Source: Elusimicrobiota bacterium (GTDB lineage Bacteria > Elusimicrobiota > Elusimicrobia > UBA1565 > UBA9628). Taken from it: 38,360 nt of DNA. Shown here in pieces: positions 1-38,360 of the stretch. A program made the translations under genes and the position numbers. Location of the stretch: positions 1 through 38,360 of the forward strand of contig JABEUV010000143.1 of assembly GCA_013044195.1 (NCBI GenBank). The letters are read 5' to 3'. The notes below the pieces were generated by a model. That model did no database searches, had not been told where the DNA came from, and saw only the letters and a program-made list of their open reading frames with translations. Positions within the stretch are counted from its first letter, which is position 1; every line of letters starts with the position of its first letter.

Positions 1-2
1 CG

Positions 3-506
3 AACTATTTCCGCATCGCCCAGATCTACATGATGCGCAAGCAATATCCGCAGGCCATCCGCACCTACCAGGAGCTGATCGCCGCGCAGGCCTGCGCGGT
101 GGAGCCGAAACTGCTGACCCACGACTTCCTGCGCCGCACCATCCTCTCCTACCAGCCCTACGTGCGCGAGACGGATGCGTCCGGGCATGAGGTGTGGGTG
201 CACCGCCACGCCGACGCGCAGGAGCCGCACGACGCGGCGGAGGCCTACACGAACCTGGCCAACGCGGAGTTCCTCGCGCATCAGGCCGACCCGCACGCTC
301 CCGGCTATCTGGAATCGGCGGAGCGCGACTACCGGCTGGCGCTGAGCTTTGTGCCCACCTACGACCAGGCGGGCAAGAACCTTCAGGTCGTCTATCGGCT
401 GGCGCAGATGGAAAAGCGCCTGAAGCCCGTCTCGGGTCCGGCTCCGCAAGCCGAGCCGGGCCGGCCCTGGTTTACCGGCTATGAGGTCGTTCCGAGCAAG
501 GGCTAG
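3..506 (+). CDS. TPR-like protein, 3' end (partial)
   Basis: The frame is open from the first bases of the window, so the gene begins upstream; about 167 residues are visible. The sequence is helical and repeat-like, with patterns such as YPQAIRTYQEL near the start and AERDYRLALSFVPTYDQAGK near residue 120, typical of tetratricopeptide repeats, which are protein-binding scaffolds. No enzymatic motif is seen. The last 26 bases overlap the start of the next gene, a secreted TldD-like peptidase, so the two are probably translationally coupled. TPR membership is inferred from pattern only; the specific role is unknown. Confidence 0.6.
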   Translation, partial: NYFRIAQIYMMRKQYPQAIRTYQELIAAQACAVEPKLLTHDFLRRTILSYQPYVRETDASGHEVWVHRHADAQEPHDAAEAYTNLANAEFLAHQADPHAPGYLESAERDYRLALSFVPTYDQAGKNLQVVYRLAQMEKRLKPVSGPAPQAEPGRPWFTGYEVVPSKG

Positions 507-2178
507 CGCGGCCCTCGCGCTGGCCCTCGCGTCGGCCGTCTCTCCCGCGCGCGCCGAGCGCTGGGGCGACTCGCCTCAGCCGGCCGCGCAGGTGTTCGCA
601 GCGCTCCAGGCCGAGATGGCGCGCAGCTTGGCGCGCCTGCGCGACGGCCAGTTCGGTCCGCCCTATTTCCTCGCCTACCGCCTGCACGACGCGCGCCACT
701 ACGAGGCGGTCGCCACGCTCGGCGCGCTGACGACCGACGACCTGGAGCAGTATCGCGTCGCCTACGCGGAGGCGCGTTACGGCGACCGCGCGTTCGACAA
801 CGTCGACCTGAGCTATCAAGGCGTCAGCCTGCCCTCGCCCACCTCGCCGGACGTTCTGCGACAGACGTTCTGGCAATTGACCGACCAGGCCTACAAGGGC
901 GCCTTGTCGGGGTGGCTGGAGAAGAAGGCGAAGCGCGCGACCGAGTTGGTTGCCGAGCGCCTGGACGACTTCTCTCCGGAGCCGCCCGTGCAGAAAACCG
1001 AGAACTTGCCGGGTCCGAGGCTGAACCGCTCCCGCTTACGCGGCCTGGCGCTGCGCCTGAGCGCGATTCTTCGCGACTACCCAGAAATTCAGGAATCGAA
1101 CGTCGCTATCGAGGCGTGGTGGGTGCGCCGTTTCCTGGTGACCAGCGAGGGCACGCGCCTGCTGACGCGCTCCGAGGAGATGCCCGACGAGCTGCGCGTC
1201 AACGCCGCGACGCGCGCCGACGACGGTATGCGCCTGGAAGACAGCCTGTATCTTCCCCTGCGCGATTTTCCCGAGGCGCCGTCCACCGCGGCTCTGGAGA
1301 AAATGGTGCGCGCGCTCGCCGGCGAGTTGGTCGCCTTGCGCCGCGCGCCGGTGCAGGACGCCGCCGCCGCGCCCGCCATCCTGGATCCGGAGATGTCGGG
1401 CGTGCTCTTTCATGAGGCGCTGGGCCACAAGCTGGAAGGCCAGCGCCAGCGCGACCCGCACGAAAGCCAGCTTTTCCGCGACCTGGTCGGCAAGCCGATC
1501 CTGCCCGCGTTTCTCAGCGTGATCGACGATCCCACGCTGAAGCGGTTTAAAGGCGCGCCGCTGCACGGCTCCTACGAGTACGACTCCGAGGGCTCCCCGG
1601 CCCGGCGCGTCGTGCTGGTCGAGCACGGCGTGCTGAGGAATTTTCTGATGTCGCGCTGGCCGGTCAAGGGATTCCCGGAGACGAACGGCCACGGCCGGGC
1701 CGACTGGCGCTCGCACGCGACCGGGCGCATGGCGAACCTGATCGTGAAGGCCGAGAATGCTGTGCCGCTTGCGGAACTGCAGAAGCGCCTGCTCGCCTTG
1801 CTGCGCGCGCAGGGCAAGCCGTACGGATTTCTCTTGGTCGGCTCGTCGGGCGGGGAGAACCCCACCAACCGCGAGTCGCCGCAGACGTTGGAGGTGCGGC
1901 CGCGCCTGGTCTACCGCGTGGACGCGGCGACGGGCGCGCGCACGCTCGTGCGCGGCGTCAAGCTCGTCGGCACGCCGCTGGTGATCCTCAACCGCATCGT
2001 CGCCGCCGGCGAAGACGACACGCTGGCCGACGGTTTCATCTGCGGCGCGGAATCCGGCTGGGTGCCGGTCAGCCAGATCGCGCCCAGCCTTCTGGTCTCC
2101 GAGATCGAGCTCCAGCGCAATCCCGAGGACCGCGTGCTGCCGCCGATCCTGCCTTCCCCTCTCCATGATCCCCGTTAG
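481..2178 (+). CDS. Exported TldD/PmbA-family metallopeptidase (active form)
   Basis: 565 residues. The N-terminus is a signal peptide (Arg-rich start, Ala/Leu core, cleavage likely after SPARA), so the product is probably periplasmic, unlike cytosolic E. coli TldD. The zinc site of the family is intact: HEALGH places His311, Glu312 and His316 in an HExxxH motif, and Cys521 in FICGAESG matches the third ligand position of TldD. Family features NGHGR and a C-terminal PSLLVSEIELQ strand are present. TldD/TldE proteins degrade or mature peptides such as microcin precursors; the substrate here is unknown. The gene overlaps the upstream gene by 26 bp and the downstream inactive paralogue by 14 bp, which suggests the two paralogues work as a pair. 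Confidence 0.85.
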   Translation: MRSFRARASAALALALASAVSPARAERWGDSPQPAAQVFAALQAEMARSLARLRDGQFGPPYFLAYRLHDARHYEAVATLGALTTDDLEQYRVAYAEARYGDRAFDNVDLSYQGVSLPSPTSPDVLRQTFWQLTDQAYKGALSGWLEKKAKRATELVAERLDDFSPEPPVQKTENLPGPRLNRSRLRGLALRLSAILRDYPEIQESNVAIEAWWVRRFLVTSEGTRLLTRSEEMPDELRVNAATRADDGMRLEDSLYLPLRDFPEAPSTAALEKMVRALAGELVALRRAPVQDAAAAPAILDPEMSGVLFHEALGHKLEGQRQRDPHESQLFRDLVGKPILPAFLSVIDDPTLKRFKGAPLHGSYEYDSEGSPARRVVLVEHGVLRNFLMSRWPVKGFPETNGHGRADWRSHATGRMANLIVKAENAVPLAELQKRLLALLRAQGKPYGFLLVGSSGGENPTNRESPQTLEVRPRLVYRVDAATGARTLVRGVKLVGTPLVILNRIVAAGEDDTLADGFICGAESGWVPVSQIAPSLLVSEIELQRNPEDRVLPPILPSPLHDPR

Positions 2179-4141
2179 CCTCCTCCTGCTGGCGCTTGCG
2201 GCTCCCGCGCGCCCGGCGCCGGAGGCGGCCGAAGCCCCGGCGTTGGAGCGCGCGATCCAGGCCGAGCTGGGCCGCGCCAAGAGCGAACTCAAGGAAGACG
2301 GCTATCCGCCGATCTATTTTGCCCAGCTCACGGTCTGGGATCTGGCCGACTGGGACGAGTGGAGCGTGCTGGGCGCGCCGCGCGCGGAGGCGACCATGCG
2401 CCAGCGCATCGCGCTGGCCGACGTGCGCGTCGGCTCGCCCGCGCTCGATAATCATCCGGTCTCCCCGCGCGGCGACTATCTGGGCACGCCGATCGCGATG
2501 GCCGACGACGAGTTCGCCCTGCGCCACGCGCTGTGGCGCATCTTCGACGACGCCTATAAAAACGCCTCGGCCGACTTCCTGCGCAAGCAGGCCCAGCTCG
2601 TCTCGCGCGGCCGCGCCGACTACGACACCGACGACCTTTCCGCGGAGCCGCCGACGGTCAGCACCTCGGACGCGGCCCCGCGCGCCTGGAGCGTCGAGCG
2701 CCTGCGCCGGCTCGACGCAGCGCTTGGCGATCCGCTGCGCGCCGCACCCTGGCTCTTGGAGGCCGAGTCGCACGTCGGCCTGCGCCGCCTGCGCACGCGC
2801 CTGCGCGGCACCGACGGCCTGTCCGTCGACAAGACCGACGATTGGGCGAAGATCGAGGTCGAGGCCGTCGCGCTGAGCCCCGACGGTCTGCGCGAGACGG
2901 TCTCGCGCGACTGGCACGCGCGCGAGCCCGAAGGCCTGCCGAGCGAGGGCGAACTGCGCCGCGCGGGGCGCGAGCTGGTGTCGAACCTGGCCGAACTGCG
3001 CGTCGCGGCGACGACCTCACCCTTCAGCGCTCCGGCCCTGCTCGATCCGTCGGCCGCGGCGGCGATCGTCTACGCGCTGGGCCAAAGCCTGTCCGGCGAG
3101 GAACAGCGCAACCCGAACGGCGCGCAGACGTTCCGCGGACGCCTGGGCGACCGCGTCCTGCCCGAGACTTTGACCTTGGTCGACGATCCGACCGTCGATT
3201 ATTTTCGCGGCCGCCCGCTCTTCGGCGCCTACGAGCGCGACGACCAAGGCGTGGCGGCGCGGCGCGCGCCGCTGATCGAGCGCGGGGTCCTGCGCGGATT
3301 TCTGTTGTCGCGCTATCCGGTCAAGGGATTTCCGCGCTCCAACGGCCACGGCCGGGCGCCGCTGGGGCAGATGCCGACCGGCGTTCCCGGCAACCTGTTC
3401 CTGACGACGTCCGCGCCGCGGCCTTTGGCCGCCCTGCTGTCGGCGCTGCGTGACGAGTGCCGCCGCCAGGGAAAGCCATATGGCCTGTGGGTCAAGAATC
3501 TGCGCGGTTGGAGCCAGTCGACCGGCGGCGATCAGGGCTCGATCCGCCTGCTCGGCGACGTTTATTTAATCGAGGCCGCAACCGGGCGCGCGTTGCGGGT
3601 GCGTGATCTCGACGTCGTCGGCACGCCTCTGGTGATGGCGGAAAGCGCGCTGGCGGCGGGAGACGACTCCCAAGCGTCGGACTTGGACGCGGGCGCGCCG
3701 GCGTCGGTGGTGACGCCGAGCCTGCTGCTCAGCGAGGCGGAGCTTCAGCGTTCCGAGACCAAGCCCGAAAGAGCGCCGATCCTGCCACCGCCGCCGTGGC
3801 CGACGCCGACGCCCGGACCCGCGCCGTCGCGCCGCGTCGACGCGGCCGTCGTGGAGGTCGACCGCTACAGCCTCTCGCACCGCGAGGTGCCGCTGGAGTC
3901 CTTGGACGTGGAAGGCATGGTCGCCTGGCGTCAGACGGTCACGCCCGAGGGCCTGGTCGTCGACGTGAAAGTCGGGGCCGCCGGGCGCGAATCCCTGCGC
4001 GCGGCGGAGCGGCGCGTGGCCGCCGCGATCGCGGCGCTGGTGCCGGGCGGGGTACGCAAGACGGTTCTGTTCGCGCCGGCGGCGGCGGCGGCGTATCGCG
4101 CGCGCTACGACGACGGCTGGCCCGACGTGGGGCCGCGTTGA
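2165..4141 (+). CDS. TldD/PmbA paralogue lacking all zinc ligands (pseudo-peptidase)
   Basis: 658 residues with a short N-terminal signal-like hydrophobic stretch. It aligns by eye along its length with the preceding gene (shared SRYPVKGFPRSNGHGR, DDPTVDYF, TPSLLLSEAELQ). The HEALGH site has become YALGQ around residue 303: the first His is Tyr, the Glu is deleted and the second His is Gln. The region matching the ligand Cys is DAGAPASVV, with no Cys. All three zinc ligands are therefore absent while the fold-defining blocks remain. A Pro-rich linker near residue 545 leads to a roughly 105-residue C-terminal extension absent from the paralogue. E. coli TldE is likewise the non-catalytic partner of TldD, so a heterodimer is the likely role (inference). 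Stop and next start overlap as TTGA. Confidence 0.85.
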   Translation: MIPVSLLLLALAAPARPAPEAAEAPALERAIQAELGRAKSELKEDGYPPIYFAQLTVWDLADWDEWSVLGAPRAEATMRQRIALADVRVGSPALDNHPVSPRGDYLGTPIAMADDEFALRHALWRIFDDAYKNASADFLRKQAQLVSRGRADYDTDDLSAEPPTVSTSDAAPRAWSVERLRRLDAALGDPLRAAPWLLEAESHVGLRRLRTRLRGTDGLSVDKTDDWAKIEVEAVALSPDGLRETVSRDWHAREPEGLPSEGELRRAGRELVSNLAELRVAATTSPFSAPALLDPSAAAAIVYALGQSLSGEEQRNPNGAQTFRGRLGDRVLPETLTLVDDPTVDYFRGRPLFGAYERDDQGVAARRAPLIERGVLRGFLLSRYPVKGFPRSNGHGRAPLGQMPTGVPGNLFLTTSAPRPLAALLSALRDECRRQGKPYGLWVKNLRGWSQSTGGDQGSIRLLGDVYLIEAATGRALRVRDLDVVGTPLVMAESALAAGDDSQASDLDAGAPASVVTPSLLLSEAELQRSETKPERAPILPPPPWPTPTPGPAPSRRVDAAVVEVDRYSLSHREVPLESLDVEGMVAWRQTVTPEGLVVDVKVGAAGRESLRAAERRVAAAIAALVPGGVRKTVLFAPAAAAAYRARYDDGWPDVGPR

Positions 4142-5148
4142 GCGAGCCGCTGTTTTCGGTGGTGCTCCCGACGTTCAATCGCGCGGCCTCCGCGGCCGCG
4201 GCGGTGCGTTCGGTTCTGGCGCAGACCGACGCGCGCTGGGAGTGCCTGGTCGTCGACGACGGCTCGACCGACGCGACGAAGGCGGCGCTGGCAGGCTTCG
4301 CCGATCCGCGCCTGCGCTTTTTCTGGAACGAGAAAAACCGCGGCCAGCATGCCTGTCGCAACCAGGCCCTCCGCGCCGCGCGCGGGCAATGGATCGCCTT
4401 CCTGGACTCCGACGACCTGTTCCTGCCGCGCCGCCTGGAGGCGCTTGCGGCGGCGATCGCGTCGCGGCCCGGGGTCGGCTTCTGGTTCACGAACGCCTAC
4501 GTGCACCGCTGGGGTCGTTTGATTGGGCTTCTGTTCGATCCGGCCCGCGAAATTCCGGAGGGGAAGGTCCCGGGCTGGTATGCGGTCGGCGACGGTCGGC
4601 TTCCCTACGTGACGACGATGGTCTGCGTGCGGCGCGCGGCCTTCGACCGGACCGGCTTCTTCCGCGAGGACTTGCGCATTCTTGAGGACACCGAGCTGTA
4701 TGCGCGGATGCTGGGCGGCGGGCTGGAGGTGGGCGTGTTGCGCGAGCCGCTGGCGGTGCGCTTTTTGCACGAGGGCCAGATCACGCGCGACCACGAGCGC
4801 GACTTCGCCGAGTCCATGGAGGCGCTGAAGAGTTCCGGCGCGCCCGACGACGTCGCCGCCGCTCTGCGCGCGCGCGTCGCGCGCGAGGTCGCGGGGTATT
4901 TATGGCGCGCGCTCAAGCCGGACGCGGCGCGGCGTTTGCTCGAGCGCGAACTGGGCCCGCGCGCGCGTGCGACCGCGCTGTGGTGGGCGACCTTCGTTCC
5001 GCCGGTTCTGCTGTCGCCTGCGCGCGCGCTGCGGGCGGCTTGGCTGCGCCTGCGTTGGGGCGTTTTCGCGCCGACGGAGTACCGGGAAGTCCGCCGCGTC
5101 GTCGACGGTCTGCTTCACGGCGGCCGTCTTGCCGCGTCCGATCCCTGA
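4138..5148 (+). CDS. Family 2 glycosyltransferase
   Basis: 336 residues from a TTG start that overlaps the previous stop in TTGA. This start is preferred because the GT-A fold begins at once (FSVVLPTFNRA), and codons further upstream lie inside the previous gene. Family 2 hallmarks are clear: VVDDGSTD at the nucleotide-sugar site, NRGQHACRNQAL, and the metal-binding FLDSDD. A middle FREDLRILEDTELYARML matches the acceptor/catalytic ED region. GT2 enzymes transfer sugars from nucleotide donors to glycans, lipids or proteins; donor and acceptor cannot be told here. The C-terminal 100 residues are Arg/Ala-rich helix with a hydrophobic stretch (ALWWATFVPPVLLSPA) that may touch the membrane. Confidence 0.88.
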   Translation: MSEPLFSVVLPTFNRAASAAAAVRSVLAQTDARWECLVVDDGSTDATKAALAGFADPRLRFFWNEKNRGQHACRNQALRAARGQWIAFLDSDDLFLPRRLEALAAAIASRPGVGFWFTNAYVHRWGRLIGLLFDPAREIPEGKVPGWYAVGDGRLPYVTTMVCVRRAAFDRTGFFREDLRILEDTELYARMLGGGLEVGVLREPLAVRFLHEGQITRDHERDFAESMEALKSSGAPDDVAAALRARVAREVAGYLWRALKPDAARRLLERELGPRARATALWWATFVPPVLLSPARALRAAWLRLRWGVFAPTEYREVRRVVDGLLHGGRLAASDP

Positions 5149-5195
5149 CCCTCGACAAAGCGGTGCGGGCGCCGTGACGGGCCAGGAACGCGAAA

Positions 5196-6383
5196 TCAGG
5201 ACAGGCGTCGGATCGGCGTCCGCAGGGCCAGGAGCAGCGCCAACTGTACGAGCGGCACGGCGACGATCAGCGCGGTGAAGCGAGTGAGGTTCGGGGCGTG
5301 GATCAACAGCGGGAAGGCGAGTGCGGCGCCCGCGATGCGGCCGCACTGCATCAAAGTCAGCCCCGTCGAGTAGTAGAAGCCGGCGTTGCGCCCCGGCGGA
5401 GTCAGGCGCATCAACGTGTATTGAGAGACGGCGCCCAGCATCAGCTCGCCGGCGGTGATGCACAGCATGCCGGCGAACACCCAGGCCTGCGTCGCCAGGC
5501 CCCAGCCCGCGATCAGGATGCCGGAGGCGGTCAACACCGCGCCGCCCGCGATCGCGGTCCAGGAGTCGCGGAACAAGCGCGTGGCCTGCACTGAAAAAGC
5601 GGTGCAGAGCACAGTGTTGAGGATCATCATGGTCGAGAAGCGGCGCAGGCCCTCGCCCGGATGCAGGACCTCCAGGCGGCCCGCGCCTCCTTCCAGAAAA
5701 AGCTCGTACATCAATGACCAGCCCAGCAGGACGGCGGCGCAGCCGAGGAAAGCGATGAAAGACCCGCGTTCGCTTTTCGGCGCGGCGTCCTTCGGCGCCG
5801 CGTCACGAGCCCGCGGGTGCGCGCGCGGCAGTATCCGCCGGCCCACGAAGAACGCGAGAAAGGACGTGCCGGAGTCGAAGAGCATCAGGGGCGCCACGCC
5901 GAAGGCGGCGCCGGCCGCGGCGATGGAGAAGCTGAAGATCTGCGCGAAGTTGTTGGCCATGCGCAGCCAGCCCAGGGATTCTTTGTGATGCGGGGCTTCC
6001 ACCAAATCCACAAGCAGGAGGCGCTGTACCACGTTCATCAGAGACTCGGCGAATTGGCCGATGATTCCGCAGAGCAGAATCAGCGCGATCGCGCCCTGAA
6101 ACGGCATGAGGCCAAGCCCCGTCGCGGACATCAGCAGGGCCGCGAGAGCAAGCGTGCGCGTGTCGAAGCGGTCGGACAGCGCGCCGCCCGCGAGCGTGGC
6201 CGCCACACTGGTCGTCTTCATGACGGCGAGCACCAGCGAGCCCTGCTCCGTGGACGCGCCGCGGCGCACCAGCAAAATCGAGACCAGGCTCAGGCCGATG
6301 GAGCCGACCTTGTTCGTGAACGTGGTCAGCAGGACGGCCCGGCTTTGGCGAAACGCGGCGGAGTCCGGAAACGAAATCTTCAC
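5196..6383 (-). CDS. Major facilitator superfamily transporter
   Basis: 395 residues, strongly hydrophobic throughout, with about 10-12 predicted membrane helices. The GGALSDRFDTRTLA segment around residue 68 matches the MFS signature loop (GxLaDRfgrR) between helices 2 and 3. A charged central loop around residues 185-205 (RAHPRARDAAPKDAAPK) divides two six-helix halves. The family moves small solutes by proton-coupled or facilitated transport; the substrate is not predictable, though a drug/metabolite exporter is plausible. It lies 16 bp downstream of the membrane kinase gene on the same strand and is probably cotranscribed with it. It ends tail to tail with the glycosyltransferase, 47 bp away; I see no convincing terminator in that gap. 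Confidence 0.85.
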   Translation of the reverse strand: MKISFPDSAAFRQSRAVLLTTFTNKVGSIGLSLVSILLVRRGASTEQGSLVLAVMKTTSVAATLAGGALSDRFDTRTLALAALLMSATGLGLMPFQGAIALILLCGIIGQFAESLMNVVQRLLLVDLVEAPHHKESLGWLRMANNFAQIFSFSIAAAGAAFGVAPLMLFDSGTSFLAFFVGRRILPRAHPRARDAAPKDAAPKSERGSFIAFLGCAAVLLGWSLMYELFLEGGAGRLEVLHPGEGLRRFSTMMILNTVLCTAFSVQATRLFRDSWTAIAGGAVLTASGILIAGWGLATQAWVFAGMLCITAGELMLGAVSQYTLMRLTPPGRNAGFYYSTGLTLMQCGRIAGAALAFPLLIHAPNLTRFTALIVAVPLVQLALLLALRTPIRRLS

Positions 6384-6399
6384 GCGATTGCCGCGGCCG

Positions 6400-8694
<2,295 letters not shown>

Positions 8695-8746
8695 GGGATT
8701 TTTCAAAAGCGCGGCGAATCCAGTGTAATGTCGAGGACCCGCGCAG

Positions 8747-9601
8747 TCAAGGGCCCACGAGCCGCTGGAAATCGTCGCGTGCACGCAGGGCCTCGAAATC
8801 GGCGTCGTCGCGCGCCTTTGCGCGCAGTGTGGGATCCAAGCGCAGGGCGGCGGTCAACTCCGCGACCGCCTGGACGATCTGGCCGGTCAAAGTCAGAAAA
8901 GCGGCGTCTTCGTAGCGCGTGACGGCCAGTTCCGGGGCCAGCGCCGCGCCCGTCGCCGCCTCGGCCGCCGCGGAGTCGATGTCGCCGGCCTGGAAGAGAA
9001 GGCGCGCGTTCTGCGCGTGGGCGAGCGCGCGGTTCACCCGCGCGCGCGGCGAATAGACGCGCGCGAGCTTGAACTTCCGGAGCGGTCCGCCGGAGCGCGG
9101 CGCGTAGACCAGCAGCGCGCACGTCGACAGCGCATTGAAATCCGCGCCCGCCAGACGCCAGGAAGGCCCGGGCCAGCCGTTCTTGACGCGCGCGTCCAAG
9201 GCGGCGGTCGACAGCAGGACTTCGGCTAAACCGGGCCGAGCTGCGACCTCGGTCCGCACGGTTTCCGGGTAGCCGGCGCGGGTGTAGCCCGCGTCGTTCA
9301 AGTCCTTCTCGGCCTTCGCGGCCAGGCGCTCGTCCCAACTGAAGGCGCCGTCCAGCTCCAAGGTCCAGTTCTGCTTCGCGTCTTCCGCGCCGGAAGGAAT
9401 CGTCAGCGTACCGACGCGCGTTTCGACGGGATCTCCGTGGAGTCCCGTGTCGAGCTTTGGATAAATCTTGAGTTCGAGCGCCACCGAGCAGGCATCGTCC
9501 CAGCCGAGGGCCGTCCATTCCGTACGCGCGACCGCTGAATCCTCGACGGCGGACGCCGGCGGAGCGCCGAGCATCGCGGCGGCGAACAGGAACGCGAGCA
9601 T
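8747..9601 (-). CDS. Exported protein with C-terminal TPR-like helices
   Basis: 284 residues from the ATG at 9601, where a signal peptide starts (MLAFLFAAAMLGAPPASA). A TATAAT hexamer lies exactly 6 nt upstream of this ATG, which also fits a leaderless transcript from that point. The middle is not recognised. The C-terminal third has TPR-like helices (AHAQNARLLFQAGDIDSAAAEAATGA, then AELTAALRLDPTLRAKARDD), ending in ALRARDDFQRLV, a common TPR-protein ending. It precedes the membrane kinase, whose exported part is also TPR-like, so the two may interact in the periplasm (inference). It is divergent from the potassium locus. No catalytic motif was seen. Confidence 0.75.
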   Translation of the reverse strand: MLAFLFAAAMLGAPPASAVEDSAVARTEWTALGWDDACSVALELKIYPKLDTGLHGDPVETRVGTLTIPSGAEDAKQNWTLELDGAFSWDERLAAKAEKDLNDAGYTRAGYPETVRTEVAARPGLAEVLLSTAALDARVKNGWPGPSWRLAGADFNALSTCALLVYAPRSGGPLRKFKLARVYSPRARVNRALAHAQNARLLFQAGDIDSAAAEAATGAALAPELAVTRYEDAAFLTLTGQIVQAVAELTAALRLDPTLRAKARDDADFEALRARDDFQRLVGP

Positions 9602-9634
9602 GTTCCAATTATAGGATTCCGGCATCGCTAAAAC

Positions 9635-9663
9635 TTGACAGAAAAAAAGCCGCGTGATAGCAT
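9635..9663 (+). promoter_or_regulatory. Sigma-70-type promoter of the potassium locus
   Basis: A perfect TTGACA (9635-9640) is followed after 17 bp by TAGCAT (9658-9663, four of six matches to TATAAT). Transcription would begin near 9670, at the 5' edge of the riboswitch. The spacing and position make this the likely promoter for the porin-kdp unit. Confidence 0.65.
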
Positions 9664-9665
9664 GT

Positions 9666-9811
9666 ATGCCGTAGCCTAAGCCGCCCGCCCTTCCTGGCGC
9701 GCGGCGCGGGGGACCCGGACTCCCTGGAGACAGGGACGGGGCGAACGAGGGCGGGCAACCGTCCGAGGGGCCACTTCCAAGGCCTAGCCCGTCAGCTAAC
9801 CTCGTCGGCAT
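9666..9811 (+). ncRNA. c-di-AMP riboswitch (ydaO/yuaA class)
   Basis: The untranslated leader contains the hallmark CCCGTCAGCTAACCTCGTCGGC block (positions 9788-9809), matching the conserved 3' part of ydaO riboswitches (CCCGACAGCTAAC in characterised members). A closing stem pairs ATGCCG (9666-9671) with CGGCAT (9806-9811). Between them are the GACAGGGACGGGG segment and a GGCC/GGCC hairpin, in the order seen in this class. Members bind two c-di-AMP molecules and usually turn expression off when it is abundant; potassium transporters are classic targets. Downstream kdp genes make the assignment very plausible. Recognition is from memory of the consensus, without a covariance-model search. Confidence 0.85.
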
Positions 9812-9888
9812 TTGGGAGGGTGATGTTCGGCCCGCGCGTGCGCGCGGCGCGGGAAATCCCCCACTTCGTGCCCTTTGGGGGGTGCTGT
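9812..9888 (+). promoter_or_regulatory. Riboswitch expression platform with start-masking hairpin
   Basis: Two hairpins lie between the aptamer and the porin start. The first pairs CCCGCGC (9831-9837) with GCGCGGG (9847-9853). The second pairs CCCCC(A) (9858-9863) with the G-run at 9876-9882, which is also the likely ribosome binding site, 6 nt before ATG 9889. No U-run follows either stem, so control of translation or Rho-dependent termination is more likely than intrinsic termination (inference). Confidence 0.5.
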
Positions 9889-11349
9889 ATGCCCGCGTCT
9901 CGCGTCGTCGTTGCGCTGTTCCTCTTTTTGGCCGCGGCCGTTTCCGTACACGCCCAATCTTCTCCGGAATCCTCCGACGCGGCCTTGCGCCGTCAGGTTC
10001 AAGACCTACAGAAGCGGCTGGACCAATTGGAAAAGGAGGTCGCGGCCGGCGCCGCCGGCGCGCCGCAGGTTCCCGTCTCCACGCAGGCCGCCGCGCCCGA
10101 ACCGCTGGAGTTCGCCGACTTCACCTGGCTCAACGGCAATAGCCGCGAGGGCGACACGCCCCTCGACACGAAGTACTTCACGCCCGAAGTGCTGGTGGAC
10201 GTCAGCTATGTCGAGGATTTCAACCACCCGAAGGATCATTCCATCGTGGGTTCGGCGGAGACGGGACGCAGCAACGAGTTCCAGGTCCAGCAGTTCGGTT
10301 TGGGCGGCGACTTCCATTACGACAACGTTCGGGCGCGGTTCATGACGCAGTTCGGTCTCTACTCGACGATGACGCCCAACGACGACCCGAGCGCCGCGCG
10401 CGGCCAGGGCAATCTGGCCAACGCCTACCGCTATCTGTCCGAGGCCAACGGCGGCTACCACTTCGACGTGGGCAACGGCGTCAACGTCGACGCGGGCATC
10501 TTCCTGTCCTACATCGGCCTGTTCAGCTACTACAACTCCGAGAACTGGGCCTATCAGCCTTCCTACGTGTCGGCCAACACGCCGTGGTTCTTCAACGGCG
10601 TGCGCGTGCAGACCTTTCCGACCCAGCATTGGAAGTCCGAGTTCTGGATCATCAACGGCTGGCAGTCCTACGGCATGTTCAACGAGATGCCCGGCTTCGG
10701 CACCCAGCAGCTGTGGCGTCCGAACGGACGGGTTCAGCTTCTGACCAACGACTACTGGGGCTACGACACGCTGGGCGTGCCCAGCCGCCAACGCTTCCAC
10801 AGCGACAACAGCTTGGAGGTCAAATACTACGATGACCCCGAGCGGCTCCTCGACAAGCAGGCTTTTTCCCTGACGCTCGACGCGGGCTGCGAGAGCGGCG
10901 GCGGGGTCAGCTGCAACGGCACCTCGTCGACGCCGGCGCAGCAGTTTCTCGGCTTCATGTTCTACAACCGCACCTGGTTCGACCACGACCTGTTCGGCTT
11001 GACCTTCGGCGGCGGCGGCATCACCAATCCCGGGCGCTACCTGGTGCTGGAGCCGCAGATCAACGGTGCTTCGGCGGCGACCGGCTCGCCTTATTTCACG
11101 GAGAACCCCGGTCAGCAGTTCCGCGCCTGGGACGCGTCGGCCACCTTCGACTACATGCCCAACCGCTTCCTGACCTGGCGCGTGGAGTTCGACCACCGCG
11201 AGTCCAACGTGCCTTACTTCTCCGGTCCCGGCGGCATCACGCCGCCCGGCGGCAACACGGGCGCACCCGGCTCCTTTGTGTCCGGTTGGACGCCGGACCT
11301 AAGCAAGCGGGAAAACCGGATCAACTTGGCGATGCTCATCCATCTTTGA
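9889..11349 (+). CDS. Outer-membrane beta-barrel porin (BBP2-like)
   Basis: 486 residues from ATG 9889, where a signal peptide begins (MPASRVVVALFLFLAAAVSVHA). A short coiled coil follows (RRQVQDLQKRLDQLEKEVAA), as in several porins with a periplasmic trimer stalk. The remainder alternates aromatic and polar residues in strands with glycine/aspartate turns (FQVQQFGLGGDFHYD, GIFLSYIGLFSYYNSENWA, WRVEFDHRESNVPYF) and ends near a strand, MLIHL. It resembles the putative beta-barrel porin-2 family. As the first gene after a c-di-AMP riboswitch and directly before kdpFABC, it probably lets potassium or another small solute cross the outer membrane for Kdp (inference). An ATG 69 bp upstream is rejected because it lies inside the riboswitch platform. 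Confidence 0.8.
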   Translation: MPASRVVVALFLFLAAAVSVHAQSSPESSDAALRRQVQDLQKRLDQLEKEVAAGAAGAPQVPVSTQAAAPEPLEFADFTWLNGNSREGDTPLDTKYFTPEVLVDVSYVEDFNHPKDHSIVGSAETGRSNEFQVQQFGLGGDFHYDNVRARFMTQFGLYSTMTPNDDPSAARGQGNLANAYRYLSEANGGYHFDVGNGVNVDAGIFLSYIGLFSYYNSENWAYQPSYVSANTPWFFNGVRVQTFPTQHWKSEFWIINGWQSYGMFNEMPGFGTQQLWRPNGRVQLLTNDYWGYDTLGVPSRQRFHSDNSLEVKYYDDPERLLDKQAFSLTLDAGCESGGGVSCNGTSSTPAQQFLGFMFYNRTWFDHDLFGLTFGGGGITNPGRYLVLEPQINGASAATGSPYFTENPGQQFRAWDASATFDYMPNRFLTWRVEFDHRESNVPYFSGPGGITPPGGNTGAPGSFVSGWTPDLSKRENRINLAMLIHL

Positions 11350-11374
11350 GCGCGGCGGACCCAGGGAGACTATC

Positions 11375-11458
11375 ATGCAGGACGCGATTTATCTGGGAAT
11401 GATCGTGGGCGTGCTCGCGCTGTGCGAGCTGTATGTGCGCTTTCTGTCGAGGCTATAA
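11375..11458 (+). CDS. Small membrane peptide preceding kdpF
   Basis: 27 codons, ATG preceded by a good ribosome site (CAGGGAGAC) about 6 nt away. The product is a single hydrophobic helix (LGMIVGVLALCELYV) with a charged end, RFLSRL. It ends 1 nt before the start of the KdpF peptide, so the two are almost certainly cotranslated. It resembles small helices I have seen near kdpF in other phyla, but I cannot name a family. It may be an extra KdpF-like stabiliser of the Kdp complex. Too short for most gene finders. Confidence 0.6.
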   Translation: MQDAIYLGMIVGVLALCELYVRFLSRL

Positions 11459-11459
11459 C

Positions 11460-11543
11460 ATGACCGACATCGTCCTGGCCGTCGTCTCGTGCGGTCTGAT
11501 CGCGTACCTGTTCGCGGCCATGCTCTGGCCCGAGCGCTTCTAA
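11460..11543 (+). CDS. kdpF: KdpF, small subunit of the Kdp potassium pump
   Basis: 27 codons encoding one membrane helix with the typical KdpF ending YLFAAMLWPERF (KdpF proteins usually end in YLxxALLxPExF). KdpF sits between KdpA and KdpB and stabilises the complex in the inner membrane. It begins 1 nt after the stop of the preceding 27-residue peptide and lies 16 bp before kdpA, as expected for kdpFABC. Confidence 0.85.
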   Translation: MTDIVLAVVSCGLIAYLFAAMLWPERF

Positions 11544-11559
11544 GATTGGGAGAATCTCG

Positions 11560-13287
11560 ATGACTGGGCTGAGTTTTTTGCAGTTCGTGTTGATCTTCGG
11601 CACCCTTCTGCTGACTACGAAGCCGTTAGGCGCCTACATGAAGAAGGTGTTCGGTGGCGAGCGCACCGTCCTGACGCCCGTCGTTGGGGCGCTGGAGAGT
11701 TGGATCTACCGCCTGTCCGGGATCGATCCGGGCGAGGAGATGAACTGGCGGCGCTACTGCGCGAGCGTGCTCGCGTTCAGCGCCGCGGGAGCCGTCATTC
11801 TTTACGTCCAACTGCGCTTCCAACAGTATTTGGGCCTCGACCGCGCGGGCGCTTCCGGCATCGATCCGGCGCTCGCGTTCAACACGGCCGTGAGCTTTAT
11901 GACGAACACGAACTGGCAGGCCTACTCCGGCGAGACCGCGATGACGTACGTCTCGCAGATGACGGGGCTCGCCTACCACAACTTCGTGTCGGCCGCGGCG
12001 GGCATCGCGGTCGCGGTCGCGGTCATGCGCGGATTCACGCGCGCGTCGTCGTCGACGCTCGGCAATTTCTGGGCCGATCTCGTGCGCGGCTGTCTATTTC
12101 TGCTCCTGCCGTTGTCGATCGCGGGCGGCCTCTTTCTCGTCTCGCAGGGCGTGATCCAGAACTTCAAGCCTTACGTGAAGGCGCGGACGCTCGTCGGCGC
12201 GGAGCAGACGCTCCCGATGGGGCCCGTCGCGTCGCAGGAGATCATTAAGCAGGTCGGCACCAACGGCGGCGGCTTTTTCGGCGCGAACTCCGCGCATCCG
12301 TTCGAAAACCCCACGCCGTTGACGAACTACGTCGCCATGCTCGCGATCTTCTTGATTCCGGCCGCGCTCACGTACCAGTTCGGCCTGATGGCCGGCGACA
12401 CGCGCCAGGGCTGGGCGATCTTCGCCTGCATGTCCGTGTTGTTCTTTGCCGGTTTCCTGGCGGCGAATTATTACGAGCAGAAGGGCAATCCCATCCTCGC
12501 CGCACACGGCGCCGATCAGGCCCAGAGCGCGAACTCGTCCGGCGGCAACATGGAGGGCAAGGAGGTTCGCTTTGGGATCGCGTCGAGCGCGCTGTTCGCG
12601 ACGATGACGACCGACGCATCCTGCGGAGCGGTCAACGCCCAGCACGACAGCTTCACGCCTCTGGGCGGGTTGGTGCCGCTGTTCAACCTGATGCTCGGCG
12701 AGGTGATCTTCGGCGGCGTCGGTTCGGGCTTCTACGGGATGATCCTGCTGGTCGTCGTCACGGTGTTCATCGCGGGCCTGATGGTCGGCCGCACGCCCGA
12801 ATACCTGGGCAAGAAGATCGAGGCGCGCGACATGAAATACGCGACGCTCGGCATCTTGATTCCGTCCTTCGTGATCCTGGGCCTGGCCGCCTGGGCGGCC
12901 GTGCGCCCGTCCGCGCTGATGAATCTGGGCAATGCGGGACCGCACGGGCTCTCCGAAATCCTTTATGCGTACAGCTCCGCCGTCGGCAATAACGGCTCGG
13001 CGTTCGGGGGCCTCAGCGCCGACAACTGGTTCTTCAACAACACGACCGGCTGGGCGATGCTGCTTGGGCGTTTCTTCATCATCGTGCCGGTGCTGGCGCT
13101 CGCGGGCTCGCTGGCTGGCAAGAAGCGCGCGCCGGAGTCGCTGGGAACATTCCCCACGCACACGCCTCTGTTCGTCGCCTTGCTGGCCTCGGTGACGATC
13201 ATCGTCGCGGGGCTCACGCATTTCCCGGCCCTGTCGCTCGGTCCCATCATCGAGCACCTCCTGATGCTGTCCGGCAAGCTGTACTAA
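11560..13287 (+). CDS. kdpA: KdpA, potassium-translocating channel subunit
   Basis: 575 residues, close to the usual length of about 560. KdpA is related to SKT-type potassium channels and has four pore loops. All four are visible: [55 protein letters not shown] and [14 protein letters not shown]. It selects K+ with micromolar affinity at the periplasmic side and passes it to KdpB. The start ATG has GGGAG about 6 nt upstream. It is followed after 4 nt by kdpB. No defect is visible. The unit is probably repressed by c-di-AMP through the upstream riboswitch. Confidence 0.97.
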
Positions 13288-13291
13288 AACC

Positions 13292-15328
13292 ATGGACAAT
13301 TCCCCGAAGCGCCGCGCCGCCGCCGATCTCTGGCAGGGTCCGATCGTCAAGACTGCCCTCGTCGATTCGTTCAAGAAGCTGGACCCGCGCCATCTTGCGA
13401 AGAACCCGGTCATGTTCGTCGTCGAGGTCGGCTCACTCGTCACGACGTGGTTCTGGATCGCCGGCCTGAGGGGCGGGGACCCGGAGACCGGCTTCGCCGG
13501 GCAGATCACGCTATGGCTGTGGTTTACAGTGCTGTTCGCCAACTTCGCCGAGGCGATGGCCGAGGGCCGCGGCAAGGCCCAGGCTGACTCTCTGCGCAAG
13601 ACGAAGACGGAGACTGTCGCCAAACGCTTGGTCGGGGGCGGTAAAACGGAAATCGTCAGCGCGGCCGAACTGCGCAAAGGCGACGTCGTGCTCGCCGAGG
13701 CCGGCGACGTCATTCCGGCCGACGGCGAGGTCGTCGAGGGCATCGCCTCGGTCGACGAGTCGGCCGTCACCGGCGAGTCCGCCCCCGTGATCCGAGAGAG
13801 CGGCGGCGATCGGTCGTCGGTCACCGGCGGCACGAAAATCAATTCGGACTGGATCAAGATTCGCGTGACCGCGAACCCCGGCGAGGGCTTCCTCGACAAG
13901 ATGATCTCGCTCGTCGAGGGCGCGCAGCGCCAGAAGACGCCCAACGAGATCGCGTTGAACATCCTTCTTGCGGGCCTGACGTTGATCTTCATCGTCGTGC
14001 TGATGAGCCTCCAGGCCTTCGCGATCTACTCGGGCGGGCCGGTGTCCGTCGTCACGCTCGTCGCCCTGCTCGTCTGCCTGATACCGACGACGATCGGCGG
14101 CCTGCTGTCGGCCATCGGAATCGCGGGCATCGACCGCCTGATGCAGAGCAACGTGCTGGCGATGTCGGGCCGCGCGGTCGAGGCCGCCGGGGACGTCGAC
14201 TGCCTCCTCCTTGATAAGACCGGCACCATCACGCTCGGCAACCGCATGGCGACGGAGTTCATCCCCGCTCCGGGCGTCACTTTGGAGGAACTGGCTCTTG
14301 ACGCCCAGCTTTCCAGCCTCAGCGACGAGACGCCGGAGGGCCGCTCGATCGTCGTGCTCGCCAAGCGGTTTGTTCCGAAGCCGACGAATATTCAGGATCG
14401 AGGGATGATCTTCGTTCCGTTCACCGCGCAGACGCGCCTGTCCGGCGTGAATGTCGGCGACGTCTCGATCCGCAAGGGCGCGGTCGACGCGGTCGCGGGC
14501 CTGGTGGACCGGATGCCGCCGGAATTGACCGCGGCCGTCGAGAAGATCGCTCGTTCCGGCGGTACGCCGCTTGCGGTCGCGCGCGACGGCAGGGCGCGCG
14601 GCGTGATCCACCTCAAGGACGTGGTCAAGGGCGGCATCCGTCGGCGCTTCGAGCAGCTGCGCGCCATGGGCATCCGCACGGTGATGATTACCGGCGACAA
14701 CCCGCTGACTGCGGCCGCGATCGCCGCGGAGTCCGGCGTCGACGACTTTCTTGCGCAAGCCACGCCGGAGAAGAAGCTGTCGCTGATCCGCCAGGAGCAG
14801 TCCAAGGGACGTCTTGTCGCGATGGTCGGCGACGGCACCAACGACGCGCCGTCGCTGGCGCAGGCCGACGTGGGCGTCGCGATGAACACCGGCACCATGG
14901 CCGCGAAGGAAGCCGGCAACATGGTCGATCTCGACTCGAATCCGACGAAGCTCATCGAGATCGTCGAGGTCGGCAAGCAGCTGCTGATGACGCGCGGGGC
15001 GCTGACCACCTTCAGCGTCGCCAACGACGTTTCGAAGTATTTCGCCATCATCCCCGCGATGTTCATGGGGCTGTTCCCGGAGATCGCCGCGCTCAATGTG
15101 ATGCGCCTGCACTCCCCGCACTCGGCGATCCTGGCCTCGGTGATCTTCAACGCCTTGATCATCGTCGTCCTGATCCCGCTAGCGCTGCGCGGCGTCAAAT
15201 ACCGGGCCTGGGGGGCGCACGCGGTGTTGCGCTACAACGCGCTTGTCTACGGCGTCGGCGGACTGATCGCGCCGTTCATCGGCATCAAGCTGATCGACAT
15301 GCTTCTCGTCGCGGCTCATCTGGGATAG
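13292..15328 (+). CDS. kdpB: KdpB, P-type ATPase subunit of the Kdp pump
   Basis: 678 residues, normal for the family. Actuator motif TGES at 160-163 (Ser163 matches the inhibitory phosphorylation site Ser162 of E. coli). Phosphorylation motif DKTGTIT with Asp308, [13 protein letters not shown], and [18 protein letters not shown] in the P domain are all present. Membrane helix 5 carries NDVSK, Asp579 and Lys582, matching the coupling dipole Asp583/Lys586 of E. coli. It hydrolyses ATP to drive K+ import with KdpA and KdpC in the inner membrane. Starts 4 nt after kdpA and ends 3 nt before kdpC. A degenerate paralogue lies at 19322-21064. Confidence 0.97.
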
Positions 15329-15331
15329 AAC

Positions 15332-15907
15332 ATGAAACTCTTCAAGCAGTCGTTTTTGATGAACATCTGGCTGACGATTCTCCTGGGACTTGCCTATCCC
15401 GTCCTCATGACGGTCTTGGCTCAGGTCCTATTCCCGCGCCGCGCGAACGGGAGCCTCATCATGCATGGAGGAAAAGTCGTCGGCTCGGAGTTGATCGGTC
15501 AGGCGTTCGCCGCTCCGAAGTACTTCCACGGCCGTCCCTCGGCCGCCGGAAGCGGCTACGACGGCTTGCAGTCGGGCGGTTCGAACCTGGGCCCGACCAG
15601 CAAGGCGTTGATGGCGCGCGTGGATGGCGACGTCGCGCGCGAGCGCAAGGCGGAGGGTCGTGCCGACCCCGTTCCGGTCGACCTTGTCACCGCGTCCGGT
15701 TCGGGCCTCGACCCGGATATCAGCCCGTCGGCCGCGCTGTGGCAGATACCGACCGTCGCGAAGGCCCGCGGCCTGGACGAATCCGCCGTGCGCGCTCTTG
15801 TCGAGAAATACACCGTGGGACGCACGTTCGGCCTTTTGGGCGAGCCGCGCGTCAATGTGCTGAAACTCAACCTCGCGCTCGACGCTTCGACGGCGAGGGC
15901 CCCTTGA
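15332..15907 (+). CDS. kdpC: KdpC, accessory subunit of the Kdp pump
   Basis: 191 residues, as usual. One N-terminal membrane helix ([21 protein letters not shown]) is followed by a soluble domain with the family blocks [46 protein letters not shown] and [10 protein letters not shown]. KdpC bridges KdpA and KdpB and raises apparent ATP affinity. It is the last gene of the canonical kdpFABC block; phosphoglucomutase follows after 105 bp. Confidence 0.96.
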
Positions 15908-15936
15908 GCCGCGCGGCGACGGGAGCGCTACTGGCA

Positions 15937-15966
15937 CCCGGCCGATGATCGAAGACGGCGGCCGGG
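15937..15966 (+). repeat. Perfect hairpin between kdpC and pgm
   Basis: CCCGGCCG (15937-15944) and CGGCCGGG (15959-15966) form an 8-bp stem with a 14-nt loop in the 105-bp gap after kdpC. No T-run follows, so it is not a standard intrinsic terminator. It may act as an mRNA 3' stabiliser or processing site separating kdpFABC from the genes after it. Confidence 0.45.
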
Positions 15967-16012
15967 ACGCATCTGGATTGCGCTCCGCGTCTTAATCATG
16001 CGATAACGAGTC

Positions 16013-17656
16013 ATGAGCATTCATCCGAACGCCGGGCAGAAGCCCGCGACGTCCCAGCTTATCGATGTCCAAAAGTTGATCGCGGCGTATTTCGACCGCA
16101 CGCCGGATCCGTCCGTCGCCGCCGAGCGCGTCTCCTTCGGCACGTCGGGTCATCGCGGCAGCGCGCTGCGTGGGTCCTTCAACGAGGCGCACATCGTCGC
16201 GATCACCGAGGCGATCTGCCGCTACCGCAAGAAAGAAGGCACGGACGGTCCGCTCTTTCTGGCGCGCGACACTCACGCGCTTTCCGCGCCCGCGCAGACC
16301 ACCGCGCTGGAGGTTCTGGCCGCGCGCGGCGTGGAGGTGAGAATCGACGCGGCCGACGGCTACACGCCGACGCCGGTCCTGTCCCATGCGATCCTGACGT
16401 ATAACAAGGGTCGCAAGACCGGTTTGGCCGACGGCATCGTGATCACGCCGTCGCACAATCCGCCGGAGGACGGCGGATTTAAATACAACCCGACCGACGG
16501 CGGACCGGCGGACACCGGCGCGACGAAGTGGATCGAGGCGGAGGCCAACCGACTATTGGAGTCGAAGCTTGCGGGTGTGGCGCGGCTGACGCCGGACAAG
16601 GCGCTCAAGTCCGCGACGACGCGGCGTCACGACTATCTGACGGCCTACGTCGACGATCTGGGTTCGGCCATCGACTTCGCGCCGCTGGCCGGCTCGGGCT
16701 TGAAGCTGGCGGTCGATCCGTTGGGCGGGGCGGGTGTGGCGTATTGGCCGCGCATCGCCGAGCGCTGGGGGCTTCCTCTGGAAGTCTTGAGCACGACGGT
16801 GGACCCGACGTTCCGGTTCATGTCGTTGGACTGGGATGGCAAAATCCGCATGGACTGCTCGTCGCGTTATGCGATGGCGGGCCTCATCGCGCACGCGGAC
16901 CGCTACAATGTGGTCCTGGCCTGCGACACCGACCACGACCGTCACGGCATCGTCGCGCGCGGCACGGGCCTGCTCAACCCGAACCATTATCTGTCCGTCG
17001 CGATCGACTATCTGTTTCGCCGTCGCGACGGCTGGAGCGCGCGCGCCGGGGTGGGCAAGACCATGGTGTCGAGCGCGATGATCGACCGCGTGGCCGCCGG
17101 CCTGGGCCGGACGCTCTACCAGGTTCCCGTCGGCTTCAAATGGTTCGTGCCGGGGTTGATCGACGGCTCGCTGGGCTTCGGCGGCGAAGAAAGCGCGGGC
17201 GCGTCCTTCCTGCGCCGCGACGGCTCCGTGTGGACCACGGACAAGGATGGAATCGTCCTGTGCCTGCTGGCCGCGGAGATGACGGCGCGCGAGGGAAAAA
17301 ACCCCGGAGAGCTTTACCGCGGCTTGACCGCCCGCTTCGGCGATCCCGTCTACGAGCGCGTGGACGCTCCGGCCACGCCCGCGCTGAAGTCCGCGCTACT
17401 CAAGCTCTCGCCCGAGGCGCTGGGGGCCACGGAGCTGGCCGGCGAGAAAATCTCGGCGGCGCTGACGAAGGCGCCCGGCAACGGCGCGGCCCTGGGCGGC
17501 CTCAAGGTGGAGACGGCCGGCGGTTGGTTTGCCGCGCGCCCGTCCGGCACCGAGGACGTCTATAAAATATACGCGGAGAGCTTCCGCGGCGCCGACCATC
17601 TGCGCCGCATTCAAGACGAAGCGCGCGCCTTGATCGCGGGGTTGCGGGCGGACTGA
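16013..17656 (+). CDS. pgm: Phosphoglucomutase (alpha-D-glucose phosphate-specific)
   Basis: 547 residues, the size of E. coli Pgm (546). It interconverts glucose-1-phosphate and glucose-6-phosphate through a phosphoserine. The active site TPSHNPPEDGGFKYNP is present with Ser147. The metal loop DTDHDRHG, substrate loop GEESAGASF and C-terminal phosphate-binding RPSGTEDVYKIYAE are intact. N-terminal FGTSGHRGSALRGSFNE is typical. It lies between kdpC and a KdpD-EIIA fusion on the same strand, only 23 bp before the latter, an unexpected place for a central-carbon enzyme. The pgm gap contains a hairpin; I see no convincing separate promoter. Confidence 0.95.
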   Translation: MSIHPNAGQKPATSQLIDVQKLIAAYFDRTPDPSVAAERVSFGTSGHRGSALRGSFNEAHIVAITEAICRYRKKEGTDGPLFLARDTHALSAPAQTTALEVLAARGVEVRIDAADGYTPTPVLSHAILTYNKGRKTGLADGIVITPSHNPPEDGGFKYNPTDGGPADTGATKWIEAEANRLLESKLAGVARLTPDKALKSATTRRHDYLTAYVDDLGSAIDFAPLAGSGLKLAVDPLGGAGVAYWPRIAERWGLPLEVLSTTVDPTFRFMSLDWDGKIRMDCSSRYAMAGLIAHADRYNVVLACDTDHDRHGIVARGTGLLNPNHYLSVAIDYLFRRRDGWSARAGVGKTMVSSAMIDRVAAGLGRTLYQVPVGFKWFVPGLIDGSLGFGGEESAGASFLRRDGSVWTTDKDGIVLCLLAAEMTAREGKNPGELYRGLTARFGDPVYERVDAPATPALKSALLKLSPEALGATELAGEKISAALTKAPGNGAALGGLKVETAGGWFAARPSGTEDVYKIYAESFRGADHLRRIQDEARALIAGLRAD

Positions 17657-17679
17657 AGCGCTGTTACACTGACTCCGCG

Positions 17680-19317
17680 ATGAGCGTTCTGAGCGTCGAG
17701 GAGTTGATCTCCAACCTTAAGTATTCGAAGGAGAGCCCGCTGCGCGTCTACCTGGGCGCGGCGGCCGGGGTCGGCAAGACGTTTCGAATGCTCCAGGACG
17801 GCAATCTTCTGCGCTCGCGCGGTGTCGACGTCGTCATCGGCTATCTGGAGCCGCACGATCGCCCTGAAACCGCCGCTCAAGTGCGGGATGTTCCCGAACT
17901 TCCTCGAAAAAAAGTCTCCTACAAAGGGGTGACGGTCGAGGAAATGGACCTGGACGCCCTGCTGGCGCGCAAACCCCAGGTCGCTTTGATCGATGAGTTG
18001 GCGCACACGAACGCCCCCGGCTCCAAGAACGCCAAGCGCTGGCAGGACGTCGAGACCTTGCTGGCCGCGGGCATCGCCGTGTTCTGCACGGTAAACGTCC
18101 AGCACATAGAGAGCGTCGGCGACATCGTCGAGAAGTCTTCCGGGATCTCCGTGCAGGAGCGCGTGCCGGACTCTTTTTTCCGTCTGGCCAAGGAAATGGT
18201 CATAGTCGACGTCAGCGTCGACGAACTGATTGGACGCCTAAAGGACGGAAAAATCTACCGAGCCGACAAGGTTGAGCGCGCGCTGGAAAGTTTTTTCACG
18301 CGCGGCAATCTTTCGACCCTGCGGGAGCTGGCGCTGCGCGAGCTGGCCGACGACGTGGAGCAGAAAGGCAAAGAGGACCGCGAGCGCGACACGCGCGGCG
18401 GCGCCAGCTCCTCGCTGAAGATGCTGCTGGCGCTCAGCGGCAACCCGGAGGCGAAGCGCCTTCTGCGCATCGGCGCGCGGCTGGCGGGGCGCCGCGATGC
18501 CAAGTGGTACGCGGTTGCCGTCAAGGCGCCGGATGCGACGCCGGCGGACGCGGGCATCGGCGGCGAGCTTGAGAAAAATATGCGTTTCGCTCGGGAGTTG
18601 GGCGCCCAGGTCGTCGAGCTAAAAGGGCGGCGCGTGGCCGACGCGCTGATCGACTTCGCCGCAAGGGAGGGCGCGACCGAGATCGTCATCGGCACGTCCG
18701 CCCGGGGCTGGTGGGATCGACTCTGGCGCGGCTCGATCGCCGAGCAATTGATGCGCAAGGCGCCGCATCTGGCCCTGCACGTGATTCCGGTCGGGCGCGA
18801 CGCGGAGGAGCCGGCCGCGGCCAGGACGTACGCGCCCGGAGCGTTTCTCCTGTCGAACTACTTGCCGGCCGAACGCGTTCTAGCGGGACTTCGCGGCGTC
18901 GAGACGATCGAGCAGGCGATTGCGATGTTGGTCGATCATCTCGCGCAGGTCAACCCGGATTTGCGCGATAACCGGCGCGTCTTTTTGGACGCGGTACTCC
19001 AGCGCGAGCGTCTCGACAGCACGTTCCTGGACACGGGCATCGCCATTCCTCACGCTTCGAGCGTCGAGGGCATCGTCGACGTGGAGGCCGTGCTTGGCCT
19101 CTTTCCCGAAGGGCTCTCCGCCGGCCCGGATAAACGAAAGGCGTTCCTGGTACTTCTTTTCCTGTCGCCGCTCGTGGGTCGTTCTCTGCACATGAAGTTC
19201 CTTCAGCGCATCGCGCGGGTGTTCGGCGACGAGACGACGGTGCGGGAGATCGCTTTCTGTAAGACGGGCGCGGACGCGCATGAGCGCTTGAGAGCCGTCG
19301 AGTCCGGACTGCGTTGA
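17680..19317 (+). CDS. KdpD sensor/USP fragment fused to PTS EIIA domain
   Basis: 545 residues. Residues 20-225 are the KdpD N-terminal domain: Walker A GAAAGVGKT (26-34), GYLEPHDRPET, the block ALIDELAHTNAPGSKNAKRWQDVE and FCTVNVQHIES. Residues 245-390 are a universal-stress-protein domain (VIGTSARGWWDRLWRGSIAEQLMRKAPH). The KdpD membrane helices, GAF and histidine-kinase domains are absent. Residues 395-545 are instead a PTS EIIA (type 2/Ntr) domain with LDTGIAIPHASS; His458 matches the phosphorylated His. E. coli PtsN (EIIA-Ntr) is known to bind KdpD, so this fusion may hard-wire that contact. No kdpE is in the window. A dead KdpB paralogue follows after 4 nt. Confidence 0.9.
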   Translation: MSVLSVEELISNLKYSKESPLRVYLGAAAGVGKTFRMLQDGNLLRSRGVDVVIGYLEPHDRPETAAQVRDVPELPRKKVSYKGVTVEEMDLDALLARKPQVALIDELAHTNAPGSKNAKRWQDVETLLAAGIAVFCTVNVQHIESVGDIVEKSSGISVQERVPDSFFRLAKEMVIVDVSVDELIGRLKDGKIYRADKVERALESFFTRGNLSTLRELALRELADDVEQKGKEDRERDTRGGASSSLKMLLALSGNPEAKRLLRIGARLAGRRDAKWYAVAVKAPDATPADAGIGGELEKNMRFARELGAQVVELKGRRVADALIDFAAREGATEIVIGTSARGWWDRLWRGSIAEQLMRKAPHLALHVIPVGRDAEEPAAARTYAPGAFLLSNYLPAERVLAGLRGVETIEQAIAMLVDHLAQVNPDLRDNRRVFLDAVLQRERLDSTFLDTGIAIPHASSVEGIVDVEAVLGLFPEGLSAGPDKRKAFLVLLFLSPLVGRSLHMKFLQRIARVFGDETTVREIAFCKTGADAHERLRAVESGLR

Positions 19318-19321
19318 ACGC

Positions 19322-21064
19322 ATGATTGCCCGCCGACCGTCTCTTGAGGCGTTGGCGGCGGCGGTGCGCGGGCTGCGTCTGCGCGCCGCCGTTCGCCGTC
19401 CGGCGGTGCTCGCGCTGGAACTGGCGGCGGCAGCTTCGGCGTGGAGCGCGTATGCCGCGCCGGAGGGCCGCGCGGACGCCGCGGCTTTGGGAGCGGCCGC
19501 GTTGGGCGCGGCCTATTTTCTCGGCCTGTGTGGGAACTTGGCGGAAGCGCGCGCGCTCGAACAGGCGCGCGCGTGGCGGGAGGCGGGCCGCGGCCTACGC
19601 ACGCGTCATGCCTTCGCCGATGGAACTGATGAGGCGGCCGACGCGGAACTTTTGAGCCCCGGAGACGCAGTCGTCATCGCCGCCGGCGAGATGATCCCGG
19701 CCGACGGGGTCGTCATTGACGGGGCCGCGACCGTCGACGAGTCGGCGCTGACCGGCGAGTCCGCGCCCGTCCTGCGGGAGGCCGTTGCGCCGCGCGACCG
19801 CGTGATCGGCGGCGCGCGCGTGCTCTCCGATCGGTTGAAAATACGCGTCGACGGACCCCCCGGCGCGGGCTTGTTGGCGCGACTGGCCGTTCTATTGGAC
19901 GCGTCTTTGGGACGCGCGGCCGGCCTCGAGACGGCGCTGGCCGCGGCGGCGCTTCTGCCGGCGGTGTTCGTTCTTGCCGTTCATCGCGAGGCTCTCGCGG
20001 CGGCGCGTTTCGCCGCACGTCCGGACGCGGCGTTCGGAGCGCTGGCCGTGTTCCTTCTCGCGCTGACTCCGACGGCGCTTCCGGCGCTGGCCTTCGCGAC
20101 CCGCTCGTCATCGACGCGCCGTTTGCTGGCACGGGGCTTGCTCGCGCGCGATCCAAGCGCGGCCGAGGACGCCGCTCGCGCCGATCCCGTGGTCGTGGAG
20201 GAGGATGCCGCGACGTTCCGGCGCCGTGCCGTGGAGTTCGTTCCGGCGCCGGGAATCTCGCAGAATATTTTGGCCGACGCGGCCCAACTCGCGGCGCTGA
20301 TCGACGAGACGCCCGAAGGACGCAGCCTTGTCGCGTTGGCGCAAGCCAAAGGCATGCGCGGCCGGCGGCTTGCGGATATACCGGATCGCCGTTTCGTGCC
20401 GCTGTCGGCGCACACGCGCGTCAGCGGTTTGGACGCGGGAGATTTGATCTATCGCCGCGGTCCCGCGGCGACGATCGAGCGTCTGGTCGGCCGTTTTCCG
20501 CCGGAGTTGGAGGTCGCCGTCGCGCTCATGCAGCGCGACGGCGACGAAGCGATCGCGATCGCGCTCGGCGGAAAGGTGTTGGGCGTCGCACGATTGCGCG
20601 AGCCCGCCGACGGCCTCTCGGCGCGCGTGCGCCGCTTGCGCGCGTCCGGCCGTCGGAGCGTGCTTGCCGCGCCGGTTCCGTCTCCGGCACTGCGCGGGTG
20701 GGCCGACGCGCTGGGCGTGGAATTCGCCGATGCGCGCGCGCTTGCCCAATCGGGCGCGACGTTCGCGCGAGGACTTCGGACGTCGCCTCGCGCGGAGGCG
20801 TCGATTCTAAACCTGCGCGGCGACCCGGCGCTTTCCGTCGCCGCGGTCGACGAGGCGCTCGCGGCGCGCCGCGCTCGCGCCGTTGCCGACGGGGCGTCCC
20901 TGTTCAGCGACGCCGCGAAAGCCGCCGCGGCGGCTTTCGCTTTCTGCGCGACGGCGCGCGCCGGAACCATCGGCGTCTCACCGGAGCAGGCCTTCGCGTT
21001 GGCGGCCTGGAGCCTTGCCGCGCCGCTGGCGCTTTGCGTCGCGGCGCTGGCGGGTTATATTTAG
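19322..21064 (+). CDS. Catalytically dead KdpB paralogue (pseudo-P-type ATPase)
   Basis: 580 residues, uninterrupted, colinear by eye with KdpB at 13292-15328. Kept: GNLAEARALEQARAW (Kdp[16 protein letters not shown]), AGEMIPADGVVIDG, DESALTGESAPV with TGES at 144-147, LTPTALPAL, VEFVPAPG and [14 protein letters not shown], and a DAAK (Asp530/Lys533) matching the KdpB DVSK dipole. Lost: DKTGT is VVVEEDAATF near residue 293, so there is no phosphorylatable Asp; TGDNP is absent; GDGTND and its flank are deleted, explaining most of the 98-residue shortening. It cannot run a P-type cycle. Membrane helices are predicted near both ends and around 200-260. The 4-nt gap to the KdpD-EIIA gene suggests coupling and a regulatory role. 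Confidence 0.82.
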   Translation: MIARRPSLEALAAAVRGLRLRAAVRRPAVLALELAAAASAWSAYAAPEGRADAAALGAAALGAAYFLGLCGNLAEARALEQARAWREAGRGLRTRHAFADGTDEAADAELLSPGDAVVIAAGEMIPADGVVIDGAATVDESALTGESAPVLREAVAPRDRVIGGARVLSDRLKIRVDGPPGAGLLARLAVLLDASLGRAAGLETALAAAALLPAVFVLAVHREALAAARFAARPDAAFGALAVFLLALTPTALPALAFATRSSSTRRLLARGLLARDPSAAEDAARADPVVVEEDAATFRRRAVEFVPAPGISQNILADAAQLAALIDETPEGRSLVALAQAKGMRGRRLADIPDRRFVPLSAHTRVSGLDAGDLIYRRGPAATIERLVGRFPPELEVAVALMQRDGDEAIAIALGGKVLGVARLREPADGLSARVRRLRASGRRSVLAAPVPSPALRGWADALGVEFADARALAQSGATFARGLRTSPRAEASILNLRGDPALSVAAVDEALAARRARAVADGASLFSDAAKAAAAAFAFCATARAGTIGVSPEQAFALAAWSLAAPLALCVAALAGYI

Positions 21065-21091
21065 ACGAAGCCTGAGAAAATCAACGAACGC

Positions 21092-21589
21092 TCAGCGGGA
21101 AGGGCGGGCTTCCAGGGCGGCGATGCGGCGGGCGTGGTCGTCGAGGACGCGGGGAAGGAGCACCGACTCTCGCCAGAGAGTTTCCATTCGGGAGACGGCG
21201 GTGTCCATGGTCTTGGACACGTCGCTGCGCAATGCGCGCATCTCGCCGCGTAGATCGTCGCCCAGGCGGTCGATGCGGACGTTGGTCTTCACGATCTCGT
21301 GCGCCAAGCGCCGAGTGGAGGCCGCGAGTTCTGTTTTGACCGACGAAACGTCCGCTTTAACACTGGCAAGGTCGGTCTTCACGCCGGCAAGATCGGTCTT
21401 CACGCCGGCGAGGTCGGTCTTCACGCCGGCGAGGTCGGTCTTCACGCCGGCGAGGTCGGTCTTCACGCCGGCGAGGTCGGTCTTCACGCCGGCGAGGTCG
21501 GCTCTCACGTCGGCAATGTCGGATTTCAGTTCGGACTTCAGGGCGAGCAGGTCGCCTTTCACGACTGGGGTGGGATCAAAATCGGACAT
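21092..21589 (-). CDS. Coiled-coil protein with perfect heptad repeats
   Basis: 165 residues. After a short N-terminus it has six identical heptads DLAGVKT (about residues 31-72) flanked by diverged ones, then a long charged helix (THE pattern RIDRLGDDLRGEMRALRSDVSK) ending in HARRIAALEARPSR. The Leu/Val spacing gives a continuous parallel coiled coil; no signal peptide or membrane helix is seen, so it is probably cytosolic. A TATTAT hexamer lies 6 nt before the ATG, suggesting a leaderless start; an AGGAGG sits too far upstream (12 nt) to be an ideal ribosome site. Function unknown. It converges on the pseudo-KdpB gene 27 bp away. Confidence 0.8.
   Translation of the reverse strand: MSDFDPTPVVKGDLLALKSELKSDIADVRADLAGVKTDLAGVKTDLAGVKTDLAGVKTDLAGVKTDLAGVKTDLASVKADVSSVKTELAASTRRLAHEIVKTNVRIDRLGDDLRGEMRALRSDVSKTMDTAVSRMETLWRESVLLPRVLDDHARRIAALEARPSR
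21367..21513. repeat. 21-bp tandem repeat (seven units)
   Basis: Seven consecutive 21-bp units with core GGTCGGTCTTCACGCCGG, the middle four identical and the outer ones with one to four changes. Each unit encodes one heptad (DLAGVKT on the minus strand) of the coiled-coil gene. Nucleotide-level identity indicates recent slippage or unequal exchange, so copy number may vary between strains. Confidence 0.92.
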
Positions 21590-21715
21590 AAGCGAATAAT
21601 ACCTCCTGCGAAGAGATCGACGCCAGGGTCGAAAGTCCCAGGGTCGTCTCTTTGTATACGCGTGAGGGGGCCAAAAAGTTCCATTCCAGCGCCGACGGAC
21701 GGAAAGCCGGGCGCT

Positions 21716-22234
21716 TTAGCGGGCGACGATAGCGGGGAAGCCGAGCAGTCGGCCGCTGCGGCGGCTCAGCGAGTAGCCGAGATCGAAGAGCACCGGATCG
21801 CCGTCCGGCACCGTGCCGCTGACGGAGAGTTCGATGCCGTCGACTTCGATGATCGCCCCGCAGGACGCGGCGCCGCCCGGCGGGCAGGCGCGCACGCCGA
21901 AGCGGGCGGCTTGCGCCTGAACCTGATAGGCGCCGCTCTGCGGATAGACGTGGTTGAGGCAGGTCTGAAGAAAAATGGCCGCCTGCTTGGCGTTGGCCGG
22001 GATGACGGCGCTGTCGCCTAGAGCCGGGCAGCCGGCGAAGACGTCCCGCGCAGGGATCTCGGAGCCTTCAGTGGAACGAGACGATTCGAGGCGCGCCGCG
22101 TTCTGGGTCGCGGCAAGGGGGGCTGCGTCGACGCCGGACTGGGCGGCGAGTTGTTGGAGGGCGGTTTGCGCGCGGGCGGCGGAAGCCAGGAGGACGGCCG
22201 CGGTCGCGGCCGAAAGAAGACTTTTCTTGTTCAT
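21716..22234 (-). CDS. Exported protein of unknown function
   Basis: 172 residues with a clear signal peptide (MNKKSLLSAATAAVLLASAARA, cleavage before QTA). The mature part has four cysteines (GCPALG, LQTCLNHVYPQ, RACPPGG, ASCGAII), which could form two disulphides, and a C-terminal beta-like stretch (IEVDGIELSVSGTVPDGDPVLFDLGYSLSRR). No family recognised. It stands alone between the coiled-coil gene and rlmF, same strand. A CACACT hexamer lies 6 nt upstream of the ATG, close to the TAnnnT pattern of other leaderless starts here. Confidence 0.7.
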   Translation of the reverse strand: MNKKSLLSAATAAVLLASAARAQTALQQLAAQSGVDAAPLAATQNAARLESSRSTEGSEIPARDVFAGCPALGDSAVIPANAKQAAIFLQTCLNHVYPQSGAYQVQAQAARFGVRACPPGGAASCGAIIEVDGIELSVSGTVPDGDPVLFDLGYSLSRRSGRLLGFPAIVAR

Positions 22235-22302
22235 GGGAAGAGTGTGCCCAAAAGACCCGCGACGGCCATAGGACTCCCGTCAACGTGGTCGATTGACGAA
22301 GA

Positions 22303-23223
22303 TCAGCCGCGACGGCGGCGCGCTCTCTCGTCGAGAAATGTCCAGGCGACGATGCGGCCGCGCTTGTGACCCGGCGCCAGCGGAAGAACGCGGCGCGTGA
22401 TGGCGCCGGCGCGCGTGAGCGCGCGCTCGACGCCCGTGAGGGTGGATTCCTTGGAGATCAGGATCGAAAACCAGACGATGCGCTCCCGAAATTCGACGCT
22501 CTCGTCGATCATGCGGCGCGCGAACAGGCCTTCGCCGCCTTCGCACCAAAGTTCCGTGCCGCGGCCGCCAAAATTCGACGGCGGCGTGCGCCCCGGAACA
22601 TCGCGGCCCAGCCCGCGCCATTTCCTCCGGGCGGCTTCTTGCGCTTGCGCGGCCGACGCGTAGAACGGCGGGTTGCATAGGCAGGCGGCGAACGTCTCGC
22701 TGGAGCGCACGACGTCGCGAAAAATATTGTCCGGTGAAGGCTGGAGGCGCAATTCTACGCCGGCCAGAAGCGGATTCGACCCGACAATTCGCTCCGCGCA
22801 GGCCAGAGCGGAGGCGTCCACGTCGCAGCCGACGAAGCTCCAGCCGTATTCGCCCCGGCCGATGATCGGATACACGCAGTTCGCCCCCACGCCAACATCG
22901 AGTACACGCACGCCGTCGCCGCGGGGCGGCGCGCCGGAATCCTCTGTCAGCAGATCGGCGACGCGGTGGATGTACTCGGCGCGACCGGGGATGGGCGGGC
23001 AGAGAAAGCCCGGCGGAATCTCCCAATGTTCCAGACCGTAGGCCTGCTTCAGAAGGGCGCGGTTAAGCGCCATGACCGCCGCGGGATCGGCGAAGTCGAT
23101 CGACGGGGCGCCGGCCACGTTGGGTGCGACAAAGACCGCGAGTTCGGGCGATACTCGGATGAGCGCGGGAAAATCGTAGCCCGCGCGGTGGCGATTGCGC
23201 TGGTGCAGCTCGGGTTTCGTCAT
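22303..23223 (-). CDS. rlmF: 23S rRNA (adenine-1618-N6)-methyltransferase RlmF
   Basis: 306 residues. The N-terminus carries RlmF signatures LHQRNRHRAGYDFPALI, SIDFADPAAVMALNRALL and IPPGFLCPPIPGRAEYIH. The SAM-binding loop is VLDVGVGANCVYPIIG, and the catalytic N6-adenine motif is NPPF within CLCNPPFYAS. It methylates A1618 (E. coli numbering) of 23S rRNA using SAM. It begins 13 nt after the stop of the SUI1-family gene on the same strand and is probably cotranscribed with it, grouping two translation-related functions. Confidence 0.93.
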   Translation of the reverse strand: MTKPELHQRNRHRAGYDFPALIRVSPELAVFVAPNVAGAPSIDFADPAAVMALNRALLKQAYGLEHWEIPPGFLCPPIPGRAEYIHRVADLLTEDSGAPPRGDGVRVLDVGVGANCVYPIIGRGEYGWSFVGCDVDASALACAERIVGSNPLLAGVELRLQPSPDNIFRDVVRSSETFAACLCNPPFYASAAQAQEAARRKWRGLGRDVPGRTPPSNFGGRGTELWCEGGEGLFARRMIDESVEFRERIVWFSILISKESTLTGVERALTRAGAITRRVLPLAPGHKRGRIVAWTFLDERARRRRG

Positions 23224-23236
23224 CGGCGCGCCGCGC

Positions 23237-23536
23237 TCAGCCGCCGATGCGCTTGATCTTGTAGCCGTCGGCCAGTAGGAGCTTCTCGAGCTTGTCGCGA
23301 TGATCGCCTTGGAACTCGAACGTGCCGTCTTTCAACGCGCCGCCGCAGCCGAGTTGTCTTTTTAAACGGGCAAGCATCTGATCCTTCAGCGTGGGGTGCA
23401 TCACCAGGCGCTCCAGACAGGTCACGCCGGACCCCTTGGCCCCGCGCCGAAAACTGAGGCGCAGCGGCTCCGGCTGGCGCGGGGTGCCGGGCTTGCCCCA
23501 ATCCGGGTCCGTGGAATAGACGATGCGGTCGCTCAC
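23237..23536 (-). CDS. yciH: SUI1/eIF1-family translation factor (YciH-like)
   Basis: 99 residues from a GTG start; an ATG 8 nt upstream is out of frame and runs into a stop at once. TAAAAT sits exactly 6 nt before the GTG, supporting a leaderless start. The SUI1 fold is recognisable: LRLSFRRGAKGSGVTCLERL, LARLKRQLGCGGALKDGTFEFQGDHRDKLEKLLLADGYKIKRIGG. YciH-type proteins resemble eIF1 and are thought to affect initiation fidelity. Length is usual. It precedes rlmF and is divergent from the CFA-synthase-like gene. Confidence 0.92.
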   Translation of the reverse strand: MSDRIVYSTDPDWGKPGTPRQPEPLRLSFRRGAKGSGVTCLERLVMHPTLKDQMLARLKRQLGCGGALKDGTFEFQGDHRDKLEKLLLADGYKIKRIGG

Positions 23537-23566
23537 CCGCTCATTTTATCTTACCTCGCGCCGGGC

Positions 23567-23596
23567 TTGACGTTCCGGCGGCGGGGGCGTTAAGCT
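23567..23596 (+). promoter_or_regulatory. Leaderless promoter of the CFA-like gene
   Basis: TTGACG (23567-23572), 18-bp spacer, TAAGCT (23591-23596), then 6 nt to ATG 23603. Transcription would begin at or next to the A of the start codon. Confidence 0.6.
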
Positions 23597-23602
23597 TCCT
23601 GC

Positions 23603-24772
23603 ATGTCCGCCCTTGACCGCGCCGCCGGCGCAATGAACTGGATGTTTCCGACCTTGCCGTGGGCCGTGCGGGTGTCCTATGCGGGGCAAAGCCGCGTGAT
23701 CGGCCAGGGCCCGGAAAAAGTGGAGATGGCGTGTCGCACCGAGGCGGCGTTGCGCTCCTTGATCGCCTGCGACCTGTCGCGCTTTCTCGATTATTACGTC
23801 GCGGGAGAGGCGGACCTCAACGGGGACATGTATGCTTTCGTGGGCGCGCGCAATCATGTGCGCCGCGACGAGCTGTGGCGCATCAAGTGGCGCTATCAGT
23901 TGCGCTACCTGTCCACGGCGCTGTTTCCGTCCTCGGTGCGGCGCAAGCTGACGGCGGTCAGCTCCCACTACGACCTGCCCAACGAGTTCATCCTGTCCTA
24001 CCTGGACACGCGCACGCGGGCGTATTCGTGCGCGATGTGGAAATCGCCGGAGGCCCTGGGCGACTTGAGCGATCAGGCCCTGGAGGACGCCCAGCACGAC
24101 AAGTTCGCGATGGCTTTAGATGAGCTGCAGATTCAGCCCGACGACAAGTTTCTGGACATCGGCTGCGGCTACGGCTACGCGGTCCATCTGGCGGAGTCGA
24201 AATACGGCTGCCGCAACGCGCTGGGGATCACGCTGTCGCAGAACCAGATCGACGAGGGCTACTCTAAGAACCTGAAGCTGAAGCATTACATGGAAGTGCC
24301 CGCGGACGGGACCTTCGACAAAATCTACACCTGCGGGATGATCAGCCACCTGGATCGCGCGGAGATCGAGCAGTATTATCGCCACGTCTTCGGCCTGCTC
24401 AAGTCCGGCGGGAAGGTCTGGTTTCACGCCATCATCCCGCCCGCCAACGACGCGGGCTTGACCAACTACACCACGATCTCCGGCACGTTCAGCCAGAAGT
24501 ATGTCTTCCCCGATCACTTCCAGTTCCCGCTGCACGTCCATCTGAAGATGATCGAGCGCCTGGGCTTCCGCGTCAAGAAGGTGCATTTCCGCTACGGCCA
24601 CTACGCGAAGACCTTGCGCCACTGGTATAAGCGCTTCGTGGAAAATCTCCCGCGCACGCGCCCCATGATCACGCCCACCATCGAGCGCGCCTGGCATTTG
24701 TACCTGACCTACGCGTCCGTGGTGGACGGGCCCAACTCCGTGCTCAAGCAGATCGTCTGCGAGAAGCCGTAG
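23603..24772 (+). CDS. Cyclopropane-fatty-acyl-phospholipid synthase-like methyltransferase
   Basis: 389 residues. The family layout is present: an N-terminal domain with YVAGEADLNGDMYAF, then SSHYDLPNEFILSYLD and YSCAMWKSPEALGDLSDQALEDAQHDKF, followed by the SAM loop LDIGCGYGYAVHLAE and GITLSQNQIDEGY. CFA synthases methylate phospholipid acyl double bonds with SAM at the inner membrane surface. GMISHLDRAEIEQYYRHVFGLL replaces the usual GMFEHVG motif (His kept), so the substrate may differ from classical CFA. It overlaps lgt by one base (TAGTG), coupling two lipid-handling enzymes. The start has a leaderless promoter. Confidence 0.85.
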   Translation: MSALDRAAGAMNWMFPTLPWAVRVSYAGQSRVIGQGPEKVEMACRTEAALRSLIACDLSRFLDYYVAGEADLNGDMYAFVGARNHVRRDELWRIKWRYQLRYLSTALFPSSVRRKLTAVSSHYDLPNEFILSYLDTRTRAYSCAMWKSPEALGDLSDQALEDAQHDKFAMALDELQIQPDDKFLDIGCGYGYAVHLAESKYGCRNALGITLSQNQIDEGYSKNLKLKHYMEVPADGTFDKIYTCGMISHLDRAEIEQYYRHVFGLLKSGGKVWFHAIIPPANDAGLTNYTTISGTFSQKYVFPDHFQFPLHVHLKMIERLGFRVKKVHFRYGHYAKTLRHWYKRFVENLPRTRPMITPTIERAWHLYLTYASVVDGPNSVLKQIVCEKP

Positions 24773-25614
24773 TGCATCCCATCCTGTTTCGCTGGTCCGA
24801 CGGCACCGGCTTTGCGACCTACTCGCTTCTGGTGACGCTGGGCTACGTGGTGGGCGTGCTGTGGCTGAGGCGCCAGCTCGACTACCACAAGGCGGAGCCC
24901 GCGGAGTTTTGGGGCCTGATCGCGGCGGCGCTGGGCGGCGGCCTGCTGGGCGGCAAGATTGGATTTTTCATCGTGGAGTGGAGCGACTTCCGCGCCGATC
25001 CCTGGGCCATGATCCGGGATTGGAACACGGGCTGGGTGTATTGGGGCGGGCTTCTGCTGGGCATACTGGCCGGCCTGGCCTACCAATGGGGGCACAATCG
25101 CCTCTGGCGCCCGCGCGCCTACCTGCCCGTCGCGGACTACTGCGTGGCCGCCCTGGCCATCGGCCACGTGCTGGGCCGACTGGGCTGTCTGATGGAAGGC
25201 TGCTGCTACGGACGCCCCACGTCCCTGCCCTGGGGACTTTCGTTCGTCAGCCCCGCGTGCAGCGTCGTCCCGGAACTGCGCGGCATCCCCTTGCATCCCA
25301 CCCAAATCTACGAAGGCCTGGGCGAAGCCTTCGCGGCCTGGTTCATGATCGCCCGGCTTCTGCCCGCCATCCGCGCCGGAAAATACCGCTACGGCACCGC
25401 CTTCTTCGGCTACATCCTCTACTACTCGGCCCTGCGCTTCACCGTGGAATGCTTCCGCGGCGACGACCGGGGCGTCTTCCTCTCCCCGCTCCTGTCGCCG
25501 TCACAATGGACTTCTTTGTTCGCTTTCGCCGTCGTCGCCGTCGTGCTGTGGCGGCGCGGGATCATCGAGCGTCAGCCCGCGCGCCGCTCGCTGTTCACCG
25601 ACGGAAAATCGTGA
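24772..25614 (+). CDS. lgt: Prolipoprotein diacylglyceryl transferase
   Basis: 280 residues from GTG 24772, which overlaps the previous stop. Lgt moves diacylglycerol from phosphatidylglycerol to the lipobox Cys of prolipoproteins in the inner membrane. Seven or so membrane helices are predicted. Signature blocks: LGGGLLGGKIGFF, WVYWGGLLLGILAG, VLGRLGCLMEGCCYG, LHPTQIYEG and RFTVECFRGDDRG. Length is normal. A lipoprotein candidate is encoded at 31212-31661. The 99 bp after the stop contain a weak CTCAC/GTGAG hairpin (25651-25667) and the boundary with a lower-GC region. Confidence 0.94.
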   Translation: MHPILFRWSDGTGFATYSLLVTLGYVVGVLWLRRQLDYHKAEPAEFWGLIAAALGGGLLGGKIGFFIVEWSDFRADPWAMIRDWNTGWVYWGGLLLGILAGLAYQWGHNRLWRPRAYLPVADYCVAALAIGHVLGRLGCLMEGCCYGRPTSLPWGLSFVSPACSVVPELRGIPLHPTQIYEGLGEAFAAWFMIARLLPAIRAGKYRYGTAFFGYILYYSALRFTVECFRGDDRGVFLSPLLSPSQWTSLFAFAVVAVVLWRRGIIERQPARRSLFTDGKS

Positions 25615-25713
25615 TGGCTCAGGCGTCCCCTTCGGCGGGTCATTAGCCCACTCACGTTTTTAGTGAGGAGCGAAGGCATGTGGTAGACGCGCGCCAAACG
25701 ATTTGAAGAAAAC

Positions 25714-26814
25714 TTATAACTTCGTGGCTCCGCGGAACAAGGAGACTTCTCTCGTCATTGGCGTCCCCGGCGTAAATCTAAATCGGATATGCCCGGACGA
25801 GGAATAGGAGGTCCAAATCTTTACCAAGTTTTGATCGATGGTCCGCTGAACGGATCTGGGTAGGGATCTTGATTTTAGTTCTCGAGGCGGTACTGCCGTG
25901 ATGTACGACTTGTCTGTTAAACCTTTGATGCGGGCAATGTCCGCTGCAGTAGGTAAGCGGACCCTCCCATTATGAAACGGTGTGACAAAGGCGAACGGCT
26001 GCGGGTTCAATAACCCTGACCATGTTATGGGATGGTCTCCACTGGCAGATCCATGATGCGCGACTTTATAGCTTGAGGACATTTGCGGTGGCCGTCCCGG
26101 TGCGTCCAATATAAATCCCCAGCCCGACGCCCCGTGATTTTCCATGTCACTTCCGAGCAGAGCGGAATCAGCCCCGGCAATAAGCTGTAACACCATCGCG
26201 GTATCATTCGGTTTTAAATTGGTAATCCGCCGTTGCGGCCCTTGCTCCGTAATCGGCTTAACTAACTGCTTAATGTAGGCGTCCATGGCAGCGTGCGTGG
26301 GAGACAGCGCCCATAGTTCCACATTAAAAAAGGACCCTTCTTTTCCGGCAACCGAATTTAGCAATCGGGAAGAAGCCAGTGCGCGCTGTGCATGGGTGCC
26401 GCGTGCACTTAAAATATTGAATATTCGGGTATATTCGTTGATCCCAGAGTTGTGACGGACGTCGCTGTGTTCGTATAGTTCCTTCAGCGAAAGAAACTCT
26501 TTCCCTGCCATTACTGCAGGACAGGCGAATGATGCGATCTTCGATTCTTCCAGGACTTGAGCCAGCCCTCGAATGTGATCATCGTGCCAGTGGGATGCAA
26601 TAACCAGTTCTACTTTGGACCCGACGTCTACGTTTAGAGTTTTTAAATACGCTAACGGGATCGGGTATTTCTCTGGACCGGGACCAATGCAGGAATCAAC
26701 GATGATCCACTTGCCTTGGCCAATATGTATTACGAGAGATTCTCCAAAGGCTGGGCCGAACAGCGAAATTTCTATCTCGGTTGGGGCTGGAGGGCTTTCA
26801 AGCGGAGGAGCCAT
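25714..26814 (-). CDS. ComEC-like metallo-beta-lactamase-fold hydrolase (cassette gene C)
   Basis: 366 residues, no signal peptide. Metal motif HWHDDH at 75-80 with ASHWHDDHIRG, NDTAMVL near 203, SALLGSDMENHG with Asp223, and KVAHHGSASGD (253-256) follow the layout of the ComEC/Rec2 metallo-beta-lactamase domain, whose members act on nucleic acids or phosphodiesters. Here it is a soluble stand-alone protein without ComEC membrane helices. It is the last gene of a three-gene minus-strand cassette and overlaps the previous gene by 17 nt. GC content is visibly lower than in flanking genes, pointing to horizontal transfer. Likely a hydrolase or nuclease effector (inference). Confidence 0.8.
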   Translation of the reverse strand: MAPPLESPPAPTEIEISLFGPAFGESLVIHIGQGKWIIVDSCIGPGPEKYPIPLAYLKTLNVDVGSKVELVIASHWHDDHIRGLAQVLEESKIASFACPAVMAGKEFLSLKELYEHSDVRHNSGINEYTRIFNILSARGTHAQRALASSRLLNSVAGKEGSFFNVELWALSPTHAAMDAYIKQLVKPITEQGPQRRITNLKPNDTAMVLQLIAGADSALLGSDMENHGASGWGFILDAPGRPPQMSSSYKVAHHGSASGDHPITWSGLLNPQPFAFVTPFHNGRVRLPTAADIARIKGLTDKSYITAVPPRELKSRSLPRSVQRTIDQNLVKIWTSYSSSGHIRFRFTPGTPMTREVSLFRGATKL

Positions 26815-27364
26815 CGCTTAGCCTTTTTTCCAATATTTCCGCGCGTTCGCGCGCAGAAAGTATAGCGTTCGGTGACCAGTGGGGCATGCGCCGGAAATAT
26901 AAATTTGTCACTCTCCGAACGTTTCGTGCCCTGTCGATCTCTTGCCCAACTGAAAAGATAAAAAATGCACCTTCTTCAATGAGAGCGCGATCATCTTCGC
27001 TGACATCGGAAAGAGGAAATTCTGCGGCCTCTTCTGGCGCCGTCGAATCGAGCAGGTCTCTTAACTGCGCCAGAAAGTAATCGGTTGCCTTAAAAGTTAC
27101 CGTGCCTTCCCATTTTTTAAGTACTAGCAGCTGGGATTCAACTCCGGAGAGATTGTCATGATCGGGCGGAGCCAGTGTTGCGTTCGTCTTTACATCGTAA
27201 CTTTCACTTTCCTTGATCGACTGTCGGTTTCTCTTTAAAATGGAAAGTAATTCCTTTGGAATCTGTGGTTCGAAATCTCGGTCCAAATCCAAAGTCGAAA
27301 GATGCACAGACGTATCATTCGGGGATCCATTATTTTCTTTCGGCAGCGTTGATTGATCGGTCAT
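26798..27364 (-). CDS. Unknown cassette protein (gene B)
   Basis: 188 residues from the ATG at 27364, which overlaps the stop of the upstream gene as ATGA; a longer reading starting 60 nt earlier would lie wholly inside that gene. The first 75 residues are polar and probably disordered. The C-terminal 110 form a compact domain: TVTFKATDYFLAQLRDLL, then DRALIEEGAFFIFSVGQEID, VTNLYFRRMPHWS and ARERAEILEKRL. The pattern of a Gly-Ala-aromatic strand followed by RR.P.W is one I associate with uncharacterised proteins in mobile regions, but I cannot name a family. Low GC like its neighbours. Probably works with genes A and C. Confidence 0.75.
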   Translation of the reverse strand: MTDQSTLPKENNGSPNDTSVHLSTLDLDRDFEPQIPKELLSILKRNRQSIKESESYDVKTNATLAPPDHDNLSGVESQLLVLKKWEGTVTFKATDYFLAQLRDLLDSTAPEEAAEFPLSDVSEDDRALIEEGAFFIFSVGQEIDRARNVRRVTNLYFRRMPHWSPNAILSARERAEILEKRLSDGSSA

Positions 27365-28020
27365 TTTAAGGTATCCATCAGTTTCGCTACTATTTCCCGA
27401 GACTTCGTCATGGTAGAAGGCCACTGCTCGTCAAGGAGCTTCATTGCTTTTGATGAAGCTATCGGCTTTCCAGTTGCTTTGTCGGCTGTCTCAAAATGGT
27501 CGTTAAGACCGACGAAAATACCTGGACGATATAGAACCGAACCTTCGATTCTAATTGATAGTAGGCCTGGAGTCGCGTCCGAATGAGCTTCTTGGACAAC
27601 GACCGTGTGTGTTTTGGGCTCTTTCAGAATCCCTTTCCATGCATAGTCCTTAGGTACGAGGGAATGTCCAATTTTATCCAGCATTGCATCGTCTTCGACA
27701 GTGAAGTGCGTCGCGGTATTGATTCCGAATGCGGAAATCGCATCATGTGTTAAGAGGCATGTGCTTCTAGCAAGGTCAATCAGAGCCTCTTCACGGCTTT
27801 CATCCGAAGTGCCTATGGTAAAGCGATTCTGGGTAACCTGGATTTCTGCCCATCCCATTGAGAACTGGGTAACTTGGTCATGGACGATTTTAATTTCTGC
27901 GGCGTTGGCGGTTCCTGAACCAACGAGCTTATTCATTTCAAACCACCACGGTTGATACACCGCAGGATTAAAAGCGCCCACGAGGACCAGAGCAGTCTGT
28001 TTTTTCTTGATCTCTCTCAT
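27361..28020 (-). CDS. Unknown cassette protein (gene A)
   Basis: 219 residues, first gene of the three-gene cassette. It starts with a buried strand and loop, LVLVGAFNPAVYQPWWFEM, followed by VTQFSMGWAEIQVTQNRFTIGT, LLTHDAISAFGINTATHF and GLLSIRIEGSVLYRPGIFVGLNDHFE. The FNP.VYQP.WF opening and the GIN..THF block look like conserved motifs of an uncharacterised family; no catalytic signature is evident and there is no signal peptide. Low GC and tight overlap with gene B indicate a transferred operon. No TAnnnT hexamer lies 6 nt before its ATG, unlike resident genes. Confidence 0.75.
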   Translation of the reverse strand: MREIKKKQTALVLVGAFNPAVYQPWWFEMNKLVGSGTANAAEIKIVHDQVTQFSMGWAEIQVTQNRFTIGTSDESREEALIDLARSTCLLTHDAISAFGINTATHFTVEDDAMLDKIGHSLVPKDYAWKGILKEPKTHTVVVQEAHSDATPGLLSIRIEGSVLYRPGIFVGLNDHFETADKATGKPIASSKAMKLLDEQWPSTMTKSREIVAKLMDTLK

Positions 28021-28255
28021 TTCAATTATTAGCGATAGGGGGGTGGTTTAAACGACACATCATGATTAGCATATCAAAAGCTAGTAAGTTCAGTGTCACG
28101 CCGTCCTCAGATACGCGTGTCTATCGAAGTATAGTCGTAATCTGCGGTTATTCAAGACCGACTAACTATTCGTCGCAACAATGCGGGGTGCGGTTTCTCT
28201 ACCCAAATGCGTAAGAGAGCCCCACGGGGCCGTGCGACAAATGACGAAAATAAAA
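28021..28255. other. Intergenic region, 5' flank of the low-GC cassette
   Basis: 235 bp, AT-richer than the neighbourhood, holding the cassette promoter region and the 3' end of the M3 peptidase transcript. A GCCC/GGGC hairpin (28219-28230) lies after the peptidase stop on the minus strand, followed by a short pyrimidine run; it could be a weak terminator. I found no tRNA, repeats flanking the island or small gene here. Confidence 0.4.
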
Positions 28256-30289
28256 TTAGTGCTTAGCTTTCAGCCCGATGCTTACCAGGAACGCGTCCTC
28301 GTTGGGCGCGCGGCCGAGGAAGGCCTTGAGGGAGACCATCTCGTCGCGCGAGGAGCCTCTCTCCAGAATCTCGGTGCGGTAGCGGCGGCCGATCTCGGGA
28401 TTGAGCAGGCCCTTGGCCTTGAACACGCTGTACATGTCCTGCGCGTAGACCTTCGACCACAGGTAGCCGTAATAGCCGGCGTCGTAGCCGCCCATCAGGT
28501 GGCCGAAGCTGGCCTCTGGGTGGGTGCCGGGAGTCATGGGAATCAGGCTGACCGCGGCCATCACGCGGGCGTACTCCTTGGTGGTGTCCGACGGCGGGTG
28601 CGCGGAGTGGTAGTCCATGTCGACGATGCCGAACAGGAGCTGGCGCAGGTTCACCAGGCTGACGTCCGCGTTCTTGGCCGCCAGCATCTTGTCGAGCAAG
28701 TCCTTGGGCAGTTTCTTGGAATGATCCTTGTAGTAGCCCGACAGCGACTGCAGGACTTCCGGATCCCAGACCCAATTTTCCAGCATCTGGGAGGGCGCTT
28801 CGACGAAGTCGCGCGCCACGTTGGAGCCGGAGAAGCGGCCGTACTTGGTCTTGCTCAGCGTCTGGTGCATGATGTGGCCGAACTCGTGAAAGATCGTCTC
28901 CACTTCCTCGTGGTCGAGCAAGGACGGACGATCGGCCGAGGGCTTGTCCAGGTTGGCGACGATGGCCGACACCGGCTTGCGGATGGTCCCGTCGGCCAGG
29001 ACGCGCTCGGTGATCAGGTTGAAGGCGGCCGCGTGAGAATATTTTCCCTCGCGCGGGAACAGGTCCATGTAGAAGTAGCCGATCGGCGCGCCGCCGGAGG
29101 CGTCGGTGATCTCATAAAGCTTCACGTCGGGATACCACGTTGCGCCGTCGGGGATTTCGCGGAAATGCAGGCCCAGCATCTTCTGGTAGACGCCCAGCAT
29201 CTGCGCGACGACCAGGTCGGCGGGGAAATACTCCCGCACGCGCTCGGAGTCGACCTGGTACTTGGTCTTGTGCAGGATGTTGTCGTAGTAGCGCCAATCC
29301 CAGGCGTGGATCACGCCGTCGGAGGCGCGCCCTTCCAGCGCGCGCTTGAAGGCCTGCAGAACTTCCAACTCCTCATGGCCCGGGGGCGTCAGCTTGCCGC
29401 GCAGGCGGGCCAGAAACGCGTTGACGGTTTCCGGGGTTTTCGCCATGTTCGGCTCGATGGCGAAGGCCGCGTGCGACGGATAGCCCAAAAGCTTGGCGGC
29501 CTTCAGACGCAGGGCCAGCGCCTCCTTGAAAACGGGCAGGTTCGCCGCGGCCGCGCGGTCGTCAAAGCGCTCCTCCAGCCGCCGCCGCGCCGCGGGATCG
29601 GTGGCGTTCTCCATGAACGGGAAGTAGGTGGGGTAGTCGACGCCCACCTTGTAGAGCCCGCCCACGCGCGGCAGCTTCGCCGTAAAATTGTCGGGCAGAC
29701 CGGCCAGTTCGGCGCTGGAGAAGAGCACGAAGGACTGATCCTCGTCGATGTTCTTGCCGAAGTCGGCCTCCAGCTTGGCGATGCGCTTGCGCAGGTCGCG
29801 GACCTGGTCGCGGGTCTTGGCCGGCAGTTCCAGGCCCGAGCGCTTGAAGTCGAGCAAGGTCTTGTCCAGCAGGCGCGCGTCCTCGCCCGTCAATGGCTCC
29901 TTTTTGGCCGCGTACGCGGTCACGGCCTTGTAGAGGTCCTCGCGGCTGTAGACGTCCACGTCGAATTGGGAAAGCAGGACGTCGCAGGCGTTGCCCGCGT
30001 CGCGCACGGCGGAGGACACGGCCACCTGTTCCAGGAAAACGTCGGAGGCGGCCTCGTCGGACAAATCAAACAGGGCGCGGTCGATGGCCGCCACGGAGTT
30101 GTCGAACGTGCGCGACGCGTCCGGAATGGCGACGATTTTCTTAAGCGCCGCCTCCGCCGCGGACTTCGCCGCCGCGCAGTGCGCGGTCAACTGCGGCGGT
30201 GTGCGGTTGAAGTTCAGCGCGGCGTCGGGCGAGAACGAAGCGGCCTGCGCCAGAGCGGAAAGCAGTAAAACAGCGGTCATGGAAATCAT
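28256..30289 (-). CDS. Exported M3-family oligopeptidase
   Basis: 677 residues. The zinc motif HEFGH is at 468-472 in IFHEFGHIMHQTLS, and DFVEAPSQMLENW about 28 residues later supplies the third ligand Glu, as in thimet oligopeptidase and oligopeptidase A. The N-terminus (MISMTAVLLLSALAQAAS) is a signal peptide, so unlike most M3 enzymes it probably acts in the periplasm or outside, cleaving short peptides. A C-terminal GHLMGGYDAGYYGYLWSKVYAQDM block is characteristic. TAGTAT lies 6 nt before the ATG at 30289, supporting that start and a leaderless message. A second ATG three codons downstream is possible. Confidence 0.9.
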   Translation of the reverse strand: MISMTAVLLLSALAQAASFSPDAALNFNRTPPQLTAHCAAAKSAAEAALKKIVAIPDASRTFDNSVAAIDRALFDLSDEAASDVFLEQVAVSSAVRDAGNACDVLLSQFDVDVYSREDLYKAVTAYAAKKEPLTGEDARLLDKTLLDFKRSGLELPAKTRDQVRDLRKRIAKLEADFGKNIDEDQSFVLFSSAELAGLPDNFTAKLPRVGGLYKVGVDYPTYFPFMENATDPAARRRLEERFDDRAAAANLPVFKEALALRLKAAKLLGYPSHAAFAIEPNMAKTPETVNAFLARLRGKLTPPGHEELEVLQAFKRALEGRASDGVIHAWDWRYYDNILHKTKYQVDSERVREYFPADLVVAQMLGVYQKMLGLHFREIPDGATWYPDVKLYEITDASGGAPIGYFYMDLFPREGKYSHAAAFNLITERVLADGTIRKPVSAIVANLDKPSADRPSLLDHEEVETIFHEFGHIMHQTLSKTKYGRFSGSNVARDFVEAPSQMLENWVWDPEVLQSLSGYYKDHSKKLPKDLLDKMLAAKNADVSLVNLRQLLFGIVDMDYHSAHPPSDTTKEYARVMAAVSLIPMTPGTHPEASFGHLMGGYDAGYYGYLWSKVYAQDMYSVFKAKGLLNPEIGRRYRTEILERGSSRDEMVSLKAFLGRAPNEDAFLVSIGLKAKH

Positions 30290-30321
30290 GACCGAATACT
30301 AGCAAAGACCCGCGCGCGCGG

Positions 30322-31143
30322 TTATTGAGAGACGGTGAGGGTGGCGCCGTTCAGCGTCACGACCACGACGTTGCCGCCCAGGTTGACGCTGGCCGGAACG
30401 CCGGGCTTCAGCGCGGACTGGGCCAGCGGCCAGGCCTTGGTCGACGTGCCGTCTTCGTGCACGAACAGCAGGCTGCGCGTGCCGGCAAAGCCGCCGCCGG
30501 CGCGCGCGTCGCGGCCGTAGAACAGCCAGTACTCGACTCCGTTGGTCGAGAAGACCGCGGCGCGCGCGCGGACGTCGTCGAGAAGCTGTCCGGTGTTCAT
30601 CGAGTAGGTCTGTCCCGGCGAGTTGCCGTCCGGCGTCATCTGGAACGTGCTGCCCCGCACCGGGTTGAAGATGTCGATGGAGACGCTCATGGTGTAGGTC
30701 GACTGGGAGTCCACGCGGGCGTCCACCCCGTTATTGATCAGATCGCGCGGGTTGCCGATCGGCGAGAGGATGGTGCCGCGCGCGTCGGTGAACGTGAAGT
30801 AGAAGCTCTTGAAGCCGGCGTCGGTGGCCAGGCCCATGTCCTTGTTGCCCGCGCCGAACTGGCCGGTCAGCACGTGCAGGTTGCGGTCCAGCAAGGACGG
30901 CAGGTTTACGCTCGTCAGCACGCTGTTCGTTTGGAAAGGGGAGACCGCGCGCGGCTGGAGGGCGGGCTGAAGCACGTTCTGCGCGTCGCGCAGATCCGCG
31001 GCGGCGCGGACCTGATCCTGGAGAACCGGCTGGAAGCGCAGCAGGTTCGCTTCCCCGGCGGCGCTCAGCGCCTCGGAGGACTGCGCGGCGGCGGCGGCGG
31101 CGAGCAACGGCGTCAGGGCGAGCGCGAAAATTGTTTTTGTCAT
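30322..31143 (-). CDS. Exported protein of unknown function
   Basis: 273 residues from the ATG at 31143, where a signal peptide begins (MTKTIFALALTPLLAAAAAA). TATAAT lies 9 nt upstream. The mature protein has a helical first part (ANLLRFQPVLQDQVRAAADLRDAQNVLQ) and then a beta-rich region (GFKSFYFTFTDARG, YTMSVSIDIFNPVRGSTFQM, VEYWLFYGRDARAGGG) ending in a Val/Leu strand, VVVVTLNGATLTVSQ. No family recognised. It is 32 bp upstream of the M3 peptidase on the same strand, but both have their own candidate -10 elements. Confidence 0.7.
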   Translation of the reverse strand: MTKTIFALALTPLLAAAAAAQSSEALSAAGEANLLRFQPVLQDQVRAAADLRDAQNVLQPALQPRAVSPFQTNSVLTSVNLPSLLDRNLHVLTGQFGAGNKDMGLATDAGFKSFYFTFTDARGTILSPIGNPRDLINNGVDARVDSQSTYTMSVSIDIFNPVRGSTFQMTPDGNSPGQTYSMNTGQLLDDVRARAAVFSTNGVEYWLFYGRDARAGGGFAGTRSLLFVHEDGTSTKAWPLAQSALKPGVPASVNLGGNVVVVTLNGATLTVSQ

Positions 31144-31211
31144 GATGTCGCTATTATAAGATTGGCTCGTCGGCCGAAGCAAGGAAAATGACGGCCGCGG
31201 ACGCGGTTATT

Positions 31212-31661
31212 TTAGGGGGTCTGCGTACCGGTGGAAACCGGCGCGTCGCCGCCGACGGAGGGCTGGAGTAGGCGCGGCGTCGTGCCGGGCAGGTCCACGG
31301 TCTTGGGCTTGCCGCCGTCGATCGCGCGGCGCTGGGCGGCGAGTTCTGAGGACATTTCTCGCGTGCGATCGAGCCCTTCCTGGTAAGTGAGCGGGGCCGG
31401 TTCGTCTTCGGAGCCTAGATGCGTGACCGGCGCGAAGCGCTTGATGCCCAGATTGGCCGCCTGCTGTTGAAGGTAGGCGGCCTGCATCTCGTTGGTGTAG
31501 CCGGTGGTCGACTTCGAAAGCGGCAGAGTGATCATCGTGCTGGACGGGTCCGGGGCCGCGAGATTCTTCGGCGGCGAAGCCGCCGGCTCTTCCGGCGGGG
31601 CGCGGCGGCAGCCGACGAAGAGCGCCGCCGTCAGCGCGGCGAGGAGCGCTCTATTTCGCAC
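31212..31661 (-). CDS. Putative lipoprotein
   Basis: 149 residues. A short basic start and hydrophobic core lead to LFVGC, a probable lipobox with Cys18 as the lipidated residue. The mature chain is Pro/Ala-rich and then helical (NEMQAAYLQQQAANLGIKRF, LDRTREMSSELAAQRRAI), with a disordered Pro/Thr tail. No family recognised. It overlaps the 3' end of coaD by 11 nt, so it is translated from the coaD message. The lipidating enzyme Lgt is encoded in this window at 24772-25614. Confidence 0.7.
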   Translation of the reverse strand: MRNRALLAALTAALFVGCRRAPPEEPAASPPKNLAAPDPSSTMITLPLSKSTTGYTNEMQAAYLQQQAANLGIKRFAPVTHLGSEDEPAPLTYQEGLDRTREMSSELAAQRRAIDGGKPKTVDLPGTTPRLLQPSVGGDAPVSTGTQTP

Positions 31662-32136
31662 GGAACTTAAGCTTGAGGCGGCGCGCGACGAAGGGCGTTA
31701 CGAACTGGTCCGTCGCCGCGCCCAGGCGCGCGACCTCCCGGACCATCGACGAGGCCAGGTAGGTGTGCTGGTCGTCGGGCATCAGGAAGACGGTCTCGAC
31801 CTCTTTGTTCAGGCGCCGGTTGAAGGACGCCAGCTGGAACTCGTAGTCCATGTCGGACACCACGCGCAGGCCGCGAATGAGCACGCGCGCCTTCTTGCGC
31901 TTGACGTAGTCGACGAGCAGGCCCGAGAAGGTGTCCACGTCGACGTTCGGCAGGCCGCGGATGGCCTCCTCGACCATCTCAATGCGCTCCGACACCGAGA
32001 ACACGTGCTTCTTCGACGCGTTGTTCGACACGCCCACGATCACGTGATCGAAGATGCGCGAGGCGCGCTGAATGATGTCCAGGTGACCGCGCGTCAGCGG
32101 GTCGAAGCTTCCGGGGTAAACCGCGATTCGTCTCAT
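31651..32136 (-). CDS. coaD: Phosphopantetheine adenylyltransferase
   Basis: 161 residues, standard length. CoaD transfers AMP from ATP to 4'-phosphopantetheine, the penultimate step of coenzyme A synthesis. The nucleotidyltransferase motif YPGSFDPLTRGHLDII (with the second His of T/HxGH) and the C-terminal TYLASSMVREVARLG (ISSxxVRE motif) are present, as is RGLRVVSDMDYEFQLA for pantetheine binding. The promoter is excellent, TTGACA-17-TAAACT, with the -10 exactly 6 nt before ATG, indicating a leaderless message. A putative lipoprotein gene overlaps its end. Confidence 0.96.
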   Translation of the reverse strand: MRRIAVYPGSFDPLTRGHLDIIQRASRIFDHVIVGVSNNASKKHVFSVSERIEMVEEAIRGLPNVDVDTFSGLLVDYVKRKKARVLIRGLRVVSDMDYEFQLASFNRRLNKEVETVFLMPDDQHTYLASSMVREVARLGAATDQFVTPFVARRLKLKFRAK

Positions 32137-32142
32137 CGCCGC

Positions 32143-32171
32143 AGTTTAACAGGAGCGACCGACGTTGTCAA
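32143..32171 (-). promoter_or_regulatory. Leaderless coaD promoter
   Basis: On the minus strand a perfect TTGACA (32166-32171), 17-bp spacer, TAAACT (32143-32148), then 6 nt to the ATG at 32136. Standard -10 to start-site distance places transcription initiation at the A of ATG. Confidence 0.75.
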
Positions 32172-32195
32172 CGCGCGCGCGGGGCAAACAATCCG

Positions 32196-32224
32196 TTACA
32201 AAAAAAAGGTTATCCGGATATTAT
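32196..32224 (+). promoter_or_regulatory. Candidate promoter of the IPT/PorV operon
   Basis: TTACAA (32196-32201), 17-bp spacer including an A-tract, and TATTAT (32219-32224, five of six matches). The first ATG of the operon is 34 bp further at 32258, leaving room for a short leader with a GGAG site. A second hexamer, TATGCT, lies 8 nt before the ATG and could serve a leaderless start instead. Confidence 0.45.
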
Positions 32225-32257
32225 CGGCGGCGACGGTAACGATTATGCTTGCGGAGC

Positions 32258-32957
32258 ATGAAGCTCCCTCGAGCGCTGAGCGTCTTGGTTGCGGCGGCCG
32301 CGGCAGTATTATTTCCCGACGCCGTCTGCGCGCACTGTCCCATTTCCTACGCGATCACCGGTCCGGGAGGTCTTTACTGGCAACTGAACCTCGACGGCGA
32401 CCTCTATGACGGCATGCTGCCGGGCGGCACGCCGAGTCAGCTGGGTCCGCTCACGTCGTGGTCGGACACGCGACGCCTGGGCGTGACGTCCGGCGTGGTT
32501 CCCATATCCCTTCTCTTCACGGATGGTACCCACTTCGCCGTTTGTCCGCCGGTGATGTTGAATCTGTCCGGCCCGCCCCGCTGCAGCGAAGACTACGACG
32601 CTCCGGGAGAGGTCGACCACCCCTTGTGCATCCCCTATTTTACGGTGGTGCAGACGGCTCCCGGTGCCGCAGGCGTATGTGCCGCCGCCTTCCACGCCCC
32701 CGACCCTGACCGCGATCTCCCCAAGCTCCGCCGCGGCCGCCGGCGCGGCCATCGCCCTGAGCGTCTCCGGTTCGGGATTTGTCGCGGGGGCGGTCGTCCA
32801 GTGGAACGGTTCGCCGCTCTCCACATTTTTTCTTAACGGCGGAGCGATCGTCGCGCTGGTGCCGAGCGCGCTGCTGGCTTCGTCCGGAACGGCCGGCGTG
32901 ACGGTCGCCATTCCCGGAAGCGTGTCGATGCCGCTGACTTTCACGGTCTCCCCATGA
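32258..32957 (+). pseudogene. Frameshifted IPT-domain surface protein
   Basis: Two reading frames together encode one protein like the next gene. Frame one (from ATG 32258) has a signal peptide, then HCPISYAITGPGGLYWQ and a domain ending FTVVQTAPG near 32663. The homologous continuation (PPTLTAISPSSAAAAGAAI, an IPT/TIG Ig-like domain with VQWNGSPLSTFF) is in the next frame to 32957. A one-base gain or two-base loss near 32655-32670 explains this. Left in frame one, the protein ends at 32836 with an Arg-rich nonsense tail. The stop at 32955 overlaps the next ATG as ATGA, so the second frame looks recently functional: recent mutation, sequencing error or programmed shift are all possible. Confidence 0.75.
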
Positions 32958-34306
32958 GAAGGGGCGCGAAAATCAGCGCCGCTGCGGGCCTGCTGGCGTT
33001 CGCCGCGCTGGTGCCGCGCTTGGCCTGGGCGCATTGCCGCCTGCAGTATCAAGTGATCGGACCCGGCGGTCTGTTTTACCAAGTCGCCCTCGGCTCGATT
33101 CAAAATTTGGGGGTCCTGCCCGGCGGGACCACCGGCCAATTGGGGGCCGAGGTCTCGTGGACCGACATCCGCCAGCTGGATTTAACCGGCACGATACAAG
33201 TCAGCCTCACGGCCACGGACTTAACCGGCGCCGTCACGTGTCCCGCGGTCAGCCTGAACCTGGACGGTCCGCCCTCGTGCGGCGACGACTTCTCGCCCGA
33301 GGTTTTTCCCGTCTGCACCCCCAGCTTCACCGTCACGCAGACGGCGCCCCACGCCTTCAATTGCAGTTCGGCCTGCGTGAGCTACCCGCAGCCTCACGCC
33401 TGGCTTGCGAATTATTATTTGGGCAACGCTCCGGGGCCGCCGGTCGCCTCACTCTCGCCGCAATCCGCGATCGCGGGTGCGCCGTCCGTGGCCGTCGGCA
33501 TCCGCGGGTCGGGATTTATCGGCGCGTCGCAGGTCCAATGGAACGGATCGCCCCAAACGACGGTGCTTGTCGACGGGACCTCTCTGCTGGCCTTGATCCC
33601 GTCGCCGCTTCTCGTGTCTTCGGGCACGAATAGTATCACCGTGCTCAATCCGGGCGGTATTTCGTCCCCGCTCGTCTTTACGGCCGGTTCGCTCACCCCG
33701 GCCCCGTCAATCTCCGGCCTTCTTCCGACCTCCGCCATGGCCGGCGGCGCCGCGCTTGCGCTCACGGTCAACGGCGCCAATTTCATCAGCTCTTCGACCG
33801 TGCTGTGGAACGGGCAGCCGCGGCAGACGCTGTTCGTCAACGCGACGCAATTGAGCGCGGAGATTCTTACTGCGGATATCGCGGTGCCCGTCACCGCCGA
33901 CGTCGCGGTCCTCACTCCCGGAAACGGAACATCGACGGCGGTTGCATTCACCGTCACCGCCGCACCCTCGCCCGCTACGGGCAATTCGACGTTCTTGTTC
34001 CGCGACTCCTACGCTTTCCCTAGCCCATCCCGGCGCGGTCACCCGGTCACCATCAGGCTTCAGGCGGGCCTCGCCGATTCCGTGGACGTTCATGTCTACG
34101 ATCTTTCCGGCGTTCTCGTGAACAGGGGCAGTCCCGGCTCGCCGCAGATATTGGATGACGGCAACGGCAAGGGGCTCCAGTATACATACGACTACCTGTG
34201 GGACGTTTCCGGCGCGGGTTCCGGGGTCTACGTCTACACGATCACGGCGAAGAAGGCCGGCCAGTCGGATATTCGGAAGATGGGCAAGGTCGGGGTGCTG
34301 AAGTGA
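32954..34306 (+). CDS. Secreted IPT/TIG protein with FlgD-like C-terminal domain
   Basis: 450 residues. Signal peptide, then an N-terminal domain beginning AHCRLQYQVIGPGGLFYQ with conserved Cys pairs (VTCPAVSLNLDGPPSCGDDF), then two IPT/TIG Ig-like repeats (about 160-245 and 250-335; ASLSPQSAIAGAPSVAVGI and ISGLLPTSAMAGGAALAL, each with an xxWNG strand). Residues about 345-450 are a FlgD-like Ig domain (YAFPSPSRRGHPVTIRLQ, VDVHVYDLSGVLVNRG, LWDVSGAGSGVYVYTI), similar in kind to C-terminal sorting domains of type IX-like secretion. The stop overlaps a PorV-like gene as GTGA, which supports export by a PorV-linked route (inference). Paralogous to the frameshifted gene before it. Confidence 0.82.
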   Translation: MRRGAKISAAAGLLAFAALVPRLAWAHCRLQYQVIGPGGLFYQVALGSIQNLGVLPGGTTGQLGAEVSWTDIRQLDLTGTIQVSLTATDLTGAVTCPAVSLNLDGPPSCGDDFSPEVFPVCTPSFTVTQTAPHAFNCSSACVSYPQPHAWLANYYLGNAPGPPVASLSPQSAIAGAPSVAVGIRGSGFIGASQVQWNGSPQTTVLVDGTSLLALIPSPLLVSSGTNSITVLNPGGISSPLVFTAGSLTPAPSISGLLPTSAMAGGAALALTVNGANFISSSTVLWNGQPRQTLFVNATQLSAEILTADIAVPVTADVAVLTPGNGTSTAVAFTVTAAPSPATGNSTFLFRDSYAFPSPSRRGHPVTIRLQAGLADSVDVHVYDLSGVLVNRGSPGSPQILDDGNGKGLQYTYDYLWDVSGAGSGVYVYTITAKKAGQSDIRKMGKVGVLK

Positions 34307-35223
34307 AGCTGCGGGCGTTGTTCGCCCTGACGTTCTTCGTGCCGCTTTCGGCGGCGGCGCAAGAAAGCGCGTCGTTCCTGAAGCTGGGCGTCGGCGCTCG
34401 CGCGATGGGCATGGGCGGCGCCTATACGGCCGTCGCCGACGACGTGAACGCCATGTATTGGAACCCGGCGGGCCTCGCCGGTTTGACGCAGCGGTCGGTC
34501 GGCGCCACCCACGCGGATTTGTTCGCCAACACGCGCTACGATTTTTTCGGCTACGCGCAGCCCACGCGGTTCGGCACGCTGGGCGCGTCCGCGGCGTACC
34601 TGAGCCAAGCGCCTCTCTCAGGGAGATCGGACACGGGGGTTCCCATGGGAAATTATGACGCCGCGGACACCGCGGTTAATTTGAGCTATGCCGCCGCGAT
34701 CTCCGCGGTCCCGGGGTTGGGACTTGGCGGGACCATGAAGTACATCAGCAGCAGCATCGCGGACGCCTCGGCACAGGGTTATGCGTTCGACGTGGGAGTC
34801 AGATACGCGCCTCCTGCCGCGTCCGGTTTCGGCGGCGCCGCCTTCGGCTTGACGGTCCAAAACGTCGGGCCGGGCATGAGGTGCCTCAATCAAACCGCGC
34901 CGCTGCCGTTGACCGTCGCCGGTGGGGTGGCCTACCTTCTGCCGTTCGGGTTCCTCTTGGCCGCGGACTACAAGTACCGGCCTTACGATCATCCCGGCGA
35001 GGCCAGCTTCGGCGCGGAGTACCAATTGCTGACCAGCTTCGCGCTGCGCGCCGGCTACGATTCGGGTTCGGTCACGAGCAACGGAGAGAGCGGCTTTGCC
35101 GCGTTAAGCGGCTTCACCGCGGGCCTCGGAATAAAATGCCGGGGTTACAGCGTCGACTACTCCGTGGCTCCAATGGGCGAACTGGGAAGCGCCCAACGAA
35201 TCAGCCTGGCCGCCCTCTTCTGA
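34303..35223 (+). CDS. PorV/PorQ-family outer-membrane protein
   Basis: 306 residues from GTG 34303, which overlaps the previous stop; a signal peptide follows (VKLRALFALTFFVPLSAAA). The mature start SASFLKLGVGARAMGMGGAYTAVADDVNAMYWNPAGLAG is the PorV/UPF0164 signature, also shared by the FadL-like superfamily. The rest is a beta barrel (alternating strands such as FLLAADYKYRPYDHPGEASFGAEYQL and LAALF at the end). In Bacteroidota, PorV shuttles type IX cargo at the outer membrane; related proteins occur in other phyla without a full system. Neighbouring FlgD-like C-terminal domain suggests a dedicated cargo pair. Confidence 0.85.
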   Translation: MKLRALFALTFFVPLSAAAQESASFLKLGVGARAMGMGGAYTAVADDVNAMYWNPAGLAGLTQRSVGATHADLFANTRYDFFGYAQPTRFGTLGASAAYLSQAPLSGRSDTGVPMGNYDAADTAVNLSYAAAISAVPGLGLGGTMKYISSSIADASAQGYAFDVGVRYAPPAASGFGGAAFGLTVQNVGPGMRCLNQTAPLPLTVAGGVAYLLPFGFLLAADYKYRPYDHPGEASFGAEYQLLTSFALRAGYDSGSVTSNGESGFAALSGFTAGLGIKCRGYSVDYSVAPMGELGSAQRISLAALF

Positions 35224-35226
35224 AAG

Positions 35227-35578
35227 ATGAAAGAAGCCGGAGGGTTGTCGCATTATGCAACAACCCTCGGCGGACGAAACCGAGCCAATCCGCCGGCCGC
35301 CTACACGGAACACGGCGTCGTCATGGCCGCGAACGTCCTCAAGTCTGGACGCGCGACGGCGATGAGCGTGGTGGTCGTCCGAGCATTTGTCCATATGCGT
35401 CGGATGTCTTCGGCACATAGAAAAATCGCGGGTATCCTCTGCGAGCTCGAGGTCGCCGTTCAAGGGCAGTCTGGATCGGCACGACAAAGAGATCTCGGCT
35501 CTCTTTGAGATGATGGCGGCGATTATCGAAGACGCTCCAAAATCGAGTTCGAGAAAGAAGCGTATCGCCTCGGCTTGA
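35227..35578 (+). pseudogene. ORF6N-domain protein remnant (5'-truncated, frameshifted)
   Basis: Frame one reads HYATTLGGRNRANPPAAYTEHGVVMAANVLKSGRATAMSVVVVRAFVHMR, matching the end of the ORF6N DNA-binding domain (typically YAFTEHGVAMLSSVL.S.RAI..NI.I.RAFV.LR). After CELE near 35450 the match continues one frame over as FKGSLDRHDKEISALFEMMAAIIEDAP, like the usual C-terminal helix, to a stop at 35578. The N-terminal half of the domain is missing; the PorV stop lies just upstream. ORF6N proteins are phage- and mobile-element-associated, so this marks an old insertion. I see nothing else between 35579 and 35666. Confidence 0.7.
35236..35271 (+). repeat. Strong inverted repeat after the PorV gene
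   Basis: GAGGGTTGT (35240-35248) pairs perfectly with ACAACCCTC (35260-35268), extended by GCC/GGC across one bulged G. It begins 12 nt after the PorV stop. No T-run follows, so it may be a 3' stability hairpin or an atypical terminator; its right half lies in the ORF6N remnant. Confidence 0.45.
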
Positions 35579-35678
35579 TCGGGCGGTGGGCGTATGCCGC
35601 CGAAGACGTAAAAATATCGGGGAGAATTCCGGCGACGGCACCCCCTTGCGATAGGCTGGCCGAGGTTATACTGTGCGA

Positions 35679-35918
35679 ATGCGACGGGGGCGAGGCGGTT
35701 TGATCGGGGCGGTCATTCTTTCTTGCTTCGACGGCGCATTTTCAAGGGCGGCTCCTTTGAATGACGGGAAAAATCCTCATCCGCTCACCAAGCAGCCGGC
35801 GAAGGCGTATGAATACTGCGGCAACTGGTTCCCGGACAGAAAGCAAATTGCCTACATTTCGGCCGATGCAGGCGGTGGCCAGTTTCCCTTGAATTCGACG
35901 TCCCCGTTTCTTCGCTAG
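35679..35918 (+). CDS. Short exported protein resembling a TolB propeller fragment
   Basis: 79 residues from ATG 35679. TATACT ends 6 nt before this ATG, so a leaderless message is possible. A signal-like N-terminus (GLIGAVILSCFDGAFSRAAP) precedes LTKQPAKAYEYCGNWFPDRKQIAYISAD, which looks like one WD40/TolB repeat (LT..pa.d..psWSPDGkqIAyvS). Full propeller proteins have many repeats, so this is probably a truncated remnant, possibly cut by the convergent gene with which it overlaps by 4 nt. It may be a non-functional leftover. Confidence 0.4.
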   Translation: MRRGRGGLIGAVILSCFDGAFSRAAPLNDGKNPHPLTKQPAKAYEYCGNWFPDRKQIAYISADAGGGQFPLNSTSPFLR

Positions 35919-38077
35919 CGCTCGATGCCGCCCCACTCGATGACCGTGAAACCATAGCGGTCGATGAAGCGCGGCGGCGGACCTGCCGGGACCGAAATTT
36001 TTTCGCTGAGGGGCTGTGAGTCCATCAGCACGCGGATTAGTGTGTCCGGCCGCGGCTCAATCGTCAGGGGTGCCAGGAAGCGCATGTCCTGCGCATCGTA
36101 AAACGCGATGATATAATACGGCGCGCGGGTCAGCTTCGGCGTCCAGTACGCCTTGAAGTCTGAGGCCTCTCGCGTCGACAGGCCGCGAGCGGCGAGAGCC
36201 CGGTCCAGGTAGGCCGGCACTTCGTCGCGTGCGACGACATCGCCGCGCTCGGGGGGCGGGATGACTCGATAGCGACCTTCCCAGAAAAGATACGGGAAAG
36301 ATTCCAATCCGGCGGAGATTCGGCCGCCGGGTGAAGCGACGACGTTCCACCCTCTCGCGGCCATCTTCGGCTTCGAGGCCGCAATACGAATGCCGGAGTC
36401 CAGCGATATGTGGACGGCCTGTTTCGTTGGGGAATACAGATAAATCACTGGCTCCGCCATCATCGGATTGTCGAAGGGAAGATAGATACAAGCAAAGGCC
36501 TCCGATAAAGGCCCTCGCCAGAAGATCACCGGATGCAGCGCCAAATACTGCTCGTCGGTCAAGCGCGGGGCGGACGGAAGTGACAATCGTTGATCTGCCT
36601 CATCGTAGAATGGATACGATTGAATCCATTGTTGGCGGAGATCGCGGACCAAGGGATGCGCGAGAGTCTTGACCGTGAAGATCTCGCCGAGTTCTGTCGA
36701 GTGAGCCAGCGGAACGCTGTCAGCGAACAACTCTGCATCCGCAGAATAGGCCTCATCCATGGGAGTGTAGTCTTCTTTCCCCATTTCGCGGCGACAGATG
36801 TATTGATCTCCATAAGGGCCGATCTCGATAAAATTGGGCGGCCGGAAGTAATAGGACGCAGCGGTGCCATCCGGCCGAGAGAACCAGGACTCGCGTCCAT
36901 CTCGGAACACGGGGCCGAACGGATCCAGTCTTTCGCCGGTTGCGTTGGCGCTTTTCGGAACGGAAGTGGTCTCCCCGTAAAGGGTTAAGCAGGTCCCGCC
37001 GACGTTCAGCCGCGACGGCGCGCGCAGGGACGATGGTTCGGAATATTCGCCATCGGAAGCAGGCTTCATCCCCAAAAGCGTCGGCAACGACGAAGAGAAC
37101 GAGTGGATGGCCGCATCGAGAGCGGCTTCGCCGGGTGACTCGTCCGACAATAAAGTGAGTCGAGTCATCATCCCGTCTTTGAAGGCGTAACGCTGGATTA
37201 GGTCGCCGTCGATTCTGCAGTCACTGCATTCCACTTTCTCTTGGCCCTCGACATGGACTATGGCCAAAATGAGGCGCGCGCCTTCATACCTGCCGCGGAC
37301 AAATCCGCCGACATCGTAGAACTCGGCCCTGCTGACTGTGGTCGCTTCCGCGTCGTCCGATGAAGACCGAAGCACGCTGAACATGGCGCGACGCGGGCTG
37401 AACTCGAAATCTGACGGCCCGGTAGGAGGCGCGGAAGAGACTGGGCAGCTCCAACCGTCAAGCCTCACTGACAGGGAGCCCGCCTGGACAGACTCCTCCG
37501 GTGGCAGTCGGCTTCGAAGGAGCATAGACCACTCCCGCAGCCCATAACGGCTGGTTCCATCTTCAACGAGCATCTTCGCCAACGGCTGTGCATGCTTGGG
37601 AATGCCGTTCAGCGTTAGAAAGGCGCGAATCACTGTCGCGGCAATCGGCACGGTCCGATCGACATCTCCTGAGCCCGCGCGCAATAGATCGAAGAAAGAA
37701 GTTTCGCAGGCGGGAAGAACGGCTCCGAAAATGGCAGAAGCGTTACCGGACACGCCCGCTACGGCATTAGAGCTTCGCCTCGCCCAATCGAGGCAGGTGT
37801 TCGTGTCGAGCGACTTCACGCGCGGTGCCAAGGCTGAAAGCGCGCGGAATGCGCGCGCGCGGGAGTCCTCCGCGCCTGTCGCTGCAACCGACGACAGCTC
37901 GACGAACAGCTCCTCCGCCCGGTCCGACTTCATTGTCGGAATGAGGCGGTACGCGGCTTCACGGCGTGAAACATCGGTGGACACGAGGTCGGAAGCGGGC
38001 GCAATCTGAGCGTGCGCGGTGGGAGAAAATGCCGCTCCTATGAAAATCATCAGCCCGGCGGGGCCGAATCGTGACAT
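35915..38077 (-). CDS. Large exported protein of unknown function
   Basis: 720 residues from the ATG at 38077, supported by a promoter whose -10 (TACACT) is 6 nt upstream and by a signal peptide (MSRFGPAGLMIFIGAAFSPTAHA). The first 200 residues are helical and repeat-like. The region about residues 540-620 contains PVIYLYSPTKQAVHISLDSG, ARGWNVVASPGG and FPYLFWEGRY, a block shared by uncharacterised surface-associated proteins (VIYLYP ... GW.V.A.P.G ... YLFWEG). Cys pairs occur (VECSDCRID). Function unknown. GC is somewhat lower than in the rest of the window. Confidence 0.75.
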   Translation of the reverse strand: MSRFGPAGLMIFIGAAFSPTAHAQIAPASDLVSTDVSRREAAYRLIPTMKSDRAEELFVELSSVAATGAEDSRARAFRALSALAPRVKSLDTNTCLDWARRSSNAVAGVSGNASAIFGAVLPACETSFFDLLRAGSGDVDRTVPIAATVIRAFLTLNGIPKHAQPLAKMLVEDGTSRYGLREWSMLLRSRLPPEESVQAGSLSVRLDGWSCPVSSAPPTGPSDFEFSPRRAMFSVLRSSSDDAEATTVSRAEFYDVGGFVRGRYEGARLILAIVHVEGQEKVECSDCRIDGDLIQRYAFKDGMMTRLTLLSDESPGEAALDAAIHSFSSSLPTLLGMKPASDGEYSEPSSLRAPSRLNVGGTCLTLYGETTSVPKSANATGERLDPFGPVFRDGRESWFSRPDGTAASYYFRPPNFIEIGPYGDQYICRREMGKEDYTPMDEAYSADAELFADSVPLAHSTELGEIFTVKTLAHPLVRDLRQQWIQSYPFYDEADQRLSLPSAPRLTDEQYLALHPVIFWRGPLSEAFACIYLPFDNPMMAEPVIYLYSPTKQAVHISLDSGIRIAASKPKMAARGWNVVASPGGRISAGLESFPYLFWEGRYRVIPPPERGDVVARDEVPAYLDRALAARGLSTREASDFKAYWTPKLTRAPYYIIAFYDAQDMRFLAPLTIEPRPDTLIRVLMDSQPLSEKISVPAGPPPRFIDRYGFTVIEWGGIER

Positions 38078-38083
38078 GGGCGC

Positions 38084-38113
38084 AGTGTAGCCCCGAATCG
38101 GAAGTTCCGTCAA
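38084..38113 (-). promoter_or_regulatory. Leaderless promoter of the large exported protein
   Basis: Minus strand TTGACG (38108-38113), 18-bp spacer, TACACT (38084-38089), then 6 nt to the ATG at 38077. It fits the same TTGAC(A/G)-17/18-TAnnnT-6-ATG layout as coaD and the CFA-like gene. Confidence 0.65.
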
Positions 38114-38151
38114 CTGACGGTACGGAACGTTGGGAAGAACCTCGTCGAGCG

Positions 38152-38188
38152 CGCGGGCGGTAGCCCGCGTGAGTGGCGGTTTCCACTC
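38152..38188 (-). terminator. Two adjacent hairpins after metH
   Basis: CGCGGGC/GCCCGCG (38152-38158, 38163-38169) and GAGTGG/CCACTC (38171-38176, 38183-38188) are perfect stems, 1 nt apart, 46-82 nt beyond the metH stop. Neither has a U-run, so they are candidate metH terminators or RNA-stabilising stems only. Confidence 0.35.
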
Positions 38189-38233
38189 ATGGCATACGAT
38201 CGAGAGGCACGTTTTGTTCCGCTTCGCGGACGA

Positions 38234-38360
38234 TCAGCCGGCGGCGGCTTCGGCGGCCGCCTCGCCCACGGAGAAGTAGCGCGCCTGCGGGTGGGCGAAG
38301 ACCAAGGCGGAGACGCTGGCTTCGGGCTCCATCATGAAGCCTTCGGTCAAGGTGACGCCG
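38234..38360 (-). CDS. metH: Cobalamin-dependent methionine synthase, 3' end (partial)
   Basis: The 41 final residues are visible: GVTLTEGFMMEPEASVSALV, then FAHPQARYFSVGEAAAEAAA and G, ending in TGA. This matches the end of the AdoMet-activation domain of MetH (E. coli has [26 protein letters not shown]). MetH methylates homocysteine from methyl-tetrahydrofolate and this domain reductively reactivates the cobalamin. The tail after the motif is shorter than in E. coli, lacking the last helical segment. The rest of the gene lies beyond the window. Confidence 0.85.
   Translation of the reverse strand, partial: GVTLTEGFMMEPEASVSALVFAHPQARYFSVGEAAAEAAAG

What the first reader, a model, noticed from the sequence alone, without database searches (positions are those of the whole stretch)
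17680..19317. KdpD sensor-USP module fused to a PTS EIIA domain
Seen: KdpD Walker A/B region and USP domain followed directly by an EIIA domain with His458 in GIAIPH; no membrane helices and no histidine kinase. Known: E. coli EIIA-Ntr (PtsN) binds KdpD and changes kdp expression. Inference: the fusion is a Rosetta-stone case in which a regulatory contact has become one polypeptide, with an output by protein binding and not by phosphorelay. This would connect PTS phosphorylation state, and hence carbon/nitrogen status, to potassium uptake.
Basis: partly seen in the sequence, partly recalled or inferred. Interest (0 to 1): 0.85.

Follow-up and report, generated by a model that had tools for sequence, protein, structure and literature searches.

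The report
Potassium-pump serine kinase carrying PTS switch
In one uncultivated bacterium the protein that probably shuts off the potassium pump Kdp has lost its usual two-component signalling half and carries instead a sugar-phosphotransferase switch domain, which would let the cell's metabolic state decide whether potassium uptake is switched off.

Summary
Observation confirmed: window 17680-19317 (+) is one 545-aa frame, KdpD + Usp + PTS EIIA (Pfam 295, 54, 59 bits; His458), without histidine kinase or likely membrane helix. The Rosetta-stone reading is only partly right: the part of E. coli KdpD through which PtsN is reported to act, the transmitter, is missing here. The KdpD domain is now known as a serine kinase that inhibits KdpB at Ser162 (PMC11018627); its catalytic residues and the target serine are intact. 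Best reading: a soluble KdpB-inhibiting serine kinase gated by PTS phosphorylation of its EIIA domain. Support: two class-level relatives carry EIIA where the kinase half would begin, one of them with a separate HK and response regulator; an unfused EIIA gene adjoins kdp in 11 of 13 assessable loci of the order; in syntenic G021, kdpABC and this gene are both absent while porin, pgm and a pseudo-KdpB remain; a c-di-AMP riboswitch heads the operon and no KdpE ortholog was found. The exact architecture was seen in 1 of 340 genomes of the phylum. New variant of a known kind; no biochemistry.

The parts
9635..9663 (+). Promoter-like site TTGACA-17-TAGCAT just upstream of the riboswitch
   Evidence: Only promoter-like site found in 9400-22400 (10 of 12 matches), but about 1.2 are expected by chance; a similar site precedes the riboswitch in G021
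9657..9825 (+). c-di-AMP (ydaO) riboswitch RF00379 at the head of the operon
   Evidence: 53.4 bits, cut-off 38; syntenic copy in G021 52.1 bits and in G023 47.9 bits
9889..11349 (+). BBP2 outer-membrane porin, first gene of the operon (start chosen at the signal-peptide-like Met)
   Evidence: PF07642 145.9 bits; dN/dS 0.088 against G021
11460..11543 (+). Small hydrophobic ORF, possible KdpF (27 aa); a second small ORF lies at 11375-11458
   Evidence: Read from sequence; position before kdpA; KdpF likeness judged from memory, no profile run
11560..13287 (+). kdpA
   Evidence: TIGR00680 747.8 bits
13292..15328 (+). kdpB; Ser163 in TGES is the counterpart of E. coli Ser162, Asp308 the phosphorylated aspartate
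   Evidence: TIGR01497 1041 bits; alignment; 87% identical to G013 KdpB
15332..15907 (+). kdpC
   Evidence: PF02669 243.9 bits
16013..17656 (+). pgm, phosphoglucomutase
   Evidence: TIGR01132 862 bits
17680..19317 (+). KdpD-Usp-EIIA fusion (the finding): proposed PTS-gated serine kinase of KdpB
17734..18357 (+). KdpD / atypical serine kinase domain (Walker A G32-K33-T34, Walker B D105-E106, R186)
   Evidence: PF02702 295 bits; alignment to E. coli KdpD
18418..18765 (+). Usp domain
   Evidence: PF00582 54.2 bits
18895..19290 (+). PTS_EIIA_2 domain; phosphorylatable His458 encoded at 19051-19053
   Evidence: PF00359 59.2 bits; Arg57, Glu58, His73 and His120 of E. coli PtsN all matched
19322..21064 (+). 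Pseudo-KdpB: A-domain TGES with Ser147 kept, DKTGT and other P-domain motifs lost
   Evidence: 80% identical copy in G021, dN/dS 0.26

Best explanation
The protein is a soluble, short-type KdpD: an atypical serine kinase (KdpD domain + Usp) whose substrate is the inhibitory serine of KdpB (Ser163 here), with a PTS EIIA domain as its sensory input in place of the K+-sensing membrane/GAF part and the histidine kinase. EI and HPr of the same genome would phosphorylate His458; the phospho/dephospho state of the EIIA domain would switch the serine kinase in cis, so that PEP/sugar or nitrogen status sets whether the Kdp pump is shut off after translation. Transcription of the pump is left to a c-di-AMP riboswitch, so the KdpD-KdpE relay is not needed. 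Shown here: domains, intact catalytic and phospho-acceptor residues, PTS components, riboswitch, no KdpE ortholog found, gene-context links. Inferred: that the kinase is active on this KdpB, that His458 is phosphorylated, the sign of control, and that the riboswitch governs kdp through one long transcript.
For: The ASK residues shown to matter in E. coli are kept (Walker A GKT, Walker B D109/E110, R190; W39 is F here and Y in the eight relatives aligned), and KdpB keeps E161/S162. PMC11018627: the isolated E. coli KdpD N-terminal domain phosphorylates KdpB, and HK-less KdpD/Usp forms occur mainly where KdpE is missing. EIIA active-site residues are kept; EI, HPr, HprK are present. In G216 and G220 EIIA follows KdpD-Usp-DUF4118-GAF; in G216 the KdpD profile stops at position 665 of 895, where the kinase half begins, and a separate HK and response regulator lie upstream, so EIIA goes with the serine-kinase chain, not the HK. 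Kdp-linked EIIA genes form one group and adjoin kdp in 11 of 13 assessable loci. In G021 kdpABC and the fusion, which are not adjacent in the window, are both missing from an otherwise syntenic locus. Riboswitch. KdpE: best match in the genome 38% identity, against 74-78% for orthologs in G013 and G036. The Usp domain lacks the c-di-AMP motif SXS-X20-FTAXY, leaving EIIA as the only recognisable input.
Against: No biochemistry. The KdpD-Usp-EIIA form without membrane part was seen in one genome only, so conservation of the fusion cannot be tested. The fused EIIA is a long branch: neither grouping with kdp-operon EIIAs (AU p 0.10) nor with the G216/G220 domains (p 0.084) is rejected, so its origin is open. 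The adenine-stacking W39 is F. EIIA lacks part of the loop after the His region and misses the curated PtsN and FruA cut-offs. The structure model was useless (pLDDT 38). The riboswitch is not kdp-specific: G021 and G023 keep it before porin and pgm without kdp. Global RNA folding of the leader gave no support (z -0.12).
Confidence: 0.55

Rival explanations
1. Scaffold/tether: the KdpD-Usp part only docks on KdpB (or KdpABC) and the EIIA domain acts on other partners or on the pump by binding; no serine kinase activity.
For: PtsN-type proteins usually act by binding (TrkA, YcgO and KdpD in E. coli; PMC13104625 passages). W39 is F.
Against: The catalytic residues of the serine kinase other than W39 are kept, and the target Glu-Ser of KdpB is kept; a pure scaffold would not need them. 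F may still stack adenine (inference).
Confidence: 0.2
2. The EIIA domain is merely carried along; the protein is an ordinary short KdpD/Usp serine kinase controlled by c-di-AMP like the Deinococcus geothermalis protein, and EIIA adds little.
For: The KdpD module groups with short KdpD/Usp proteins of Allomeiothermus and G060 (99/93; long branches), the genome has a diadenylate cyclase, and D. geothermalis short KdpD is stimulated by c-di-AMP (PMC11018627).
Against: The EIIA active site is kept; EIIA on the serine-kinase chain recurs in G216/G220; the Usp domain lacks the S. aureus c-di-AMP motif and looks E. coli-like (RIGAR-X8-WYAVA). Whether D. geothermalis KdpD has that motif was not tested.
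Confidence: 0.17
3. Assembly or binning artefact joining two genes or two organisms.
For: Fragmented genome of 299 contigs; fusion seen in one genome; the KdpD module is only about 40% identical to KdpDs of close relatives.
Against: Single open frame, composition agrees with the bin, flanks are syntenic with G021 of the same genus, KdpB is 87% identical to G013 of the same family, parallel fusions exist.
Confidence: 0.03
4. The EIIA domain with the nearby pgm serves carbon metabolism and Kdp only supplies the location.
For: pgm lies between kdpC and the fusion; both porin and pgm stay in G021 and G023.
Against: In G021, porin and pgm stay while the fusion is absent together with kdpABC; no EIIB/EIIC domain was seen in the operon genes scanned.
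Confidence: 0.05

Closest known systems
Short KdpD/Usp serine-kinase proteins (Deinococcus geothermalis KdpD; PMC11018627)
   Same: KdpD domain with Walker A/B, Usp, no membrane part, no histidine kinase, coded in the kdp operon, no KdpE ortholog found
   Different: C-terminal EIIA domain (the last third of the protein) has no counterpart there; Usp lacks the S. aureus c-di-AMP motif
Bacillus thuringiensis kdpFABC with c-di-AMP riboswitch and truncated KdpD (PMC6488665)
   Same: c-di-AMP riboswitch upstream of the operon with kdpABC, truncated KdpD in or after the operon, no KdpE
   Different: Here the operon is led by a porin, the riboswitch also precedes porin and pgm where kdp is absent, and EIIA is fused to KdpD; that paper (passages read) found the arrangement in 12 species, apparently restricted to Bacillales
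ptsN2 in alphaproteobacterial kdpABCDE operons and PtsN-KdpD binding (PMC13104625)
   Same: An EIIA-Ntr-like protein linked to Kdp regulation
   Different: There separate proteins and, in E. coli, action on the transmitter of the histidine kinase; here covalent and with the transmitter missing
KdpD-Usp-DUF4118-GAF-EIIA proteins of G216 and G220 (this work)
   Same: EIIA on a kinase-less KdpD chain in or beside a kdp locus
   Different: They keep membrane and GAF sensor parts; G216 also has a separate HK and response regulator

Membership tests
KdpD sensor histidine kinase | HisKA and HATPase_c domains | tested here: not met
   Absent from Pfam and NCBIfam results
KdpD sensor histidine kinase | Membrane DUF4118 and GAF sensor part | tested here: not met
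   No match; hydropathy maximum 1.44
KdpD atypical serine kinase (ASK) | Walker A GKT, Walker B DE, R190 | tested here: met
   All aligned and identical to E. coli KdpD
KdpD atypical serine kinase (ASK) | W39 of the adenine pair | tested here: inconclusive
   F here; Y in the eight relatives aligned
KdpD atypical serine kinase (ASK) | Substrate KdpB with TGES serine and Glu161 | tested here: met
   KdpB Ser163 and preceding Glu
KdpD atypical serine kinase (ASK) | Phosphorylation of KdpB | not testable with these tools
   Needs biochemistry
NCBIfam NF038185 KdpD-like non-kinase potassium sensor | Curated score 550 | tested here: not met
   371 bits; the short Allomeiothermus protein also misses it (407 bits); for the window it still beats the HK model NF007793 (337 bits)
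PTS EIIA type 2 (PF00359) | Profile cut-off and active-site His, Arg and second His | tested here: met
   59.2 bits against 27; H458 and residues matching PtsN R57, E58, H120
PtsN (TIGR01419) equivalog | Curated score 138.7 | tested here: not met
   36.6 bits
c-di-AMP-binding KdpD Usp domain | SXS-X20-FTAXY motif | tested here: not met
   Usp alignment against the motif in PMC4686210
c-di-AMP riboswitch RF00379 | Score above the gathering threshold over the full model | tested here: met
   53.4 bits, model 1-134 of 134

The most novel reading that the evidence does not exclude
A new signalling arrangement: the Kdp-inhibiting serine kinase gated in cis by a PTS EIIA domain, so that one polypeptide couples a phosphohistidine relay from PEP to a serine-kinase off-switch of a P-type ATPase, while a c-di-AMP riboswitch handles transcription; EIIA was joined to kinase-less KdpD in at least two architectures. 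A bolder extension is that the neighbouring pseudo-KdpB, which keeps the TGES substrate serine but lost the catalytic aspartate, is an alternative substrate or sponge of this kinase; its retention in G021 without kdpABC or the fusion argues against that being its only role.
Probability: 0.4. Interest if true: 0.82.

Novelty: new variant of a known kind. Interest (0 to 1): 0.7.

Why it matters
Why PtsN touches Kdp at all, and what controls the newly found serine kinase of KdpD in forms that lack K+ sensors, are open questions. A protein in which EIIA is joined to the serine kinase and the histidine kinase is missing separates the two outputs of KdpD: it says that PTS status may act on the post-translational off-switch of the pump, not only on kdp transcription. 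That is testable with purified proteins and a phosphoprotein stain. It would also extend riboswitch-plus-short-KdpD logic beyond Bacillales.

Tried and rejected
Tried without use: structure prediction of the single sequence (pLDDT 38, pTM 0.25), so no fold search was made. RNA folding of the leader: no excess stability.

Considered and rejected: in-place truncation of the family's own full-length KdpD. KdpB is 87% identical to G013 but the KdpD modules only about 40%, and the tree holding the window with 17 full-length KdpDs is disfavoured (AU p 0.025, long branches). Pseudo-KdpB purely as decoy for Kdp: kept in G021 without kdpABC. Riboswitch acquired for Kdp: also present at the syntenic porin in G021 and G023 without kdp.

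Dropped rows: in the first EIIA tree the L049 domain fell out because a second, low-scoring row of the same frame overwrote it; the second EIIA tree also left out L055, L084 and L104 as long or weak rows. The second KdpD tree dropped the duplicate rows L099 and L100.

Full report
What is there. The reading frame at 17680-19317 (+) encodes 545 residues. Pfam finds KdpD (19-226, 295 bits), Usp (247-362, 54 bits) and PTS_EIIA_2 (406-537, 59 bits), each above its curated cut-off, and no histidine kinase domain. NCBIfam prefers the non-kinase KdpD model (371 bits) to the histidine kinase model (337 bits), below the cut-offs of both. His458 is the histidine of GIAIPH and no stretch is hydrophobic enough for a membrane helix.

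Neighbourhood. The gene lies in a run of + strand genes: c-di-AMP riboswitch (9657-9825, RF00379, 53.4 bits), BBP2 porin, a possible kdpF, kdpA, kdpB, kdpC, pgm, the fusion, and a pseudo-KdpB. The only promoter-like site found in 9400-22400 lies at 9635-9663, just before the riboswitch, although about one is expected by chance. The genome (92.36% complete) has a single PF02702 match, this one. Its best match to a relative's KdpE is 38% identical, whereas G013 and G036 have 74-78% orthologs. It has a diadenylate cyclase, EI, HPr, HPr kinase and RapZ on contig C75, and four other PF00359 places.

What the KdpD part can do. Silberberg et al. 2024 (PMC11018627; [quoted passage not shown] residues 1-230 suffice, and HK-less KdpD/Usp forms occur mainly in species without KdpE. 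In the window protein Walker A GKT, Walker B DE and R190 are identical and W39 is F; KdpB keeps the Glu-Ser target.

What the EIIA part can do. Arg57, Glu58, His73 and His120 of E. coli PtsN all have identical counterparts. E. coli PtsN is reported to act through the transmitter domain of KdpD (title in reference lists; paper not read), which is missing here. The fusion is therefore not simply that contact made covalent. The Usp domain lacks the S. aureus c-di-AMP motif (PMC4686210, passages) and resembles the E. coli type, and the membrane/GAF K+ sensor is absent, so EIIA is the only recognisable input.

Relatives. Of 340 genomes of the phylum, 39 have a KdpD match at E <= 1e-60. An EIIA domain lies in the KdpD frame of three: the window, G216 and G220. 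Of the other 36, 28 were covered by the EIIA profile search over fetched loci and eight are known only by their frame length (740-927 aa). G216 and G220 are KdpD-Usp-DUF4118-GAF-EIIA. In G216 the match to the HK model ends at model position 665 of 895, close to residue 663 where Silberberg et al. cut away the E. coli kinase half, and EIIA follows. G216 also has a separate HK and response regulator before kdpABC, so there the EIIA is on the serine-kinase chain. G219 (561 aa) and G333 (730 aa) have kinase-less KdpDs without EIIA and G060 has KdpD-Usp alone.

Unfused EIIA in kdp operons. Eighteen genomes of the order other than the window's have KdpD. In 11 a separate EIIA gene adjoins the kdp genes: before the porin or kdpA in most, between kdpD and kdpA in G040 and G041, and directly before kdpD in G007. 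In two (G042, G046) none was found near kdpA (about 0.8 kb visible in G042); five loci are cut by contig ends or too far apart to judge. These EIIAs group together (93/80; 96/99 in a second set). A ptsN2 in the kdp operon is known from about 10% of alphaproteobacteria (PMC13104625, passages), so this link is not new, but its recurrence here supports a role of EIIA in Kdp control. Where the window's EIIA domain comes from is unresolved (AU p 0.10 and 0.084).

A natural deletion. G021, same genus, has the same locus with riboswitch (52.1 bits), porin, pgm, pseudo-KdpB and flanking genes, but neither kdpABC nor the fusion; the sequence just before and just after pgm is nearly the same in both. 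No KdpD match was found in G021 elsewhere. The two missing blocks are not adjacent, so they were lost or gained separately, which ties the fusion to the pump and not to pgm or the porin. Direction is not resolved: G023 has riboswitch, porin and pgm, with two other genes between, and none of the Kdp parts. In the order the riboswitch is rare (6 of 56 genomes). Besides these three it stands before a homolog of the K+ importer KimA in G013 (199 bits to 6s3k) and before similar-looking ORFs in G051 and G054 (by eye). None of the relatives' kdp operons that I scanned with Rfam has it directly upstream.

A swapped regulator. The window's KdpB is 87% identical to that of G013, but the KdpD modules of relatives are only about 40% identical. 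In trees the window's module groups with short KdpD/Usp proteins of G060 and Allomeiothermus (99/93), and placing it with 17 full-length relatives is disfavoured (AU p 0.025). Long branches are involved; with the two short proteins left out its place is unsure.

Pseudo-KdpB. The 580-aa product keeps an A-domain with an intact TGES serine but lost DKTGT. It appears to be under purifying selection between the window and G021 (dN/dS 0.26 against 0.09-0.10 for porin and pgm). It survives in G021 without kdpABC, so a role as kinase decoy for Kdp alone is unlikely.

Mechanism. I propose that the protein is a PTS-gated serine kinase of KdpB: at high PTS phosphorylation, or low (the sign is unknown), the EIIA domain permits phosphorylation of KdpB Ser163 and the pump stops, while c-di-AMP controls transcription through the riboswitch. 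Each single step is known elsewhere; the joining of EIIA to the serine kinase was not found in print in my searches (listings only, apart from the four papers named here), which cover open-licence full texts only. Wang et al. 2019 (PMC6488665, passages) describe riboswitch plus truncated KdpD in 12 species and say it seems restricted to Bacillales.

Limits. No biochemistry, one genome with this exact architecture, no usable structure model, unnamed organism, and no search outside its phylum except plasmids and one narrow scan.

Noticed in passing
window 9657-9825 (+): c-di-AMP (ydaO) riboswitch at the head of the porin-kdp operon; also at the syntenic porin in G021 and G023 without kdp genes.
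   Followed up: yes
window 19322-21064 (+): Pseudo-KdpB with intact TGES but no DKTGT; 80% identical copy in G021, dN/dS 0.26, kept there without kdpABC. Function unknown.
   Followed up: partly
L049:4863-6410 (genome contig C27): CNNM transporter fused to a C-terminal EIIA domain; 500-620 aa frames with EIIA in eight other genomes form one clade (their other domains were not scanned).
   Followed up: no
L057:214-3283 (genome contig C100): EIIA-bearing 361-aa protein directly before a 665-aa APC-type permease, another EIIA next to a transporter gene.
   Followed up: no
L084 (genome contig C245): HTH_17 DNA-binding domain fused to EIIA, a possible PTS-controlled transcription regulator.
   Followed up: no
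L060:7498-7968 (G007): kdpC, EIIA and kdpD directly adjacent, EIIA unfused and ending close to the kdpD start: a plausible intermediate type.
   Followed up: partly
L133:10302-10353 (-) (G048): nhaA-I RNA (RF03057) before a KimA-like ORF (by eye) at 8330-10294.
   Followed up: no
window 20883-21599 (+): Frame with a repeated ARSVFTP-like heptad; a - strand frame 21092-21589 covers the same DNA. Not analysed.
   Followed up: no

What the first reader, a model, noticed from the sequence alone, without database searches (positions are those of the whole stretch)
19322..21064. Intact but catalytically dead KdpB paralogue inside the kdp locus
Seen: 580 codons without a stop, colinear with KdpB, keeping TGES, the ADGxVxxG actuator core, [12 protein letters not shown] and the DxxK pair of helix 5, but with VVVEEDAATF in place of DKTGT, and TGDNP and GDGxND missing. 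Known: P-type ATPases need the Asp of DKTGT and the GDGxND loop. Inference: the protein no longer pumps, but keeps the surfaces that dock with KdpA/KdpC or with KdpB regulators. A pseudo-ATPase immediately after a KdpD-EIIA fusion could be a competitive or inhibitory subunit controlling Kdp. I know of no described pseudo-KdpB.
Basis: partly seen in the sequence, partly recalled or inferred. Interest (0 to 1): 0.9.

Follow-up and report, generated by a model that had tools for sequence, protein, structure and literature searches.

The report
Dead K+-pump subunit kept by selection
Next to a bacterial potassium pump sits an intact gene for a copy of the pump's motor subunit that has lost its catalytic parts, and a sister species has lost the whole pump but still keeps this copy under selection, so it probably does a job other than pumping.

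Summary
Window 19322-21064 (+) encodes a 580-aa KdpB relative without DKTGT, TGDNP and GDGxND, and with TGES intact. It is not a decaying remnant. One species of the same genus (G017) has an 80%-identical, open orthologue at the syntenic place. dN/dS is 0.21-0.26, lowest in the N domain (0.11-0.13), and no frameshift has accumulated. What is kept is the cytoplasmic A domain (39 of 66 KdpB-conserved columns) and N domain (29 of 41). The membrane helices and P domain, the parts that meet KdpA and do catalysis, are degenerate, and M7 is missing. G017 lacks kdpA, kdpB, kdpC and kdpD altogether: two clean deletions spared pgm and this gene, and fused it in frame to kdpD's start. A live Kdp pump is therefore not needed for its retention. 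The neighbour is a kinase-less KdpD-EIIA with intact Walker A/B. Published work shows that this KdpD domain phosphorylates the serine of TGES in KdpB's A domain, exactly the part preserved here. Best mechanism: a non-pumping phospho-acceptor or decoy for that kinase, with a Kdp-independent role as the main rival. It is found in only 2 of 341 genomes of the phylum.

The parts
19322..21064 (+). pseudo-KdpB, 580 aa, catalytically dead KdpB relative
   Evidence: orthologue 80% identical in G017
19592..19861 (+). actuator (A) domain of pseudo-KdpB, residues about 91-180, confident in the AF2 model
   Evidence: pLDDT 79-92 for most ten-residue blocks, 56 at the TGES loop 141-150; 39 of 66 KdpB-conserved columns kept over residues 70-196
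19751..19762 (+). TGES motif, residues 144-147; equivalent of the serine of KdpB (S162) phosphorylated by KdpD
   Evidence: PMC11018627
20189..20218 (+). VVVEEDAATF in place of the DKTGT phosphorylation site
20219..20611 (+). nucleotide-binding (N) domain, residues 300-430; the most constrained part, but F377->L and K395->R at the ATP site
   Evidence: pLDDT 76-96; dN/dS 0.11-0.13
20612..20887 (+). degenerate, shortened second half of the P domain; TGDNP deleted, GDGxND lost
20909..20920 (+). DAAK, equivalent of the M5 D583/K586 pair, kept in both species
17680..19317 (+). kinase-less KdpD: KdpD (atypical serine kinase) + Usp + PTS EIIA fusion, 545 aa; Walker A GAAAGVGKT, Walker B DE, EIIA IPH
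16013..17656 (+). phosphoglucomutase-like gene (pgm) between kdpC and kdpD-EIIA
   Evidence: read from the translation; orthologues in G017, G011, G007, G015
15332..15907 (+). kdpC
13292..15328 (+). kdpB, active-type with all motifs
11560..13287 (+). kdpA
11460..11543 (+). kdpF (MTDIVLAVVSCGLIAYLFAAMLWPERF)
   Evidence: named by position and sequence, not by a family search

Best explanation
Shown: the gene encodes a KdpB descendant that cannot pump by the P-type mechanism (no phosphorylated Asp, no GDGxND, P domain degenerate, M7 missing), but whose A and N domains are held by purifying selection in two species. One of these species has lost kdpFABC and kdpD-EIIA. Inferred: it is a membrane-anchored A/N module that serves as a non-pumping phospho-acceptor (decoy or docking partner) for the atypical serine kinase of the adjacent KdpD-Usp-EIIA protein. 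That kinase normally inactivates KdpB by phosphorylating the serine of TGES. At high K+ the kinase would act on both proteins, and the dead copy would titrate or tether it, setting how sharply the real pump is shut off, with the EIIA and Usp domains as inputs. In G017 the module was left behind after loss of pump and kinase, so it is either recently orphaned or has a second, Kdp-independent target.
For: TGES with its flanks is kept in both copies although its catalytic use is gone. A and N domains are preserved while TM and P parts are not, and constraint follows the same pattern (dN/dS N 0.11-0.13, A 0.16-0.27, TM5-6 0.46-1.1). The gene starts 5 bp after kdpD-EIIA. That KdpD is the kinase-less type with intact Walker A and B. 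In E. coli this domain alone phosphorylates KdpB S162, supported by KdpB E161, and is modelled on the A domain only (PMC11018627); E161 and S162 are both present here. Short KdpDs can be controlled by c-di-AMP (PMC11018627), and the genome has a DAC cyclase and an HPr for the EIIA domain. In G017 the orthologue is fused in frame to the kdpD start and upstream region.
Against: G017 keeps the gene with no KdpD domain and no KdpA, KdpB or KdpC, so the proposed partners cannot explain its retention there. K357, one of the two N-domain residues that bind phospho-S162, is Q, although those salt bridges are non-essential (PMC9651954). TGES could be kept for structural reasons. No expression or binding data exist.
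Confidence: 0.37

Rival explanations
1. Kdp-independent membrane scaffold: the A/N module was repurposed for another partner (another kinase, transporter, or a function linked to the adjacent pgm), and its place in the kdp locus is historical.
For: G017 lost kdpFABC and kdpD-EIIA by two clean deletions but kept pgm and this gene, fused in frame. KdpB-consensus losses since the split are similar in the two lineages (12 in G017, 8 in G000). The long stem branch (1.9-2.7 changes per site) shows a long separate history.
Against: No partner is identified; G011, G007 and G015 have pgm without it. In the window it is tightly coupled to kdpD-EIIA (5 bp).
Confidence: 0.3
2. Gene in slow decay: relaxed constraint with GC-biased mutation, not yet broken, especially in G017.
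For: Ala 26% against 12-14% in neighbouring kdp and pgm genes, 38% in TM5-6; dN/dS is at the top of the range of its neighbours (0.04-0.32); TM5-6 reaches 1.1 by YN00; only two genomes of the phylum have it; it was retained after loss of Kdp in G017.
Against: Third-position changes 169 against a neutral expectation of 96 (maximum 118 in 2000 shuffles); amino-acid changes 115 against 194 (minimum 169); no frameshift at dS about 0.5; expected stops 3.5, none seen (P=0.03). N-domain dN/dS is 0.11-0.13.
Confidence: 0.2
3. Inhibitory or competitive Kdp subunit that replaces KdpB in a complex with KdpA/KdpC.
For: Gene position beside kdpFABC; KdpB fold; D530/K533 pair kept.
Against: Membrane helices keep only 4/18, 14/46, 4/16 and 5/25 of the KdpB-conserved columns and M7 is gone; the gene persists without KdpA and KdpC in G017.
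Confidence: 0.1

Closest known systems
KdpB (TIGR01497), P1A-type ATPase subunit of KdpFABC
   Same: A-domain and N-domain fold and order, [13 protein letters not shown]5 D..K pair; best PDB sequence and fold matches are all KdpB
   Different: no DKTGT Asp, TGDNP or GDGxND; P domain and TM helices degenerate, no M7; 196 bits against a cut-off of 528; 27-34% identical to the KdpBs aligned
KdpB S162 regulation by the KdpD atypical serine kinase (E. coli, Deinococcus geothermalis; PMC11018627)
   Same: kinase-less KdpD-Usp next to the pump; Walker A/B intact; TGES substrate sequence present in both KdpB and pseudo-KdpB
   Different: here the KdpD carries a C-terminal EIIA domain and there is a second, catalytically dead substrate-like protein
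KdpD-like non-kinase potassium sensor (NF038185) and KdpD-EIIA fusions of Syntrophaceae MAGs (L005, L007)
   Same: KdpD + Usp + EIIA architecture; all fall among the kinase-less KdpDs in the tree (89/89)
   Different: 35-36% identical over full length; those loci have one normal kdpB and no pseudo-KdpB

Membership tests
KdpB (catalytic subunit of KdpFABC) | score above the TIGR01497 cut-off | tested here: not met
   196.4 against 527.9 bits
KdpB (catalytic subunit of KdpFABC) | phosphorylated Asp in DKTGT (D307) | tested here: not met
   EEDAA / EKDAA in the two copies
KdpB (catalytic subunit of KdpFABC) | TGDNP and GDGxND of the P domain | tested here: not met
   deleted / GVEFAD
KdpB (catalytic subunit of KdpFABC) | TGES A domain and KdpB-type N domain | tested here: met
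KdpB (catalytic subunit of KdpFABC) | seven membrane helices with the KdpA interface | tested here: not met
   M7 absent, hydrophobic segments degenerate
Pseudoenzyme (selected, catalytically dead homologue) | loss of catalytic residues in an intact ORF under purifying selection, with an orthologue | tested here: met
Pseudoenzyme (selected, catalytically dead homologue) | no residual catalysis; protein made | not testable with these tools
   needs expression and an ATPase assay
KdpD atypical serine kinase (neighbour 17680-19317) | Walker A G-x5-GKT, aromatic adenine residue, Walker B DE | tested here: met
   GAAAGVGKTF, VALIDE
KdpD atypical serine kinase (neighbour 17680-19317) | NF038185 curated cut-off | tested here: not met
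   371 against 550 bits
Local paralogue (duplicate) of the window kdpB | groups with the window/G002/G025/G029 KdpB clade | tested here: inconclusive
   tree places it by Limisphaerales KdpBs; AU p=0.081 for the forced clade; long branch

The most novel reading that the evidence does not exclude
A family of selected pseudo-P-type ATPases in which the KdpB actuator and N domains were turned into a dedicated phospho-substrate or adaptor for the KdpD serine kinase, able to outlive the pump itself.
Probability: 0.25. Interest if true: 0.75.

Novelty: new variant of a known kind. Interest (0 to 1): 0.55.

Why it matters
Pseudo-kinases and pseudo-proteases are well known; a selected pseudo-P-type ATPase in bacteria was not found in the papers searched. 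It would give K+ homeostasis an extra control layer on the recently discovered KdpD serine kinase. G017, which lost the pump but kept the dead subunit, makes the question of what the module does without a pump directly testable.

Tried and rejected
Chance ORF kept open by GC: rejected by orthology, codon-position pattern, and absence of frameshifts and stops. Assembly chimera: rejected, because two separate assemblies hold it at syntenic places between the same neighbours. Wider orthologue search: only G000 and G017 in 341 genomes of the phylum; in 293 genomes of the order of G344 only full-length KdpBs up to 273 bits were listed, from a loose first look; plasmids only KdpB-like partial matches; the genome-contig scan gave nothing above 37% with substantial coverage of the query, but it relied on six peptide patterns. 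AF2 gave no confident P domain or membrane part, so nothing is built on it. Literature searches for pseudo P-type ATPases or a pseudo-KdpB found none in the held library. Idea that a foreign kdp cassette (kdpD-EIIA plus kdpB) was acquired and its KdpB died: suggestive, not proven.

Full report
Observation. The ORF 19322-21064 (+) is real and reads as described. It is a KdpB relative (TIGR01497 6e-58; E. coli KdpB 6e-53) but well below the KdpB cut-off, with the Pfam A-domain family and no P-domain (Hydrolase) match. In an alignment with 55 KdpBs, mapped to E. coli numbers, E161 and S162 of TGES, S384, D583 and K586 are kept. D307, D518, the TGDNP loop, F377 (L), K395 (R) and K357 (Q) are changed in both copies; E348 is kept in G000 and is A in G017. 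It therefore cannot form the aspartyl phosphate and probably binds ATP poorly.

What is conserved. Of the columns at least 80% conserved among KdpBs, pseudo-KdpB keeps 39/66 in the A domain and 29/41 in the N domain, but 4/18 in TM1-2, 14/46 in TM3-4, 4/19 and 18/70 in the two halves of the P domain, 4/16 in TM5 and 5/25 in TM6. M7 is missing. AlphaFold2 (57 rows) gives mostly high confidence for the A domain (the TGES loop is lower) and high confidence for the N domain, with low confidence elsewhere. The closest solved structures are KdpB chains.

Selection. One genome of the same genus, G017, has an 80%-identical open orthologue, the only one besides the window in 341 genomes of the phylum. 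Whole-gene dN/dS is 0.26 (NG86) or 0.21 (YN00), against 0.10/0.05 for pgm and 0.04-0.32 (NG86) for syntenic neighbours. By domain: N 0.11-0.13, A 0.16-0.27, TM5-6 0.46-1.1. Shuffling the same substitutions gives far fewer third-position changes than seen (96 against 169) and 3.5 expected stops. Pairwise dN/dS cannot separate the time before from the time after Kdp loss in G017.

A natural experiment. Window and G017 are colinear around this gene apart from gaps, two of which hold the kdp genes: 11357-15995 (kdpFABC) and 17688-19350 (kdpD-EIIA) are absent from G017, while the porin-like gene, pgm, pseudo-KdpB and the following genes are present. G017 has no KdpA, KdpB, KdpC or KdpD domain anywhere in a 95%-complete assembly. 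At the second gap the sequence upstream of kdpD (TTACACTGACTC) and its first codons are fused in frame to about codon 10 of pseudo-KdpB. G025 and G029 of the same family have porin-kdpFABC-kdpD, full-length kdpD in G025, so the pump beside the porin gene looks ancestral and the absence in G017 looks like loss. G011 has pgm and the following genes without kdp or pseudo-KdpB. Retention of an open gene after loss of the pump argues against an obligatory role as a Kdp subunit.

Origin. In trees of the A and N domains the two pseudo copies sit on a stem of 1.9-2.7 changes per site, next to KdpBs of Limisphaerales and not with the window's KdpB. Forcing them together costs 7.1 log units, AU p=0.081, so a local duplicate is not excluded. 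Profile scores agree: up to 273 bits for KdpBs in the order of G344, 226 for the window's own KdpB. KdpD-EIIA falls with kinase-less KdpDs, including Syntrophaceae KdpD-EIIA fusions. A joint foreign origin of kdpD-EIIA and the later dead KdpB is possible but unproven.

Mechanism. Silberberg et al. [quoted passage not shown] E161 helps, the complex was modelled with the A domain alone, and kinase-less KdpDs keep this function. The window's KdpD-EIIA has the required Walker A and B motifs, and pseudo-KdpB, 5 bp downstream, keeps exactly that substrate. The best-supported function is therefore a non-pumping acceptor or decoy for this kinase (inferred). The genome also has a diadenylate cyclase and an HPr, so c-di-AMP and PTS inputs to KdpD-EIIA are possible. 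The weak point is G017, where the kinase is gone. A Kdp-independent role or recent orphaning must be invoked there, and I keep these as rivals (0.3 and 0.2).

Limits. Both genomes are fragmented and unnamed, distribution is known from two genomes, and nothing is known of expression.

Noticed in passing
17680-19317: KdpD-Usp-EIIA fusion without histidine kinase domain, with the IPH histidine of EIIA; the same architecture occurs in Syntrophaceae MAGs (L005 14550-16244, L007 11657-13600).
   Followed up: partly
16013-17656: A phosphoglucomutase-like gene lies between kdpC and kdpD-EIIA; in G017 and G011 it remains without kdp genes.
   Followed up: partly
11375-11458: A 27-codon ORF (MQDAIYLGMIVGVLALCELYVRFLSRL), one probable membrane helix, directly upstream of kdpF.
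   Followed up: no
21092-21589 (-): ORF with tandem 7-residue repeats (DLAGVKT), coiled-coil-like; absent in G017, which has a 553-aa hydrophobic protein gene at this place (L114 16926-18587).
   Followed up: no
   Followed up: no
L034 4106-6118: A KdpB with DKTGI in place of DKTGT.
   Followed up: no
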